DNA of 64,000 nucleotides from Lysobacteraceae bacterium (GTDB lineage: Bacteria > Bdellovibrionota > UBA1018 > JAGTJX01). Location: NCBI GenBank assembly GCA_023657465.1, contig JAGTJX010000003.1, positions 437,889 to 501,888 on the forward strand. Direction: 5' to 3'. Below, piece after piece: positions 1 to 64,000 of the stretch. Numbering within the stretch: position 1 is the first letter of the stretch; the number at the start of each line of letters is the position of its first letter. The notes below the pieces were generated by a model. It was not told the DNA's origin, did no database searches, and saw nothing but the letters and a program-made list of their open reading frames with translations. The translations under genes were made by a program, and so were the position numbers.

Positions 1-715
1 TTTCTGCTTTCTTTTCGAAACTTTGAATACTTGCCCTTGCATAATGTCCAATGACGAGATCCTTATTAAAATCCTCTAGAATAACTTTTTGCATTCTTCC
101 ATTGATTCGAGAAGTTTTATGATCATTGCGTTGTAGGTATTTTAAAAATTCAATCTCATCATTGAGTGAGATTTTACTCTTCAATTCTTCAAGAGTTTTT
201 GGCATTTTGATTTCGATACATATCTCTTCCCATTCTGTTTTGGGAAGAACGACGTTTTTTACATAATCGAGACAATCATCGAGTTTTAAGATTTTACTCC
301 ACTTTGAAATCCCTGGAGGAAGCTCGTATTTACGTTCTTCTCTTGGAGTGAGTATTGGATCTACTTCTTTTCCCTCCTTCTCCTGCTCATAGGATGATTC
401 TATCGCTTGAATGGGTGGCGGTGCAGGCTGATGGAAGTACTCTGCAGCAAACCCAACCTTAATGAGATTCAAAATACCTTCGCGAGTGATATTTGGGTTT
501 CCAATTTGAGTTTTGAGTTGATCAATAAAAACGATGAAGGGAGATTCAGGCTCAATTCCTGGGATGAGTTTGTTCTCACAAAACTCAATTTGAGGTCTAA
601 GTTTACCTAGGTTTGGATCATTCTCTTGGGCGTAAGCGCTCTTGGCTGAAAGATTCAAGACTATGCTCAGCAGAATCAATAGTGCATGTGTAAGCAAATT
701 TCCCATAACCAACAT
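1..715 (-). CDS. Secreted protein of unknown function, C-terminus off the window
   Basis: Runs leftward off the window edge, so the 3' end is missing; 238 codons are visible and none is a stop. The N-terminus is a clear Sec signal peptide: a hydrophobic run at residues 11-22 followed by A-K-S-A-Y-A (24-29) before Q30, so cleavage after A29 is likely. The mature part is polar with scattered aromatics, one proline run (PPP near residue 98) and an acidic Glu/Lys-rich stretch after it. I do not recognise a family. A second in-frame ATG at position 706 is an equally good start; neither has a strong ribosome binding site. It is divergent from the M48 protease at 789. Seen: signal peptide and open frame. 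Inferred: periplasmic or exported location. Confidence 0.75.
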   Translation of the reverse strand, partial: MLVMGNLLTHALLILLSIVLNLSAKSAYAQENDPNLGKLRPQIEFCENKLIPGIEPESPFIVFIDQLKTQIGNPNITREGILNLIKVGFAAEYFHQPAPPPIQAIESSYEQEKEGKEVDPILTPREERKYELPPGISKWSKILKLDDCLDYVKNVVLPKTEWEEICIEIKMPKTLEELKSKISLNDEIEFLKYLQRNDHKTSRINGRMQKVILEDFNKDLVIGHYARASIQSFEKKAE

Positions 716-788
716 AGATTTATCGGTTAATTTAAGTGAAAACGATAATAATTGACACAAACAGTCGAAAGATGGCATAAGGCTTTTC

Positions 789-2231
789 ATGAACCCCAAA
801 ATCCAATTGTTAATATTGAGTTTTTTATTTTCCTCCCCATCTTCACACGCCCTATTTAAATTCAAATCAACAAAGATTGATCAGGTTTTAGTCCAGAAGC
901 ACTCACCGCAAACTTCGATTCATCTTCAAATCAACGGTAAAGGAAAACGAAAAGAGATCATAGATCTCCCTCAGACTTCTCAAGAAGAGAATCGTAGATA
1001 CAATCCACCCCTTCATATCCAAACCATTGATTTTCATATTTCAATTAATGCAACCAGCAACCTTCCTGCAGGAAAATCTCTCAAAGCTACACTCAATGGG
1101 AAAATTATTTTTAAGGGTAAAGATGATTTCAAACTGAAATTAGAACCGATTTATATAGGCAAAACAAAATTCAAAAAGAAAAAAATCGATTGCTCAGGCC
1201 TCTTCTACATCTCACCTCACATGGGTCGACTTCTCATTAAAATTTACGATCAAAAAGGACTGAACTCATGTGCGATCGCGAAAACGGCAGATGTCGATCC
1301 AGCAATGATTGGTCAACGAGATTTGAGAGGCGATCACGGGAACTTCTACACCGTTAATCAAGACAGTGTACTGGGCGCTCAATATGCATATGAGTTTCGC
1401 AGACAAAATAAAGAACTCGTCCTAGAAGATCACCACCCTACTACTCAGTACGTACAGAACATGATGAATAAGATCGCAGATTCTTCAGACACTCCTTCAG
1501 TCCGTCCTCAAGTCTATGTCGTGAATGCGAATATTCTCAATGCCTTCGCACTGCCTGGTGGCCACGTGTTTGTTTTCAGGGGTCTTCTCGATAAGTCTCA
1601 GAATGAATCCGAAGTTGCAGGAGTGCTCGGCCACGAGTGGGCACACGTAACAACGAGACACGGTACCAAGGGCATGTCCCGTCACGTAAAAATAATGTTA
1701 GGTGTTTATACAACGTTCTTCGCAATCGGAATCGCTGGAAGCAAAAGTAAAAGCGAACTCATCCAATCCATCACTCCACTCCTTCAATATGCGACTCTTA
1801 TTGGCGGACAGTTGATCATGATGAATGCTTCTAAGAATCAAGAGCGAGAAGCAGATAAACTAGGCGCACAGTATGCTTGGAAGGCTGGATATTCTCCTTC
1901 AGGATTAGGACAGATGTTCGAAGTTTTCTCTACTGAGGATCCTTCTGGCAATAGCGGAAACTTCCTTGAGTCTGCTTTCCGCTCTCATCCCTATCACTCG
2001 GAACGTATCGCTACCAATTACCTCTATTCTGGATTCTTTTTCCCTGAAAGCTCAGTTCCTCAGGAGAATAACTTGGCTTATCTATCAGCCAAACAAGCGT
2101 TGAGTGGTATTCCTTCGATCTCTGAAAGTGAAACCTCTCAAGTCATGAATGCGTTCAAGGAGTCCGTGAGTTCGTTTACGGATAATGCCATCAAGGAAAA
2201 GTTCGTCGAACTCGCTCCGATGAAGCAGTAG
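789..2231 (+). CDS. Secreted M48-family zinc metalloprotease
   Basis: A 480-residue protein with a signal peptide (about residues 1-21, ending S-S-H-A). The catalytic M48 motif HEWAH lies at residues 282-286 in the context GVLGHEWAHVTTRHG, and the expected third zinc ligand is the Glu of EREAD at 352-356. The stretch NAFALPGGHVFVFRGLL before it is typical of M48 peptidases of the BepA/YfgC/LoiP kind, which degrade or chaperone misassembled outer-membrane proteins in the periplasm. Residues 22-190 are an extra N-terminal region without a recognised domain; the BepA-type C-terminal TPR array is not evident, so the exact subfamily is open. It is preceded by AAGG eight bases before the start and is transcribed alone, ending against a structured intergenic region. 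Confidence 0.88.
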   Translation: MNPKIQLLILSFLFSSPSSHALFKFKSTKIDQVLVQKHSPQTSIHLQINGKGKRKEIIDLPQTSQEENRRYNPPLHIQTIDFHISINATSNLPAGKSLKATLNGKIIFKGKDDFKLKLEPIYIGKTKFKKKKIDCSGLFYISPHMGRLLIKIYDQKGLNSCAIAKTADVDPAMIGQRDLRGDHGNFYTVNQDSVLGAQYAYEFRRQNKELVLEDHHPTTQYVQNMMNKIADSSDTPSVRPQVYVVNANILNAFALPGGHVFVFRGLLDKSQNESEVAGVLGHEWAHVTTRHGTKGMSRHVKIMLGVYTTFFAIGIAGSKSKSELIQSITPLLQYATLIGGQLIMMNASKNQEREADKLGAQYAWKAGYSPSGLGQMFEVFSTEDPSGNSGNFLESAFRSHPYHSERIATNYLYSGFFFPESSVPQENNLAYLSAKQALSGIPSISESETSQVMNAFKESVSSFTDNAIKEKFVELAPMKQ

Positions 2232-2422
2232 TCGATTGTATTCACTATTTATTTTTTTCAAACCATCTTTCGGTCGGGCTCCTGCCCTTATTGGTATCGC
2301 TTCACTCTCCAACAAACCTCATTCAGCTTCTCAAAAATTAAATAGGGAGTATGGGCTAAACCTGATTCATCGAAGTGAGGTGGACTCCTAGACATCTTAA
2401 GACATGAGACAGATGCTCCTCA
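2232..2422. other. Intergenic stretch with no recognised gene
   Basis: This is the left half of the 362-base gap between the convergent M48 protease and spoVR. I see no credible open frame, tRNA or promoter here. Weak resemblance to the mirrored spoVR tail (next entry) may extend back to about 2395, where CATGAG stands in the position of CACGAG of the gene, but the match is too poor to claim. Confidence 0.5.
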
Positions 2423-2622
2423 AGCGCGGTGCTACTGCTACGCCTACTCCAGAATTGAACTCCCTAGAAAGTATAAATGTTCAAGACTTTTGTACGTCAG
2501 GATGACGAGCAAACGAAGTTTGCGATTCAGGTACAAAAGGACAGGATGTCCGTGGAGTTGAATGATTATACTTTCTAGGGAATTTACTTAATACTAAGTC
2601 GGCGCAGCAGTAGCACCGCGCT
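2423..2622. repeat. Nested inverted repeat including a mirrored copy of the spoVR 3' end
   Basis: Two sets of arms share one centre. The outer arms (2423-2444 and 2601-2622) match at 21 of 22 positions; the right arm is the last codons of spoVR, so the left arm is an inverted copy of the gene's tail and, read rightward, still encodes R-G-A-T-A-x-P-T. The inner arms (2461-2476 and 2566-2581) are a perfect 16-bp inverted repeat, TCCCTAGAAAGTATAA against its complement. Inside are further stems: CTTTTGTAC (2487-2495) with GTACAAAAG (2531-2539), and GCAAAC-gaa-GTTTGC (2509-2523). The element could act as a bidirectional terminator or mRNA 3' stabiliser between convergent genes. No terminal T-run is obvious, so a simple intrinsic terminator is only one reading. 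Confidence 0.8.
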
Positions 2623-4093
2623 CGATAAACTCGTGGCCTTGAATCGTCCAAATCTTCTTCTGGCCTTCGACTTCAGTTTCAATCGATACAGGTCTCTTCC
2701 AGATGGCACTCATATTCGACAAAACTTCTTTTGCATACTTCAGATCGAGATCGAACCCCTGATGCTTGTGCCAAAGCAGAAGCTCTCCACGGTTCTCGAA
2801 GTTCGCATCCTTCACAAAAATAAAAGGCTGTCCGAAGTTAGTCAGCATCGCAAGCAACTTCTCACGCACTTTCCTGAAGTCACGATCCACAATCTCATAT
2901 TGATTCGTGCGCTTATTGAATTCATAAGTATAAAGCTTCAACCTGTCACAGAACTCTTGGGTGAAGTACTCATCGATGAACGTGATGTCATTACAAACGC
3001 GCCGCACTTCGAAGATCTTCTCGCGGCCCTTACCCAGCTTCGTGTCCCACTTGGCTTTCTTCACCATGTCATCGCATTCTTCGAATTCTTTTCCGAATGC
3101 TCCACGGTTCCAGCGATCTTCAATGTCACGGAAAAGCTCTAACCCAATTTTGTACGGATTAATCTGACCCGGACTCATCTGCATGGTGCCTGCATGGTTA
3201 CAAGCGTAGTCCAGAATCTCTGAATCCTTCAGAATCTTAGTCGTCATGATGGTTGAGTGCCAGTAAGAAGCCCAACCTTCGTTCATAATCTTGGTCTGCA
3301 TCTGAGGGACATAGTAGTAAGCTTCGTCACGTACTATCCCTAAAACATCTAACTCCCAGTCTTCGAGCTTCGCGTTTTTGAGCAAGAATAACAAAACGTC
3401 TTTCTCAGGCTCGCCTGGATTGCGCTTGGACTTCTTGCCTTCATCGGCCATTTTCTTTTTCTGCTCTTCCATGAACTCTGGAGGATTAAGGTAGCGATCC
3501 ATGTAGGGACGATCGGTTTTGATTTTACCCACTTCGATTGATGGAGCTTGTTCTTGCTTATCGCCCATCTTCTTCGCTTCTTGAAAGGGAAGAAAAGCAT
3601 CGATCAAATTCTCAATACTGAGACAACGATCGATGAAGCTCTCGACGACCTCTTGGCCATAGCGATCCATGTACGCACGAATCCTCACCGCGTTATTCGC
3701 CATCGTGTCTAACATCTTGCGATCTGTCTTAGAGAACCAAATATTATTCTTGAAGAAGTCCACGTGACCATAGACGTGAGCCATCACCATCTTCTGATCT
3801 ACGAGCGCATTCGAGCTCACAAGATACGCATAAGAAGGATCGGTGTTAATCACCATTTCATAAATCTTCTGCAATCCCCAAGTATAACCCTTGGACAACT
3901 GGTCATACTCCATTCCGAAACGCCAGTGAGGATAGCGCACAGGGAATCCGCCGAATGCTGCGAGTGAATTGATCTGATTAGAATCCACGAGTTCGAAAAT
4001 CGTTTCGAAGAAGTCGAGACCGAAGCCTTCTGCGACTTTCTTAACGTCTTGATGGGCTTGGCTCAACTCCGGAGTCAATTCTTTCTGAGACAT
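2594..4093 (-). CDS. spoVR: SpoVR family protein
   Basis: A 499-residue member of the SpoVR/YcgB family, named after a Bacillus sporulation protein but widespread in non-sporulating bacteria. The whole length resembles the family, including the N-terminal region rich in H, W and Y (PVRYPHWRFGMEYDQL) and the NEGWASYWHSTIM segment around residues 270-285. No signal peptide or membrane segment is present, so it is cytosolic. It is the last gene of a leftward operon with DUF444 (3-base gap) and prkA, the conserved trio known in E. coli as YeaG-YeaH-YcgB and linked there to starvation and stationary-phase responses. Its molecular activity is not known. Its last codons form one arm of the inverted repeat at 2423-2622. 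Confidence 0.95.
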   Translation of the reverse strand: MSQKELTPELSQAHQDVKKVAEGFGLDFFETIFELVDSNQINSLAAFGGFPVRYPHWRFGMEYDQLSKGYTWGLQKIYEMVINTDPSYAYLVSSNALVDQKMVMAHVYGHVDFFKNNIWFSKTDRKMLDTMANNAVRIRAYMDRYGQEVVESFIDRCLSIENLIDAFLPFQEAKKMGDKQEQAPSIEVGKIKTDRPYMDRYLNPPEFMEEQKKKMADEGKKSKRNPGEPEKDVLLFLLKNAKLEDWELDVLGIVRDEAYYYVPQMQTKIMNEGWASYWHSTIMTTKILKDSEILDYACNHAGTMQMSPGQINPYKIGLELFRDIEDRWNRGAFGKEFEECDDMVKKAKWDTKLGKGREKIFEVRRVCNDITFIDEYFTQEFCDRLKLYTYEFNKRTNQYEIVDRDFRKVREKLLAMLTNFGQPFIFVKDANFENRGELLLWHKHQGFDLDLKYAKEVLSNMSAIWKRPVSIETEVEGQKKIWTIQGHEFIERGATAAPT

Positions 4094-4096
4094 GGG

Positions 4097-5209
4097 TTAC
4101 TTCCCTTTCCCTAAAAAGTCTTTGATGGATTGTAAGATGCCTTCTTTGTTTTCTACCTTAGATAGGATCACATCATCGTTTTCTTTTCCGAAGTGATCAG
4201 AGAGATCTCTATAGAACTGACCTGATCCGTAGCGTGATTCCACTTGGCCATAACAGAACACATTGCTCTTCGGAAGCATCGACTGTTCGAGAATCTCCAT
4301 ACAGAGACGGGTGTCTTCGCCTGACCAGTTATCTCCATCCGAGAAGTGGAATGGATAAATATTCCATTCCGAAGGAGCATAATCTGTATCTATGATTTTA
4401 TCGCAGAGTTTGTAGGCGGAACTAATGAGTGTACCCCCCGACTCACGTGTTTTGTAGAATGTTTCTTCGTCTACTTCACGTGCAGTAGCATCGTGAATGA
4501 TGAAACGGGTTTCGATTTCTTTGTATTGAGACCTTAACCAGGTATCAATCCAAAATGCTTCTGTACGTACAATTTCTTTCTGTTCATCGCCCATGGAACC
4601 AGAGACGTCCATCATGTAGATGATCACTGCAGAGTTCTCATTCTGCACATCTGTTTTCCAAGATCTGTAGCGCATGTCTTTTTTGATCGGAACAACAATG
4701 GGATTCGAAGGATCGTAAGTGCCACTCGCGATCTGTCTCTTCAACGCTTCTTTGAATGAGCGCTTGAAATGTCTAAGCGAGCTCGGACCTTGAGAGGCGA
4801 TCCCTGTGTACTTTTCTGTTTTGGATCTTAAATTTTTGCGACCCTTAGGTTCGATCTTAGGAAGTTCGAGCTCATCGCCTAAGATCTGCGCCAGCTCTTG
4901 AAGCGTCAGTTCAATCTCAAGATCATGTTGACCTTCTTGATTGCCTGCTTCGCCTTCACCGGGTTGTTCTTGATCGCCTTTGCCGACAGGATCGCCAGCC
5001 TTGCCTTCACCTGAACCCACGCCGCCTTGAGATTTGTCACCAAACTTAAATTTAGGAATCTCGATCTGAGGAACAGGAATCGACACCATGTCTTTTCCTT
5101 TTTTCCCGATCATCTCAGAATGCGTAACGTATTTCTTGAGATCCTGCTTGATCTTACCTTTGATGATATTCCGAAACCGTGCATGATCCCTGTAAATATT
5201 GTAGATCAT
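4097..5209 (-). CDS. DUF444 (YeaH/YhbH) family vWA-like protein
   Basis: A 370-residue protein of the DUF444 family (E. coli YeaH, Bacillus YhbH). Residues 60-100 form a low-complexity Gly/Glu/Gln linker. A von Willebrand A-like core follows, with a MIDAS motif D201-V-S-G-S205 after a hydrophobic strand; MIDAS sites bind a divalent metal and usually mediate protein-protein contact. The start overlaps the last four bases of prkA (ATGA), which indicates translational coupling, and spoVR begins three bases after its stop. In E. coli the homologue acts with the kinase YeaG in nutrient-stress responses; whether it is a substrate or partner here is inference. No export signal is present. Confidence 0.93.
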
Positions 5210-7275
5210 GACGTCTTTTTCATATCTCCTCTAGCAAAGATGCTGGCAACGAAGTTCAGAGCGTCTGTCGCACTGATGTCATCGTATCCGTAATTCTTAA
5301 TGAGACGAGCCTTAACGACTTCGATCTTCTCTTGTGTCGCTTTATCGAGAACGTTCGATACAAGTGAGGTGAGTTTGATCGTATCCTTTTGATCTTCGAA
5401 AAGCTTCATCTCAAGCGCCTTATGGAGTCGCTCATTGGTACGGTAATCGAATGTTTTGCCATCGATTGCGAGAGCGCCGATGTAATTCATGATCTCCCTG
5501 CGGAAATCATCTTTGCGGCTCTCAGGAATATCAATCTTAGTTTCGATTGAACGCATGAGTCTTTCGTCTGGTTCCTCGTACTGACCTGTATAACGATTGC
5601 GGATCTTCTCACGCTGAGTGTAAGCCTTCACGTGATCGATGTAGTTCGCACAGAGTGCAGAGATCGCTTCTTCGTCAGCTGAGATGGCACGCTGAACATC
5701 GTTTTTCACGAGATCTTCATACTCTTGTCTGACTACAGCGAGCAGCTCTCTATACTCACGACGCTTCTCTTCATTAGTGATGAGTGCGTGGTGTTTGAGT
5801 CCTGAGTCTAACTCATTGAGCACCATGAATCCGTTGAGTGATCCCCGCGCGCCTCCGTTATCACTGACGAGAGCGTTTGAGATCTTGTCTTGAATGTAAC
5901 GAGGAGAGATTCCCTCTAAACCTTCACGAATGGCTTCTTTACGGAGCTCCTTCACGTTGTCTTCGGTGAAACCTTGCAAAGTTTTGCCATCGTAAAGCTT
6001 CAACTTCTGCATCATCGTGAGGTTAGCCTTCTTGGGTTGCTCTAAACGAGTGGTGATCGCCCACATCGCCGCTACTTCGAGAGTGTGTGGAGCAATGTGT
6101 ACGCCACGGATGCGATTCGGATTGAAGTCCTTCTGATAGATCTTCACTTCATCTTTGAGTTTAGTGATGTAAGGAACATCGATCTTCACTGTACGGTCAC
6201 GAAGCGCTTCCATGAATTCGTTACTTTGGAGCTTCTTGAATTCAGGTTCGTTCGTGTGACCGATGATGACTTCATCGATGTCAGTTTGTGCAAACTTCTT
6301 AGGTTTAATCTTATGCTCTTGAGAAGCACCGAGAAGGTCATACAAGAACGCGACATCTAACTTGAGAACTTCAATAAACTCCAGCACACCCCGGTTTGCG
6401 ATATTGAATTCGCCGTCGAAGTTAAACGCTCTTGGATCTGAATCTGATCCGTACTCAGCGATTTTTCTGTAGTTAATATCTCCAGTCAATTCTGTAGAAT
6501 CTTGATTCTTCTCATCCTTAGGTTGGAATGTTCCGATCCCTACGCGATCTTTCTCAGAGAGGACGAAGCGTTGAACGCGAATGTGCTGTTCAATCACTTT
6601 CTTCCAATCACCTTTATACCGCTTCATGAACTCTTTTTGGATGAAACGGCAGCAAGGATTGAGATCACCTGTGATTTTGGTGCGATAAGAGGATTTGTTT
6701 CCGCGGTTGAGCTCTTCTTCTAGTTTGGCACGGAACTCATCAGGGACGAGCTTCAACGGTTCTTCGTGCATCGGGCTTACGAGTTCAGTAGCTCCACCTA
6801 GGATAGGATCACCTTTGCCAGTGGCATCAATCCACTTGTAAGTATAGAGAGAGGCTTCAGGGCGATAGGAATATTGCTCAATACCTTTTTTCAAGAGTCG
6901 CGCGATCGTGGACTTGGCAGATCCGACCGGACCGTGAAGGAGAAGCACACGCTTTTCAGTTCCGTAACCGTAAGCTGCGGATTTGAAGAAGTTCACGAGC
7001 TTCATGAGCTGTACATCTAATCCGAAGACTGCGTCTTTTCCGTTATCGATTGGATCATCGAAGAATTTGTAACGAGTGATGTTCTTTTTGTACTCAACGT
7101 AGTTGTGAGTGCCATACGACATGATCATGTCGTACATGCGCTGAAACGCGTTCCTCGTGAGTGTTGGATTTTTTTTGATGAGATCGAGATAGTCAAAGAA
7201 GCTACCTTCCCAATTTAAGTCCTGAAAATTTTCTTTTTGTTTGTCGTCAGTGAGAAACTCATTCCAATTTGACAT
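5206..7275 (-). CDS. prkA: PrkA/YeaG family AAA+ serine protein kinase
   Basis: A 689-residue protein, the usual length for PrkA. An AAA+ P-loop G-P-V-G-S-A-K-S lies at residues 115-122, followed by the long AAA part and the C-terminal region with which the family is annotated as a Ser/Thr protein kinase. PrkA proteins are cytosolic and act in starvation, sporulation or stress signalling; some members have been reported to behave as ATP-dependent proteases, so the kinase label is family knowledge, not seen here. It is the first gene of the leftward prkA - DUF444 - spoVR operon. The region upstream (7276-7476) is AT-rich and could hold the promoter, but I see no convincing -35/-10 pair. Confidence 0.95.
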
Positions 7276-7460
7276 TTATGAGCCCAGCCTTCCCTATCTC
7301 TATTGTACCGTGCTGTGCAAAAAGCAGTATAAAATCTGCAATTTATTACATAAAAAAATGGCGCTCAAATGAGAAGCGGTGTGGTGGTTCTAAAGCTGAT
7401 CTTTTGGATGAGGTATTCGGTTGCTGATTCAATAATTGATAATATATAATGAATTGAGCA

Positions 7461-7474
7461 GTCAATAAATTGAC
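7461..7474 (-). terminator. Short hairpin just after the HNH gene
   Basis: GTCAAT-AA-ATTGAC forms a perfect 6-bp stem two bases beyond the HNH stop codon on the minus strand. It is AT-rich and not followed by a T-run, so a terminator role is weakly supported. Confidence 0.3.
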
Positions 7475-7476
7475 GG

Positions 7477-8496
7477 CTATCTCTTCATTGCCTCTAGCCC
7501 AAACTGCTTCACTCCATGACCGAGATTGCAGTTACGGCAGAGGAGCCTGAGATTGGAGAGCTCATGCGTCCTTACTTTTGCAAAAGGAACGATATGATCT
7601 ATGGTGAGAGCGTACTTCGAACCGCAATTCATACACTTGCCGAGGTCTCGCTGATAAACCTGCCGCTGGAGCGAGATCGGTATTCGTCTTGACATTTTTT
7701 TTAAGTTTAAAGAAGAGCTAATGGAGGGAAGTTTCGCCTCCTCACCCACTTTGGATGACCAAGATATGTCGCGTCTTGTGTTTGGAATCTTTACGCTATA
7801 TGTTTTGAGTTGGCCTGACTCTACACGATAATTCGATTCTATAACCTCACCAAATTCTTTAACCTGACCAGACTTAAATTCACCCACCTTCAGCACCCGC
7901 TCGTGCTTCCCCTCGAGTACACTATCCTTCTTCCCCAGCCACTGTTTCATGAGCATTTTCATCAAATTGAGCTCATCGCCGCCAGTCTGATGGGCGGACT
8001 TCTCCTTCAATTCACGCCAGAGGAGCTCAGCCTCTTCATCGAGCTCCAAAGTGATTCGTACTTTAATGCGATCACCCATCACCAAGGCAATTTCCCTTTT
8101 CACCTCTTTCGCAGTTTTGTTTTCAAACCGAGCAAACAACTCTCTCCGATCACTCGCCGTCCTCTGAATCCCCTGCGCTCGTTCTTTTCGGATTAACCCC
8201 TGAACCTGCGCCACAGTAGAAACACTCATCACGCCCGATTCAATTTTCGATTTGAGCTCAGGCGTTGCTCTCATCGCACGCATCGCCTGAATGCGCTGAA
8301 ACGCTTGAGCTTCAGTAAACAACAAAACCTTCACACAGAAACTAAAGAGCCCGTCGTGGCCAAGCTCTGTGTAAGCTTTCCGCCTCTCACATTCAGCAAG
8401 TAAGTCAAGAATCTCAACACCGATCCTTCTCTCGTCTGCAACGAGCGCACGGAGTTTAGGTAGTGCATTTTCTAACCAATTCGAAATATCATTCAT
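7477..8496 (-). CDS. HNH endonuclease family protein
   Basis: A 339-residue protein. The C-terminal 60 residues hold an HNH nuclease domain: C-M-N-C, then LTIDHIVPFAK, then L-C-R-N-C at the end, that is two zinc-binding Cys pairs around the catalytic D-H. The first 130 residues are helical and carry the pattern (ERRKAYTELGHDGLFSFC) of DUF222-like HNH proteins, which occur in many copies in some bacterial genomes, Bdellovibrio among them as far as I recall. The middle (residues 130-270) is variable and charged. The biological role is unknown; selfish or restriction-like activity is possible. A short hairpin flanks its 3' end, and a hairpin (8529-8544) and tandem repeats (8561-8633) lie upstream, which would fit a mobile or multicopy cassette, but no terminal repeats were found. 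Confidence 0.87.
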   Translation of the reverse strand: MNDISNWLENALPKLRALVADERRIGVEILDLLAECERRKAYTELGHDGLFSFCVKVLLFTEAQAFQRIQAMRAMRATPELKSKIESGVMSVSTVAQVQGLIRKERAQGIQRTASDRRELFARFENKTAKEVKREIALVMGDRIKVRITLELDEEAELLWRELKEKSAHQTGGDELNLMKMLMKQWLGKKDSVLEGKHERVLKVGEFKSGQVKEFGEVIESNYRVESGQLKTYSVKIPNTRRDISWSSKVGEEAKLPSISSSLNLKKMSRRIPISLQRQVYQRDLGKCMNCGSKYALTIDHIVPFAKVRTHELSNLRLLCRNCNLGHGVKQFGLEAMKR

Positions 8497-8528
8497 CCTG
8501 CGAACATATTATAATTTGCATTATTTTT

Positions 8529-8544
8529 CAGCCATTTTTGGCTG
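8529..8544. repeat. Small palindrome upstream of the HNH gene
   Basis: CAGCCA-TTTT-TGGCTG is a perfect 6-bp inverted repeat followed on the plus strand by TTTTAT. Its shape fits a small rightward terminator, yet no rightward gene ends there. It could also be an operator for the HNH gene, whose start is 33 bases away. Confidence 0.4.
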
Positions 8545-8560
8545 TTTTATAACAATTAAA

Positions 8561-8633
8561 TCATCCGAAATTCAAACAGGATGTCCGAAATTCAAACAGG
8601 ATGTCCGAAATTCAAACAGGATGTCCGAAATTC
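8561..8633. repeat. Tandem direct repeat, 20-bp unit, about 3.6 copies
   Basis: The unit ATGTCCGAAATTCAAACAGG is exact at 8581-8600 and 8601-8620. A copy differing only in its first bases precedes it (8561-8580) and a 13-base partial copy follows (8621-8633). There are no spacers, so this is not a CRISPR. It sits between the divergent HNH gene (start 8496) and the damaged SnoaL-like gene (start 8679), where it could serve as an iteron-like protein-binding array or be the product of replication slippage. Confidence 0.95.
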
Positions 8634-8678
8634 GATCTCAGATTGACTAACTGATTTTGCTCACTTACTGTCAAAAAT

Positions 8679-8969
8679 ATGAAAAAAATAATCTCTTTGC
8701 TTATTACAATCACCTCGCTCTGCTCATCAAGCACTCTAGCAATTGCCTCTCCATCAAAACTCGAGATAAATAAGAAAATCGTGACAGAATTTTATGAGCT
8801 AGCATTCAACGAGCATAAACCCGCTCTTGCAATGCAAAAGTTTGTAGGAGCAAAATACATCCGGGCAGTCATCGACATCTTCAGGCTCGAAGCAGATAAA
8901 ATCGTTGAGCATTGGGACGTCAATCAAGAAATTCCAGCCAAGTCATCCAATACGAACACTATGTTCTAA
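8679..8969 (+). pseudogene. SnoaL-like secreted protein with a large internal deletion
   Basis: The 96-residue product has a signal peptide (residues 1-23, ending L-A-I-A-S). Next comes NKKIVTEFYELAFNEHKP with VGAKYI, the usual start of SnoaL-like NTF2-fold proteins, then directly AVIDIFRLEADKIVEHWD, which is the usual end of that domain. Family members have roughly 60 more residues between these blocks, forming the middle of the alpha+beta barrel. Here the two ends are joined in frame, so the cavity-forming part is absent and the protein is almost certainly non-functional. The reading frame is intact, so it may still be translated. The tandem repeats immediately upstream suggest local slippage or recombination. 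Confidence 0.7.
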
Positions 8970-9061
8970 TCCAAGCCTTAATGCACTTCGTCTAACTGAT
9001 TGCGTAAACTTTAAAACCATTGGAAGTTTTATGATAAATCGTTGATATTAAAGGCTACACA

Positions 9062-9799
9062 ATGAAACTCTCGACCGGAGCTAAAACCGACATTGGCCGT
9101 AAGCGTTCTCAGAATCAAGACTCGATGAGCACTCATCCTGAATTAGGACTGTTTGTCGTTGCTGATGGGATGGGCGGACATCAGGGTGGAGAGACTGCAA
9201 GCGCGATGTCTGTCACAGTGATTCCTGAGGCATTCAAATCTCTCAAAGAAAAAAACTGGGACAATTGTTCCGCAATAAAAAAATCAATCGAAGAAGCCAA
9301 TCTCGCCATCCACCAAAAATCTACAGAAGAACCTAAACTCACCGGAATGGGCACCACCACAGTCTCTCTCCTCATCGATGGCTCGACTGCATTCGTGGGT
9401 CACGTCGGAGACTCTCGTTGTTACTTCATGCGCGAAGGACAGCTCTGGCAACTCACTCGCGATCATTCGCTCGTGCAAGAAAAACTAAAAGCAGGAATCA
9501 TCACCCGATCACAACTCCGCACTGACAAAATGAAAAACGTCATCACCCGCTCTGTAGGATTCGAGCCTGGTGTAGAGATCGATGTTTATGAATTACAAAC
9601 TCTTCCAGGAGATCTATTCCTTCTCTGTTCTGATGGACTCTCTGGACCGCTCAATGACGAACATATTTTCAAAACACTGACTGATTCTGCAAACAACAAC
9701 AAAACGATTCAAGAAACTGCTGACTTACTTATCTCAGAAGCAAACCGTATGGGCGGAGATGACAACATCACTGCTGTACTTGTGAAAGTGGAGAGCTGA
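9062..9799 (+). CDS. PP2C-family serine/threonine protein phosphatase
   Basis: A 245-residue single-domain cytosolic PP2C/PPM phosphatase of the bacterial Stp1/PrpC type. All the hallmark motifs are visible: RKRSQNQDS (residues 13-21), VADGMGGHQGGETAS with the metal-binding D35-G36, GTTT (97-100), GHVGDSRCYF, CSDGLSG with D191, and GGDDNITAVLV with D233-D234. It removes phosphate from Ser/Thr of proteins, normally opposing a Hanks-type kinase; no such kinase is in this window. AAAGG precedes the start. It is the first gene of a rightward operon with an M23 peptidase four bases downstream and then secA, hinting at phospho-control of envelope processes, which is inference. Confidence 0.95.
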   Translation: MKLSTGAKTDIGRKRSQNQDSMSTHPELGLFVVADGMGGHQGGETASAMSVTVIPEAFKSLKEKNWDNCSAIKKSIEEANLAIHQKSTEEPKLTGMGTTTVSLLIDGSTAFVGHVGDSRCYFMREGQLWQLTRDHSLVQEKLKAGIITRSQLRTDKMKNVITRSVGFEPGVEIDVYELQTLPGDLFLLCSDGLSGPLNDEHIFKTLTDSANNNKTIQETADLLISEANRMGGDDNITAVLVKVES

Positions 9800-9803
9800 C
9801 CTC

Positions 9804-10769
9804 ATGGCAAATCGTTTTTACACTCTCATGGTGATTCCAGAGAAAACCGCAAAAGTCAGACGTATTGTCGTCCCTGCATGGCTCGTCCGCGGATTCGTGA
9901 TTGGATCTTTCTTCATGGTCGCTCTCATCGCTATCATGGTGCTCGATTACTACTATGTCATCGATCAGATCGATGAGAACAAGCAACTCAAAGTCGAGTC
10001 GCGCCGTCTCCGTCAACAAGTTCAGATCTACCGAAACAAAATGGAAGGCATTGAGAAAACCATGGACCGCGTGCAAACGTTCTCCACACGTCTCAAAGTC
10101 ATCACCAACATCGAAGAGCGCGATAGCCTAGTGCAGAAGCTGAATCAATCCACTCTGCCTGATGCAATGGCGAATCTCGGCGTGAAGCCTGAGTCTGTGA
10201 CGAACGCTTCGTCGTTCTCGCAACTCGCTGAGAGCAGCGTTGAAGAGATCTTACTTAAGTCTGATGAACGCGGCTTAGAAGATCAATTGGGCAAACTCCA
10301 AGAGAACACGCTCCTCCTTGAGCAGAACCTCCAAGATCTCTACGAGCTCCTCATCGATCAGAAGGCATTCCTCTCTGCGCTTCCCACACGTAGACCTGCG
10401 GTGGGATATCCGACTTCGGGTTTCGGTGTGAGACGATCTCCTTACGGTGATAGGGACAAAATGCATGAGGGCTTAGACGTTGCCAACATGTCTGGTACTC
10501 CTATTAAAGCTACAGCTAACGGATCGATCAAGCATGCGGGATTAAAACCCGGTTACGGCAAACTCGTCGTCGTTGATCACGGATATGGAATGGAAACTTG
10601 GTACGGACACGCAAGCAAAGTGCTTGTGAAGCTCGGACAGAAAGTTAAACGCGGAGAATCCATTGGTCTCATTGGAAACTCTGGCAGATCAACAGGCCCT
10701 CACGTTCATTACGAAGTGAGAGTAAACGGAATTCCAGTCGACCCACTACCTTACATCTTGGAAAACTAG
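9804..10769 (+). CDS. Membrane-anchored M23 (LytM) peptidase or regulator
   Basis: A 321-residue protein with one N-terminal transmembrane segment (residues 26-50), a periplasmic coiled-coil region (about 55-190) and a C-terminal M23 LytM domain. Zinc and catalytic residues are complete: H221 and D225 in [10 protein letters not shown]269 in WYGHA, and H300-x-H302 in TGPHVHYEV. It should therefore be an active murein endopeptidase and not a degenerate EnvC/NlpD-type activator, though the coiled coil resembles such activators. It cleaves peptide cross-links in the cell wall. It lies between the PP2C gene (4-base gap) and secA (14-base gap). Bdellovibrio-like and other Gram-negative genomes often carry an M23 gene beside secA. 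Confidence 0.93.
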
Positions 10770-10783
10770 CGAGAGAGAAACTT

Positions 10784-13663
10784 ATGATTACAACATTCGA
10801 AAAATTCGCACGAAAATTATTCGGCACACAAAACGACCGTGAATTAAAATCGATCACACCGATCGTAGCGCAGATCAATTCATTCGAGCCTGCAATCAAG
10901 GCACTGACAGATTCACAACTTCAAGCCAAGACTCCAGAATTCAAAGCTCGTCTGGCCAAGGGCGAAACTCTCGATCAGATTCTTCCTGAAGCATTCGCAG
11001 TTGTTCGCGAAGCTGCATGGCGAGTGATCGGTCAGCGGCACTACGACGTCCAGATGGTGGGCGGCATCACTCTTCACCGTGGCAGAATCGCTGAAATGAA
11101 AACCGGAGAAGGTAAAACTCTCGTAGCGACACTTCCCTCATATCTCAACGCCCTCTCTGGCAAAGGCGTACATATCGTCACCGTCAACGACTACCTCGCT
11201 CGTCGTGACTCGGAATGGATGGGAAGAATTCACCGTTTCTTAGGGCTCACTGTCGGCATTATCGTTCACGGACTCAATGACCGCGAACGCAAGGTTAATT
11301 ACGAAGCAGACATCACTTACGGTACAAACAACGAATTCGGATTCGATTATCTCCGTGACAACATGAAGTTTAAACTCGAAGACTATGTTCAGCGAGAACT
11401 CAACTTCGCAGTCGTCGATGAAGTCGACTCGATATTGATCGATGAAGCACGTACGCCACTCATCATCTCAGGCCCATCAGAAGATTCGACTGATCAGTAT
11501 TATAAGATTAATGTCCACTTAAAAAATACAGGATTACAAAAAGACGTCGACTACACCGTCGATGAGAAATCAAAAACCGCAGCACTCTCTGAGAGTGGTG
11601 TGGACAAAATGGAATCCAAGCTCGGGATGAAGAATCTTTATGATCCTCAACACATCGAAACCCTTCACCATGTGAATCAAGCTCTCCGTGCTCACGTGCT
11701 CTTCAAGCGTGATGTGGATTACGTAGTCCAAGATGGCGAAGTTCAGATCGTTGATGAGTTCACAGGCAGGCTTATGCCAGGTCGTAGATGGTCTGACGGA
11801 CTTCACCAAGCGATTGAAGCCAAAGAAGGCGTGAACATCGAGAACGAAAACCAAACTCTCGCTACCATCACGTTCCAGAATTACTTCAGGATGTACAACA
11901 AACTCTCAGGCATGACGGGTACTGCAGATACTGAAGCCACGGAGTTTAAGCAGATCTACAAGCTCGATGTCACCGTCATTCCTTCCAATCGCATTATGAA
12001 ACGACTCGATGAGAGCGATCTCATCTACAAGTCCGAACAAATCAAATTCGAAGCGATTGCAGAAGAGATCAAGAAACGTCACGAGAAGGGTCAGCCTTGT
12101 CTCGTGGGCACGATCTCGATTGAAAAGTCAGAGCTACTTTCTTCCCTCCTTAAGAAACTCGGACTCAAGCACAGCGTTCTGAACGCTAAACAACACGAAC
12201 GTGAAGCAGACATCGTTGCTCAAGCAGGAAGATTCGGCGCCATCACGATTGCTACTAACATGGCAGGTAGGGGTACGGATATTCTGCTCGGTGGTAATCC
12301 TGAGAATCTCGCTAAGAACGACACTGGCGGATTGAAAACTGATGCAACTGAGGAAGAAAAACAAGCTCATGCAAAACTCAGTGAAGAGAATCTCAAGAAG
12401 TGGACTCTCGCTTGTGAAAAAGAAAAACAAGAAGTCTTAAAAGCAGGCGGTCTCTTTATCGTTGGTACTGAGAGACATGAATCTCGCCGTATCGACAATC
12501 AGCTTCGTGGCCGTTCGGGTCGTCAAGGCGATCCAGGAGGATCGAAGTTCTATCTCTCTCTCGATGATGATCTGATGAGAATCTTCGGTGGATCAAACAT
12601 CAAGAAGTTCATGGAAGACGATGTTCCGATTGAGCATCGCTGGATCAATAAAGCTGTTGAGAACGCACAGAAGAAAGTCGAAGCACACAACTACGATATC
12701 CGTAAACACCTCCTTGAATACGACGATGTTATGAATCAACAACGACAAGTCATCTATGGCTGGAGAAAAGAAGTTCTTGCTCGCGATCATTTGAAAGAAA
12801 TGGTTTTCTCCATGACGGATGAATTGGCAAGCGCGATCTCTTGGGACTTCTTTCCGAATGGTAAGCTCAAACGCAGTGAAGGTTCTAACAGTCTCAGCAT
12901 GGATGAAGTGAATACCGCTGTGAATGTGACTCTTCAGTTTCCATTCAAGTCGACTGAAAATGAAATCGTTCCTTTCAATGATCTGGGGCTTAAGAACCTC
13001 ATTATCAAGAAAGCTCATCAGTTCTACAATGACAAGGAAGCCGCTCTTGGCGATTCCGTCATGAGACAGATTGAGAAGATGATGCTTCTCACTACGATCG
13101 ATCAACTCTGGAAGGATCACCTGCTCGCAATGGATCACCTTCGTGAAGGTATCGGACTCCAAGGCTATGGACAGAAAGATCCACTCGTAGAGTACAAGAA
13201 ACAAGGATTCAAATTCTTCGAAATGATGATGAATCTCATTACGGGTGATTCTGTCAGGAAGATTTTTGCGATTCAGTTTGCACCTGAAGATGAAGGTGAA
13301 TTCGATGAAGAAGACTTTGAGATTGAGCGCAAGCCTATCCGCATGCAAACCAACTTGACCTCAGATGGAACACTTATGGGTGGAAAACTTGCTCCACCTA
13401 CATTGCCAGGTCAACCACTCACCCCTCAGCAAAACAATGCCCAAAACAATTCATCTCAAAAGAACAGAAAAATCGGTGGCATAGTTGGAAATGGTGGCAT
13501 GGGTTTTGGTAAGCGCCCTCAAGTTCAACAACCTGAACAAGGGAGCTTATCGCTAAACCCTGCGCCGCAGGGTTCCCCGAAACCGCTCTATCCTGGCGTA
13601 GGTCGTAACGACGCGTGCCCATGTGGTAGCGGCAAAAAATACAAGAAGTGCCACGGTGCTTGA
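10784..13663 (+). CDS. secA: SecA preprotein translocase ATPase
   Basis: A 959-residue SecA, somewhat longer than the E. coli protein (901). Walker A MKTGEGKT is at residues 105-112 and the Walker B DEVD at 212-215; the helicase-type motif [15 protein letters not shown] and the [17 protein letters not shown] motif VI are intact. The last 20 residues are the zinc-binding SEC-C tail with [13 protein letters not shown], which contacts SecB and the ribosome. Before it lies an extended Gln/Pro/Asn/Gly-rich linker. SecA drives export through SecYEG at the inner membrane. Its stop overlaps the start of the next gene (TGATG). AGAGAGAAAC upstream gives a fair ribosome binding site. Confidence 0.99.
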
Positions 13664-14934
13664 TGAGTGAAGAGAAAAAAGACCTCACTGGAATTTTAGA
13701 TCTGACGAAAGCATCTCAGGCTTCGATCAGTCACCAGGCGGGCAAAGACGTAACTCCTCCGATGGAGCAACCACCTGTCGAGCAAGTAGATTCGTTTGAG
13801 AGCTTCGATGAGTTTCAGAAGTCTGGACTGACGAATGCTCCTCCAGCAGACGCTCCGCCGATGGACAGTGCGCCTCCTATGGATTCAGCGCCACCAGCTG
13901 ATTTTCCACCAGCTGATCTGCCGCCGACAGATTTTCCACCGAGCACGGACTTTGCGACGACTCCCAGTACAGATGCTCCACCAGAAATGAGTGCTCCGCC
14001 AGCAGACATGCCCCCGATGGATTTTAATACTATTCCTTCGGCGACGAGTTTAAATGCGACTCCGTCGATAGACCAAACTCCGGACACTCAGGACTTCTCT
14101 TCTCCACCGATGGACTCAGGAGCTGCTTCTATCTCTAGCACTCATTCTACTTCTACAACTCAGACTCAATCCAAGGAACTCCTCTCTTCAGGAGTCGGCA
14201 CCGAATCTCAGCTCTATCCGAATCCTCCCGCAAGCTTCGGAGACGTAAGCCCTCCTACACCATCAAGTCCTACGGGCATGAGTGGAGTGAAGCAGCGCTC
14301 AGAGAATTCGTCTCTCATGCGTGGGATGGCACTTAAGCCTTTTGATTTTACGATGACTGGATTCTTAGATCCACTCAATCAGTCTAAGTTCAAAGACATC
14401 GTTATCAAAAACAAACTAGGCCTCACCGCAGATGACCTCGTGATTCAGTTCAAATCAGGAAAAGTGAAACTCCCAAGAATCAGTGAATACGTGGGTGTTT
14501 ATCTCATTCAGACGTTCCGAGACGCGCGGGTGGATATGAAACTCATTCCACAGAATGATCCGGACATCACTCAAACTGATATTGAGCCTAAGATCTATTC
14601 TCATACCGATGGATCGAGCTCCACACTGACGACTTCTCTCTCAGACAATATCCAGATCACGAGCGGTGAAGTACTTCCTGCGTACAAGGACTGGGAAATT
14701 GTCGACACACTCACCGCTTCTATTGGTCTCACATCCGAAGCAATCGAAGTCGAGAAGACCGATCTCTACTCTGAAGCAGTGGACTCCTTAAAACGCGAAA
14801 TGCGTCTTCGTGCATTTCACAAAGGAGCATCTGCAATTATCTTATTCAATGTCTCAATGGTGAGACTGACTCTACCCACCCATTACAAGATTTTCGCAGT
14901 CGGAACTGCAATCAATCGTATTGGGACGGGTTGA
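13663..14934 (+). CDS. Proline-rich protein with a YbjQ-like C-terminal domain
   Basis: I place the start at the ATG overlapping the secA stop (TGATG), giving 423 residues. Residues about 55-135 are a repetitive Ala/Pro/Asp/Met tract built of APPAD, APPMD and FPPAD units, so the region is likely unfolded and extended. A compact domain (about 225-295) with hydrophobic strands follows. The C-terminal 90 residues (EIVDTLTASIG...ALDSLKREMRLRAFHKGASAIILFNV-like) resemble the YbjQ/UPF0145 heavy-metal-binding-like fold, where a Met/Cys-rich core forms pentamers; this is a tentative match. No signal peptide is seen. Translational coupling to secA suggests co-expression, but no functional link is established. 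Confidence 0.8.
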   Translation: MSEEKKDLTGILDLTKASQASISHQAGKDVTPPMEQPPVEQVDSFESFDEFQKSGLTNAPPADAPPMDSAPPMDSAPPADFPPADLPPTDFPPSTDFATTPSTDAPPEMSAPPADMPPMDFNTIPSATSLNATPSIDQTPDTQDFSSPPMDSGAASISSTHSTSTTQTQSKELLSSGVGTESQLYPNPPASFGDVSPPTPSSPTGMSGVKQRSENSSLMRGMALKPFDFTMTGFLDPLNQSKFKDIVIKNKLGLTADDLVIQFKSGKVKLPRISEYVGVYLIQTFRDARVDMKLIPQNDPDITQTDIEPKIYSHTDGSSSTLTTSLSDNIQITSGEVLPAYKDWEIVDTLTASIGLTSEAIEVEKTDLYSEAVDSLKREMRLRAFHKGASAIILFNVSMVRLTLPTHYKIFAVGTAINRIGTG

Positions 14935-15059
14935 ATAAGTAGACTAAACACAAAACACCCTATTTCCTAGTGTGTCCCCCGTGACAGTTAACGAATTTTC
15001 ACAAAAACACCAAAAATAGCGCTGTCACATTAGACACTCTAGTTAAATGTCAGAATTCT

Positions 15060-15067
15060 GCCGATAA
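15060..15067 (+). promoter_or_regulatory. Possible sigma-28-like -10 element
   Basis: GCCGATAA, the textbook -10 of FliA (sigma-28) promoters, lies 21 bases before the start of the 15089 gene. A TAAA upstream is only 12 bases away instead of the usual 15, so the -35 match is poor. Spacing to the AAGGGAG ribosome binding site is compatible with a short leader. Confidence 0.25.
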
Positions 15068-15124
15068 CTATATTAAGGGAGTTCGAATATGAAGTATTCA
15101 CGTTATTCAATGATAGCTCTACTA
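15062..15124 (+). repeat. Direct repeat, copy 1 (leader plus signal-peptide codons)
   Basis: The leader ATAACTA..TTAAGGGAGT and the first signal-peptide codons of the 15089 gene (M-K-Y-S-x-Y-S-M-I-A-L-L) recur at about 15994-16057 before the broken OmpA-like gene. The match includes 20 identical bases covering the codons for TATTCAATGATAGCTCTACT. It is a recent duplication of a 5' end, placing two genes behind the same leader. Confidence 0.85.
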
Positions 15125-15994
15125 TCTACTGTGTCTTATGGATTTTTATTTGGGCAAGTAGTTTTAGCTCAAAGCAACAGTGATGACAGAGTTGAAATAG
15201 TTGCTGTAGAAAAAGACATTGATGTTGAATTGCCCGAACCTAATGGGAAATTAATAAAAATAAAAGCTGTCCGTTCAATTTTTAAATCTTTCAACAAAGC
15301 TGCACTTGATAACCACGTCGCAGATTGGATCCGAAGGTTAGAAAATCAAAACGGTGAATTATATGATGAACAAGAGACTTCTGAAACGATAGGAAAATTT
15401 GATGAAAAAGGAAAACCTATTACAAAAAAAGTACAAGTCAGTCCTGGAGGAACCAGCACTAAAGAAGTGGTGACTGGCAATTACTTCACTCCGAAAATTG
15501 TTCTATTCAAAAAAAGAATAGGTAAACAAAAAAGGCAGAAACCAGGAAGAGCAAAGTGTCCTGAAAGAATATTGCCATTTCAATTAATTTGGAAAGAACA
15601 TCAAAGAACAAAAATTGAGACAGTTAATTACGATCCAAAATTCAGAACGGATCAAGAAACCGAAACGGTTTTTGTAACAACACTTTATTATGGAAAAAAG
15701 CTACCTCCTCCAACAATAGAATCAATAGTACTGGTCAAAGAGAAGGCAGAAGATTTTCCAGTAGATCGCGCTTATCGTGATGGCAGGAAGCATCCTTGTA
15801 AACACAATCCACAACTTAACTGCGTAACAGACGCGGTAACTGGCCAAGAGTTTGAATATAAGATGGGTAATACTGGTCATGCAGGTACTTCATCCTCCGA
15901 GAAAAAGTACTCACTAGATAATGGAGTCACTTGGATATCTGAAGGTCAAATATCAGATAAAGATAAGAAGAGAGCGGTTTTAATTAAAAATTAA
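15089..15994 (+). CDS. Secreted protein of unknown function
   Basis: A 301-residue protein with a signal peptide (about residues 1-27, ending V-V-L-A before Q28). The mature part is basic and Lys/Thr/Glu-rich with no recognised domain. It contains four Cys residues towards the C-terminal half, two of them in HPCKHNPQLNCVTD, so a disulphide is plausible in the periplasm. Codon use is more AT-rich than the neighbouring housekeeping genes, which fits an accessory gene. AAGGGAG precedes the start at good spacing. Its leader and signal-peptide region are duplicated in front of the next, broken gene. Confidence 0.75.
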   Translation: MKYSRYSMIALLSTVSYGFLFGQVVLAQSNSDDRVEIVAVEKDIDVELPEPNGKLIKIKAVRSIFKSFNKAALDNHVADWIRRLENQNGELYDEQETSETIGKFDEKGKPITKKVQVSPGGTSTKEVVTGNYFTPKIVLFKKRIGKQKRQKPGRAKCPERILPFQLIWKEHQRTKIETVNYDPKFRTDQETETVFVTTLYYGKKLPPPTIESIVLVKEKAEDFPVDRAYRDGRKHPCKHNPQLNCVTDAVTGQEFEYKMGNTGHAGTSSSEKKYSLDNGVTWISEGQISDKDKKRAVLIKN

Positions 15995-16057
15995 ATAACT
16001 AATTTAAGGGAGTACTAATATGAAATATTCAAGCTATTCAATGATAGCTCTACTAAT
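15994..16057 (+). repeat. Direct repeat, copy 2
   Basis: Second copy of the leader and signal-peptide codons described at 15062-15124. AAGGGAG and the start codon at 16020 are kept, and the encoded N-terminus M-K-Y-S-S-Y-S-M-I-A-L-L differs by one residue from copy 1. Confidence 0.85.
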
Positions 16058-16618
16058 ATCGACAGTTCTATTAATTCTTCATTCTGCTCGAGCAGAAGAC
16101 GATCTCGACTATGGATCATTAAAAGCCCATGTCGAGATTACAAAATAAGAAGACAGAGGAGCACCTACACTATCAATGAACCAGAAAAACCAAAACAAGG
16201 AACAAAAGAACTTCAACTCACAGGTAATTTTGCATTGAACAGTTACGTGGTCACAAATGAAGTAAAACAAAAGATCATCGATGCTCTGAAAAAATTCACC
16301 TCAGCAGAAAGAGCTAGCGGAGTGTTCACTGTTTCTGGTTGTGCATCGCCAGATCATCCTTCAAATGCAAGCAAAGACAAAACACTCTCTGAAAATCGCG
16401 CCAAAGCGATCGCAGAAATCATGGGAAAAGAAAATTTTAAAAACGTAACTTCACATGGATTCGGTCAGACGACTCAATTCTCTACTCCATCAGCTCTGAA
16501 AGAATATCAAGACTTACTCGCTAAGAGTCCGATAACAAAGAAAGAGTTAGATGTTCTGAAAGCTAAGAAAGAAGCGGTACTCTCGCCTAATCGAATAGTC
16601 GTCATCACCCTACAATAA
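16020..16618 (+). pseudogene. Broken OmpA-C-like periplasmic protein
   Basis: The frame opening at 16020 has a good ribosome binding site and a signal peptide (ending A-R-A before EDDLDYG), then stops at 16146-16148 (TAA) after 42 residues. An open frame in another register runs from about 16142 to 16618 and encodes an OmpA/MotB-like peptidoglycan-binding domain: LTGNFALNSYVVTNEVKQ, a GCASPDHPSN loop, and the LSENRAKAIAEIM helix that normally contacts peptidoglycan. The most economical reading is one gene, signal peptide plus OmpA_C domain, split by a stop and at least one frameshift between 16140 and 16190. A TTG at 16235 could start the second part, but without export it could not reach the wall. 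Its last 14 bases overlap the converging EamA gene. Confidence 0.65.
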
Positions 16619-17474
16619 GCAGCGCAAGCCCCGCTACCACGACAATCACGCCCATGAGCTTCGCCACAGACACGCGCTCTGTGCCTGCCACCCAAGCAAA
16701 CGGAACCGAGATCGCAGGCGCAAGTGCTGACAGAACAGCACCCACTGCAAGCTTCGTGTGACTGAGACCGTACACATAGAAGTACGATCCTAAGAACGCT
16801 TCAAACGCGAATAGCCATCCAAATCGCCAAAGATCCGCGCGCTCGAGAGTCAACCTTCGCACACGAAACACCAAACCACCTAAGAAAACGCAGAACACAA
16901 TCGCTAGTCCCATGCGGATCGTGTTCGCCACTCCGGCACCGAGCCCTCGACCTGCAGTCGCCACTGCGAAGCTATTGAGAAACCAGAAGAAACTCACTAG
17001 CACCGAGAGAATAATCCCACGCTTAAAATTCCCACCACTGCTGATCTTACGTCCGAGAAGAATCACAAAAATAATTCCGAATACAGCAACCACGAGCCCC
17101 AGCACTTGCATCGCATTCAACAGCTCTCCACGAAACACCACTCCAGCAATAGCTGAATAAATCGGATAGCAACTCGCAATGGCGAGTGCGAGCGATGCTC
17201 CGATCTCTGTTGTAGCCAAGAGGAATATCCAATCCCCTACCGCAGTACTGCAAATCACGCTGACAGAAAACCAGCAGATTGTAGTCAAATTGATGTCGAC
17301 CCAACCTGTCTCACGTGTTTCATAAAACGCAAGCGCCACAAAAAGTGGAAATGAGATCAACGCTCGAGCGAGATTGACTGTGACTGCGGGATACTTGCGT
17401 GCAAGTTGAGAATATACCGTAGTGCCTATAGCCCAGGTGAACGATGCACTGAAAGCTGCTAATTCACCCATCAT
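16605..17474 (-). CDS. EamA/DMT-family transporter
   Basis: A 289-residue integral membrane protein with about ten hydrophobic segments arranged as two EamA repeats (roughly residues 5-140 and 150-288), the normal architecture of drug/metabolite transporters such as RhaT, YdcZ and amino-acid exporters. The start MMGELAAFSASFTWAIGTTVYSQLARKYP is typical of the family. Substrate cannot be told from sequence. Its start overlaps the end of the upstream gene by 11 bases, so the two are probably one leftward transcript, and its 3' end overlaps the OmpA-like pseudogene by 14 bases in a convergent arrangement. Confidence 0.92.
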   Translation of the reverse strand: MMGELAAFSASFTWAIGTTVYSQLARKYPAVTVNLARALISFPLFVALAFYETRETGWVDINLTTICWFSVSVICSTAVGDWIFLLATTEIGASLALAIASCYPIYSAIAGVVFRGELLNAMQVLGLVVAVFGIIFVILLGRKISSGGNFKRGIILSVLVSFFWFLNSFAVATAGRGLGAGVANTIRMGLAIVFCVFLGGLVFRVRRLTLERADLWRFGWLFAFEAFLGSYFYVYGLSHTKLAVGAVLSALAPAISVPFAWVAGTERVSVAKLMGVIVVVAGLALLIVG

Positions 17475-17932
17475 TTTTCGTCACACCAGGATGCCTGATT
17501 TTGATCCACACTTCTTGCAATATCTGCAAAAACGATGGACGTCTCATGACCTCAAGCGAGATGAGTGGTTCTAGCTTGTCTGAATCTTTCTCAGTAGAGA
17601 TGAGTGCTAGTCTCATCATACCTGCTTCCCGCTCAATCAATTTCAGTTTACGAGAATAATATCCGTCTCCAGCATGCATATCGCCTAATGTGCCGTCGTC
17701 TGTAATGAACGTAATGTCTTCAAGACGTTTGCCATCTGCATCGACTTTCACCAAGAATAACTTCGAAGGAAGTTTCACTCCTGCCGCAGCCTTGGGCTTC
17801 ACTAGAATCTGCAGCCTCACTTCCTGGTCAACATAGAGAAACTATCGGATCAATCTGAAGCGGTACTTCGAACTCCAGCTTAGAAGCGTGCACAGAAGCC
17901 GAAACTGAAAGAAAAATGACGATAAATTTCAT
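17464..17932 (-). pseudogene. Small secreted protein, apparently split by a one-base frameshift
   Basis: The minus strand opens at 17932 with an ATG and a signal peptide (MKFIVIFLSVSASVHA, then SKLEFEVPLQIDP) and runs into a TGA near 17834. The same sequence continues in the next frame as DQEVRLQILVKPKAAAG and stays open to 17464. Removing one T from CTATGTTGAC gives L-V-D and joins the halves into a protein of about 155 residues. The C-terminal half holds DDGTLGDMHAGDGYYSR, reminiscent of the D-x-G-D-G-x-Y-S loop of immunoglobulin-like exported domains. A GTG at 17820 would give a 118-residue fragment without export. It may be a real mutation or a sequencing error. Confidence 0.6.
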
Positions 17933-18045
17933 AAATTCTCTTGTAGTCGTTTTCGTCGAACCGCGAAACCCTCTTGCCTTTTATTTTAACTAACTCACCG
18001 TGTCATCAATTGACGAGACTGCGTGGTTTCGTGACAATAGTAGAG

Positions 18046-18849
18046 ATGGCAGCACCCAAGGATGTGAAGCAAGTAAAACGAGGAGATCCGCTTTTCTCTG
18101 CGGACAAACAACTCACCGCTTCGTATATGATTCAGTCTGGACTTGCCAACCTGATCGCAAAAAAAGACGGCATCCCCATCGAAATCGTAAAAGCTGGAAT
18201 CGGCCACATTGTAGGCGAAGAAATCATGTGGGGAGCAAAAACCTATTCTACTAGTTGTGTCGCTGAAAACGACATCAAAGCAAAATTGATTCCGCTCAGA
18301 CAAATGCTCGCACAAGTCGAAGCATCGAGCCCCGTTCTGAAACTATTCTTAAGATCACTCTCTGAAAAACAAAAACAATGGTGGACTGAGCTCGTCACAC
18401 TTAAAGGCAAAGTGGATACGATTCCCTGCCCTCCTGAATTCATTACCAAACTCTTCGCTGTGATCTATCACACGGCTTCTTACACAGGTGAATGGAAGAA
18501 GTCAGGGAATCTCGTCGTCGTCTGGCCTTCATTCAAGAAGTATTGCCAAAGGATCTTCCTAGAGTCTCCAGTCAGACTTGAGAACGCAGTCTATATCTTA
18601 GTGAATAGTGGAATTACAGAGCTTGAAATGATTCCCTGTGAAACCGATCCCGATGCTCCCGACGAATTGGGATTCGTACACTTCAAGGATATCGAAAAAG
18701 TAAAACGATTCTATGAGTTCACCATCAAACTGAATGAATTCCCTACTCTTGATCCAGGCGAATTCAAAACCATCATCGAAGGTATTGCTGAGTGGAATAG
18801 ATTAGGCAAGATCACTCCCCCTATTCCTGAAAAAGAGAAAAAAGAATAA
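18046..18849 (+). CDS. Cyclic-nucleotide-binding-domain protein 1
   Basis: Start chosen at the ATG of MAAPKDVKQ, giving 267 residues; 24 more codons upstream are open but look non-coding. Residues 8-95 match the cNMP-binding (CRP-like) beta-roll: V-K-R-G-D-P-L-F, then SYMIQSGLANLIAKKDG, then GHIVGEEIMWG in the place of the phosphate-binding cassette (which in real cNMP sites is GE-x6-R-x-A). The GEE is present but the conserved Arg is not, so nucleotide binding is doubtful. The C-terminal half is helical and may be a degenerate winged helix. It abuts a paralogue through TAATG. The pair could be a non-canonical sensor, but no function is known. Confidence 0.82.
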   Translation: MAAPKDVKQVKRGDPLFSADKQLTASYMIQSGLANLIAKKDGIPIEIVKAGIGHIVGEEIMWGAKTYSTSCVAENDIKAKLIPLRQMLAQVEASSPVLKLFLRSLSEKQKQWWTELVTLKGKVDTIPCPPEFITKLFAVIYHTASYTGEWKKSGNLVVVWPSFKKYCQRIFLESPVRLENAVYILVNSGITELEMIPCETDPDAPDELGFVHFKDIEKVKRFYEFTIKLNEFPTLDPGEFKTIIEGIAEWNRLGKITPPIPEKEKKE

Positions 18850-19937
18850 TGCAACAACCTGCATCCCCCGCACCTCAAATTGGATCCAAGACTCTTAAGA
18901 TCGGCGATACACTCTTAAAACCCAACGACAAGCTCACTTCTGTTTACGTGATTAAGTCTGGATTAATTGGGCTCTTCCAAAACAAGAACGAGAAAAACAT
19001 CCGTATCTCAGAACTAGGCCCTCCCACTCTGATCGGTGAAGAAGCTGTGTTTGGACCTGCGAAGTGGAATCTCCATGCAGTCGCACTGAGGGATACTTCG
19101 CTGATTGAGATCCCAGTCGCAGCTCTCACTGACATGATCGGCAAGCTTCACAAGGATTACCAAGCTATTGTTCAAGGGGTGTATGAGCGTGTGAAGATCA
19201 CTTCAAGTGAACTCAAGTCACTGAAGTCCAATCAAGAAACAGAATCCTGCCCTCCAGATAATACTGCGAAGGTTTTTGGTGTGATTTATCACGTAGCCAA
19301 AATCATCGGAAACATGGACGACAAAGGCCAAACCTGTCTCGCTGAGAAAGACTCGTTCATGAAATTCGCCACTCAAGTGATGCACGAAGATCCAGCACGT
19401 CTAGAGTCTGCGATGCAGATCCTTGCTAAACTCAATTACCTCAAATTCCAAGAAGGCGGAGTCGAGCTTCTGGATATGAAGCAGATCGAAGCATTTTTCG
19501 ACTTCTACGGAACCTATCACTTCAAGGGTGGATATTCGGGATGGCTGAAGACCAACGCAAAAGTTCAGAGGATCGTTGATTGCTTCTTAGGAATCGCTTC
19601 TAGGTACCCAATTGATCGTGCGGGCAATTGTCACGTTCCTTTTAAAGAAACAATCGATGAAATGAAGAAGACCCTTACTGGGTTTCAAGATGATCAGCTT
19701 TTTGCTCTCGAGCAAAAAGGCTTATTCATGAAACGTACTCAGAATGATAAGGGTGGGATTCTTTCCTTCTATAAGCCTGATTACGATCAGATGCTCTTAA
19801 ACTGGAAAATCCTCCGCGAAATCGAACTTTGGAATGAGAAGGGCTACGTCGATATGACCCCTCCTCCGCCACCCCCTGCTCCAGTCGATCCAGCCGCTGC
19901 CGCTGCACCTGCTCCGGCTACACCTGCTAAGAAGTAA
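18849..19937 (+). CDS. Cyclic-nucleotide-binding-domain protein 2
   Basis: A 362-residue paralogue of the preceding gene, starting on its stop codon (TAATG). Residues 15-105 are the CRP-like beta-roll: IGDTLLKPNDKLTSVYVIK, GLIGLFQNKNE, then PTLIGEEAVFGPAKWNLHAVA, again with GEE but no obvious cassette Arg. The next 130 residues align in outline with protein 1 (E-S-C-P-P-D-N-T-A-K-V-F-G-V-I-Y-H against I-P-C-P-P-E-F-I-T-K-L-F-A-V-I-Y-H). There is an additional helical region and a Pro/Ala-rich tail from about residue 335 (P-P-P-P-P-P-A-P-V-D-P-A). No HTH is convincing, so calling it a transcription factor would be a guess. Confidence 0.84.
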   Translation: MQQPASPAPQIGSKTLKIGDTLLKPNDKLTSVYVIKSGLIGLFQNKNEKNIRISELGPPTLIGEEAVFGPAKWNLHAVALRDTSLIEIPVAALTDMIGKLHKDYQAIVQGVYERVKITSSELKSLKSNQETESCPPDNTAKVFGVIYHVAKIIGNMDDKGQTCLAEKDSFMKFATQVMHEDPARLESAMQILAKLNYLKFQEGGVELLDMKQIEAFFDFYGTYHFKGGYSGWLKTNAKVQRIVDCFLGIASRYPIDRAGNCHVPFKETIDEMKKTLTGFQDDQLFALEQKGLFMKRTQNDKGGILSFYKPDYDQMLLNWKILREIELWNEKGYVDMTPPPPPPAPVDPAAAAAPAPATPAKK

Positions 19938-20061
19938 CTTTTTTTTGCGTTTTTCCTGTGTCCTCAGACTCATTGAAACTGAAATCACATATAGGTCTAT
20001 GTCAAGCGTGACACTCTAGACCCTCTCCTTTGTTTATTACACAATGAATGTAGGGGAAGTT

Positions 20062-21630
20062 ATGAGAAAAAGAATGAGCTCAGTCATTACTCTGTTAGCT
20101 ATACTCGCATCAACTTCAGATGTTTACGCACAAATCCGTAAGAGAAACCCTGATCAACAGGCAGCAATCGATAAAGCAGGAATTGATCCAAAGCTGTTTC
20201 AGCCAAACACAGCTTCTGGTGTATTTTCAACAACTCCTTCTGGAGTAAAAGGTATAATTTCAAAATTTGAAGAAAATTTAGGTGACATTAGTAAAGATGG
20301 ATCGGGTGAACAAAGGGTTGATCCTAATTCACAGGACACCAGTAATTTCAATTCTGTTGAACTTGCAGAAAAATTGCATGATAAAGATATAGAATGTGAA
20401 AGCTTGAAAGGTGATGAAAGAAAAGAATGTAATAGTGAATATGCCAGATTAGAAAGACAGCTTAAAAGAGCAGAAGAAAAAGAAAAAAACGCGGTCGCAA
20501 ATCTCAACTGTGATCTCGCAGAGAACCGTGGAAAGACTTATTGCGTATCAGCCAAAGCTTACAAAGGTCTTGCTGATACTACCTCTCAAATGACAACTGC
20601 CTATAGTAGTGCAATTGCTGCGGAAGCAAGCAACGCAATCCTCAACAAGTACCAGCAACAAGGTGGAGGCATAGACGCTTCTCAAGCACAAATTCAAGGC
20701 ATGAGAACAGCTATCATCAATGGTGATCAAGCTGCTAATAGACAAGCAGTCATAGCAGGTATCGGTGGATCGCTTGCTACCGCCAACTATGCTGCTGCAA
20801 TCAAAGCAGATAGAGACATGAAAGCTGCACAACGCGAAGTAGCAATGTGTGAGAAAAATCCTAGTTGCGCAAATTCAGTTGAACTCACAAGACTTAAAAC
20901 TAAACAAGACCAAGCTTTTCAATCCAAAAGAACGAGCACCACTGCTGGTATGGGAGCGCTCATGGCAGCGGTTCCATCTACGATGCAAGCATTCCAAGAA
21001 CAGCAAGCTGCAAACATGATTCGTGGAGATCTCGAAAATTACAAAAAATGGATGGCTGCAAATAACGGCACCAATACAGTGATGCAATACGAAGGGACAA
21101 ACAACCTCTCTCCTTACACAAATCCTCTCGATGACACTCAACCCGCACAGGTTCCTTACGATCCAAACGGAGGAGTAGGACTAGGAGCCTTGCCTCCAGA
21201 GGGTAGCGCAACAGGCGCAGGTGGAGTGACTTGGGCTGGTGGAGGACCAGGTTCTGGCGGAGGTTCTGGCGGTGGCGGAGGTGGAGCACGCGGTGCAACT
21301 GGCGGCGGATCAGCTCCTTACATGCCTCCTCCTATGGATCCGAATGCAGGAAAACCTACTTACGCAAATGTGGATGAATCCGGTGGAGGTTACAGAGCAG
21401 GAGTAGGTTCAGGTGTCGGCGGTCCTAAGCTCGATATGAATTCTATGCTCGCACAATACCTTCCAAAAGAAGGCGACAAGTTCAATGAGAATGGCGTTGA
21501 GAAACTAGGCGAGAAAGATCGCTCTATAGCGAGTGAATCCAATAGCCTACTCGATGCTAACGTGAATATTTTCGAGAGAATCTCGGACACTTATCATCGC
21601 AAAGCTAAAGACGGCCTCATTAAGCTTTAG
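20062..21630 (+). CDS. Large secreted Ala/Gly-rich protein of unknown function
   Basis: I choose the ATG at 20062 because GTAGGGGAAG precedes it at normal spacing; an in-frame ATG at 20044 lacks a site. The 522-residue product has a signal peptide (to about residue 24, D-V-Y-A before Q). A charged coiled-coil stretch (DKDIECESLKGDERKEC and ERQLKRAEEKEKN, about residues 105-145) with several Cys follows, then an Ala-rich helical region (170-330), then a Gly/Ser-rich low-complexity segment (about 390-430, GGGSGGGGGG). The C-terminal 90 residues look folded. The composition suggests a surface or periplasmic structural protein. Neighbours give no operon context: the upstream gap is 124 bases. Confidence 0.78.
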   Translation: MRKRMSSVITLLAILASTSDVYAQIRKRNPDQQAAIDKAGIDPKLFQPNTASGVFSTTPSGVKGIISKFEENLGDISKDGSGEQRVDPNSQDTSNFNSVELAEKLHDKDIECESLKGDERKECNSEYARLERQLKRAEEKEKNAVANLNCDLAENRGKTYCVSAKAYKGLADTTSQMTTAYSSAIAAEASNAILNKYQQQGGGIDASQAQIQGMRTAIINGDQAANRQAVIAGIGGSLATANYAAAIKADRDMKAAQREVAMCEKNPSCANSVELTRLKTKQDQAFQSKRTSTTAGMGALMAAVPSTMQAFQEQQAANMIRGDLENYKKWMAANNGTNTVMQYEGTNNLSPYTNPLDDTQPAQVPYDPNGGVGLGALPPEGSATGAGGVTWAGGGPGSGGGSGGGGGGARGATGGGSAPYMPPPMDPNAGKPTYANVDESGGGYRAGVGSGVGGPKLDMNSMLAQYLPKEGDKFNENGVEKLGEKDRSIASESNSLLDANVNIFERISDTYHRKAKDGLIKL

Positions 21631-21731
21631 CTAATAGTAGTAATCCTTGTACACGATCGTTATTGTTGAGTATCCACAAAACCAAAAACGTGAAGTTGCT
21701 TAGCCTAGTTGCGTGTTTTGCAGCGTCTGCT

Positions 21732-22211
21732 CTACAACCGGTGAAACGCGGGATGTCCCTCGGTCACAGCGACAAAAGTTCCCATGCAAGTCGCACAAAC
21801 TTTTCCGCTTGCTGTGAGCGTCGCTTCAATGAGAGCGCGATCAGCAGAAGATGACTTCACCCAAGCCTTCAACTCCATCTCACCATTCGTGGGAGTCGGA
21901 CGCTTGAGTACAATGTGAAAATCAGCAGTTACAGTACATGGTGGAGCATCAGCGCCACTCACTTTCATCAGATGGAATGCCGCTGTCCAATTCGAATGAC
22001 AATCTAGTAGCGCACCAATGATCCCCCCATTTAATACTCCAGGGAATGCTTCGTGATGAGGTTCGGATTTGAATGTTGCGATGAGAGTCGTAGGCTCTGC
22101 ACCGACTAATTCGAAGCTACGAACATGAAGGCCTTTTTTGTTTGCAGGTCCACAACCAAAGCAAGCTGAATTAGGTGCGTACTTCTCCTGAATACATTTT
22201 TCAGCAGACAT
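21732..22211 (-). CDS. PaaI/hotdog-fold thioesterase
   Basis: A 159-residue hotdog-fold protein of the PaaI/4HBT family. The segment PGVLNGGIIGALLDCHSNW (residues about 58-76) is the family's core helix, with the G-G-I-I-G-A-L-L-D pattern and D as likely catalytic residue in the place used by PaaI thioesterases. An N-terminal CFGCGPANKKGLHVRSF stretch is common in this subgroup. Such enzymes hydrolyse acyl-CoA thioesters in the cytosol; the substrate is unknown. Its ATG directly follows the stop of the ABC-like gene (TAAATG in the leftward direction), so the two genes are co-transcribed. Confidence 0.9.
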   Translation of the reverse strand: MSAEKCIQEKYAPNSACFGCGPANKKGLHVRSFELVGAEPTTLIATFKSEPHHEAFPGVLNGGIIGALLDCHSNWTAAFHLMKVSGADAPPCTVTADFHIVLKRPTPTNGEMELKAWVKSSSADRALIEATLTASGKVCATCMGTFVAVTEGHPAFHRL

Positions 22212-22769
22212 TTAGTTTAAAATCCACTTCTGAATCGCAAGCGTGATTAAGGATCCCAGGAACATTCCCACACCAACATAAAGGCTCGATTGGAAAGATT
22301 TTGCAGTGTTCGTTTTCTTATAACTTTTATGAGCGACTCGATTGCTCAGCGCTGTTTTAGAAACTGGAACTCTTAGAGCAGCAGCAGTATTCGCGGCAAG
22401 AGATGCTACTTCCGAATTCATATAAATTTTTCTAAATGCTTCATCGCCTAACTCTTCGACGGAACCATCAAATACAATTCTTCCGGATTGCAATCCGACT
22501 ACTCTGTTTGCAAAACGTTTTGCCCAAGAAATCGTAGGAAGCACGACCACAACCGCACGTGAATCATCGGGAGATGAAATCTCTTGTAACCACTCTGCAG
22601 CACTCACAGGATCTTTGCCTATAATGCCGTTATCAAAAACCAATGTCTGATCGGAAGTCAGCGCCTTCAAGAACTCAGACTTGCCTGCGCCTGAAGGACC
22701 GAGGACAGCGATGCGGTCTTTCGGAAAAATCTTGAATTGATATTGCTCTAAGGTCAGTATGGGTTCCAT
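22212..22769 (-). CDS. Shortened ABC-type ATPase-like protein with a C-terminal membrane anchor
   Basis: A 185-residue protein if started at the ATG of MEPILTLEQ. It has a good Walker A, G24-P-S-G-A-G-K-S31, and later FANRVVGLQSGRIVFDGSVEEL, the post-H-loop part of ABC ATPases of the PhnC type. The LSGGQ signature and the Walker B D-E are missing; about 60 residues seem lost between them, where VVVVLPTISWAKR replaces them. The C-terminus ends in a hydrophobic helix (last ~24 residues, SLYVGVGMFLGSLITLAIQ), unusual for an ABC ATPase. It may bind nucleotide without hydrolysis. Its start codon overlaps in opposite orientation with an ATG of the HD gene. Longer starts upstream use TTG and are less likely. 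Confidence 0.7.
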   Translation of the reverse strand: MEPILTLEQYQFKIFPKDRIAVLGPSGAGKSEFLKALTSDQTLVFDNGIIGKDPVSAAEWLQEISSPDDSRAVVVVLPTISWAKRFANRVVGLQSGRIVFDGSVEELGDEAFRKIYMNSEVASLAANTAAALRVPVSKTALSNRVAHKSYKKTNTAKSFQSSLYVGVGMFLGSLITLAIQKWILN

Positions 22770-23412
22770 GTTTGAAATTGATCCCATCCTCTCGAAATTA
22801 TTCGAAACCGCCAAGGAAATAATTGACCATGATGACCCAGGTCATGATCTTGCTCATGCGTTAAGAGTCGTTTCAAATGCACTCAAGCTCAAAACAGAGG
22901 AAACTCCCCCTCACCTTGCTGTGGCGGCTGCCCTACTTCATGATTCTGTAAATGTTCCTAAGAACTCACCTGAGCGTAAGAACTCTGCATTCATCTGTGC
23001 TCAAAAAGCGCGAGAAATCCTGGGCGGACTTCAGTGGAAAAAAGAAGATGTCGAAGCAGTGGCCATTGCAATCGAAGATCATAGTTTCAGTCGCGGAGTC
23101 ACCCCTAGAACTGAGCTTGGTAAGATCCTTCAAGATGCAGATAGATTGGAAGCCATCGGTGCCATCGGGATCATGCGAGTATTTTCGACAGGAGCAAAAA
23201 TGAACTCAAAATACTTCCACCCTACAGACCCTTGGGCAAAGTCGCGCTCTCTCGATGATATCAAGTTCAGCATCGATCACTTCTTCACTAAGCTCCTGAA
23301 ACTAGAAAGCTCGTTTCAAACCGAGAATGGAAAAAAACTCGCCCACTCTCGCACTCAATATATGAGAGGCTTCCTAGACCAAGTTCGCAGCGAGATCGAT
23401 TCCAGCCTTTAA
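22759..23412 (+). CDS. HD-domain metal-dependent phosphohydrolase
   Basis: A 217-residue HD-superfamily hydrolase. Metal ligands are visible: H33 (DLAHALRVV), H61-D62 (ALLHDSV), a later E-D-H-S-F-S and D in LQDADRLEAIGAIGI. This pattern matches the YedJ/PF01966 group, which hydrolyse phosphate esters or nucleotides; the substrate is unknown. The start is at 22759, with AAGGTC just upstream; an ATG at 22768 is a second option and overlaps the start of the divergent ABC-like gene base for base, so promoters for each gene must lie inside the other. Confidence 0.9.
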   Translation: MGSMFEIDPILSKLFETAKEIIDHDDPGHDLAHALRVVSNALKLKTEETPPHLAVAAALLHDSVNVPKNSPERKNSAFICAQKAREILGGLQWKKEDVEAVAIAIEDHSFSRGVTPRTELGKILQDADRLEAIGAIGIMRVFSTGAKMNSKYFHPTDPWAKSRSLDDIKFSIDHFFTKLLKLESSFQTENGKKLAHSRTQYMRGFLDQVRSEIDSSL

Positions 23413-23523
23413 ATCAAATATGACACATCTATACATAAAACTGACTCGCCTCTATAATCAGAGAATCAGTAAGAGGTCTACCTGTTGCTTAGGTCATTTT
23501 TGACACATAGCAATATAAAGACC

Positions 23524-23551
23524 TTGCTTTTATGGTTTTAAGTGTTAATAT
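23524..23551 (+). promoter_or_regulatory. Candidate sigma-70 promoter of the envelope-machine operon
   Basis: TTGCTT (23524-23529), a 16-base spacer and TAATAT (23546-23551) lie 42 bases before the first start codon. The surrounding AT-rich leader ends in AAAGGAAC as the ribosome binding site. No other comparable site was seen in the 181-base gap. Confidence 0.4.
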
Positions 23552-23593
23552 ATTTATACAAAGTTAATTTTTAATAACAAAGGAACAAAGAAT

Positions 23594-24340
23594 ATGGAAA
23601 ACGGTATGAACAACAATAGCAGCAACAACAAACCTAAGATCGTCGCCTCTATTATAGTGGTGTTGATCGCTATTGCTTCTATCTCCTTCTACATGAAGAA
23701 CCGTAACGGAAGCTCACCTGCTCAAGGCGAACAGAGCTCTGGAGAGAAGACCCTCGATGTTACTGACCAATCTAAGTTTACCCCTAGTGGAACCAGACAT
23801 TCAGGTGACGTAGCTCCGGGAGCTCCAGTCGCTAACGCTCCAATCGCAGAGGAACCCCCTTGCAAGATTGTTAAAATGAAACCAGTCGATGGAAAAGGTA
23901 CTTACAGAAAGAACCTCCTCATCCTCTCTGAATCTCAACTCAACACCAAATCCGTTTGTGTGAAAGTAGACGGCACACCCGTAAAGTTCTCTCTTTTTCA
24001 AAAGAAAGCTAATCAAATTCTGATCGCAGGAGTTAGTGGCGCAAAAGCAGAAATCCAAGTTCGTTATTGCCGTGACAAGAACCTCTGCAAAGATGACTGC
24101 AAAATTCCACGAGATGAATTCATGGATGCACTCGGTGCTTCTGATGACAGTGGCGATTCAAACGCACGTTGGGAAGACGGCAAAGAATCCGATACCGAAA
24201 AAAACGTAGCTAAACAAATGAATATGTTTAAAGAAGATTTAAAAGCGATTGAAGCTAAAGCGATAGCTTCGATGAGTAAATGGGATGCGAAAGATTCGCA
24301 AGCCGCTTGCACAGGCACCGGGAGTGTTGACCAAAAATGA
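23594..24340 (+). CDS. Membrane-anchored protein of unknown function, first gene of the Glt-like operon
   Basis: A 248-residue protein. An Asn/Ser-rich cytosolic tip (1-14) is followed by one transmembrane segment (about 15-33, IVASIIVVLIAIASISF) and a periplasmic remainder. Residues 90-160 look like a small beta-domain with paired Cys (CVKVDG, CRDKNLCKDDC), so disulphides are likely. The C-terminal 60 residues are charged and helical. No family recognised. AAAGGAAC gives a good ribosome binding site. The stop overlaps the start of the vWA lipoprotein gene (ATGA), so the two products probably work together at the envelope. Confidence 0.82.
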   Translation: MENGMNNNSSNNKPKIVASIIVVLIAIASISFYMKNRNGSSPAQGEQSSGEKTLDVTDQSKFTPSGTRHSGDVAPGAPVANAPIAEEPPCKIVKMKPVDGKGTYRKNLLILSESQLNTKSVCVKVDGTPVKFSLFQKKANQILIAGVSGAKAEIQVRYCRDKNLCKDDCKIPRDEFMDALGASDDSGDSNARWEDGKESDTEKNVAKQMNMFKEDLKAIEAKAIASMSKWDAKDSQAACTGTGSVDQK

Positions 24341-26031
24341 ATAAGAACTCATTCACTATCCAAAATTTAGCATTGATCACTCTTGCAGCTGCAGTCTCTG
24401 GCTGTACAGCTCAGGTTACGGGTTCAATTAAATTCAAAGCTCAACAGCAAAACTTCGCAGTTCAGCAAAAAGTGAATACTAAGATCGACCTTCTTTGGGT
24501 GATCGACAATTCTGCATCTATGGACTCTGCCCAAGATAAGCTTCGCCAAGGTCTCACTGGATTCGCTCAGAAGTATATGAAACCTTATTGGGATATCCGT
24601 ATCGGTGTTATCACAACGGACTCTTATATCGCCAATTCTGCTTTCAACAGCTACCTCAACACCACTATTCCAGGAACCACCAACTGGCAGTCCCCTTATG
24701 TTGCTTCACGTATTGCAACATGGACGAATCCTTCTTGGGCTCCTACATTAGTAGATGGAACAGGTCATTTCACTAATGGAATTAAATTCAATCAACTCTT
24801 CCCTCTTTGGGATTCTAACTATTCGAAACTCATTACAGGTAAGCACGATGGTCCGATTCAAGCTTTGTGCGTAGAATCACTACCTTACTTCATGAATGGT
24901 CCTACTCAATGTCAGATTCGCGATAATCCAGCGAATGCGAATTATGGAACAGGTACTTCAAACTGCCTCAATCCAGGATCAGGAAAATCAGCGATCAGTC
25001 AATGCGTAAATACTGTATCCAACGATTCTATCCGAAGCGGGAAGGCAATCATCTCCACTAAACCGCCTACTGGTACTCCAGGAGATTCTGCATGGGTAAA
25101 CTCTCTTGTGAATCAATTCATGATCAATGCCACTGCAGGTAGCGCAGGTCACGGATCTGAAAGAGGACTCGCTTCTCTCGGACAATTCATTACTGATAAC
25201 GAAGCTTCTGGATCACTCTCGTCTTTCTTCAGAGCAGATTCTGTACGCGGGATTATTTTCATCTCTGATGAAGAAGACCAATCGATGACTCTCCCAAGCC
25301 CTGTACCTAGCGGATTCACACCTTGGACTAACTATCGTTGTGATCAAGCTGGATTAGTAGCATTGAACCCAACTGCAAATATCACTGGATCTAATGGAGT
25401 GTGCTGCTCAGGCGGAAGCTGCTCTTACGGTACTGCAGGAACGACATGCACTGAGAAGACAGTAGATGGATTCACTTATACACCAAGCATCTGCCCAGTG
25501 GCAGCAAACCTCACTCCTGTATCTACTTTCAAAACTCAACTGGATAACTTCTTCAACACACTCGATGGATCAACCACGACTTCAAGCTACTTCATCGTGT
25601 CGATTGTCGCCCTTTCGGGTCAGACCATTCAAGACCTTCAGGCAGCACGTACGACAACTGATGCTGCTGTAGGCGCAACTAAGATGTTTGCTGTGGATAG
25701 AGCAGATCGTTACATCGCTTTAGGTGATGCTGTCGGAAACGGAAGTGTCGCTCTTGACATGGGAGCTTCAGACTATTCGCCTCTCTTAGATGCAATAGGA
25801 TCTACCCTTGTCTCTAAGAAAAGTACTTTTAAGTTAACCCGTCAAGCAACCGATAAAGAAGCCATGGTAGTGACGGTGGTACATGCTAATGGCACTTCAG
25901 ATGTGGTCCCAAGCTCGATTCTCCTCGTTTCTGGTAACACAGTAACGATTACAGATGAAGCTTTCGTTCTCAGTCTGGGTGACACTGATGTGATTGCCAT
26001 CAACTATCTACCAAGCCGTTTATTTAACTAA
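24337..26031 (+). CDS. Lipoprotein with a von Willebrand A-like domain
   Basis: A 564-residue lipoprotein: signal peptide with lipobox V-S-G-C (Cys about residue 23). A vWA-like domain begins at IDLLWVIDNSASMDSAQ, whose D-N-S-A-S fits the MIDAS D-x-S-x-S metal site, and continues through IIFISDEEDQS. A Cys-rich insertion (about residues 345-395) holds six or more Cys, for example GVCCSGGSCSYG, which suggests disulphide cross-linking. vWA lipoproteins usually mediate adhesion or assembly at the outer membrane. Sharing an operon with TolQ/TolR-like proteins suggests it is the surface or outer-membrane-facing component of the machine; this is inference. Confidence 0.87.
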   Translation: MNKNSFTIQNLALITLAAAVSGCTAQVTGSIKFKAQQQNFAVQQKVNTKIDLLWVIDNSASMDSAQDKLRQGLTGFAQKYMKPYWDIRIGVITTDSYIANSAFNSYLNTTIPGTTNWQSPYVASRIATWTNPSWAPTLVDGTGHFTNGIKFNQLFPLWDSNYSKLITGKHDGPIQALCVESLPYFMNGPTQCQIRDNPANANYGTGTSNCLNPGSGKSAISQCVNTVSNDSIRSGKAIISTKPPTGTPGDSAWVNSLVNQFMINATAGSAGHGSERGLASLGQFITDNEASGSLSSFFRADSVRGIIFISDEEDQSMTLPSPVPSGFTPWTNYRCDQAGLVALNPTANITGSNGVCCSGGSCSYGTAGTTCTEKTVDGFTYTPSICPVAANLTPVSTFKTQLDNFFNTLDGSTTTSSYFIVSIVALSGQTIQDLQAARTTTDAAVGATKMFAVDRADRYIALGDAVGNGSVALDMGASDYSPLLDAIGSTLVSKKSTFKLTRQATDKEAMVVTVVHANGTSDVVPSSILLVSGNTVTITDEAFVLSLGDTDVIAINYLPSRLFN

Positions 26032-26051
26032 TTGAACGAGGAGAGTAGATC

Positions 26052-26744
26052 ATGGGTTTCTTAGAATTTTTAAAACATAATTTCATGCACGCGTTTCCAA
26101 TCCTGCTCTGCGGAGCATTCGCGATTGCAATCGCATTCGAACGATACTTGGCACTCTATAAGGTATTGCCAATCAAAGACTCAAAAGGATTCTTCGATCG
26201 CATCAATGACTTGATCCTAGCAGGTCGTCTCCATGAAGCCGTTGGAGCATGCGATACATTGAAAGATAAGCCGGTTGGTCGTATTGTGAGAATTGCTCTC
26301 CAACGCGCTCACCTTCCTGATGAATCGATCCAAAGTGGTATCGAAATGGTCATGGGTGATGCAGTAGGAGAAATCACTAAACGCACTAGCTTCTTAGCAA
26401 CGTTAGCTAACGTAACTACTCTCTTAGGTCTCTTCGGAACTGTTGCAGGACTGATCGCTTCTTTCGAAGCGGTCGGTAGCGCTGATCCACAACAGAAATC
26501 TGCTCTTCTTGCAGCAGGTATCGCGACTGCGATGAACGCTACAATGATGGGTCTTGCTGTTGCGATTCCTTGTATGGTGGCATTCAGTGTGCTTACGAAC
26601 CGAGCGAACCGCATGGTTGCAGAATTAGAAGAAGCTGCTGTACGTACACTCGACCTTCTTAAGCTGAGATACTTCGGTGATGAAGCTAAAGGTGTGACCA
26701 ACGTTACTTCAATCAACGATAAGTCAGATAAGAAAGCAGCGTAA
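26052..26744 (+). CDS. MotA/TolQ/ExbB-family proton channel (AglR-like)
   Basis: A 230-residue protein with three membrane segments (about 12-32, 125-147 and 165-190) and a cytoplasmic loop between the first and second. The conserved family block TLANVTTLLGLFGTVAGLIASF followed by the AAGIATAMNATMMGLAVAIP stretch is present, with the Thr/Pro positions that line the proton path. It should form a pentamer in the inner membrane around TolR-type dimers and use the proton motive force. Two TolR-like genes follow at 4-base gap and 4-base overlap. One TolQ with two TolR paralogues is the arrangement of the myxobacterial AglR-AglQ-AglS gliding motor. Confidence 0.95.
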   Translation: MGFLEFLKHNFMHAFPILLCGAFAIAIAFERYLALYKVLPIKDSKGFFDRINDLILAGRLHEAVGACDTLKDKPVGRIVRIALQRAHLPDESIQSGIEMVMGDAVGEITKRTSFLATLANVTTLLGLFGTVAGLIASFEAVGSADPQQKSALLAAGIATAMNATMMGLAVAIPCMVAFSVLTNRANRMVAELEEAAVRTLDLLKLRYFGDEAKGVTNVTSINDKSDKKAA

Positions 26745-26748
26745 TTAA

Positions 26749-27216
26749 ATGAATGTCTCTAGTGGCGGCTCTGGAAAACCGGGCTCAGCATCACAAGACT
26801 TCGACCTGAACCTAGCACCGATCATCGACTGCTTCACGGTTCTTGTGACATTCTTACTTGCTTCAAGTGCATTTCTTTCGATTGGGATTATGGATGCAGG
26901 TGTATCAGCATCTTCTCCGTCGCAATCACAAACAGCTCCTCCTCCCATTCAGATTAAAATCGAAATCAAATCTGGAATGAAATTAGCACTGAGCACCACT
27001 GGCAAGGCCACACGTAGCAATACGTTCACCGCTAAAGAAGGCAAATACGACTTCGAAGCAATCAAAAAAGAACTCACAGGTCTTAAAGGTTCCTTTCCAA
27101 CAGTCGATGCAGTCACTCTCTCTGCAGATGATGGAATAGAATACCGCGATGTGATCGATGCGATGGAAGTCATACGCAAGACTCAGCCCGTAGTCATGCT
27201 AGGAGGATTCCAATGA
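26749..27216 (+). CDS. TolR/ExbD-like motor protein 1
   Basis: A 155-residue protein with one N-terminal membrane segment (residues 22-42). The essential proton-carrying Asp is present in LAPIIDCFTVLVTFLL (D27). A periplasmic domain of the ExbD type follows, ending in DAMEVIRKTQPVVMLGG, in the usual position of the I-D-x-L-K-x-x-G signature. A Gly/Ser-rich cytosolic tip precedes the membrane. It is expected to pair with the TolQ-like channel just upstream and with TolR 2. Confidence 0.9.
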   Translation: MNVSSGGSGKPGSASQDFDLNLAPIIDCFTVLVTFLLASSAFLSIGIMDAGVSASSPSQSQTAPPPIQIKIEIKSGMKLALSTTGKATRSNTFTAKEGKYDFEAIKKELTGLKGSFPTVDAVTLSADDGIEYRDVIDAMEVIRKTQPVVMLGGFQ

Positions 27217-27722
27217 AGAAGAAGGGATTATTTAAGAAACGCGCTCGTGCTTCAGATGAAATGTCACTCCAGATCACTTCGATGGCAGATATTTTCACTA
27301 TTCTACTCGTGTTCCTGCTGAAGAGTGCTTCAACCAGTGCTGTGAACATCACTCCTGGTGCAGGTGTCACTCTTCCAGCTTCCACTGCAGAAAGCGCAAA
27401 CATCGAAGCACTTCGTATAGAAATCTCTGAGAACGCAGTTACCGTAGAGAATGAACCTGTACTAAAACTAGAGAAGTTCACAGTCGATCCGAAGGACTCA
27501 ACACCTGAAGGTGGATCAAAAATTTTATCTTCAAAACTAGAAATCAACCGTAAACGTCAGCTTCTCATTGCGAAGTCCAACACTGACGTCAAAGTCGATT
27601 CGAAAGTAATCATTATCGCTGATCAACACACACCCTACTCGACCATCAAGCGCGTATTGGCATCTGCAGCAGTACAAGGATATACCGATTACAAACTAGC
27701 AGTGGTGAATAAGAACCAATGA
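27213..27722 (+). CDS. TolR/ExbD-like motor protein 2
   Basis: A 169-residue paralogue starting within the last four bases of the previous gene (ATGA). The proton-carrying Asp lies in SMADIFTILLVFLL (D26) within a single membrane helix. The periplasmic part ends ADQHTPYSTIKRVLASAAVQGYTDYKLAVV, which matches the ExbD signature well. A basic cytosolic N-terminus (KKKGLFKKRAR) follows the positive-inside rule. The pair with TolR 1 suggests a heterodimeric stator rod as in AglQ/AglS. Confidence 0.93.
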   Translation: MKKKGLFKKRARASDEMSLQITSMADIFTILLVFLLKSASTSAVNITPGAGVTLPASTAESANIEALRIEISENAVTVENEPVLKLEKFTVDPKDSTPEGGSKILSSKLEINRKRQLLIAKSNTDVKVDSKVIIIADQHTPYSTIKRVLASAAVQGYTDYKLAVVNKNQ

Positions 27723-27729
27723 AATAACT

Positions 27730-30700
27730 ATGAAAAAACACCTTTGGGTTTTGATCCTACTGATCCTCCCCAAGGCAGTACCAGCGGATGACTTCCAAGT
27801 CTCTAAGCTATCCGATGAAAAACGTGAATCTTATGACCGATCCGTAGACCTAGTCGCTCTCGGATCTCAGAAGCACGCCATCCAAACCCTACAAGGACTC
27901 ATCAAGAAACACAAAGGTCGTACACAAGAAATTCTACTTGAGTTGAAGCTCGGTGAAGCCTATCAGCAAGCAGCTTACCTTGAATTCAGAATTCAAAAGG
28001 GGGTTCGTAAGGCCACAAGTGTGGTGAAATATCACCAAGACACCATTCGCACTCTCTCGGATGTCATTGCTCGAGCTCCGAACTTGCCAGAAATCGATCA
28101 AGCTTACGCTCTCCGTGGTAAGAGCTATGAAGAAATCGATGACAAACCTCATGCTAAGAAAGATTATCTCTATCTTGTGAAGAACTTTCCTGACCATCCT
28201 TCCACTTCACCTGCTTACATGTCCCTTGCTGATTTTGCCATTGTAGAAAACAATCACGATGAAGCTCTAACTTATCTTAAAGCACTTGAGAAACGAGACT
28301 ATGATCCTCTCTATCCCTTCGCTCTCTTTAAGATGGCTTGGTCGTATTACAATCTTAAGAACGTGCCCACATCACTCGCTTATTTAGAGAAGCATTCTGA
28401 GTACTATTTGAAAAAAATTGAGTCTTCAAAAGTACCCTCACCTTCTGACGAAGCGCTGAGGGAAAGTAGCTTAGCGGATATGGCTCTTTTCTTCTTCGAA
28501 GGCTACGAGTCCAAGGCTCCTGGTTACGGAACCGAGGACGCTTACAGGTACTTTAGTAAACGAAACGCAGGCAGTGTCTTCGGACGTATGAGTGTAAGAT
28601 TTGCCAAGCTCCTCCGAGCTCACAAGCATTCACAAGGATTAGAAGAGTGGAAGAATATCTATCTCGCGAAAGAGTACGATCGTCCAGAGACGCTTGAGAT
28701 CCTTACCATTCAATTCGACGATTATGTGAATCAGAATAGTTTTGAAAAAGTAGGTGCCACATCCAAGGACATGATTTCGCTTTACTTGAAAAACAAAAAA
28801 CTCATGCAAGGCGAAGTGCTCTCGAAGACTCAGAAAATCATTCTTGATACAGCTCAGAAGTATCAAAACCTGACGTTGAAAAATAAAAACGCGTCCGAGA
28901 GCGAAGAACTGAAGATACTCACCCATACTCTTGCTACACTCTATGACTCATTCACGAAGATGACTGAAGATAGTGATCCTAGAATCCCACGAGTGCATTA
29001 TAACTTGGCTGAAACCTTATTCGAGATCAAAAGCTTCGATGAATCGACTGTTCACTACCGCTGGATCGTAGACCGAGGTCAAGTGAAGGACTCGATTCCT
29101 ATTGATGATGCGAGTTTAAAGTCGATCTCGGCTCGTTATGAAAGTTTGAAATCTAAAGACCTCGTGAAACTTGAAATCAAAGCAAAGAAATATCAAGGCG
29201 ATAGTGAACCCAGTCAGTCGGGCGAATTCCGTGAATGGGTGAAGTGGATCGACTGGCATCTAGATAAGTACGGACACAAGGACGAAGGAGTCTCTCAGTT
29301 TTTGTATGAAGCGAATCGTAACCTCTACTTACTGAAAGCTTCAGATCCTGTGCTGACTCGTCTCAAAACATTTGCAATGAAGCACCCGACATCAAAGTAC
29401 GCGATCCCTCAGGCTACACTTACACTTGACACGGCAATTCTCTCTGAACAATGGGAGCGTGCGTGGCTCCTCACTCAAGACTTTGTTGACGTAGATGCCT
29501 GGAAGAAGACGGACTTCTATAAGCTCTTAATTCAAACCGGATCCAAAAGTATCTTCAAACTGACCGAAGCTGACTTCGAGAAGAACAAACATGTCGATGT
29601 ACTTGCACACTATAAACTCTACACCAAGAAGTTCTCTGACGATGGCCTTCTCCCTCAAATGATTCTCTTCGCTGCCAAGTCTGCACTCGCACTCAATGAT
29701 GAATCCTCAGGTACAGATCATTTATCGAACCTCATCGAGAAACAATCTAAGTCTAAGTTCGTTGCAGAGGCACTTCTTCTTCGCTCTAAGATCCGCCAAG
29801 AGAAGGAAGACTTCGTAGGGGCTGGGAAGGACTGGATCTCGTTCTTAAGCTTGGACGAAAAACTCAAATCTGGACTTAAATTCAAAACAGACGAAATCTT
29901 AAAACGTGCCTTCTTATTCGCCACACTTTCCAACACTCTTAAAGATCGATTCAAAGAAATTCAAACAGCTAAACTCTGTGAGCCTTCAGACCACCGTGAG
30001 CTTTGCGAACACTACGAAGCCTATCTCGCTGTGACCGAGCCTTCACTCTATCCCAAGCAGAAGTGTTCTGAGATGGCTAAGAACGAAGAAATCGAAGCCC
30101 CTACTCGCGGCCTCTGGGCTCTTGCAGCTCTCAAGTACTCCAAAGAAATGAATATCGATGAGATTCACTCATTCGTCAGGATCGTCGGCTCGAAGTTTGA
30201 GAAGAATGAAGCGGATGTACAGCTCTCACTATTCAAAGTTCTCAAGCAATACGTGATTCAATCTCTCGTTCGTGGTCGTGAATCACTCAACAAGGACTAC
30301 GCACTCAAAGAAGATGCAAACAAGATCATCAAATCAATCCAAAGACGCGTGAAAGCCATGCAACGTCACGAGGAGACCCAAGCATCACTCATGAAGCTTT
30401 CTTCATTCGGTCTTAGAGCCTATGTGTTTAATGATACTTCTATCATGTACGAAGACTTCACCAATGCACTTCGGAACTACCCTATGCCTGCAGACATGAA
30501 GCAGGAAGAAATAGACGAATTCCAGAAGGCATTCCAAGACATCCTCTTTCCATTCGAAGAGAAAGTTCAGGCGATTCGAATGAAAGCGTTTGAACTTGCA
30601 GCTCAGAAAGCAGTTGATGAGCCCACATTCATTGCCGTAGCTGAAGGCTACTTCAAGGACAACCCAAGCCAAGCTAAAACCTTGGGAAATGCTTTCACCA

Positions 30701-31176
30701 AGGGATTCAGAGTTCCGCTCACTCTCGACACTTTCCGTGACGAGACATTCTCTCCTCAATGGAAATCTGCTTATGAGAAGGGCCATACGAGACTCATGCT
30801 CTATCTTCTTCCGCGCGAGAAATCTCCTGTCGCAAAAGTTCTTACATTGGAATCAATTGGACTCACAAGCGAAGCACTCATTGAACTTGAAAAAATCAAA
30901 AATCAGAATGATCAGATGATCGTACTCACTCACCACTTCGCGACTCTCAATCAGCGTAGAGTGAAGAGCGCTTCACAAGTCATCGTTGATGAACTCACGA
31001 GCCAAGCCACTCCACCTAAGATCAATGAGCAGATCGCTTTCATTGTTTATTACACCGCAACTCACTGGGCTCCTTTTACACTCACAGAAAACATACGAGA
31101 TAAACTGGGCGCTAAAGCCCGAGGTGTCGATCACCGAGAAGCTCGAGATTGGATGCGCAATGGTCAGAAGAAATAA
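27730..31176 (+). CDS. Very large periplasmic TPR protein (Glt-machine scaffold candidate)
   Basis: An 1148-residue exported protein: signal peptide of about 20 residues (LILLILPKAVPA before DD) and then helical repeats. TPR-type patterns are readable, for example AYALRGKSYEEIDDKPHAKKDYLYLVKNFPDHP, LADFAIVENNHDEALTYLKAL and the repeats near 430-460 (ARIPRVHYNLAETLFEIKSF-like). Other parts are helical without clear repeats. Large periplasmic TPR proteins such as GltI/AgmK span or scaffold the Glt complex in Myxococcus; this protein is much shorter than GltI. It follows the TolR genes by seven bases and is likely in contact with the rotor. I cannot assign a one-to-one orthologue. Confidence 0.85.
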   Translation: MKKHLWVLILLILPKAVPADDFQVSKLSDEKRESYDRSVDLVALGSQKHAIQTLQGLIKKHKGRTQEILLELKLGEAYQQAAYLEFRIQKGVRKATSVVKYHQDTIRTLSDVIARAPNLPEIDQAYALRGKSYEEIDDKPHAKKDYLYLVKNFPDHPSTSPAYMSLADFAIVENNHDEALTYLKALEKRDYDPLYPFALFKMAWSYYNLKNVPTSLAYLEKHSEYYLKKIESSKVPSPSDEALRESSLADMALFFFEGYESKAPGYGTEDAYRYFSKRNAGSVFGRMSVRFAKLLRAHKHSQGLEEWKNIYLAKEYDRPETLEILTIQFDDYVNQNSFEKVGATSKDMISLYLKNKKLMQGEVLSKTQKIILDTAQKYQNLTLKNKNASESEELKILTHTLATLYDSFTKMTEDSDPRIPRVHYNLAETLFEIKSFDESTVHYRWIVDRGQVKDSIPIDDASLKSISARYESLKSKDLVKLEIKAKKYQGDSEPSQSGEFREWVKWIDWHLDKYGHKDEGVSQFLYEANRNLYLLKASDPVLTRLKTFAMKHPTSKYAIPQATLTLDTAILSEQWERAWLLTQDFVDVDAWKKTDFYKLLIQTGSKSIFKLTEADFEKNKHVDVLAHYKLYTKKFSDDGLLPQMILFAAKSALALNDESSGTDHLSNLIEKQSKSKFVAEALLLRSKIRQEKEDFVGAGKDWISFLSLDEKLKSGLKFKTDEILKRAFLFATLSNTLKDRFKEIQTAKLCEPSDHRELCEHYEAYLAVTEPSLYPKQKCSEMAKNEEIEAPTRGLWALAALKYSKEMNIDEIHSFVRIVGSKFEKNEADVQLSLFKVLKQYVIQSLVRGRESLNKDYALKEDANKIIKSIQRRVKAMQRHEETQASLMKLSSFGLRAYVFNDTSIMYEDFTNALRNYPMPADMKQEEIDEFQKAFQDILFPFEEKVQAIRMKAFELAAQKAVDEPTFIAVAEGYFKDNPSQAKTLGNAFTKGFRVPLTLDTFRDETFSPQWKSAYEKGHTRLMLYLLPREKSPVAKVLTLESIGLTSEALIELEKIKNQNDQMIVLTHHFATLNQRRVKSASQVIVDELTSQATPPKINEQIAFIVYYTATHWAPFTLTENIRDKLGAKARGVDHREARDWMRNGQKK

Positions 31177-31279
31177 CCTTGTCACTTCAGACACTCCTTT
31201 AAATTCGAATACCAACAATTATTTGCATTTATTCACATTGTTTAGTATTATTAACATTAAAGGCAAAAGGTTGAATTTT

Positions 31280-31540
31280 ATGGATAAAAACAGTGCTCAA
31301 TTGACTGCTCTCATCGTGTTTATGAGCTTATTCGTGATGTTTGAGGCCTACGCTGGTTCCAAGCGCGAGAAAGTCATCGCGTTTGATGATGACCTAGTCG
31401 AAGGCATGAACAAGCGACCGCTCGATTCCCTTCAGCAACTAGGTTCAGCAAACAAAAACAGAAGATCACATTTGTACCGTAAACGAGGCAGTTACCCCAC
31501 CGAAACCAGAATCACTCTCCAAGAAATGAGTTGGATGTAA
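31280..31540 (+). CDS. Small membrane protein in the Glt-like operon
   Basis: An 86-residue protein with one membrane segment or uncleaved signal (about residues 8-25, LTALIVFMSLFVMFEAYA) and a basic, Arg-rich tail. A-Y-A-G could also be a signal peptidase site. It starts 103 bases after the TPR gene and its stop overlaps the next start (TAATG). The AT-rich gap could carry an internal promoter, but no pair of boxes is convincing. No family recognised. Position and coupling suggest a component or assembly factor of the adjacent AgmX-like protein. Confidence 0.7.
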   Translation: MDKNSAQLTALIVFMSLFVMFEAYAGSKREKVIAFDDDLVEGMNKRPLDSLQQLGSANKNRRSHLYRKRGSYPTETRITLQEMSWM

Positions 31541-32694
31541 TGAGTAGTTTAAGAAAAGTAATCATCGAATGGAAACGTGGAGACACAAAACAGTTTCGTC
31601 ACTGGGACGGACATGCTCCTATTTTTATTTCTCACCCTGTGAGATTCATTCTGGAGTCTACCGACAACGGCGCTCGTATTCGTGATTTGAAATCTAATAC
31701 CTTTCATGAAAAAACTTGGGCTAACTTAAAATCAAATTCAAACCTCATGAGCGATGGTGGATTCAGCATTGATTTGAAACCGATCTATAACGAAGTCAGG
31801 TTCACTGCCGCAGAATTAAAACCTCTGACGGTTCTCGATGGCTCGAATACAGCAGCCGAACTTGCTGAAGCATTTAAGAAATCTCTGATCGCTGCCATGG
31901 CACTCCTTGCACTCATCGCAGGAGTCAGTGTGATCTGGGGCAATAAAGAAGAAGTGAAAGAAGAAGAATTGATCCCAGTCAAAGTTGCACAACTTGTATT
32001 AAAAGCCGCACCAAAGTCTGACACCACGAGAGCTGCTCCTGCAGGAGAATCTGCTCCCGCGGGGAGCGAACGCAAAGACCCAAGTGTCGTGACTGCAATG
32101 AGATCCAAAGCACTTCAGTCTTCTGTTCAAGGCTTACTCAAAGGTGGAATGTCTAAGTTACTCGCAGACTCAAGAGCAATGATGAGCACGGGAGCCAACT
32201 CCATTAATGCAGCAGCAGTTGCAGCTTCTGGCTCAGCTATCAGCGTCGACGCTGACAAAACTCGCGGAGCCGTCCAAGTGGGTGCACTAGAAGGTAATGG
32301 TAACGGCACCAACTATTCTAAAGGTGGAAAAGTCGGAGTCAAAGGCCAGGGCGAAGCATTCGTTTCTCTTGATATCGGCAACTCAAGCGTTGAAGAAGGT
32401 TTGACGAAAGACGAAGTAGGAAAAGTCATTCACGCTCACATGAGCGAAGTTCGCTATTGTTATGAGACTGCAATGATTCGTAATCCAAGCGTCGAAGGCA
32501 AGCTCATGATTGACTTCGTGATCGGTGGTAACGGCAGAGTGAAAACTGCTTCACCGAAGGAATCCTCACTCAAGGATCCTCAGCTCGACGATTGTATCGT
32601 GCGTAGACTCTCGAAATGGGAATTCCCTCATCCAAAAGGCGGAATCGACGTAGCTGTTAGCTATCCGTTCATCTTTAAAAGCTTAGGAAGGTAA
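31540..32694 (+). CDS. AgmX/PglI-family trans-envelope protein with TonB-like C-terminus
   Basis: Started at the ATG on the upstream stop (384 residues). Residues 1-100 form a cytosolic beta-rich region that may be a divergent FHA domain (weak). One membrane helix lies at about 116-134 (SLIAAMALLALIAGVSVIWG), followed by an Ala/Ser/Lys-rich periplasmic linker to about residue 280. The final 100 residues are the AgmX/PglI C-terminal domain: HAHMSEVRYCYETAMIRNPSVEGK, IGGNGRVKTAS, CIVRRLSKWEFPHP. This TonB-like domain is diagnostic of GltG/GltJ gliding proteins, which reach from cytoplasm to outer membrane. It is placed between the motor genes and the outer-membrane barrel, consistent with linking them. 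Confidence 0.93.
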   Translation: MSSLRKVIIEWKRGDTKQFRHWDGHAPIFISHPVRFILESTDNGARIRDLKSNTFHEKTWANLKSNSNLMSDGGFSIDLKPIYNEVRFTAAELKPLTVLDGSNTAAELAEAFKKSLIAAMALLALIAGVSVIWGNKEEVKEEELIPVKVAQLVLKAAPKSDTTRAAPAGESAPAGSERKDPSVVTAMRSKALQSSVQGLLKGGMSKLLADSRAMMSTGANSINAAAVAASGSAISVDADKTRGAVQVGALEGNGNGTNYSKGGKVGVKGQGEAFVSLDIGNSSVEEGLTKDEVGKVIHAHMSEVRYCYETAMIRNPSVEGKLMIDFVIGGNGRVKTASPKESSLKDPQLDDCIVRRLSKWEFPHPKGGIDVAVSYPFIFKSLGR

Positions 32695-32697
32695 CTA

Positions 32698-33444
32698 ATG
32701 AACATGATCTGGCTACTCCTCATCACCAGCCTCGCACATGCAGATGATCCACAGGCAGTGGACGTGGAATCTATTAAGCAGCGTTACTGGGCACAAGGTG
32801 AGCAGGCTGAATTGGGCGTTGTTCAAAACCGTACTTATTCAAAGGCTCGTAAACTCACACTCGGGCTCACTTATGGAACCACGAGCAGCGACCCTTTTCT
32901 TGCCATCACTCAGCTTGGCGGCTCGTTCACCTATCATCTGTCTGAATACATCGGTGTAGGAGTTGTCGGAATGGGATTTTTCACCGGTAAGTCTGGTGCA
33001 CTCACAGAATTCGAAAGATGGTCATTCGCTACTGCAAACACTGTAGCTCCGTTTAACTACATCGGTGGCGAAGTCTCAGCAAGTTTGCTTTACGGTAAGC
33101 TCAGCGTGCTTGGCAAATCGATCATCTATTACGACATGTACATCCTAGGTGGTGCTGGACGCGTGAACAAAGAGGGAGGCATTAGCTTTGCCTACCATGC
33201 AGGTATCGGTCAGAGGTTCTTCCTATCGAAACACTGGTCACTCAAGATCGATTACAAACTCTTAAGTTACAACGAAAACATCATTGAAAAAATCAATCCA
33301 GCCACGCAAGGATCTATTGCAGGTAACAGACAAAACTTTTCTCACACCATTAACTTGGGTGTAGACTTCTTATTCGATGTAAATGAAATTTTTAGTAAGA
33401 AACCCAAAATCAATCCTGAAGGAGGAGAAGTAGGGAAACCATGA
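32698..33444 (+). CDS. Outer-membrane beta-barrel protein (Glt-type OMBB)
   Basis: A 248-residue protein with a short signal peptide (ending A-H-A before DDPQAV). It matches the outer membrane beta-barrel domain described for myxobacteria and relatives: KQRYWAQGEQAELGVVQNRTYSKARKLTLG at the start is characteristic, followed by alternating hydrophobic strands rich in Gly and aromatics. In Myxococcus the homologous GltA, GltB and GltH barrels form the outer-membrane end of the gliding complex. It starts three bases after the AgmX-like gene, with AGGAAGGT before it. The barrel is small, probably eight or so strands. Confidence 0.9.
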   Translation: MNMIWLLLITSLAHADDPQAVDVESIKQRYWAQGEQAELGVVQNRTYSKARKLTLGLTYGTTSSDPFLAITQLGGSFTYHLSEYIGVGVVGMGFFTGKSGALTEFERWSFATANTVAPFNYIGGEVSASLLYGKLSVLGKSIIYYDMYILGGAGRVNKEGGISFAYHAGIGQRFFLSKHWSLKIDYKLLSYNENIIEKINPATQGSIAGNRQNFSHTINLGVDFLFDVNEIFSKKPKINPEGGEVGKP

Positions 33445-35222
33445 TGTCTCTTCTTCTTCTTTTTGCACTCCCTGGCAAGATTTACGCTGCAGAGGAATTC
33501 TACTCACATGCAGAGAGCCCTTGTACACTCTCTGAGAGCTGGAAGTTTGGAGAAGCGCTCGAACCGGAATTCGTACAATCCTTCGAAGTCGGCCTCAAAA
33601 ACAAACTCTCACCCGTTCAAAGTTTCTCTGAAGCTATTGCTTACAGAAAAATGGGTGGTAGCGACGAAGCAAGATCATTTGCAGAATACTGGATTTCTAA
33701 GTCACTCCACAGAGCAGGACTCACTCACATTGCTCAATTCGGATGGACTGTGATTGCAGCCAGAGAAGTCAATCCTCGCACTGAAGGCATTCAAAGAGCC
33801 TCTCTCGAATGCTTACTCGTGGTGAGAGACAAGAATCCTACAATCGAAATCCCACAACAAATATTCGATCGTCTGAAAGATTACCCCCCCTCGCCTACTC
33901 GCTCGCGTACAGCAGGTGTATGGGCAAGACAAATCATCGCTTCCCCATCAAGCAATCAAAACCTTGAAGAAGTGATGAAGCTCATCACACCGAATAGCGA
34001 GGAATTCCAACTCGTGTCTGGAATGTCTGAACTTGCAAAGAAGTCCTATTCACAAGCCACGATCAAACTCAAAGCGTTCCTAGCCAACAAGAAGCTTCCT
34101 GAGCACCTCGATCGATTCAAAGAATCTGCAAGCATCCTTCTCTCACGCGCATATTACACAACAGGTAAGTATCAAGACGCCGTTCACGAACTTAAGAAAA
34201 TCAGCCGTAGCTCCAATGAACTCGCTCAATCACTGACTGAACTTGCCTGGGCACACCTGAAAGCCGAAAATTACACTGATGCTGTAGGCACTGGAATCTC
34301 ACTTCAATCTGCAGGCATGAAGCGCACCTTCTCTCCTGAAGGCCTCATGGTCATGTCCATGGCATTAAACGAGCTCTGTCAGTATCCAGATGCAATCAAG
34401 GCAATCTCTCTTTATAAGAAGCAATACGAGAAAGCGTTTAAGTGGCTAGAGAAAAACCATAACGAGAACTTGAACTGGTATCAATTAGCTCTCGAATTCT
34501 TACAGAAGAAATCAGAGATTCCGCCTAACGTGGTCACTGAGTGGATTCGTGGACCTGGATTCATTACCAGACAAGAAGAAATCAATCTCCTCATTAAGGA
34601 AAAGGAATTCGCAGCCAAACTTCAGAAATCTGGCGCTGCTGAGCTCAACGACATGGGGACTCAAATTCTCATTCACATTCAAAAAATCAGACCCAAAGTC
34701 ATCTCTACTCTAGAAACACTGAAAGCAGACGAAACTCTGCCTGAAGGACTGAGACGTGAACTGAATTCTCTCCGTGAAGAGATCAATCACTACGAGAGAT
34801 TACGAAAAGGCGCAGGTCCTTGGAAGAAAATCTTAGCCAATCACATGAAGCGTGCACCTCGGATTCAAGAGAAACTCGTGCGCGAGATCAACGACCAAAT
34901 GGCAGATAAGACTAAGCGCATGTTCACTATCTTAGATGAGATCACTGATAACCTTCAGCTCATTGAAGTGGAAATCTATAGTGGTGCGTCTCAAGACATC
35001 GTCTGGCAGAACGCTCATCCGGATTACAAAGGAAAAGCTAAACAAATCGATGATCAAAACCAGAGTAAGAAAACTTCTACCGATTGGAACTGGGGCAAAG
35101 TCGAGGGCGGCTTAAGCGGTCAGGGTGAAGTTTGGGAAGATGAAGTGGGTTCATTCAAAGCTGACGTCGTGAACAATTGCGCAAGCAAAGAAAAGTACAT
35201 GCAGATCAGGGCACAAAACTAG
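33441..35222 (+). CDS. Secreted TPR-repeat protein of the Glt-like operon
   Basis: A 593-residue exported helical-repeat protein. The signal peptide is short (to about residue 17, G-K-I-Y-A before AEEF). TPR-like units are visible at about 195-290: LLSRAYYTTGKYQDAVHELKKI and LTELAWAHLKAENYTDAVGTG. A coiled-coil stretch (about 400-470, LETLKADETLPEGLRRELNSLREEI) and a Gly/Trp-rich C-terminus follow. It overlaps the barrel gene by four bases (ATGATG), so it is co-translated with it. A GltE/GltC-like periplasmic role is the best guess; sequence alone cannot decide. Confidence 0.84.
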   Translation: MMSLLLLFALPGKIYAAEEFYSHAESPCTLSESWKFGEALEPEFVQSFEVGLKNKLSPVQSFSEAIAYRKMGGSDEARSFAEYWISKSLHRAGLTHIAQFGWTVIAAREVNPRTEGIQRASLECLLVVRDKNPTIEIPQQIFDRLKDYPPSPTRSRTAGVWARQIIASPSSNQNLEEVMKLITPNSEEFQLVSGMSELAKKSYSQATIKLKAFLANKKLPEHLDRFKESASILLSRAYYTTGKYQDAVHELKKISRSSNELAQSLTELAWAHLKAENYTDAVGTGISLQSAGMKRTFSPEGLMVMSMALNELCQYPDAIKAISLYKKQYEKAFKWLEKNHNENLNWYQLALEFLQKKSEIPPNVVTEWIRGPGFITRQEEINLLIKEKEFAAKLQKSGAAELNDMGTQILIHIQKIRPKVISTLETLKADETLPEGLRRELNSLREEINHYERLRKGAGPWKKILANHMKRAPRIQEKLVREINDQMADKTKRMFTILDEITDNLQLIEVEIYSGASQDIVWQNAHPDYKGKAKQIDDQNQSKKTSTDWNWGKVEGGLSGQGEVWEDEVGSFKADVVNNCASKEKYMQIRAQN

Positions 35223-35233
35223 GAGAACGATTT

Positions 35234-35827
35234 ATGGCAAAGAATATTTACTTAGCTAAGAATGGAAAAATCACAGGCCCGATCACCATGGGTGACTACG
35301 ACAATTTGAAACTCAGTGGTCAGATCGAGCAGTTCTTCTGGATCTGGCACGATGAGATGAAGCAGTGGATTCCGCTCGATCCTCCGCCTGCACCGATCCA
35401 TTCGTTTGGAGATGGCGCAAAACACGAGCCTCTGACAGCGAAAAAATCAGATCGCTCTGAACACAAAGAAGAACCTGCACATCCTGCGATTGCCGCCGCT
35501 CAAGCTGCAGCAGCGCAAGTCATCCCGATCAAGACTCAAGTGAAGTTCGGATCGATGAAGGGAATCGAAGTCCTTTGCCATGACTTCAGAAACATCGTAC
35601 AAGGTTCAATCAATGAACCCACTCAGTTGGGGTTCACTCTTCTCACTGAGAAGGACTCTCATCCACCTAAACTCGGTGGCCAAGGGAAGGTGATTCTAAA
35701 TCTACTGAACAAGGATAACGGCGAGATGATCACCGTTCCTGCTGAGATCACAGGCGTACAACGCACGGGCGAAGCATGGAGCTACCAAATGCGCTGGGGC
35801 GAACTACCCGCGCATTTTTTTAAGTAA
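35234..35827 (+). CDS. GYF-like and possible PilZ-like cytosolic protein
   Basis: Started at the ATG after AGGAGAACG (197 residues). The N-terminal 60 residues resemble a GYF_2-type domain: NIYLAKNGKITGPITMGDYDNLKLSGQI followed by FFWIWHDEMKQWIPL; such domains bind Pro-rich peptides. An Ala-rich linker follows. The C-terminal 100 residues (VKFGSMKGIEVL to the end) have the strand pattern of a PilZ-like barrel, but the RxxxR and [D/N]xSxxG c-di-GMP motifs are not visible, so nucleotide binding is not supported. In Myxococcus a GYF domain belongs to GltJ; here it seems to be a separate protein, last in the operon, converging with the MFS gene (8-base overlap). Confidence 0.75.
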   Translation: MAKNIYLAKNGKITGPITMGDYDNLKLSGQIEQFFWIWHDEMKQWIPLDPPPAPIHSFGDGAKHEPLTAKKSDRSEHKEEPAHPAIAAAQAAAAQVIPIKTQVKFGSMKGIEVLCHDFRNIVQGSINEPTQLGFTLLTEKDSHPPKLGGQGKVILNLLNKDNGEMITVPAEITGVQRTGEAWSYQMRWGELPAHFFK

Positions 35828-37034
35828 CTTTTCGCTGAGAACGAACTAATCTAAACGCCACATAAGTCCAGATCACGAAGCACACAAGCGCCACACTGCC
35901 GTACCAATTCGAGAGGGTGAATCCTAAATATCCCAGCACTGCAAATCCTACAGAGCCCACACCCTTGGCAGTCCTGTAACCAATCACATCGATCCAGCCC
36001 TTCGTGCGATAACGGACATCAAAAGGAAGAGCGATGAAGAGAATCTCCTTCGATGAGCGATAGAGCGAGTAATCCAGTGACTTAAACAATCCAAAGAGTA
36101 AACTCACAGAGAGCAAAGTTCCCGTTTGCCAGGCAATCACAGCAAAACCTATTTGGACAAGTGGCACAAGAAGCTGCACCACCGGTGGAGAAATCCTTCT
36201 CAACAAAAACGGTGCCAACGCCATTTGAAAAAGCATCGAGCCGATATTCATGATGGCGTAGAAGTTTCCAGAATAAGCCGTCTGAGTGTCGGTATTAGGA
36301 AAAGAAGAATGAAGTTTTTCTTGAAAGTGCAATCCTGTTGTCGTGGATACGAGCTGAGCGATGAACGAGATCAGAAACAAATACCTGAGCACTTGATACT
36401 GCTCAAAATATTGAAACCCAGTCGTGTGACTTACATTTTCTTTTTTAAGCTCAGTCACGACAATGCGAGTCTCATTCTTCCTGTAACAGAGATTCATGAA
36501 CCAAATCGTAGGCAAGAATGTGAGAGCACCGAGATTGAGCATTGCAAGCGTCCCCCACTTGACCGCAAGCGCGCCGACCATGAAACCCGCACCGATTGAA
36601 CCAATCGAAGTGAGAGCTGTGAACCACGCGTTCACACTCTTCGCTTCTTCTTCATTAATAATGGAATCCAGCAGCGACCACATTTGCTCGAGTACGATGA
36701 CAATGTATGTCTCGCGAAAAAGGAAAAGGAGGCCCGTGGCCCAACCCCAGCCCACATGAATCATTTCTTCCAAGAGAAAGGTACCCACACCACTTGCTAA
36801 CGCAGTGAGTGAGAACGTACGTCTTGGACCAAACCGAGTGAGAATTCGACCGTAAAGATATAATAAACTAAAACTAAATACAGGCAACATCACCATGAGG
36901 TACGGAGTTGCAGAAGGTGAATAGGCTGCTTGAAAAAGGCTTACTGACGGACTGCGTATAAACTCATAGCCCGCTACTAAAAAAAAACATGAAATAAACA
37001 GTGGCCAGAGCCTAGAAAATAGCACCGAATCCAC
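35820..37034 (-). CDS. MFS-like / NTT-like permease
   Basis: A 404-residue integral membrane protein with about 11-12 hydrophobic helices. The motif LYGRILTRFGPRRTF after helix 2 fits the MFS D-R-x-G-R-R loop. The middle stretch LEQMWSLLDSIINEEEAKSVNAWFTALTSIGSIGAGFMVG is reminiscent of the ATP/ADP-translocase (NTT) group, which is found in parasites and predators such as Bdellovibrio, but I cannot separate this from a generic MFS assignment. The gene is divergent from the PhoD-like gene with a 54-base gap and converges with the operon to its left. Confidence 0.85.
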   Translation of the reverse strand: MDSVLFSRLWPLFISCFFLVAGYEFIRSPSVSLFQAAYSPSATPYLMVMLPVFSFSLLYLYGRILTRFGPRRTFSLTALASGVGTFLLEEMIHVGWGWATGLLFLFRETYIVIVLEQMWSLLDSIINEEEAKSVNAWFTALTSIGSIGAGFMVGALAVKWGTLAMLNLGALTFLPTIWFMNLCYRKNETRIVVTELKKENVSHTTGFQYFEQYQVLRYLFLISFIAQLVSTTTGLHFQEKLHSSFPNTDTQTAYSGNFYAIMNIGSMLFQMALAPFLLRRISPPVVQLLVPLVQIGFAVIAWQTGTLLSVSLLFGLFKSLDYSLYRSSKEILFIALPFDVRYRTKGWIDVIGYRTAKGVGSVGFAVLGYLGFTLSNWYGSVALVCFVIWTYVAFRLVRSQRKVT

Positions 37035-37088
37035 CCATTTTTTAGTTGTGATACTGAAACCTCACGTGCAATCTATGAGAGCAGACCA

Positions 37089-38006
37089 ATGAAATCAATT
37101 ATTATTCTTTCCTTAGCATTTTTGTGTACTGATCAGGCCCAAAGCGCTGATTTCAAATACGGTACTCTCGTTAAGAAGATCGCATTCGGAGCTGTCCAAG
37201 ACCACAAGGGAGACACCTCTCACTGGAAAGCAGTGAACACAGAACTTCCTAATATCTGGGTATGGCTGGGCGAGATCACTGAGACTACTTTTGCAGGTCC
37301 AAAAGCAAAGAAGAAAGCTTACGACAAAGTTTTGGCAACTCTCGGATACCAAGAACTCCGGGCTAGATCTCAGATCTTAGGCGTATGGGACGAAGAAGAC
37401 GCAAGACCTAGCCGCAAAAAAAACAGCGCGCCTTTTTTGGAGTTTATAGGTGAAGCATTCGATAGTCCAAGATTCATGCGCAATGCTCTCTACGCTTCAT
37501 ACCTCATTGGACCCGCAGGCAAACAAATCAAACTCATACTTCTCGATACATTCACCCAACGTAAAAAAGGCAAAGATCTTCTGGGATCACAGCAATGGGA
37601 ATGGCTTGAAAAAGAACTCGCTGATGAAGTAGATAAACCGAGTGTGATTCTCATTGGCTCACCCCTTCCGTACTTAGGTGATGGCGATAGAAACAGAGCT
37701 TGGAGAGATTATAGCGGAGAGCAATTGAAGCTCATGAATCTCTTAAGCAAAATTAACACTCCGACTTACATCTTAAGCGGCCACAACCGGTACGGTGAAT
37801 TCTCTCAAGTTGAACTCGCCAATGGTCTTAAGTTAGTCGAAGTCTCCTCAAGCGGTTTAAACAAAACAGCAAACAAATCTAAAGACAATGCATTCCGAAT
37901 TGGAAGTCCAGTCCTTGGAAGAAACTTCGGTATCTTAGAGTTCCAGTGGCCTTCTAGCGAAAATTCTGAACCCCTCAAGACTACCTATAGAATCCAGAAT
38001 CTCTAA
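37089..38006 (+). CDS. PhoD-like secreted protein with altered metal-binding residues
   Basis: A 305-residue protein with a signal peptide (ending A-Q-S-A before DFKYG). Its frame follows the PhoD/alkaline-phosphatase D calcineurin-like layout: IAFGAV (normally IAFGSC), WLGE at 59-62 (normally GD), WDEEDA at 100-105 (normally WDDHD), GSPLPYLGDG, and YILSGHNRYGEF (normally GDRH). The metal-coordinating D, H and D/H positions are therefore replaced by E, E and H-N-R. I infer a pseudoenzyme or changed metal chemistry; the fold assignment itself is moderately sure. It is divergent from the MFS gene and separated from pmbA by 17 bases. Confidence 0.75.
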   Translation: MKSIIILSLAFLCTDQAQSADFKYGTLVKKIAFGAVQDHKGDTSHWKAVNTELPNIWVWLGEITETTFAGPKAKKKAYDKVLATLGYQELRARSQILGVWDEEDARPSRKKNSAPFLEFIGEAFDSPRFMRNALYASYLIGPAGKQIKLILLDTFTQRKKGKDLLGSQQWEWLEKELADEVDKPSVILIGSPLPYLGDGDRNRAWRDYSGEQLKLMNLLSKINTPTYILSGHNRYGEFSQVELANGLKLVEVSSSGLNKTANKSKDNAFRIGSPVLGRNFGILEFQWPSSENSEPLKTTYRIQNL

Positions 38007-38023
38007 ACGATAGGGAGCTTCGC

Positions 38024-39379
38024 TCAGCCCGCGACAGAAACATCATTCAGCAGCATGAACGCAGGGCCGTAATAAGCTCTCCCACCGCCAGTACCGAATC
38101 CGAATCCTGACTCGAATTCATTGTGCTTTACAAGCTCCTTAGAGAACGTCGCATTGGTGAAGTTCTCAAAAAGAGATCCAGAGAGCGATCCTCCCTTCAC
38201 AAACTTACTTGGCTTACCGTTTTCATAAAGAAGACCCAATCTAATCTCACTCGAAAACGTACCCGTAGTAGGTTGAGTGAAGAGTGCTGAAAATTGAAGG
38301 ATCTCTAAAACCTTTGGATACTTCTTGAGCATGTCTGCTTTAGTCGTTGAACCAGGAGATACCACCACTGAACCACGTACTGAAGTCGGCACGGTTTTCA
38401 AATACTGTGCGTACTGATTATCAGTCGACCAAGTCTTCACCTTGTTCTTCTCAATGAGCTTGAGAAAAGTTTGCAACGCTCCGCTATTCGAGAGTGCACT
38501 CGTGTCAGCCATGAGACCTAGGGTTGGATCCAAACTCATCGTGATGAGATCACCCTTAGCCCCAGTCACCCAGTCGTCTCCAACATTACGATGAGGGAAT
38601 TTCATGTATACATTGGCACCACTCATCCAACTTGCAGCATCGTTCATGATGAGTCCTGAGACTTCGTGATCGACGAGTACTGGATACACACCACCAGGAG
38701 TCTTCACGACTTCATCAATCGAGAGCGAGCGTTCTGCTGCTTCTTCAAAAAGTTCATGCACTGACAAATCCTCAAGACCAACAGCCCACTTACGAGAGAG
38801 GTACTCGTCCTTCTTGCCGCTATATGCAGCTTCTAAGTAGATCCGAGATTGATTCGACCGGTGCACTCCACCGTGATGAAAATGTAATTCACGTGTGTGA
38901 TTCGAAATAAATAACTCTGAAGAATTAAAACTCGCTTTTCTTTTCTTAAGAACTTCTTCCCCAATCTTGTTTGTGAGTTCACGCATTACCGATTCAAGAT
39001 CTTCTCGGATCTTAGGATCATAGGACTTCACTTCAGGAACAGATTCAGGAAGTGCAGTAGGCATCGTCCAGACTTCGTGGTCGGTTTGCTGAGCAGATTG
39101 AACTGCAGAGTCGATTTGCTCATCAAGTGAGAGTGTCTTAAAGAAGCGTTTTACGATCTCGCCTTGTCTTCCTTCTTTACCAATATCTACGAAGATGCGT
39201 GCGAAGACTGCTTCGCCTTCTACATCGCGATCTTGATCGACGACTAGTCCACCCTTGCCCATCTCTTGCATGAAGTAGCGCTCGCGCCTCTCAAGATGTT
39301 CTGTGGATACAATCCAGGATTTAATTTCTTTCTTTCTTGAGAGCTTGCTTTTGAGGTGATCCAATCTCCAGAGACTCAT
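38024..39379 (-). CDS. pmbA: PmbA/TldE-family protein (TldD partner)
   Basis: Started at the ATG overlapping the tldD stop (ATGA), giving 451 residues; open codons upstream are inside tldD. It is a member of the TldD/TldE superfamily (PF01523-type): an N-terminal domain with HTRELHFHHGGVHR-like strands, then GDLITMSLDPTLGL and GSLSGSLFENF near the end. The HExxxH of TldD is not present, which matches TldE/PmbA, the non-catalytic partner. TldD-TldE heterodimers degrade unfolded peptides and mature microcins or RiPPs. Gene order tldD-pmbA is common. Confidence 0.87.
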   Translation of the reverse strand: MSLWRLDHLKSKLSRKKEIKSWIVSTEHLERRERYFMQEMGKGGLVVDQDRDVEGEAVFARIFVDIGKEGRQGEIVKRFFKTLSLDEQIDSAVQSAQQTDHEVWTMPTALPESVPEVKSYDPKIREDLESVMRELTNKIGEEVLKKRKASFNSSELFISNHTRELHFHHGGVHRSNQSRIYLEAAYSGKKDEYLSRKWAVGLEDLSVHELFEEAAERSLSIDEVVKTPGGVYPVLVDHEVSGLIMNDAASWMSGANVYMKFPHRNVGDDWVTGAKGDLITMSLDPTLGLMADTSALSNSGALQTFLKLIEKNKVKTWSTDNQYAQYLKTVPTSVRGSVVVSPGSTTKADMLKKYPKVLEILQFSALFTQPTTGTFSSEIRLGLLYENGKPSKFVKGGSLSGSLFENFTNATFSKELVKHNEFESGFGFGTGGGRAYYGPAFMLLNDVSVAG

Positions 39380-40947
39380 CCGAGAGTCACCTGATCGAGC
39401 AGCATGTAAGTCCCACCGCAACCCGCTCTCACGAACTCTTTGTGATACTTGCCACATCCACCTGTATCGTTGAAGGGGTGCTTGGCGCGGTCTGCATCCT
39501 TAGTCCAATATTCGATTTTGGATTTTGCGACGATCTTATTGAGAATATCTGGAGTGTAGCCAGTGAGCTGAATATCTCCTCCTGCAGGTCCTTTGAACAC
39601 GCGACCGGTGAGCTTGCCGCCCTTCACTTCCTTCAAGAATGCGACACCCACTTGGATTCCCATTCCCTTAGGGTCTTCCATGCCACCAGCAGTGACTTCC
39701 GCAATGTATCCATCTTTCATGATCAAAAGGAGCTCATCGAGAGTGTGTCTTCCAGCAGTGAAATAAGTATTCGTCTGACGAGTATAGACTCCATTAGCCC
39801 AAGATTCGCGCTTACCATTGGCCGTGCGTGGAATTCCTAATCTCAGAGCTGACGAAAGATTCGTCATCGGGTTTTCTAGTTTGCCTTCACGAAGGAGGAT
39901 CTGCTCTTGAGCAAGCCAACCTTCTTCATCGAAGAAATAAGATCCCCAAGCCGCGACCTTGGTCGTACCATTTTCATAGATCGCTGGATTATTGAGAATG
40001 GTCGCATGATGGTTTCCTACTTTTTGTTTGGATCGCGAGATCTCCCAAGCTTTGCTTCTTCCACGAGCGCAAGTATCGCCTTCTTGAGAATGGCCAAACG
40101 CTTCGTGAGCAAGCACTCCGGTTAAGTAAGGTCCGAATAAAACTTTGTAAACTCCAGGATGGAGGCGCTCTGCCTTCGTGATCGACTTCAGATCACTGAG
40201 CATCTCTAAAACTTTTTTGTCTGGAATACGAACTGCTTCTAACCCGCCCAGTCCACCTTCTTGAATGTAAGATCTTTCTCCACCACTCATCGTAACGAGT
40301 GTGAGCGCGCATCTGTAGAGAGACTGCGACATCATGACTTGCTCATCAATGAAGATTGATTCTTCAACTGCAAATAAGTTTCGCACCATTGCGTATTGTA
40401 ACTCTGCTTCAGAGAGTCCCACTTCACGTGCGCACTTCTGAATGCGTGAGAGTTCTTGCTTGAGTCTTGCGACAGTTTCTTCTCGTGACTCATCTGTTGG
40501 ATCAATCTCGTATCTCACTCCGAAGTGAACCCACGCATCGGGCGGAGTGTGTGCAGGGATCTGAGTGACGATTTCTTGTTCAAGTTGTACTTTGGCTCTC
40601 TCTGCCCAAGTTGCGCCTTGATAGGGACGGAAACTAGTACCTTCTGGAATCTTAATTTCTCTAAGTCTCTTTGCCATCTTATCTACGGACTTCTTGATTC
40701 CCTCTTCGCTGAGATCATCCGTAGCTTGTTCGTAAAGAGAGTATCCATCCCAAACTCTGAACACAGCTCCTGAAACAATGTTGTCAGTGACATTGGTCTT
40801 CTTGAGATCGATAGAGAATGAGGTGCTGAATTTTTTTTCAGCATAAACAGAAACATAGAAGTCTGGTTTCAATTTCAATCTAGGGAGAAACTTTCTGAGA
40901 AGTTGTCCGAATTTCTGGAATTCTTTAGATGCCTGAGCGCGTTTCAT
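39376..40947 (-). CDS. tldD: TldD-family metalloprotease
   Basis: Started at MKRAQASKE (523 residues). The TldD catalytic motif HEAFGH (residues 281-286) is intact in GVLAHEAFGHSQEGD, and the later GTYMLLDQVTLG end and GGMEDPKGMGIQVG (metal/active-site loop) are typical. The enzyme is the catalytic half of the TldD/TldE pair, a cytosolic zinc protease that hydrolyses unstructured peptides inside the dimer cavity. Start choice is uncertain: a TTG 13 codons upstream is open, but the ATG has AGG directly before it. Confidence 0.93.
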   Translation of the reverse strand: MKRAQASKEFQKFGQLLRKFLPRLKLKPDFYVSVYAEKKFSTSFSIDLKKTNVTDNIVSGAVFRVWDGYSLYEQATDDLSEEGIKKSVDKMAKRLREIKIPEGTSFRPYQGATWAERAKVQLEQEIVTQIPAHTPPDAWVHFGVRYEIDPTDESREETVARLKQELSRIQKCAREVGLSEAELQYAMVRNLFAVEESIFIDEQVMMSQSLYRCALTLVTMSGGERSYIQEGGLGGLEAVRIPDKKVLEMLSDLKSITKAERLHPGVYKVLFGPYLTGVLAHEAFGHSQEGDTCARGRSKAWEISRSKQKVGNHHATILNNPAIYENGTTKVAAWGSYFFDEEGWLAQEQILLREGKLENPMTNLSSALRLGIPRTANGKRESWANGVYTRQTNTYFTAGRHTLDELLLIMKDGYIAEVTAGGMEDPKGMGIQVGVAFLKEVKGGKLTGRVFKGPAGGDIQLTGYTPDILNKIVAKSKIEYWTKDADRAKHPFNDTGGCGKYHKEFVRAGCGGTYMLLDQVTLG

Positions 40948-40998
40948 CCTGAGTATTATTATGAAGTACTCTGAGATGGGCTGCAACTACGCTGTGCG

Positions 40999-41712
40999 TT
41001 ATCGCATTTCTTCGACAATGGCCTTACACACAGAGTCAATTTCACTGAGGTCTGTGAAGAAGTAATCAGGGCTATGCTCCAGAAGCTCTTCGCTCTTCAC
41101 TCCACGCCCCGTACCCACTGCAATGGATCTCACACCGATAGACTTACCGCAGTTCACGTCATGAATCGTGTCTCCGATGATCACGATTTCTTTCCCTGTG
41201 TATTCTCCTAGTCCAATCGATTTGGCTCTTTCTTGGGCGATTTTTGGCATTTGGTAACGATCCGAATGGTCGTCGCCTGTGATCTTAAACTCGAAGTAGT
41301 TCTCTAGCTCTGCGAATTTGAGCTTCAAATTAGCGCCTCTGAGCACATTCCCTGTCAATATACCGAGTCTGACTCTTGGGTCTTTGTTTAAACGATTGAG
41401 AAGGCCCACTGCGCCTGAGAGGACTTCGATCTCGTGGTGATTGCCACTGCGCACTGATTTTTCAACTAAGTTTAGATAATGATCGAGAACTTGATCCGAC
41501 ACCTCTTCACGTGAATCCTCAGGGATTCCCCAATGATCCAAGCATTCACCGATGATTTGGTAGTCAGTTTTGCCATTAAACTTGAGCTTGGGAATCTCTT
41601 TTCCAGGGAAGAAAGTCTCGACGGACCTGACAAAAGAACCCGCCCAGAGAGAACCCCCGTGAAGCAATGTCCCGTCGATATCGAATAGCACTAAACGCTG
41701 TATTTCTTGCAT
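40999..41712 (-). CDS. HAD-family hydrolase (phosphoglycolate-phosphatase-like)
   Basis: Start set at the ATG of MQEIQRLVLFDIDGTLL (237 residues); 43 open codons upstream read through the divergent gene and are unlikely. Motif I DxD is D10-I-D12-G-T; motif II is in LGILTGN; motif III/IV lies in IVIIGDTIHDVNCG. The cap is of the C1 (helical) type as in Gph phosphatases. It is a cytosolic phosphatase of unknown substrate, possibly phosphoglycolate or nucleotide monophosphates. It is divergent from the oxygenase gene with 40 bases between starts and lies downstream of nothing else in its direction. Confidence 0.92.
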   Translation of the reverse strand: MQEIQRLVLFDIDGTLLHGGSLWAGSFVRSVETFFPGKEIPKLKFNGKTDYQIIGECLDHWGIPEDSREEVSDQVLDHYLNLVEKSVRSGNHHEIEVLSGAVGLLNRLNKDPRVRLGILTGNVLRGANLKLKFAELENYFEFKITGDDHSDRYQMPKIAQERAKSIGLGEYTGKEIVIIGDTIHDVNCGKSIGVRSIAVGTGRGVKSEELLEHSPDYFFTDLSEIDSVCKAIVEEMR

Positions 41713-41752
41713 ATTGCTTAATTTCCGAGGGAAGTTTATAGCCTTTGATTGT

Positions 41753-42592
41753 ATGAAAGTCCAAACTGTATCGTACAAATCTAAGTCAGCTTCTAAGGAT
41801 TTTACCGAGTCCTTAAGAGTCACTGGTTTCGGTGTTCTCACTGACCACCCGATTTCCTACTCCTTAGTCCAAGCAACCTTCCAAGACTGGGCTGCATTTT
41901 TCAAACGAGCGGACAAGTTCGACTACAAATTCGAAAAAGATTCTCAGAGTGGCTTCTTCCCGTTCAAAACTGAGAACGCAAAAAACTCTACTGTTAAAGA
42001 TCTCAAAGAATTCTTCCACTATTTCAACTGGACAGAGATGCCAAAAGGAATGAGCGGAAACACTCGAGAGCTTTTTGATCGTACTCAAGCTCTTGCTATC
42101 GAACTACTGGGATGGATCGAAGAGAACACTCCTGTAAATATTCGCTCACAATTCTCGATGCCGCTCTCACAGATGATCCAGGGATCACGAGAGACGCTAC
42201 TTCGACCCATTCACTATCCACCTCTTGATGGTTCTGAGGAACCAGGCGCGATCCGTGCTGCTGCTCACGAAGACATCAATCTCATCACGATTCTTCCTGC
42301 AGCTACAGCAGCGGGATTACAAGTACTCGATAACGAAGGCATGTGGCACGACGTTGAATGCAATCCAGGTGCACTTGCTATTAACTCTGGAGACATGCTC
42401 AAGATGGCTTCTGGAAACTATTATGGATCTACTACTCACCGAGTGGTGAATCCGGATGGACTCAAAGCCGGAGAGCCTCGTTACTCGATGCCGCTCTTCT
42501 TGCATCCTCGTCATGACGTGCGTCTCTCGAAAGACTACACAGCAGGAACTTACTTAGGCGAACGCTTAGGTGAGATTGGATTGAAGAAGTAA
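41753..42592 (+). CDS. 2-oxoglutarate/Fe(II)-dependent oxygenase (isopenicillin N synthase family)
   Basis: Start at the ATG of MKVQTVSYK (279 residues). The C-terminal jelly-roll carries the iron triad H172-x-D174...H229 in AAHEDINLITILP and GSTTHRVVNP. The RYSMPLFLHP that follows supplies the R-x-S 2-oxoglutarate anchor. The N-terminal DIOX_N-like helical region is present. Members hydroxylate or desaturate small molecules with O2 and 2-oxoglutarate; the substrate is unknown and no biosynthetic genes adjoin. The start lacks a strong ribosome binding site, so the first codons remain slightly uncertain. Confidence 0.9.
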   Translation: MKVQTVSYKSKSASKDFTESLRVTGFGVLTDHPISYSLVQATFQDWAAFFKRADKFDYKFEKDSQSGFFPFKTENAKNSTVKDLKEFFHYFNWTEMPKGMSGNTRELFDRTQALAIELLGWIEENTPVNIRSQFSMPLSQMIQGSRETLLRPIHYPPLDGSEEPGAIRAAAHEDINLITILPAATAAGLQVLDNEGMWHDVECNPGALAINSGDMLKMASGNYYGSTTHRVVNPDGLKAGEPRYSMPLFLHPRHDVRLSKDYTAGTYLGERLGEIGLKK

Positions 42593-42653
42593 TTCACTCT
42601 TACAACTCATTGATTCTCTTATTATTATTTGAATGAAGTTCAGGGCCGTTTAT

Positions 42654-43611
42654 GTCGAAGAGAATGCGTGATCTTGCAGTTTCACAAATTCTTCATATTG
42701 GCTTTCTTAGCCTCCTCTGCATACGCAGAAGGAGAAGTGATACTTTTTCTACCTGGTTCTATTTCGGGATCTAGACCTACTCTAAACTACAATTTGACTG
42801 TAAAAAACCTAGATCATCAAACCGTTCAGTTCTCAAATAGTAAAAAGATTCAACTATGAAACTTTATTGGACTGGGGAGCACTACAGCAATCTACGAGTT
42901 GGCTAATGATCCTACTCGAGTGGTGAGGTAGGAGCAAAAACGAGTACGCTTTCTTTTCCCATTAATTATCTTAAGTAAACTTGGTCTGGGTATCCTGCAC
43001 TAAAAAAATACAATGTTCCTGTAGTTGAACTCTACAAAAGCCTTCCTGGTGAGTATGTCATTGCCGAAAAAATTAGTGAGTACATTACTTTTGATAATTT
43101 TGAGCGGTACATCAATAAAAACGCACTCAATGGAAGAAACATTTCGATCAACGAAATCCTTTACAACAAAATGAAATCAGCATTTTATACATTCGTAAAA
43201 CAATTAGGTGCTTTTTCATACATAGGAGACTTTAATGAAGAGCAGATTGTTTACGATATTCTTAAAGACCGTTGGGCTTAACTCGATTGGACAAATAGGC
43301 ACCAGTTCTCAGTCAGAAAAAATTCTAAAATTAAATGGATTCTAAAGGAAAAACGTACCTTAATGGCGAAAATGTTTTTAAATTTATCAGCTGCATCCAT
43401 AAATAGGATAGAAGGAAGATCTGACCAGGTGGAATGCGAACCATGAAGTATAACCTATGTAGCTCAGGCCGAACTCTGTTCAGAATCTATAAAAATTCAA
43501 CAAAAAAACAGAGAAGCATTCCTAGCTCAATGCAATCTCAAAAACGACTGTCCCAAAGAATATCCCTTTCAATGTTTTCTTCAGATTTTGAACTTAAATA
43601 ATCCTTTTTAA
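42654..43611 (+). pseudogene. Decayed gene of a secreted protein with stops and a frameshift
   Basis: This 1-kb gap reads as one degraded rightward gene. It opens with a signal-peptide-like part (FFILAFLASSAYAEGEV) in frame with 42857-42859 TGA and continues NFIGLGSTTAIYELANDPTRVVR to a second stop. It then shifts to the frame of 43009, where GEVGAKTSTLSFPINYLK, a TAA at 42976, TWSGYPALKKYNVPVVELYK and a long clean stretch follow. Two more in-frame stops occur (43279 TAA, 43444 TGA) before a final TAA at 43609-43611. The text between stops is coherent protein-like sequence, including three Cys near the end (LCSESIKI, CNLKNDCPKEYPFQC). The family is unknown. Five stops and a frameshift exclude function. 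Confidence 0.7.
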
Positions 43612-43628
43612 GGATCGTTAAATAAGAG

Positions 43629-44222
43629 CTAATAACCTTTAGCTTTTTCAGTCTTTTTGGTGATTTTATGAATATTCTTCTTAGAAACTACAAGATGGAT
43701 GTGCTTGTAATAATCATACTTTCTTTTGCCTGAAGACCTCTGCGAAGAAGGAACTCGTGGAAAAATTAATAGTGGAATCACACTCTTAGTAACTGAATCT
43801 TCATAACCTTTTTTCTCTGGCACATCTGAGAGATAATATTGCTTACCATCACTTCCAAAACTAAGAGCACACTCTTGTGAATTGCACTGAGGATCAAACG
43901 ATACAAAAATTCGCAAGTTTTGATCGGTGATCGAAAGAATTCTAAGCTTAATTGAATCCGTTATGATTACTTTCTGAATATCTTCAGCTTTATTATGAAC
44001 AATCTTAGTATCTGACTTCACTTTGTCTAGAGTTTTCTTTTTATATTTAATCGCTATCGCACGATTCAAATAAATATCTAGATTCTTGTAAGCATCAGGT
44101 CCTGAATCTTTACTGATCCGATCCAAATCTGAACTGGTGAGAGATCTTCTATCAAGCATATCTGCTTGAGAAAAAACTGAACTCATTAAGAAGATGACAA
44201 CAGCTGAACTCAATTTTTTCAT
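43629..44222 (-). CDS. Secreted protein of unknown function
   Basis: A 197-residue protein started at MKKLSSAV, which has GGGGAGG nine bases before it. The ATG three codons earlier overlaps that site. Signal peptide to about residue 20 (S-S-V-F-S-Q-A before DMLDRR). The mature part is Lys/Ser-rich and contains one Cys pair (QCNSQEC), with a basic tail (KKNIHKITKKTEKAK). No recognised domain. It converges on the decayed gene at 42654-43611, and its AT-rich composition resembles that pseudogene, so both may belong to one accessory patch. Confidence 0.78.
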   Translation of the reverse strand: MKKLSSAVVIFLMSSVFSQADMLDRRSLTSSDLDRISKDSGPDAYKNLDIYLNRAIAIKYKKKTLDKVKSDTKIVHNKAEDIQKVIITDSIKLRILSITDQNLRIFVSFDPQCNSQECALSFGSDGKQYYLSDVPEKKGYEDSVTKSVIPLLIFPRVPSSQRSSGKRKYDYYKHIHLVVSKKNIHKITKKTEKAKGY

Positions 44223-44362
44223 TTTAATCATGCCTCCCCAGCATTATTAAAATTCTATATGTGATTTTTCTTCATTACAATGAGAATTCAGCGCCAAATT
44301 TTCAAAATCACTTTTATAACTGAGACACCTGTCTTTATTCTAAACAATTCGATAGTATTGAA

Positions 44363-44644
44363 ATGATCATGAAACCCTTCAAAATCACTACAGAACGTAT
44401 GCTCAATATACTCGCTCACTCGCAGATGGAAGAGCGAGAGATTGGATCGAGGTGCGGTGGTTATGGTGAGTGTGGCGGAGACCGAGTCATTATAGCTCAT
44501 GAACTCCAGAAGGCTTATTTCAACCCGCCTACCAACGCCGAGCGCGATCAATTAACCCCAGATCAGTTAAAACAGGGAATGAGGCTCGGCTGCCAATGCT
44601 ATCCCAACGTTTCAGGCATTGAGATTACTCTACATCTTCCATAG
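44363..44644 (+). CDS. 2Fe-2S ferredoxin-like small protein with unusual cysteine spacing
   Basis: A 93-residue protein with a ferredoxin-like cluster loop, RCGGYGECGGDRV (C31, C37) and a distal GCQC (C77, C79). A plant-type [2Fe-2S] ferredoxin has C-x5-C-x2-C and a distant fourth Cys; here the third Cys position is Asp40 and the distal position has two Cys. The LTPDQLKQGMRLGCQ stretch is the normal fourth-ligand helix of DUF4445/RACE-like ferredoxins, so the fold is likely. Cluster binding by three loop/distal Cys plus C79 is possible but unproven. The start may be at the third codon. No strong ribosome binding site. Confidence 0.8.
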   Translation: MIMKPFKITTERMLNILAHSQMEEREIGSRCGGYGECGGDRVIIAHELQKAYFNPPTNAERDQLTPDQLKQGMRLGCQCYPNVSGIEITLHLP

Positions 44645-44653
44645 AATTGTAGG

Positions 44654-45439
44654 ATGCAAATCCAGATCAACAGTCTTTTCATAGGCGCGCTTTTTTGCTA
44701 CGCTTCTTCTTATGCAGCAACACATGCATCAAAACCCAGCGGACAGCCGTCAGTTTCAAAACAGCCGTCTGTTTCAAAAGCAGTTCTTTTCGAGAATAAA
44801 AACAAAACTGATAAACCAGATTTCACTTTTGAGAAAAAAGACACCAAGAACGCCGATGGAACAACAACACAAGACAGTGTCTTTCGTTACCCGGATGGAA
44901 GAGCTGCGTTCACAGAAACACTAGTCCTCACAGCTGATAACAAAATCGTCTCCTACTTCTACGATCAAAAACAAATCTCTCAGCGTATCTGGCTCGCCAT
45001 TGATGGTAAAGTCATTAAGCTGAAGAAGGAATGGTACGAAGCTGAAAAGGTCACCAAAACTCAAGAAGAGATCGAAGAATACAAAGAGAACTACTATGTC
45101 GGTCCTCAACTACAAGATGTCACTCTGAAGCGTTGGGCATCACTCACACAAGGTAAAAACTACAAATTCAAACTCATCGTGATGGAACACCTCGATACGT
45201 TTAGCTTCGAGCTAGAGTACGATGGAATGAAGGACTTAAACGGTAAGATGGTCCACAGGTTTTCTCTCTATCCTAGAAGCTTTTTCATTAAACTACTCGT
45301 GAGTCCTATTCGGTTTTTCTTCGAGAACACTCCAGAGCGCAAACTACTTGAAGTGCAAGGCACCCTACCCGTTAAGCCCTGGAACGGAAAAGAATGGGAC
45401 GGGATTTTTGAAGGAACTATGAGACCTACCTACAAATAG
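44654..45439 (+). CDS. Secreted protein of unknown function
   Basis: A 261-residue exported protein with a signal peptide (S-Y-A-A before THASK) and a twice-repeated hexapeptide QPSVSK at residues 30-42, encoded by a near-exact 18-bp direct repeat. The rest has a beta-rich pattern, with FRYPDGRAAFTETLVLTADN and ISQRIWLAIDGKVIKLK. No Cys pattern or known domain is evident. It starts 9 bases after the ferredoxin-like gene, so the two may be co-transcribed, and ends 5 bases from the converging tex gene. Confidence 0.8.
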   Translation: MQIQINSLFIGALFCYASSYAATHASKPSGQPSVSKQPSVSKAVLFENKNKTDKPDFTFEKKDTKNADGTTTQDSVFRYPDGRAAFTETLVLTADNKIVSYFYDQKQISQRIWLAIDGKVIKLKKEWYEAEKVTKTQEEIEEYKENYYVGPQLQDVTLKRWASLTQGKNYKFKLIVMEHLDTFSFELEYDGMKDLNGKMVHRFSLYPRSFFIKLLVSPIRFFFENTPERKLLEVQGTLPVKPWNGKEWDGIFEGTMRPTYK

Positions 45440-45444
45440 CAGTG

Positions 45445-47859
45445 CTATTTGCTAATTTTAAATCCAGCTAAGCCTGCAAATGCATTGTTGAACGCAGGCT
45501 TAGGTTTACGTTCAGGCTTCTTGCTCGGAGGCGGAACGTAATTAGGATTATGAGGCGCTGATGCACCGACTTGCTTCTTCTCTTTTGGAGGACGTTTGTC
45601 CTGGCGTGGAAGTCGATTTTCCTTTTGTTGCGGAGATCGGGAGCGTTTAGTTGAATGCTCCTCAGGAGCATTCGAACGCGCCGCTCGCTCTGGCTTCATG
45701 GAAAGCGAAATCTGCTTCTTCTCTAGATCCACACCAATGACTCTGACATTCACACGGTCACCCGATTGAACCACAGTCGTAGGATCTTTCACGAATTCTC
45801 CAGAGAGCTGAGAGAGATGGACTAGGCCGTCTTGGTGAACACCGATATCAACGAATGCACCGAAGCTCGTGACGTTAGTCACGACACCTGGACATTGCAT
45901 GCCCAATTTCAAATCTTTTATCTCAAAAATATCATCACGGAACTGAACAGGTACAAACTCATCACGAGGATCGCGACCTGGACGAGCAAGTTCAGTGATC
46001 ACGTCTTGAAAGGAGTACTCACCTAGAAGAGGCTTAAGCTCTGCCTCATGGTTCTTAAGCTCTGAAATGCTGATGCTCTTCTTGTTAGCGAAGTCCTGCA
46101 AAACAGAATACTGCTCAGGGTGAACCGCAGTCTTATCGAGCGGGTTATCACTTTCAAAAACTCTGAGGAATCCTGCTGCTTGTTCGAAGATCTTGTCTGA
46201 GAAGCGAGAAACTTTTTTGAGCTCATCACGAGATTTAAAAATCCCATGCACGCTACGGTACTGGAGAATGTTTTCTGCAAGTGCTGGTCCGATTCCGGAC
46301 ACATAACTGAGTAAGTGCTTAGATGCTGTATTGAGATTGATGCCCACGGTATTCACGCAGAGCTCGACGACTCTCGTGAGTGCGCGCTTGAGCGCTGGCT
46401 GAGAAACATCGTGCTGGTACTGTCCTACACCGATGCTCTTAGGATCTACTTTCACTAATTCTGCTAGTGGATCTTGGAGCCTACGAGCAATCGAGATGGC
46501 TCCACGCTCTGTCGGATCGAGATTCGGGAATTCTTCACGAGCAATCTCGCTCGCGCTATAAATCGATGCTCCTGATTCACTGACCATCACAACGGGAAGT
46601 TTGGCTAAACCCTTCTCCTTGAGCATGAGTCTGATGAAACTTTCCGTTTCTCTACCGTGAGTGCCATTACCGATTGCGATTGCAGAGATCTTGGCTTCCA
46701 TGATGGCTCGCATGAGCATCTCAGTCGCGTTTTTCTTCTGCTCATCGGTCTGGAAGTGAATCACGGTGCTGATGATGAACTTGCCTGTATCGTCAACGAT
46801 AGCCACTTTGCAACCGGTACGAATTCCTGGATCAATCCCCATCACAGACTTAGGACCATAAGGAGAAGCAAGGAGCACGCGCTTCACATTGGTTGCGAAA
46901 ACTTCGATCGCTTCGAGATCTGCAATGGCCTTGAGATCTGAGTTCATTTCGTTTTCGATACTGGTCGTGACGTGAACTTTGAGAGCAGTCTCTGCTGCTT
47001 TCTTCAATATTGTAGCACCTACAGATGAAGGCTCAGTGAGTGCAACTTGATCAAACCAACTCATCATCTCAGATTCGAAAGAGTCATTATCAGCCGCGCC
47101 ACCGAAACTGAGTTTCAATTCGCCTTCGACAAACCCTCTTCTCATCGCAAGGTAGCGGTGAGAGTTCTCAGGTTTTGCAAGTACGGATAGTTTCTCTCGG
47201 AAGTTAAAATAGTTTTCAAACTTGCTGTCAGACTTAGCCTTCGATGTTTTGACCGAAATCAGGAATGCATGCGATTTATACTGATCGCGCACCTTCTGTC
47301 TTAAATCTTGGTTCTCAGACAATCGCTCAACGAGAATATCTTGTGCTCCAGCAATGACTTCTTCAGCAGTGTTATAGCCCTTGGCTTCGTTTCTGAAAGT
47401 GAATGCCCAGATTTCAAGCGTCTGTCCATCTTTTGGCTTCTCAGTGCCGTGTCCAACGTTCCAGATCCAATCAGCGAGAGGCTCAATGCCTGCATCGCGA
47501 GCCTTAGATGCTTTGGTTCTCTTCTTCTGTCTGTAAGGAAGATAGAGATCTTCTAAAATATTTTTTTCGAATGTGGAGAGAATTTTTTCTTTGAGTGCGG
47601 GATCTAGTTTTCCCTGAGCTTCGATTTCAGAAAGAATGTAGGCCTGACGCTTCTGAATCTCATCGAAGAGTTCTTTCTCGTCGACGATTTTTTCGATGAA
47701 AATATCCGAAAGATTTCCAGTTTGTTCTTTGCGGTAACGCGCGATGAATGGAATCGTTGCTCCATCAGCACTTAATGCCAAAACAGCCCGGATCGCATGA
47801 AGCGAAACTTCAGGGTATTTTTCTTTGAACCAATTTTCGAAGGTGACTAAGGTACTCAT
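45445..47859 (-). CDS. tex: Tex family RNA-binding transcription accessory protein
   Basis: Started at MSTLVTFENWF (804 residues). Full-length Tex architecture is readable: N-terminal helical region with the PFIARYRKEQTGNL motif (about residues 36-49), the YqgF/RNase H-like domain with VMGIDPGIRTGCKVAIVDDTG, a helix-hairpin-helix segment (ASKHLLSYVSGIGPALAENIL), and a C-terminal S1 RNA-binding domain (about 650-720, CPGVVTNVTSFGAFVDIGVHQDGLVHLSQL). The final 80 residues are Lys/Arg/Pro-rich. Tex binds RNA and is involved in transcription or stress responses. It is divergent from the EEP gene, with a palindrome between. Confidence 0.96.
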   Translation of the reverse strand: MSTLVTFENWFKEKYPEVSLHAIRAVLALSADGATIPFIARYRKEQTGNLSDIFIEKIVDEKELFDEIQKRQAYILSEIEAQGKLDPALKEKILSTFEKNILEDLYLPYRQKKRTKASKARDAGIEPLADWIWNVGHGTEKPKDGQTLEIWAFTFRNEAKGYNTAEEVIAGAQDILVERLSENQDLRQKVRDQYKSHAFLISVKTSKAKSDSKFENYFNFREKLSVLAKPENSHRYLAMRRGFVEGELKLSFGGAADNDSFESEMMSWFDQVALTEPSSVGATILKKAAETALKVHVTTSIENEMNSDLKAIADLEAIEVFATNVKRVLLASPYGPKSVMGIDPGIRTGCKVAIVDDTGKFIISTVIHFQTDEQKKNATEMLMRAIMEAKISAIAIGNGTHGRETESFIRLMLKEKGLAKLPVVMVSESGASIYSASEIAREEFPNLDPTERGAISIARRLQDPLAELVKVDPKSIGVGQYQHDVSQPALKRALTRVVELCVNTVGINLNTASKHLLSYVSGIGPALAENILQYRSVHGIFKSRDELKKVSRFSDKIFEQAAGFLRVFESDNPLDKTAVHPEQYSVLQDFANKKSISISELKNHEAELKPLLGEYSFQDVITELARPGRDPRDEFVPVQFRDDIFEIKDLKLGMQCPGVVTNVTSFGAFVDIGVHQDGLVHLSQLSGEFVKDPTTVVQSGDRVNVRVIGVDLEKKQISLSMKPERAARSNAPEEHSTKRSRSPQQKENRLPRQDKRPPKEKKQVGASAPHNPNYVPPPSKKPERKPKPAFNNAFAGLAGFKISK

Positions 47860-47893
47860 CTTTTGCAACCCAATATAAGGGGTTTGAAATCAA

Positions 47894-47916
47894 AACGCAA
47901 TGAAGCGCTTCGCGTT
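47894..47916. promoter_or_regulatory. Imperfect palindrome between tex and the EEP gene
   Basis: AACGC-aat-GAAGCGCTTC-GCGTT: a perfect central GAAGCGCTTC flanked by complementary AACGC and GCGTT with a three-base bulge. It lies 35 bases upstream of the tex start and 55 upstream of the EEP gene, as expected for an operator shared by divergent promoters. No known regulator is matched. Confidence 0.35.
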
Positions 47917-47970
47917 ATAACAAGGATTAAACACTAGTCAGAGTCTCTTTTTCTGCTACCATTTTCCTAT

Positions 47971-48756
47971 ATGAAACACCTCCTGACACTGATGTTAGGG
48001 TTGATGAGCTTGCAGGGATTTGCAGGAGAGACCCACTTCAAGGTGGTTTCGTACAACGTTAATTTTTTCACCAAGCCTGAAATCATCGCCCAAGACATCC
48101 AATCGAATGAAAATTTGAAGAACGCAGACGTCATCCTCTTGCAAGAAATCACTCGCGAAGCTTCCCAGAATTGGGATCCGCTCACTCAAGTGGCAGCTCA
48201 GTTGGGGATGCAAGCGACTTTCATTCCTGGAACACGATTCCGGGGGCAAGACTATGGAAACGGAATCCTTTCTCGGACACCGCTAACGAGCATCGAAATG
48301 ATCACACTCCCTCATTCCAAAGCTGAAAATAGAGACAATATTCGCTCTGCAGTGATTGCAGACACTCTTCTACCGAATGGCGAAACCATTACAATCGCTA
48401 CTGTTCACCTCTCCGTCTTCTTCTGCGATAAGTCTCTCGCAGCTCAGCTCCGAGGCGAGCAACTCGAAGTACTACTCAAGCGACTGAAAGAGCGGGGAGC
48501 CAAGAACGTGATCTTCGGTGGAGACTTGAATACCTCCACTCCATGGTCTTGGACAAAACTCCAAGAGAAGACAAAAAGTTATTCCTACACACTCTCTCAT
48601 CCGCATAAGGGTTGGACGATGAAATATCTGCATCTCAAACTCGATCACCTGTTTCATCAAGGTAACTTGAGCGTACTCTCACATGGAATTGGAAAGGGAT
48701 CGCGAGGCAGCGATCATCTTCCTATTTGGGTCGATTACTCTACCAGTGTTCAATGA
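47971..48756 (+). CDS. Secreted endonuclease/exonuclease/phosphatase-family hydrolase
   Basis: A 261-residue protein: signal peptide (to about residue 19, Q-G-F-A-G before ETHFK) and an EEP-fold domain. The motifs are complete: VVSYNVNFF (N ligand), ILLQEI (Glu for Mg), HLSVFFCDKS, GGDLNTS (D and N), and GSDHLPIWVD (catalytic D-H). EEP enzymes cleave phosphodiester bonds of nucleic acids, inositol phosphates or sphingomyelin; export argues against a DNA-repair role. It opens a rightward direction but ends in a 17-base convergent overlap with a phospholipase D-like gene. Confidence 0.92.
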   Translation: MKHLLTLMLGLMSLQGFAGETHFKVVSYNVNFFTKPEIIAQDIQSNENLKNADVILLQEITREASQNWDPLTQVAAQLGMQATFIPGTRFRGQDYGNGILSRTPLTSIEMITLPHSKAENRDNIRSAVIADTLLPNGETITIATVHLSVFFCDKSLAAQLRGEQLEVLLKRLKERGAKNVIFGGDLNTSTPWSWTKLQEKTKSYSYTLSHPHKGWTMKYLHLKLDHLFHQGNLSVLSHGIGKGSRGSDHLPIWVDYSTSVQ

Positions 48757-50086
48757 ACCACTTTGCGATTTGACCCGCTAATTTATTACCCCAGGATAGC
48801 TCCTGCTTCTGATAGGGCTTAGACTCCGAGTCGACTTGTTTGATGAATTGGTCAGTCTGACGCCCAAACGGGATGCTATCGATGACGAATCCTGACTCGT
48901 AATTAATAAACTCTGAAACAAAATCCAAATTGTGTGAAGAAATCACCGAAATATGATCATCAATCTTAATCACCTTCCCATGGAGCATGTCTTGTCCACT
49001 GTGAAGGTAGAGATCATATCCTGGATATTGAGATAGCCTTCTGGCTTGTAATTCAAACACTGCTGAAGACAAGGGTGCATCAGTCGTAGAAAGAGTCGGA
49101 ACATAAATCTTCACCCTCACACTATGATAACGGATAGCATCATTGAGAGCTGCTTCCACTCTCTTCGTCCATGAGAAGTAAGGAGATATGATCGTTATAT
49201 TGTGACGAGCGCGCTTGATCAGAGCAATGAGATCCCTCTCCATTCCACTTTCTTCACGTTTCTTGTCCATGATGTCATGTATGAATCTGACAGAACGTAC
49301 ACTGATAGGTTCAGCACAGGATTCAACACGAGCAGGAGAAGTTTTCAGACTCTCTAGTAACTGATCCATTTTTTGGGATACAGCTTCTTCCTCTTGTTCC
49401 GAAATACCCTCTGTTTTTGCAAATCTCACTTTCTCCGAGTGATCCCACATGTTGTTTAAGTGAGCAGCAACGGCATTCGCAGCTTTCTCGCTCTTAACGA
49501 GTACTTCAACACTACGGTAGGAATGACCTGCATACTTGGCGTTCATTCTGAAGTTAATGGCTTGCCAGTTACGATCGCCGAGAAGAACTGTATTCTGAGA
49601 TTTGAAGTAGGTGATTTTCTCGTGTTCACGCGAGAACAAACCGAGAGTGACATAATGATTGAGTTTATTAAAATCGAGTGGATTGAAAACTTTGGCTTCA
49701 ACGCAATTTTTCTTAAGAGAATTAAAAATCGCACGCGTTACAGAAGCAGAAGGGATAATGGCCTCTAGAGCTTCTTTCAACTTCTCGGGAAGCTTCCCCG
49801 TATCTAAGACTGAGAGTCCATCAAACATGATTCGGACTTTCACTCCTCTGAGAGCTGCAGCTCGGTAAGCTGCAAGCGCTGCAAGTCCAATATCCACTCC
49901 ATCCCAAAGGTAGTAAACGGCCGTGATCTCTTGGGTTTCTTGCTCGATGAGCTTGATGCGTTTGTCTAAGACTTCTTTTTCGTCGAGTAGGAGGAGCGCT
50001 TGCTGGTCTTGGCCGTATGAGCGATGAGTGAGAGCTGATACGCTCAAAACAATCGCCAAAAAACTGACTCCCACTCCCTTGAACAT
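48740..50086 (-). CDS. Secreted phospholipase D-like protein, first catalytic motif altered
   Basis: A 448-residue exported protein (signal peptide through S-A-L-T-H-R-S-Y-G before QDQ). PLD-superfamily proteins have two HxKx4D (HKD) motifs. The second is intact: HGKVIKIDD, followed by the SSHNLDFVSEF that completes the site. The first region has HEKITYFK, with H and K but K instead of D at the last position, followed by GDRNW, which resembles the GSxN part. Domain folds for both are present. The loss may reduce activity or shift the reaction. The gene is divergent from a GT28-like gene with an inverted repeat between. Confidence 0.87.
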   Translation of the reverse strand: MFKGVGVSFLAIVLSVSALTHRSYGQDQQALLLLDEKEVLDKRIKLIEQETQEITAVYYLWDGVDIGLAALAAYRAAALRGVKVRIMFDGLSVLDTGKLPEKLKEALEAIIPSASVTRAIFNSLKKNCVEAKVFNPLDFNKLNHYVTLGLFSREHEKITYFKSQNTVLLGDRNWQAINFRMNAKYAGHSYRSVEVLVKSEKAANAVAAHLNNMWDHSEKVRFAKTEGISEQEEEAVSQKMDQLLESLKTSPARVESCAEPISVRSVRFIHDIMDKKREESGMERDLIALIKRARHNITIISPYFSWTKRVEAALNDAIRYHSVRVKIYVPTLSTTDAPLSSAVFELQARRLSQYPGYDLYLHSGQDMLHGKVIKIDDHISVISSHNLDFVSEFINYESGFVIDSIPFGRQTDQFIKQVDSESKPYQKQELSWGNKLAGQIAKWFIEHW

Positions 50087-50101
50087 GCGGCTTCTTTAAT
50101 C

Positions 50102-50142
50102 ATTCCTACCTGTCCCAAGTCAAACTTAATCAGGTGAGGAAT
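50102..50142. promoter_or_regulatory. Inverted repeat in the divergent PLD/GT28 intergenic region
   Basis: ATTCCTACCTG (50102-50112) and CAGGTGAGGAAT (50131-50142) are inverted repeats differing by one bulged base, separated by 18 bases. The position, between the divergent starts at 50086 and 50163, suggests a dimeric regulator site that could control both transcripts. It does not fit an intrinsic terminator because both flanking genes point outward. Confidence 0.4.
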
Positions 50143-50162
50143 AGTGCCGAAGAGAGAGATGG

Positions 50163-51503
50163 ATGTTCATGCGACTGAGACGTTCCTCAATCCTGCTACT
50201 GTTGTTCACTACGCTCTCTTGGGCAGGCGGACCCAAACGAATCCTCCTCATCCATGGTTCTGTAGGAATGGGGCATACCGCAGCTGCCAAGGGGATTGCA
50301 GCTGATCTCCTCACACGTGATTCAACAATAACTATTGATATAAAGGATTTGCGCGATTTCATGTCCCCCCTCATGCGTGGAGTGGATAACAAAGCTTATG
50401 ATCTACTCACTCAGAAGTTTCCCTGGCTCTATGATCAAGGCTTCAGGGATTACATGGAGACGGGGGCACGAGCTTCAACGTTAGGGAACTTACCTCTTGG
50501 AAGTATGTTCAATTCAAAAAAGGTAGAGAAATATATTCGTGATTTTAATCCAAATCTTATTATTTCCACGTTCCCCTCAGCTACAGAAGTTCTAGTAAAA
50601 CTAAGAGACCAAGGAATGCTCTTAAACATCCCCATAGGCTGGGTTCACACGGATCTCGTGGATGAAACTTACTTCGCCAAGATGCCTCTGCAGATCGATA
50701 TGGCATTCGTTGGAATTCCAGAGATTGAGCAAGCCTGGATCAAGCGTGGAGTCCCCAAAGACCGAGTAATGACATCGGGTATGCCGTTGAACCCCAAAGT
50801 ATCAGATCCACCGAATGAAGCTGAGATCGCTAAGCTCAGGATGGTCCACAATTTCGACCCAAAAACGCTCACGATCCTCATAATGGGTGGATCTAATGGT
50901 GTCGGAGATTATCCATTGATGGTGAAGGAAGTGTTCAAGTCATTTCCAGATCGTGACGTTCAGATTATTGCAGTCTGTGGTCGCAACGAGAAACACTACA
51001 AAGACCTAAATGAAATGAAAAAGAGGCTGAAGCCCAATCAGAAGATTCTCACCACCAAGCTCATTCTTCAGAATGAACTCTTCGCCTATATGAATATCGC
51101 AACTGGGATCATTTCAAAGACGGGTGGTCTCACTCCCATGGAGCTCTTCTATCGGAAGAAGCCACTGGTGTTTCTAGACATCAACGGTGGCCAGGAGAAG
51201 TATAATGCTGATGTTTTCAGCTCTGTGGGATTAGCCGAACTCACTCAGGACCAAACTCAGGTTGGTAAACTCTTGAAAGGTTTACTAGAACAACCTGAGA
51301 AACAAAGTCGACAAATCCAACGACAAATGTTGTTTTGTGAGAACAATTGCCCTACAAAAATCGCAGATTGGGTGATATCTGCTCCCCAGGCAAAACCGAT
51401 GATTCACAAGACCACTTCACTACTCAAAAACGGAGACTACCCAAGGCCTCAAGGCTTCTTCTGGAAGTGTTCACGCGCTCTCCAAAAACTGAAGGGGCTA
51501 TGA
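50163..51503 (+). CDS. MGDG-synthase/GT28-type glycosyltransferase with an N-terminal signal peptide
   Basis: A 446-residue protein. After MFMRLRRSSILLLLFTTLSWAGG, a convincing signal peptide, comes ILLIHGSVGMGHTAAAKGIA, the N-terminal motif of the MGDG-synthase/DGD glucosyltransferase group, and later the GT28-type donor site: MGGSNGVGD, VCGRNEKH, SKTGGLTPMELFYRKKPLVF. GT28 enzymes such as MurG or YpfP use UDP-sugars at the cytosolic membrane face, so an export signal is unexpected. Either the hydrophobic N-terminus is a membrane anchor, or the enzyme acts outside. It is translationally coupled (ATGA) to a second phospholipase D-like gene. Confidence 0.85.
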   Translation: MFMRLRRSSILLLLFTTLSWAGGPKRILLIHGSVGMGHTAAAKGIAADLLTRDSTITIDIKDLRDFMSPLMRGVDNKAYDLLTQKFPWLYDQGFRDYMETGARASTLGNLPLGSMFNSKKVEKYIRDFNPNLIISTFPSATEVLVKLRDQGMLLNIPIGWVHTDLVDETYFAKMPLQIDMAFVGIPEIEQAWIKRGVPKDRVMTSGMPLNPKVSDPPNEAEIAKLRMVHNFDPKTLTILIMGGSNGVGDYPLMVKEVFKSFPDRDVQIIAVCGRNEKHYKDLNEMKKRLKPNQKILTTKLILQNELFAYMNIATGIISKTGGLTPMELFYRKKPLVFLDINGGQEKYNADVFSSVGLAELTQDQTQVGKLLKGLLEQPEKQSRQIQRQMLFCENNCPTKIADWVISAPQAKPMIHKTTSLLKNGDYPRPQGFFWKCSRALQKLKGL

Positions 51504-52954
51504 TCCTTCTCCTCCTCACCCTACTCACCACCACTCCTACCTTTGCTAAAGAATATATTTTCACTGGAGATCAGAACGTAGTCGCGATCCCTCTGGAAGA
51601 CTCCCTTGATGATTTTGCATTAAGAGTAGAAGCCATCAAACGCGCGAAGGTTTCAATTGATGTTTTTACCTATATGCAGACATTGGATGACAAGTTAGGC
51701 GAAGAATACATTCAGGCTCTTGAAGACGCCATCAGACGCGGAGTCAAAGTCCGTTACGCAATGGACTGGCTACCCAACACTGCAGCTCTCGGACGTAAAG
51801 CAAGAGCACCAGCAGAGAGACTCCTTCGTGAAGCCTACACCAGCGAAAGTTGCAGTTTAGAAGTCCAGTGCATCACTCCATTCTCCAAAATCATGGCTGG
51901 ATACACTCCCACTGATAACTTCCACGAGAAGATTCTCAATATCGACATGGGCACAGAAGATGAGATCGCTTGGGTGAGCGGTAGGAATAATAATGACTTC
52001 GCTGTCAGAGACTTAGACTTCGCAGTTGTCCTTCGTAGAGTGAATAAGAAGAAAAACTCTGCAATCTCTCTGCTGGGAAAAGTTTTTGAAGATCATTGGA
52101 AAGAAACGCTTGAGATGCAAGATCCTGAAGTTAAATCTGCAGGTATAGCTACAAAAAGAAAAAAACCAAAAGAACCACTCCTACTGGGTACGACTAAACT
52201 TTATCCTGGATTGAAGGAATGCTTATTTTCTGGATCAGAAATTCAAGGGGTGACGTTTAAGCCACATACGATGTCTGTCACGACCAATAGCTTCTTCGAG
52301 CAACTCAAGAAGAACAGCTGGTTTACTTGGATTCGCGATGACAAAATGAAGAGTGACAACATCGATACCGTCGTTCGCGGAATCCAAAGAGCAAAAGTAA
52401 TCCGCATGTCTCTCATGTCTACTTTCTGGCCTGCCCCTCTGAAGGAAGCTCTCTTAAATGCTGTCTCTCGCGGAGTGAAAATCGAAATCTTCACCAATAG
52501 CTCAGAGACCGATAAAGTTGCGGTTCCTGGAGGACTGGCATACCTCTACAGTTCACGAGACCTCTCTGATCTCATGAAAAAAGTAAACACTTATAATAAT
52601 GGCGACTGCGAAGTTAAAACTGAACTCAAAATCAATGTGCTCAATGCAAAAAAGATCCAAGAAGACGCTTCAGGATTCTGGAAGAGAATTAAGTTCATTC
52701 ATCAGAAAATGATCATCACGGATCAAGAAATATTCATGGGTTCAGACAACTACAATCAAGCAAGTATGGTTAAGAACAGTGAAATGCAAGTGAGGTTCAC
52801 TGGCAAAGACGCACTAAGCTTCTTCCATTGTCACTTTGACGAAATCTCAAAGCTCTTCACACCACTGACAGAGAATGAGATAATGAAAGCAAAACAAGAG
52901 TCATTGGGACCATTAAACCGCATTATGATCAGAGCACTGAAACCTTTCTTTTAA
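51500..52954 (+). CDS. Secreted phospholipase D-like protein with two intact HKD motifs
   Basis: Started at the ATG in the ATGA overlap with the GT gene (484 residues); the frame before it lies within that gene. The signal peptide MILLLLTLLTTTPTFA precedes KEYIF. Both catalytic motifs are complete: HEKILNID in the N-terminal half and HQKMIITD in the C-terminal half, each followed by the SGRNNND or GSDNYNQ box. It should hydrolyse phosphodiester bonds of phospholipids or cardiolipin-like substrates outside the cytosol. A paralogue lies leftward at 48740, so the cluster contains two exported PLDs. Confidence 0.92.
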   Translation: MILLLLTLLTTTPTFAKEYIFTGDQNVVAIPLEDSLDDFALRVEAIKRAKVSIDVFTYMQTLDDKLGEEYIQALEDAIRRGVKVRYAMDWLPNTAALGRKARAPAERLLREAYTSESCSLEVQCITPFSKIMAGYTPTDNFHEKILNIDMGTEDEIAWVSGRNNNDFAVRDLDFAVVLRRVNKKKNSAISLLGKVFEDHWKETLEMQDPEVKSAGIATKRKKPKEPLLLGTTKLYPGLKECLFSGSEIQGVTFKPHTMSVTTNSFFEQLKKNSWFTWIRDDKMKSDNIDTVVRGIQRAKVIRMSLMSTFWPAPLKEALLNAVSRGVKIEIFTNSSETDKVAVPGGLAYLYSSRDLSDLMKKVNTYNNGDCEVKTELKINVLNAKKIQEDASGFWKRIKFIHQKMIITDQEIFMGSDNYNQASMVKNSEMQVRFTGKDALSFFHCHFDEISKLFTPLTENEIMKAKQESLGPLNRIMIRALKPFF

Positions 52955-52979
52955 ATTAAAATCAGGTAACATTTTCTAT

Positions 52980-53957
52980 ATGTCTCAGTGGTTCAGTCTA
53001 GCTCTATTTTTGTATTCCTCTTTGTCCAGCGTAGTCGCTCATTCTCAAACACCTAAAAACGTAATTTTAGTACTTCTTGATGGTGTCCGCTGGGAGGAAT
53101 TCTATAACGGGATTGATGGAAAAATGGACCCAGCACACTCAGGCGAACAGATCTTTCAGACGATGAACCCTCTGAGAGATCCTCATGCGTTAGTATTAGG
53201 ACCGAAATCAGAATGCCAAACGATTCATACTTCGAATTGGGTGACAATGAGTCTGCCTGGTTATCAATCTATTTTCGGTGGGAGAACACCTTGGTGCTTC
53301 TCTAACGACTGTGGAAGAGCAGGTCCCCCCACTCTATTCGAAACATTCATCCAAAGAAGATTCTTGGAAAGCAGTATTGCGCTTTTCGCAAGTTGGAAAA
53401 AGATCGATCTTGCAGCGATTTCTAGCGCTGGATTAAAATTAGGCCTGACTCATTGGACTCATAATATAGGAATGCAAGCCTTCGATCATCCTGAGCATAA
53501 AAAAACAAACCAGCTTCAATTCCAGGATCTTCCACAATGGAATGACGCCAGAAAAGATGTTTATACTTTTGAACATGCAAAACTTTATTTAGAACGTGAA
53601 AAACCAAGATTACTCACCATCCAACTTGTGGACTCTGATGAGTGGGGTCATCTCAACCATTACCCAAACTATATTAAAACTTTGAAGCAATACGACCTAT
53701 GGATTGCAGATCTCATTCAGACTCTGGGAGTCATGGGCGAATACGGTAAAAACACGATGATCATTGTCTCGACTGATCATGGACGCGGACCTGACCCCAG
53801 TAATTGGTCAGATCATGGATATCAAAAAGGTGGAAAGAAAGTCTGGCTCTGGACTCATGGCTACACTCGAGCACCTCAGGATTGTCTGATTCCTTGGACT
53901 CATAGCAGGATTCGTAGATTCATTGAGAGCATACTCAGAAAAACTAGTAGGACCTAA
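52980..53957 (+). CDS. Secreted alkaline-phosphatase-superfamily hydrolase (NPP/sulfatase-like)
   Basis: A 325-residue exported protein with a signal peptide (V-V-A-H-S-Q before TPKN). The fold is marked by ILVLLDGVRWEEF (metal-binding D), the nucleophile region TSNWVTMSLPGYQSIFGG (with T/S near the active site), QLVDSDEWGHLNH (D and H ligands) and VSTDHGRG (D-H). This is the type I phosphodiesterase/nucleotide pyrophosphatase or sulfatase pattern. The substrate is unknown. It follows the PLD gene by 25 bases and converges with a lipoprotein gene with a 14-base overlap. Confidence 0.9.
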   Translation: MSQWFSLALFLYSSLSSVVAHSQTPKNVILVLLDGVRWEEFYNGIDGKMDPAHSGEQIFQTMNPLRDPHALVLGPKSECQTIHTSNWVTMSLPGYQSIFGGRTPWCFSNDCGRAGPPTLFETFIQRRFLESSIALFASWKKIDLAAISSAGLKLGLTHWTHNIGMQAFDHPEHKKTNQLQFQDLPQWNDARKDVYTFEHAKLYLEREKPRLLTIQLVDSDEWGHLNHYPNYIKTLKQYDLWIADLIQTLGVMGEYGKNTMIIVSTDHGRGPDPSNWSDHGYQKGGKKVWLWTHGYTRAPQDCLIPWTHSRIRRFIESILRKTSRT

Positions 53958-55152
53958 AACCTAAGAACGCTTTTCCATGAGAAGAAACTTTGACTTTCTT
54001 AGGAGCGGAATCCCCTCCACCGATGAACTTCAACTTCACTTCGTGCTCACCTGGGTCGACAGGGATGCGCGCGATTTGGAAGTTTTGTGGGAGTAGCAAC
54101 CATGAACGTGTGTCCGTCGTATCCGCTAAGAAGAATAAAATATAAGCCAGGAATCCTAAGGTTTCATTTTTCGTAGCCTTGCCGATTTGATCAGCAACGA
54201 CCGTCTTCACTACTGCTCCACCTATTTTCTTTGCGACAAGTCCTGCGTACTGTTCTTGAAGATTGGTGATCGCTGTATTTTCGATATTATCTAGCAACAC
54301 TGTCTGTCCTTGAGGATTCCCATCGATGATCACTTCCGCTCCTGTGATGGTGTTCGCTCTCGGTCTGAACATCGGTATAGATGAAAATTCAGGATTAGCG
54401 ATTTTAATAGGTCCCATACCATTCTCATAAAGGACTATGATCTCTGCTGGTTTTTTGATTTGAGGTTCAGGATACTTGAGCTTCTGATAACGATCGAGAT
54501 CATCGTATCGCTGGAGCTTACGAGCAAGTCTCACGAGATCACCTCTCACCATCTCAAACGCTGGATCGAGCTTCAACACTTCCTTGTAATCAATGTATGC
54601 ATTGTCGGGTTCATCGATCATCTCGAAGAAGATTCCTGAGAGGTAGCGCGCATAAGCGTTCTGCTTATAGTTCCTCTTCCCTTCCGTCTTCATGAGTTGA
54701 AGCTTACGATTCGCTCGCCTGGATTCTACAGCTGCGTCTTCCACTTCTCCGAGAGCTGCGTAGCACATCGAGAGATACACATTGATGAGGACATTCTCGA
54801 AGTCTTCAGCTCTATAAGATTTGTTATTATCACTCACGAGTAAGGTCGCAGCTTCAGTCGCAAGCGAAGTGTAGTCCTTGATCTCGGCTATCTTATCTGC
54901 TTGGCGGAAAACCGTGATTGCTTCTTTGTACTCTCCATTCGTATAGAGGCTCACTCCCAAATCAAGAAGATAGAGCAACCGATCTCGCCCATTCTCTCCC
55001 TCTGCCTCTAAGCCTTTTCTCAGTAACTCAGTGGACTTCGCATAATTGTGATCTCTGAATGCAGCATCGATCCCCGTATTGCTCATGCGCGATGACACGC
55101 AACCCGTAACACTAAACAAGAGTGCTACAAAAATGAGCGATACGTATTTCAC
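53944..55152 (-). CDS. TPR-containing lipoprotein (COG3014-like)
   Basis: A 402-residue lipoprotein: lipobox V-T-G-C at the end of a signal peptide. Residues 25-230 carry TPR-like helices (NYAKSTELLRKGLEAEGENG, LGVSLYTNGEYKEAITVFRQA, YLSGIFFEMIDEPDNAYIDYKEVLKLDPAF). The C-terminal half is beta-rich with a PEGA-like EHEVKLKFIGGG. COG3014 proteins accompany LpoB-type activators of penicillin-binding proteins in many genomes, and here an LpoB-like gene is 10 bases upstream. An envelope role in cell-wall synthesis is likely by family and context, not shown. Confidence 0.88.
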   Translation of the reverse strand: MKYVSLIFVALLFSVTGCVSSRMSNTGIDAAFRDHNYAKSTELLRKGLEAEGENGRDRLLYLLDLGVSLYTNGEYKEAITVFRQADKIAEIKDYTSLATEAATLLVSDNNKSYRAEDFENVLINVYLSMCYAALGEVEDAAVESRRANRKLQLMKTEGKRNYKQNAYARYLSGIFFEMIDEPDNAYIDYKEVLKLDPAFEMVRGDLVRLARKLQRYDDLDRYQKLKYPEPQIKKPAEIIVLYENGMGPIKIANPEFSSIPMFRPRANTITGAEVIIDGNPQGQTVLLDNIENTAITNLQEQYAGLVAKKIGGAVVKTVVADQIGKATKNETLGFLAYILFFLADTTDTRSWLLLPQNFQIARIPVDPGEHEVKLKFIGGGDSAPKKVKVSSHGKAFLGFRSY

Positions 55153-55162
55153 GGTTTAGGTT

Positions 55163-55771
55163 TTAAAGGCCTACGCTTTGTTTTCTGTATTTCTTACGGA
55201 CTTCGCGCTCTTCAGTACAATCAATCGTCGACTCTTCAGTATTCGTGAGATTCATTGTGAGTTTATAATAAATAAATTTATCATTCCCCATCTGCTGAAT
55301 GTTGGTTGCCATTGCACCATTGAAAATATAATCAGAGCCGATTTGTTTTCCACGCTTCTTCATCGTTTCGCGAGAAACAGCTCCGCTTTCATTATGTGCA
55401 TATTCACCTTCAAGAGTTTCACGTTCTTCTCTATTCACGAATCTGACTTTTCCAGATTTGATGAGAGCAGTTCTGATTTTGTCAGTCATCGACTTGGTAT
55501 CGATGTGTTCTTCCGTTCTATTCTGCACTCGGTCCATGATCACAGTAGGTTTTTTCTTCGCTTCTTTGATTGCAGGGCAATCGATCATCGCTTTCACGAT
55601 CGTCTCAGACATGGTCTGCATGTCAGCTTCGTTGAACTTATCATCCAGTAGCTCGACACGTGTTGGGTCGTCGTATTCACCTTTAGTGAATTCTTTCGGT
55701 CCACAACTAGAGAGCGAGATCAAACCTACAACAGCTAGAACACCAACCAAAAGCATCAAGTGATTTTTCAT
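55163..55771 (-). CDS. LpoB-like lipoprotein (penicillin-binding protein activator)
   Basis: A 202-residue lipoprotein with lipobox L-S-S-C and a LpoB-type domain: the region PTVIMDRVQNRTEEHIDTKSMTDKIRTAL, then VRFVNREERE, and SDYIFNGAMATNIQQM is characteristic of the family. LpoB spans from the outer membrane to activate PBP1B peptidoglycan synthesis in enterobacteria. The extended disordered linker of the E. coli protein is short here. It is the first gene of a leftward pair with the TPR lipoprotein and is divergent from the first ArsA-like gene (51 bases apart). Confidence 0.92.
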   Translation of the reverse strand: MKNHLMLLVGVLAVVGLISLSSCGPKEFTKGEYDDPTRVELLDDKFNEADMQTMSETIVKAMIDCPAIKEAKKKPTVIMDRVQNRTEEHIDTKSMTDKIRTALIKSGKVRFVNREERETLEGEYAHNESGAVSRETMKKRGKQIGSDYIFNGAMATNIQQMGNDKFIYYKLTMNLTNTEESTIDCTEEREVRKKYRKQSVGL

Positions 55772-55822
55772 CCCATTAGAATACGGCGATCCTTGCTCTT
55801 CTGCAATTCCTGTGTTTTCTTT

Positions 55823-56710
55823 ATGCTACATTCCATGCCAACTATAGACGCAACTAGTCATCTTATCTTCATTTCTGGAAAAGGTGGCGTGGGTAAGACC
55901 ACTGTCTCCCAAGCACTCGCCGAAGCTTCCGCACGCAAAGGATACAAAACTCTGTGGATGAGTATCGAAGACCCGATGCTCCCACGTGGGGAGCGACGTC
56001 CCATTACGAAGAATCTTTGGCACCTCAATGTAGATGCTAGGCATGCGTTCGAAGAATACATCGCTTTAAAAATTAGAATTCCATTCGTAGCTTCACTTTT
56101 CTCAAAAAATCCTCTGATGCAATACATGGCGAGAGCGGCACCAGGAATTCATGAACTAGTGATCTTAGGAAAAATTTGGGCTGAGCGAACAGAGTTTGAT
56201 CGTGTTTACATCGATCTTCCTTCTACGGGTCATGGACTCACTATGTTCAGAGCGACGTTTAACTTCTCGAAACTTTTCCAAGGCGGCCCCATTCACACGG
56301 ATACTGAAGCCATGCTTAAGACGTTTGCTGATTCTCATCAAACTACACATCTCATCGTCTCTCTTCCTGAGGAGATGCCACTCACAGAAGCCAAGGAACT
56401 CTCGAACCATCTCAAAGGCTTCTTCCCACAGAACGAGCCCGAGTTCATCATGAATCGTGTGTTCCCAAAACTAGATGAAGAGAAAGATTATCAAGCGCTG
56501 AACTCTTACAAATCTCCAGAAGAATGGGAAGAACCCACACTGAAGTCACAACGTGAATACGCCATTCACAGATCTTGGCTTGAGCATTACAAAATCAAAG
56601 AATGGTCCAAAGAATTCGGAGTTCGTGAGATGCGAATCATTCCGATCATGGATTCTCCTGTTGTCGATCGAGTGAGCACTTATATCAGTGAGAAGGAAAT
56701 GGTCTCATGA
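55823..56710 (+). CDS. ArsA/MinD-type P-loop ATPase 1
   Basis: A protein of about 295 residues; starts at 55823 and 55835 are both possible and neither has a good ribosome binding site. The deviant Walker A GKGGVGKTT (about residues 19-27) has the signature Lys of the ArsA/Soj/MinD class. The switch I region is VSQALAEASARKG; DPMLPRGERRP stands where ArsA has DPAHSL. Family members are dimerising ATPases that move membrane proteins or metals. It is the first of two tandem ArsA-like genes; the second starts within its last four bases. The cognate cargo is unknown. Confidence 0.88.
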   Translation: MLHSMPTIDATSHLIFISGKGGVGKTTVSQALAEASARKGYKTLWMSIEDPMLPRGERRPITKNLWHLNVDARHAFEEYIALKIRIPFVASLFSKNPLMQYMARAAPGIHELVILGKIWAERTEFDRVYIDLPSTGHGLTMFRATFNFSKLFQGGPIHTDTEAMLKTFADSHQTTHLIVSLPEEMPLTEAKELSNHLKGFFPQNEPEFIMNRVFPKLDEEKDYQALNSYKSPEEWEEPTLKSQREYAIHRSWLEHYKIKEWSKEFGVREMRIIPIMDSPVVDRVSTYISEKEMVS

Positions 56711-57717
56711 ATAAGATCGATACTCTTCTCATGACGAATAAGGTCCTCATCACTTGTGGCACAGGTGGCGTAGGCAAGACCACACTCTCTTGTGCACTCG
56801 GAGTGCGTGCTGCTGAACTCGGCCGTAAGACTATCGTCATCACCATCGATCCTGCGAAACGACTTGCGACTGCGCTCGGTCTCGACTCTCTCACTCACGA
56901 TGCGACAGAGATCGCTCTCAAGGATGTCCCAGGCAAACTCTTCGCACTCATGCCTGACACCCAGAGAAGCTTCGAAGAATTCTTCGATGCGATCTCTCCT
57001 ACTTCTCAGATCTCAGAGAAAATCAAATCTAATCCCATCTTCCAAATCCTTGGCCAAGAATTCTCAGGAGCTCATGAGTACATGGCGCTTCAGAAACTCT
57101 CTAAGGTCTACAACTCAGGCGAGTATGATCTCATTATCTTAGACACGCCTCCGAATCGTCAGGCATTAGCATTCTTCGAGGCCCCAAGATTGCTGAAGAA
57201 GTTTTTCGATGAGAAGTGGATCAGACACCTCATCGTGCCTTCCAGCAGGTTAGCCGCAGGCTCAATACGTAAAGCGCTTGAGATGTTAGAGAAGCTCACC
57301 GGAGTAGGATTCATCACTCATCTCATCTCATTTGCAGCTTCTGTATTCGAAACTGAGAAGAAATTCACCGAACGCCTAGAACAAGTCATCCATGTCTTAG
57401 AGAGCAAGGAAACTGGGTTTATTTTTGTCGCTACTGCAAAACCAGAACTCGCTTATGAGATGAATCATTTTATTTCTGAACTTGAGCGAAGAGGTTACCG
57501 CTTCAACGGCCTCATCTTTAATCGATCACTCTCTAAACTTGCCGTTTCACAAGATTTGCCCGCTTCTGCAGCGCTCATCATCCAGCAATGGATTAAGAAG
57601 GAAGAGCTAACGCTCAGTCGTTTATCATCGGAAAGCATTGCCATCATTCCCGAATGTTCTCGGGATATTCACTCTATTGGAGACCTGACGCATGTTGCTC
57701 GTCTTTTTGTACACTAA
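56707..57717 (+). CDS. ArsA/MinD-type P-loop ATPase 2
   Basis: A 336-residue ArsA-family ATPase overlapping its partner by four bases (ATGA). Walker A is GTGGVGKTT (residues 18-26), with Thr in place of the class-defining signature Lys (which is present in ATPase 1). TIDPAKRLATALGL is the ArsA switch region, and DLIILDTPPNRQAL is the Walker B/D-x-P-P box. Because only one of the two has the signature Lys, the pair may be an asymmetric heterodimer like the two halves of eukaryotic or E. coli ArsA, an inference. The gene following begins within its 3' end. Confidence 0.9.
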   Translation: MNKIDTLLMTNKVLITCGTGGVGKTTLSCALGVRAAELGRKTIVITIDPAKRLATALGLDSLTHDATEIALKDVPGKLFALMPDTQRSFEEFFDAISPTSQISEKIKSNPIFQILGQEFSGAHEYMALQKLSKVYNSGEYDLIILDTPPNRQALAFFEAPRLLKKFFDEKWIRHLIVPSSRLAAGSIRKALEMLEKLTGVGFITHLISFAASVFETEKKFTERLEQVIHVLESKETGFIFVATAKPELAYEMNHFISELERRGYRFNGLIFNRSLSKLAVSQDLPASAALIIQQWIKKEELTLSRLSSESIAIIPECSRDIHSIGDLTHVARLFVH

Positions 57718-58702
57718 TCTTTTGCTCACACTTAATTCAAATGCGGAACTCCCCATTCCTTCTCAGAGTCCAAGCCCACGGCCTTCAAACATTGCCAACG
57801 TCGTTCTAAAACTTGAGACACCTGAAGAATACTTAGAGCAAGCAGAAACTAAAACCAAAGCGCTACAATTCAAAGAAGTGATCAAGCTCTACACAGATTA
57901 CTTAAGAAAATTCCCTGCTCATGCTCAGTACCTTCATACAAGATATCTACTGGGTCTCGCATACATCCAAGAGCGCGAATGGAAGCTTGCAGCAACTGAG
58001 CTCAATACTGTGATTGAGAAGTGGCAAATCACTCCAGATTCACTCGATGCGCGCCTTAAACTAGCAACCGCAAGCATTGAAATTAAGAAATGGTCAGAAG
58101 CAGTGCTCATCGCTCAAGAGATTCTAGACAACTCACCTAACGAATCACCCCTGCGCCCTGAAGCACACTGGCTCCAAGCACGTGCTCACTTCGAGAATCA
58201 CAATCCACTGGAAGCAAAGAAAGCAGCAGATCGTTTTTTCAGTGAATCAGGCGGTAAGAATCTCAATCCACTCTCCACTGCTGAGCTCTACCGCATACAA
58301 CTCAGGATGAAGCTCTCTGATTGTAAGGCTAAGAAGCTTCCTAAGATCCTAGCTGAACAAGAATGGATTTCTCAATTCCAGAACCAAAGTCTCTGCCTCT
58401 TTGAATCCATCCCAATCCTAAAATCAATCGCTAAACAGGATCAAGCCAAGGTGCTCAATCAAGCCGTACGTGAATGGAATGAGATCTACGATTCCTATGT
58501 CGTACAGCCCAAGAAAATTCCTCAGCCTAAACTCCGCATTAAACCCAAACAGCTGAAGCAATATCGCCTTGAAATGTCTCAGTTCTCTCAAGTAGAGCAG
58601 CAGAAACTCAAAGGCCAAATCGGAGATGTCATTGGAGCATGGGAGAAAGAAGTACCACCTGAGATGTTTGCGATCATCACGAAATGGAAAACAAAACTAT
58701 GA
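57692..58702 (+). CDS. Secreted TPR protein of unknown function
   Basis: A 336-residue exported protein, with a start inside the last 26 bases of the ATPase 2 gene and GGAG nine bases before it. Signal peptide MLLVFLYTNLLLTLNSNA, then ELPIPSQ. A tetratricopeptide-like array covers about residues 45-190 (YLEQAETKTKALQFKEVIKLYTDYLRKFP, YLLGLAYIQEREWKLAATELNTVI). The C-terminal third is helical with an Arg/Lys/Gln-rich stretch (PKLRIKPKQLKQYRLEM). The gene overlaps the gshA start by four bases, so it sits in the same transcript as the ATPases and the sulphur-metabolism genes. Function unknown. Confidence 0.83.
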   Translation: MLLVFLYTNLLLTLNSNAELPIPSQSPSPRPSNIANVVLKLETPEEYLEQAETKTKALQFKEVIKLYTDYLRKFPAHAQYLHTRYLLGLAYIQEREWKLAATELNTVIEKWQITPDSLDARLKLATASIEIKKWSEAVLIAQEILDNSPNESPLRPEAHWLQARAHFENHNPLEAKKAADRFFSESGGKNLNPLSTAELYRIQLRMKLSDCKAKKLPKILAEQEWISQFQNQSLCLFESIPILKSIAKQDQAKVLNQAVREWNEIYDSYVVQPKKIPQPKLRIKPKQLKQYRLEMSQFSQVEQQKLKGQIGDVIGAWEKEVPPEMFAIITKWKTKL

Positions 58703-60000
58703 AACTCAATAAAGAGCTCGCATACAAAATCAGAGAACACCTTCCCGCAGTCAGAGAGTGGCTGAAGAAAGAAGCAGAGATTGCTGAAGCACCCTTCTAT
58801 TCATCAGTAGATTTGCGCGATTCAGGTTACAAGATAGTACCTGTTGACAATAATCTCTATCCCGCAGGATTCAATAATATCTGTCCTACAGATCAGCGCA
58901 CCTCTGCTCACGTCTTCCAAAAAGAAATTGAAGAGATCAGTAAAATCCACGGTTGGAAAAATATTAAGAAGATCGTAATTATTCCAGAGAGTCACACTAC
59001 AAATACTTTCTATCTTGAGAACTTATATTATTTGCAAAACATTATTACTGCAGCTGGCTTCGAAACTGAACTCGGCTGGTACCCAGAAGACGCAACTGAG
59101 GCACTTCATATTAAATCTGCAAGCGATAAGGATCTCGTCGTTAAACCGTTTAAAACAGACACAGGAAGCTTAGTCCTGAAGAATGGATTCAAACCCGATC
59201 TCGTCATCCTCAATAACGATTTCTCCAGCGGCTACCCAAAACGCCTCGACGGACTCTCTCAACCCATACTCCCCTCACATAGATTGGGCTGGCACACACG
59301 CAGGAAATCTGAACACTTTGTTCATTACAACCGACTCTCACAAGAACTAGCAGAGATCATCGGAATGGATCCTTGGTCACTCATGATTGAAACCGTCGAA
59401 GTGAAGAACGTGGATTTCGAAAGTGAAGCATCACTGAAGATCATTGCTGACAAGGCTCATGAAGTGCTGGAGAGACTTAAAACTTCTTACACAGAACGCA
59501 AAATCAGGCGTAAGCCATTCCTCTTCATCAAGAGTAATACAGGCACCTACGGAATGGGAATTCACGTGATCCATGAGGCTAAGGAAATTCTCACTATCAA
59601 TCGTAGAACCAAAAACAAGCTTGCCATGGGTAAGAGCGGCCTCAAAACCGAAAGCATCATCATCCAAGAAGGTGTCCCGACAACTACGATCGTTGATAAG
59701 CTCACTGCGGAGCCTGTCATCTATCTCGCTGGGAGTGAGCTCATTGGCGGATTCCTACGCACTCATACCGAAAAAGGCGACGAGGACAACCTCAACTCCA
59801 AGGGTATGGTTTTCCGTAAACTTTGTATGACAGATCTAGGGGATATGCAGAGCCTATCGAGGTCTTATTCTGTTGATATTGACGAGGATGACGCGAACGA
59901 AGAGGAGCCGATTTTCGAGCAGGCTTATGGTATGATAGCCAGGCTTTCGGCATTAGCTACTGGACTAGAGATTAAGGATCACGAGGTGAATAACAAATGA
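58699..60000 (+). CDS. gshA: Glutamate-cysteine ligase, proteobacterial type III-like
   Basis: Start chosen at the ATG in the ATGA overlap (433 residues); an ATG 15 bases earlier is possible. The sequence follows the glutamate-cysteine ligase of the Acidithiobacillus ferrooxidans type (TIGR02049): VDLRDSGYKIVPVDNNLYPAGFNN near the start and FLFIKSNTGTYGMGIHVIHEA, a glycine-rich ATP-grasp-like loop, in the middle; IIIQEGVPT and YLAGSELIGGFLR follow. It makes gamma-glutamylcysteine from ATP, Glu and Cys, the first step of glutathione synthesis. The next genes supply cysteine from homocysteine. A gshB is not in this operon. Confidence 0.93.
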   Translation: MKLNKELAYKIREHLPAVREWLKKEAEIAEAPFYSSVDLRDSGYKIVPVDNNLYPAGFNNICPTDQRTSAHVFQKEIEEISKIHGWKNIKKIVIIPESHTTNTFYLENLYYLQNIITAAGFETELGWYPEDATEALHIKSASDKDLVVKPFKTDTGSLVLKNGFKPDLVILNNDFSSGYPKRLDGLSQPILPSHRLGWHTRRKSEHFVHYNRLSQELAEIIGMDPWSLMIETVEVKNVDFESEASLKIIADKAHEVLERLKTSYTERKIRRKPFLFIKSNTGTYGMGIHVIHEAKEILTINRRTKNKLAMGKSGLKTESIIIQEGVPTTTIVDKLTAEPVIYLAGSELIGGFLRTHTEKGDEDNLNSKGMVFRKLCMTDLGDMQSLSRSYSVDIDEDDANEEEPIFEQAYGMIARLSALATGLEIKDHEVNNK

Positions 60001-61391
60001 ATCGAGTTTTTGACAACGTACTGAAGGCCATCGGCAACACTCCGATAGTCAAACTCAATAAAGTTCCTGGAAAATGTAAGGCAAATGTTTACGCCAAACT
60101 GGAATATTTCAATCCCGGTGGATCCATCAAAGACCGTATCGGTTGGTATCTTATCGAAGATGCAGAGAGAAAAGGGCTCCTCAAGCCAGGTGGCACCATC
60201 GTCGAAGGCACGAGCGGTAATACCGGTATGGGGCTTGCTATTGCAGCCGCAATCAAAGGATACAAATGCACATTCGTTCTCCCTGACAAAATGTCGATTG
60301 AGAAAATTCGCAATCTCCGTGCGTTCGGTGCACGCGTGGTCGTGACTCCGACTGCAGTTGAACCCACAGATCCTAGGAGCTACTATTCCGTCTCTAGGAG
60401 GCTAGCCACAGAGACACCGAATTCTATTTATTTGAATCAATATGACAATCTCGCTAATCGCGAAGCTCACTACAATCAAACTGGACCTGAGATCCTAGGC
60501 CAAATGCCTGACATCGATGTATTCGTCGCAGGCATCGGCACAGGCGGGACCATCTGCGGAACTGGCAAGTATCTCAAAGAGAAAAAACCAGATTGCCAAG
60601 TCATCGCTGTCGATCCCGTGGGATCTATTGTTCATGAGTTTTTTAAAACAGGAAAAATGCTCTCGATGCCTAAGACTTACAAGATCGAAGGTATCGGTGA
60701 AGACTTCATCCCTAAGAATTACGATTTCCAATACATCGATGACATCATTCAAGTAGAAGACAAAGAATCCTTCCTCATGACCCGTCAACTCCTGACCCGA
60801 GAAGGGATCTACGCAGGAGTTTCCTCTGGATCTGCAGTGGTCGGAGCATTGAGGTACATCGAATCTCAAGGCGACAAGTTGAATGGCAAGAACGTCCTCA
60901 TCATTATTTGTGATACTGGCGGAAGATATCTGTCTAAGGTCTATGATGACGACTGGATGAAGGAAGCGGGCTTCCTAGACACTGAGAGCATGGGCACAGT
61001 GACTGATCTCATGCGCGCTCTGGGCCTAGGTCAATCACCGATCATGATGGCCAAGCAGACCGACAAGGTTTCTCATGTCATCACTCTGATGAAAGACAAG
61101 AACATCTCTCAGCTCCCAGTGAGTGACGATGCAGGTTTCATCAAAGGAATCATCTCTGAAGGCCAAGTACTCTCCGCACTCTATGAGAACAAGGCTAAAC
61201 CAAGCGACACGATTGAGCGCCTCATGGATCCTTCTGTGGAATTCGTGAAGCCATCAGACCCGATTGAAAAACTCATGAGAATGGTCACAGGTACCAAGAT
61301 TCCGATGGTGATGGACCCAACCAAACAAGACAAACCCATTGCAATCATCACGAAGATCGACCTGCTGAGCTATTTAGGAAATAGATCATGA
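59997..61391 (+). CDS. cbs: Cystathionine beta-synthase with C-terminal CBS pair
   Basis: A 464-residue PLP enzyme. The Schiff-base lysine is K45 in NPGGSIKDR; the phosphate and substrate loops are EGTSGNTGMGLA (70-81) and GTGGTICGTGKYL. A tandem CBS domain pair follows from about residue 340 (SHVITLMKDKNISQLPVSDD, then IEKLMRMVTGTKIPMVMD), which in mammalian CBS binds S-adenosylmethionine and regulates activity. It condenses serine with homocysteine to cystathionine. It lies between gshA and the gamma-lyase gene, each with ATGA overlaps, so the three work in series. Confidence 0.94.
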   Translation: MNRVFDNVLKAIGNTPIVKLNKVPGKCKANVYAKLEYFNPGGSIKDRIGWYLIEDAERKGLLKPGGTIVEGTSGNTGMGLAIAAAIKGYKCTFVLPDKMSIEKIRNLRAFGARVVVTPTAVEPTDPRSYYSVSRRLATETPNSIYLNQYDNLANREAHYNQTGPEILGQMPDIDVFVAGIGTGGTICGTGKYLKEKKPDCQVIAVDPVGSIVHEFFKTGKMLSMPKTYKIEGIGEDFIPKNYDFQYIDDIIQVEDKESFLMTRQLLTREGIYAGVSSGSAVVGALRYIESQGDKLNGKNVLIIICDTGGRYLSKVYDDDWMKEAGFLDTESMGTVTDLMRALGLGQSPIMMAKQTDKVSHVITLMKDKNISQLPVSDDAGFIKGIISEGQVLSALYENKAKPSDTIERLMDPSVEFVKPSDPIEKLMRMVTGTKIPMVMDPTKQDKPIAIITKIDLLSYLGNRS

Positions 61392-62548
61392 AGAAGAACG
61401 ACAAACTAGGTTTTGGTACTCTCGCTATTCATGCAGGACAAGAACCTGATCCAAACAATGGCGCCGTGATGGTGCCAATCTATCAGACGAGCACTTATGT
61501 TCAGAAGTCTCCTGGCGTTCACCAAGGCTACGAATATTCTAGAACCGATAATCCTACTCGTACTGCGTATCAAGCATTAGTCGCAGCACTAGAAGGTGGC
61601 AAATACGGGCTTGCATTCGCAAGTGGACTTGCGACTACGAATACAATTTTGCAATCTCTAAAAAAAGGTGACCACGTCTTAGTCTGTGATGATGTGTACG
61701 GCGGTACCTTCCGTTTGTTTGACAAAGTCTGGACCCGTACAGGGATTGAATTTAGTTTTGTGGATTTTACAGACCTAAAAAAATTCGAAGCAGGATTCAA
61801 GTCCAATACCAAGATGGTGTGGATCGAGACCCCTACTAACCCCATGCTGAAGATCATCGACATTAAGTCATGCGCAGAGTTTTCTAAGAAGAAGGGCGCC
61901 ACTGTCGTAGTCGACAATACCTTCATGAGTCCTTACTTCCAGAAGCCACTCACGCTTGGTGCTGACATTGTTGTGCACTCAGTGACCAAGTACATGAATG
62001 GTCACTCTGATGTCGTAGGCGGAGTAGCGATCACTTCGGACGATGCGATTTATAAGGAGCTCAAGTTCCTGCAGAATGCTTCAGGCGCAGTACCTGCTCC
62101 ACAAGATTGCTTCTTAGTCATGCGTGGGATCAAGACTCTTCACGTACGTATGGAGAGACATGCTCAGTCGGCGATGGAGATTGCGCGCTACCTTGAGAAG
62201 CATCCCAAAATCGACCGCGTGATTTATCCAGGACTTGAATCTCATCCTGGTCACGCCATTGCTAAAAAACAAATGTCTGGCTTCGGCGGAATGATCACGT
62301 TCTTCTTGAAGGGTGATCTCGCGAAGTCGAAGAAGTTCTTAGAGAGCGTGAAGATTTTCGCACTCGCAGAGAGCTTGGGCGGAGTCGAGAGCTTGATCGA
62401 GCATCCAGCGATCATGACTCATGCTTCTGTGCCTGCTGAGACCCGTAAGGTCTTAGGCATTCACGATAATTTGATCCGTATCTCTGTCGGCATTGAGGAT
62501 ATCGCAGATCTCAAAGCTGATTTAGAGCAGGCGTTAGATCAAGTTTAA
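61388..62548 (+). CDS. Cystathionine gamma-lyase (trans-sulfuration family)
   Basis: A 386-residue PLP-dependent Cys/Met-metabolism enzyme. The active-site lysine is K201 in HSVTKYMNGHSD; YEYSRTDNPTR (residues 48-58) and the ESLGGVESLIEHPAIMTHAS region are hallmark. Gamma-lyase and gamma-synthase cannot be separated reliably by eye. Because the gene is coupled by ATGA overlap to cbs, gamma-lyase activity (cystathionine to cysteine, ammonia and 2-oxobutyrate) is the better inference. It closes the reverse trans-sulfuration segment of the operon. Confidence 0.9.
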   Translation: MKKNDKLGFGTLAIHAGQEPDPNNGAVMVPIYQTSTYVQKSPGVHQGYEYSRTDNPTRTAYQALVAALEGGKYGLAFASGLATTNTILQSLKKGDHVLVCDDVYGGTFRLFDKVWTRTGIEFSFVDFTDLKKFEAGFKSNTKMVWIETPTNPMLKIIDIKSCAEFSKKKGATVVVDNTFMSPYFQKPLTLGADIVVHSVTKYMNGHSDVVGGVAITSDDAIYKELKFLQNASGAVPAPQDCFLVMRGIKTLHVRMERHAQSAMEIARYLEKHPKIDRVIYPGLESHPGHAIAKKQMSGFGGMITFFLKGDLAKSKKFLESVKIFALAESLGGVESLIEHPAIMTHASVPAETRKVLGIHDNLIRISVGIEDIADLKADLEQALDQV

Positions 62549-62611
62549 TCTGTCTATTCTCTCTCAACCTGTAAAAGCCTTATATAGTCTTTCATCTGCA
62601 AAATACCGTCA

Positions 62612-63816
62612 TTGACTCCTAAAACGCTCATAACGTCTGGCACAGAAGCTGCTATACAACAAGCACTCTCTATTGATCCAAACAATGGAAAAGCAAATTT
62701 TTATAGCGCGATCACTAAACCACTCCTCACCGCTAAAGGATTCATACCAAGATTAGAGCCGATTGCTGATGACAATCAATCGACAGAGCTTGTGAGATTG
62801 AATGAGCGAATCAGTATGACAGGATTAAAAGAGCTAATTACTTTCGCAACTGAACTCCCAGAAGGTAAAAAGCCATTCGATTCTTATTATGACTTACAGA
62901 GAGCTTTAAGAACTGAATTACTCCTTGCTCTAGTCGAATCTACTAAGAAATTAGAAAGAATCAGCAATGGAAAACCAATCCCCATTAACATTAACTTAGG
63001 CCGTCTTGGGATTAAGAATAATTCTGGTTATAACTGGACTTACTCTAATAGCACTTCTGATTATTCAGAATACTCTTATTGCGAAAAAGGTAGTTATACA
63101 GAAAACAAAACCACAAAATCATGGGAATGGAATTGTACAAGCACAGTTAAGGTACAAACCTATACTTATACTCAAAACAATTATCCTTCTTATATGAACA
63201 TTGATGCTTCAGACTTGAAGTTACTGAGCAGTGTTACTTTAGGTGCAGTAGATTATTTGCGCCTGATGACTGCATACAGTGCAAAAGGTCTCACAGCATT
63301 TACTAAAAGGTATAAAGCGATGGAAGAGAGATACCACATGAGACTTCCAAAGTTTTGGGCAATCGAATTGATGAAGAAATACCGCGACCTTGGTATTCTT
63401 GAATCTGATCACGAGCTTGCTGAAGTTGCTCACACTGGTGAAGAAGCAATGAAACACTTTCTTGACCTTGTTGCAATGAAGGAACAAATTTGTTCTAGCA
63501 ATGAACGTTGGGCTAAGTTTCCATTGTTCCCAAATATCTGTGTAGATGAGCGCGAGTCTAAGCATTTTCAAATCATTGCTGACTTGCTCTCAGGACCTAA
63601 GAAGGTAGCGATTGGTCTCGATATCAATGATGAACTTGTAAAAGTTCTTGTTGATGTACCTGGATTCTTGAGCAATCCTCCGAAGGATATCAAGGCCGTA
63701 CTTCCTGAACTCGATTATTCTGAAAATATTATCTCACTCCCTGATCCAAAATGGGTGGATTGCTTCCTGAAGGTGACTTGATCGAGAAGAAGAAACAGGT
63801 CCACCACCAACAATGA
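62612..63816 (+). pseudogene. TPR-type protein, probably frameshifted near the end and truncated at the start
   Basis: The main frame runs 62612-63781 (389 residues from a TTG). It opens abruptly inside a TPR-like repeat (AIQQALSIDPNNGKANFYSAI), so the 5' end may be missing; TAG at 62585 closes the frame upstream. Residues about 125-190 form an Asn/Ser/Thr/Tyr-rich insert (SGYNWTYSNSTSDYSEYSY). At the 3' end the alternative frame from 63751 reads M-G-G-L-L-P-E-G-D-L-I-E-K-K-K-Q-V-H-H-Q-Q and stops at 63814-63816, making an ATGA overlap with the next gene. One missing base in AAAA at 63748-63751 would join the frames as D-P-T-M-G-G. If the frame as read is right, the protein ends at 63781 with FLKVT. 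Confidence 0.6.
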
Positions 63817-64000
63817 TAGTACTATTGATGATGGCTGCTGTAGCTTCGGCTCAGCAGCCACAATCATGTGCAGTAGAGATTCAAAAGTACGTCCACTTTT
63901 CATCGTGGAGTAAGTCTCAGAACACGATCAAGATCGAAGCAGATCAAGCTTGTATGTCTAAGAATGGACAGCCCTTAGAGCTAAAAAACGTAACCGTGAC
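63813..64000 (+). CDS. Secreted protein, start only, runs off the window
   Basis: Opens with an ATG at 63813 and reads through to the window end (62 complete codons). Signal peptide MIVLLMMAAVASA, then QQPQSCAVEIQKY; a Cys pair (C19 and a later one) is visible in the mature part. The start overlaps the probable real stop of the TPR gene in the ATGA pattern. Family not recognised from the short piece. Confidence 0.7.
   Translation, partial: MIVLLMMAAVASAQQPQSCAVEIQKYVHFSSWSKSQNTIKIEADQACMSKNGQPLELKNVTV

Follow-up and report, generated by a model that had tools for sequence, protein, structure and literature searches.

The gliding machinery of Myxococcus xanthus includes two vWA lipoproteins, CglB and CglD, as well as CglF, which is the same protein as GltF (PMC4488436), and CglB serves as an adhesin (PMC13104615). 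Bdellovibrio bacteriovorus has four gliding operons, one of which carries the PilZ gene Bd1482 at its 5' end (PMC3271064), and the aglQ gene bd1480 and the vWA gene bd3099 are named, surface-induced genes of its gliding clusters (PMC9140294). Bdellovibrio gliding clusters with vWA and PilZ genes have been published (PMC9140294, PMC3271064), and the tie between a vWA lipoprotein and an Agl-Glt motor is not new (PMC4488436, PMC13104615, PMC9140294, PMC3271064). Here we describe an operon within a 64,000-nucleotide stretch of DNA, analysed as a whole and hereafter called the window, that probably encodes the Agl-Glt trans-envelope gliding machine in its Bdellovibrionota form, equipped with a MIDAS adhesin at the cell surface.

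Organization of the operon

Positions 23594-35827 of the window hold eleven reading frames (A-K), all of them open, running in one direction on the forward strand, and tightly packed. Three gene pairs (A/B, D/E, and I/J) share 4 bases (ATGA) and G/H a single base, and the remaining junctions are gaps of 3-20 bases, except for F/G, where the gap is 103 bp. Starts were set or revised for the 86-aa gene G (31280), the AgmX-like gene H (31540), and the GYF gene K (35234, not 35177). A first-pass annotation had called this an eleven-gene operon of Glt/Agl type, a description borne out by the co-directional reading frames and by matches to GltG, GltC, OMP_myx_plus, MotA_ExbB, and ExbD. The two couplings that it proposed, of an anchored gene to a vWA gene by ATGA and of an 86-residue gene to the AgmX-like gene, correspond to the A/B and G/H overlaps. 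Scans of the window for non-coding RNAs and tRNAs found none, and promoter and terminator patterns occurred no more often than in shuffled sequence.

A membrane transporter gene, convergent with the operon, occupies 35820-37034 on the reverse strand. Its product scored 24.5 as a TLC ATP/ADP transporter, above the Pfam cut-off of 21, and just below the cut-off as an MFS transporter. Intracellular parasites are a known source of ATP/ADP carriers.

Motor, linker, barrel, and TPR proteins

The one TolQ and two TolR subunits noted at first pass were recovered by profile search. Gene C (26052..26744) encodes a TolQ/AglQ-type proton-channel subunit, identified by MotA_ExbB (PF01618, 1e-25) and by its place in the tree described below, while D (26749..27216) and E (27213..27722) encode AglR/S-like subunits of the TolR/ExbD type (PF02472, 1.8e-13 and 1.7e-13, respectively). 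The product of H (31540..32694) is a GltG-like trans-periplasmic linker (2e-33; below the equivalog cut-off of 650) whose TonB-like C-terminal domain exceeded the cut-off of the AgmX/PglI model (NF033768, 5.7e-32, 109.7 bits; cut-off 40), confirming the AgmX/PglI assignment against Glt profiles. Gene I (32698..33444) encodes the predicted outer-membrane beta-barrel, of GltA/B type (TIGR04565, 84.8 bits; cut-off 60), and J (33441..35222) a GltC-like TPR protein (8.8e-16; under the equivalog cut-off). The 86-aa product of G (31280..31540), formerly put forward as new, is a CglF/GltF homologue: alone it matched CglF weakly (0.013), and 13 of the 17 members of its family matched that model, at best with 1.4e-5 and under the equivalog cut-off. 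Since the GltC, GltG, CglF, and CglD scores all lie under their equivalog cut-offs, these proteins may not be strict one-to-one equivalents of those of Myxococcus.

Gene F (27730..31176) encodes a 1148-aa exported TPR protein with TPR and YbgF-like matches; profile searches with GltD/E models returned no match to it, and its position suggests that it may stand in for GltD/GltE. Apart from a cross-match between GltG and GltJ, none of the eleven proteins matched GltI, GltJ, GltK, or GltH, whose absence from Bdellovibrio is published (PMC3169522).

The TolQ/TolR and YbgF-like matches might also point to a Tol-Pal-like system of envelope maintenance. However, the operon gave no TolB or Pal match, yielding GltG and GltC instead, and the AglQ tree placed the window in a clade (99/97) with members of its taxonomic order and of family f14. 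The sister of this clade is the Bdellovibrio cluster that begins with vWA and PilZ genes (93/92), and TolQ/Tol-Pal and ExbB lie apart. A separate TolQ in the window's genome fell beside the TolQ of Bdellovibrio and not among the gliding-type motors (100/99 split). Together with the tree, this largely refutes a Tol-Pal role, which we regard as scarcely tenable. The genome also contains a second TolQ-TolR-TolR motor with no glt genes nearby (L007:8407-10272; G000:C2:919-921 kb), the TolQ of which grouped with motors of Bacteriovoracaceae clusters (96/55).

The window's genome encodes the gliding regulator MglA (66% identity, G000:C4:548601), found by a search with a relative's MglA; an earlier Pfam search (PF00025) had suggested that it was missing, a result overturned by the direct search. 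In Bdellovibrio, MglA controls reversals and is dispensable for gliding itself (PMC3983030).

The vWA lipoprotein

Gene B (24337..26031) encodes a 564-aa vWA lipoprotein related to the Bdellovibrio MIDAS adhesins and to CglD. The first-pass description of a vWA MIDAS lipoprotein was upheld by an alignment of 18 members, in which the lipobox cysteine (Cys23), the DxSxS residues of the MIDAS (D57, S59, and S61), and D311 are invariant. All 18 matched the CglD model as well as that of the Bdellovibrio MIDAS adhesins, with scores for B far under the equivalog cut-offs. B is a putative surface-exposed adhesin. A lipobox and a MIDAS vWA domain are common to B, CglB/CglD, Bd0875, and Bd1483, and B is the longer protein.

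An adhesin of this kind might fasten onto prey as the motor draws the cell in, making the operon a prey-invasion machine and not one for surface gliding. The MIDAS relative Bd0875 does act at the predator-prey interface (PMC11003981), and the stage of predation at which Bdellovibrio gliding clusters peak varies among them (PMC12546842). However, prey invasion was normal after deletion of Bd1483, a lipobox MIDAS protein that by its number fits the orthologous cluster (PMC11003981), and we consider an invasion machine very unlikely.

The undescribed first gene

Gene A (23594..24340) is the sole undescribed gene of the operon. Its product is predicted to comprise an N-terminal transmembrane helix (residues 13-36), a disordered linker, a beta domain, and a C-terminal helix (AlphaFold2 pLDDT 74), with six conserved cysteines at positions 90, 122, 159, 165, 169, and 239. 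No Pfam family matched it, with only scattered single-member matches among its homologues, and a Foldseek search of the PDB returned nothing below E 0.001; the weak top rows had low TM-scores and were dismissed as chance matches. Since some homologues (L042, L044, L049, L057, and L182) have a lipoprotein-like start in place of the transmembrane helix, the protein appears to be tethered to the envelope either way.

Of 143 relatives searched, 38 carry A, 36 in the window's taxonomic order and two in family f14, and it was found in none of the other phylum members among them. When two search tables were compared by eye, 30 of the 43 matches to A had a vWA match no more than 3 kb away. In family f5 (L184:11600-13514 and L185:6439-8378), a glycosyltransferase-like gene precedes A in the usual place of the vWA gene. 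Protein A is most likely a lineage-specific accessory, working as a partner of the vWA protein or of the motor base.

The GYF-PilZ protein

Gene K (35234..35827) encodes a predicted cytosolic protein that the first-pass annotation had described as GYF-like. The GYF domain is indeed present, with a second half that had been overlooked, i.e., a divergent PilZ-fold domain: its top fold matches were PilZ domains of the PDB (probability 1.00, E 4e-3), homologues of K matched Pfam PilZ (1.4e-12 for that of Bdellovibrio), and the PilZ gene of the Bdellovibrio operon is homologous to it. The RxxxR ligand motif is kept in the Bdellovibrio homologues, which probably sense a cyclic dinucleotide, and is absent from the window's K and from the same-order relatives checked (L043, L044, and L083). 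Judging by this motif, the sensing site looks to have been lost in the window's lineage.

Conservation and gene order

Homologues of the vWA gene were found in 80 of the 143 relatives; close homologues came from about thirty genomes, almost all belonging to the window's taxonomic order. Several genera (L043, L044, L048, L050, and L056) have the complete gene order A-B-C-D-E-F-G-H-I-J-K, and others have it without K or as far as the contig end. Since this gene order recurs in other genera of the taxonomic order, with vWA proteins about 44-58% identical to that of the window, its conservation is far beyond chance. Family f14 (L177 and L178) has A and B after K, at the opposite end of the operon; the vWA gene lies away from the motor in L182-L185; and G011 and G018 keep the motor and A with no adjacent vWA gene. 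The first-pass reading had been staked on the presence of the vWA and anchored genes in orthologous operons, and since most of these keep both, it survives this check. Contigs labelled Nitrosovibrio and Klebsiella pneumoniae (L117, L118, and L121) also bear vWA genes of the B family, with an entire Agl-Glt operon in L117; these labels look wrong, and the contigs look to be from Bdellovibrionota.

Two loci, L049:3242-10941 (G030) and L057:4155-11907 (G022), contain half-operon paralogues, A-B-C-D-E-F, without the GltF, GltG, barrel, GltC, and K genes. Downstream of each, by eye, are genes resembling those for glycogen-debranching enzyme, glycosyltransferase, and GH57 proteins, and in these loci the motor perhaps serves another job.

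The adjacency of such half-operons, lacking GltG and GltC, to carbohydrate-enzyme-like genes is consistent with a different use of the whole system, in which Agl-Glt parts move surface polymer or envelope material, as the Nfs machinery does for the spore coat, the vWA protein is an internal clamp, and the cell itself does not move. Core Agl/Glt complexes do occur in non-gliding bacteria, and Nfs, the paralogue that builds the spore coat, comprises the closest Glt homologues in Myxococcus (PMC3169522). However, the window has the full set, including CglF, GltC, the barrel, and the MIDAS lipoprotein, its motor has a gliding-type cluster of Bdellovibrio as its sister group, and its genome has MglA. 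We therefore consider polymer transport unlikely and favor a gliding machine.

Discussion

In the gliding machine that we propose, the TolQ-TolR-TolR proton motor (C-D-E) in the inner membrane would move the GltG-like linker H, which would pass the force through the periplasm, by way of GltF (G) and the TPR proteins (F and J), to the barrel I. The barrel complex would hold the lipid-anchored MIDAS adhesin B at the cell surface, where B could grip either another cell or the substrate, and movement of the complex would then drive the cell forward. The cytosolic K may dock on the motor as a regulatory input, and A may act as an accessory to either the motor base or the vWA protein. A bolder proposal is that A is a dedicated gliding-adhesion part, a disulfide-rich domain on a tether, serving to load, latch, or expose the vWA adhesin, and that loss of the PilZ site frees the machine from cyclic-dinucleotide control; we offer this tentatively, as a rather doubtful possibility.

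The first-pass annotation had seen novelty in the membrane-anchored protein and in the vWA lipoprotein at the head of the operon. The former stands, since family A is undescribed, while the latter is a relative of the Bdellovibrio MIDAS adhesins and CglD, and B. bacteriovorus has an Agl-Glt operon that opens with a vWA gene. What is new, besides family A, is that the window's lineage has lost the PilZ ligand motif and that a single type of Agl-Glt cluster is accompanied phylum-wide by vWA and GYF-PilZ genes. The conserved operon provides a testable set, in which a single motor is joined throughout the phylum by a single MIDAS lipoprotein and a single GYF-PilZ input, and it reveals differences between lineages, with gene A gained and the PilZ motif lost.

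The orthologous cluster of B. bacteriovorus strain kdesi (L122) has the order vWA, GYF-PilZ, AglQ, two TolR, large TPR, 82-aa CglF-like, GltG, and barrel. G115, a complete genome of the same phylum, has four such clusters, three of them with a vWA gene (L168, L170, and L171), and its cluster L074 pairs with the kdesi cluster in the tree. By gene order and numbering, Bd1483 (MIDAS), Bd1482 (PilZ), and Bd1480 (aglQ) of strain HD100 most likely belong to the same cluster as L122 and L170, so that three separate published observations, of a motor, a PilZ protein, and a MIDAS adhesin, would be united in one likely machine. All of the kdesi parts, as well as GltC, are common to this cluster (L122 and L170) and the window, with vWA as the first of the common genes. 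In contrast to the window, the Bdellovibrio cluster is without gene A, its PilZ protein keeps RxxxR, its GYF-PilZ gene is second instead of last, and its vWA protein has ~350 aa instead of 564.

In comparison with the Agl-Glt machine of M. xanthus, GltI and a complete GltJ were not seen among the eleven proteins of the window, and the vWA gene is physically linked to the motor. In contrast, for vWA loci of the named set that bear the label Myxococcota, no AglQ-type motor gene was found within the fetched flanks (≤10 kb on each side), and one locus (L132) had a GltG-like gene. Common to both machines are an AglQ-type motor with two TolR-type subunits, GltG, GltC, CglF/GltF, an outer-membrane barrel, and a vWA lipoprotein (CglB/CglD in M. 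xanthus), parts that M. xanthus encodes in several clusters and the window in one operon, together with a stand-alone GYF-PilZ protein and gene A.
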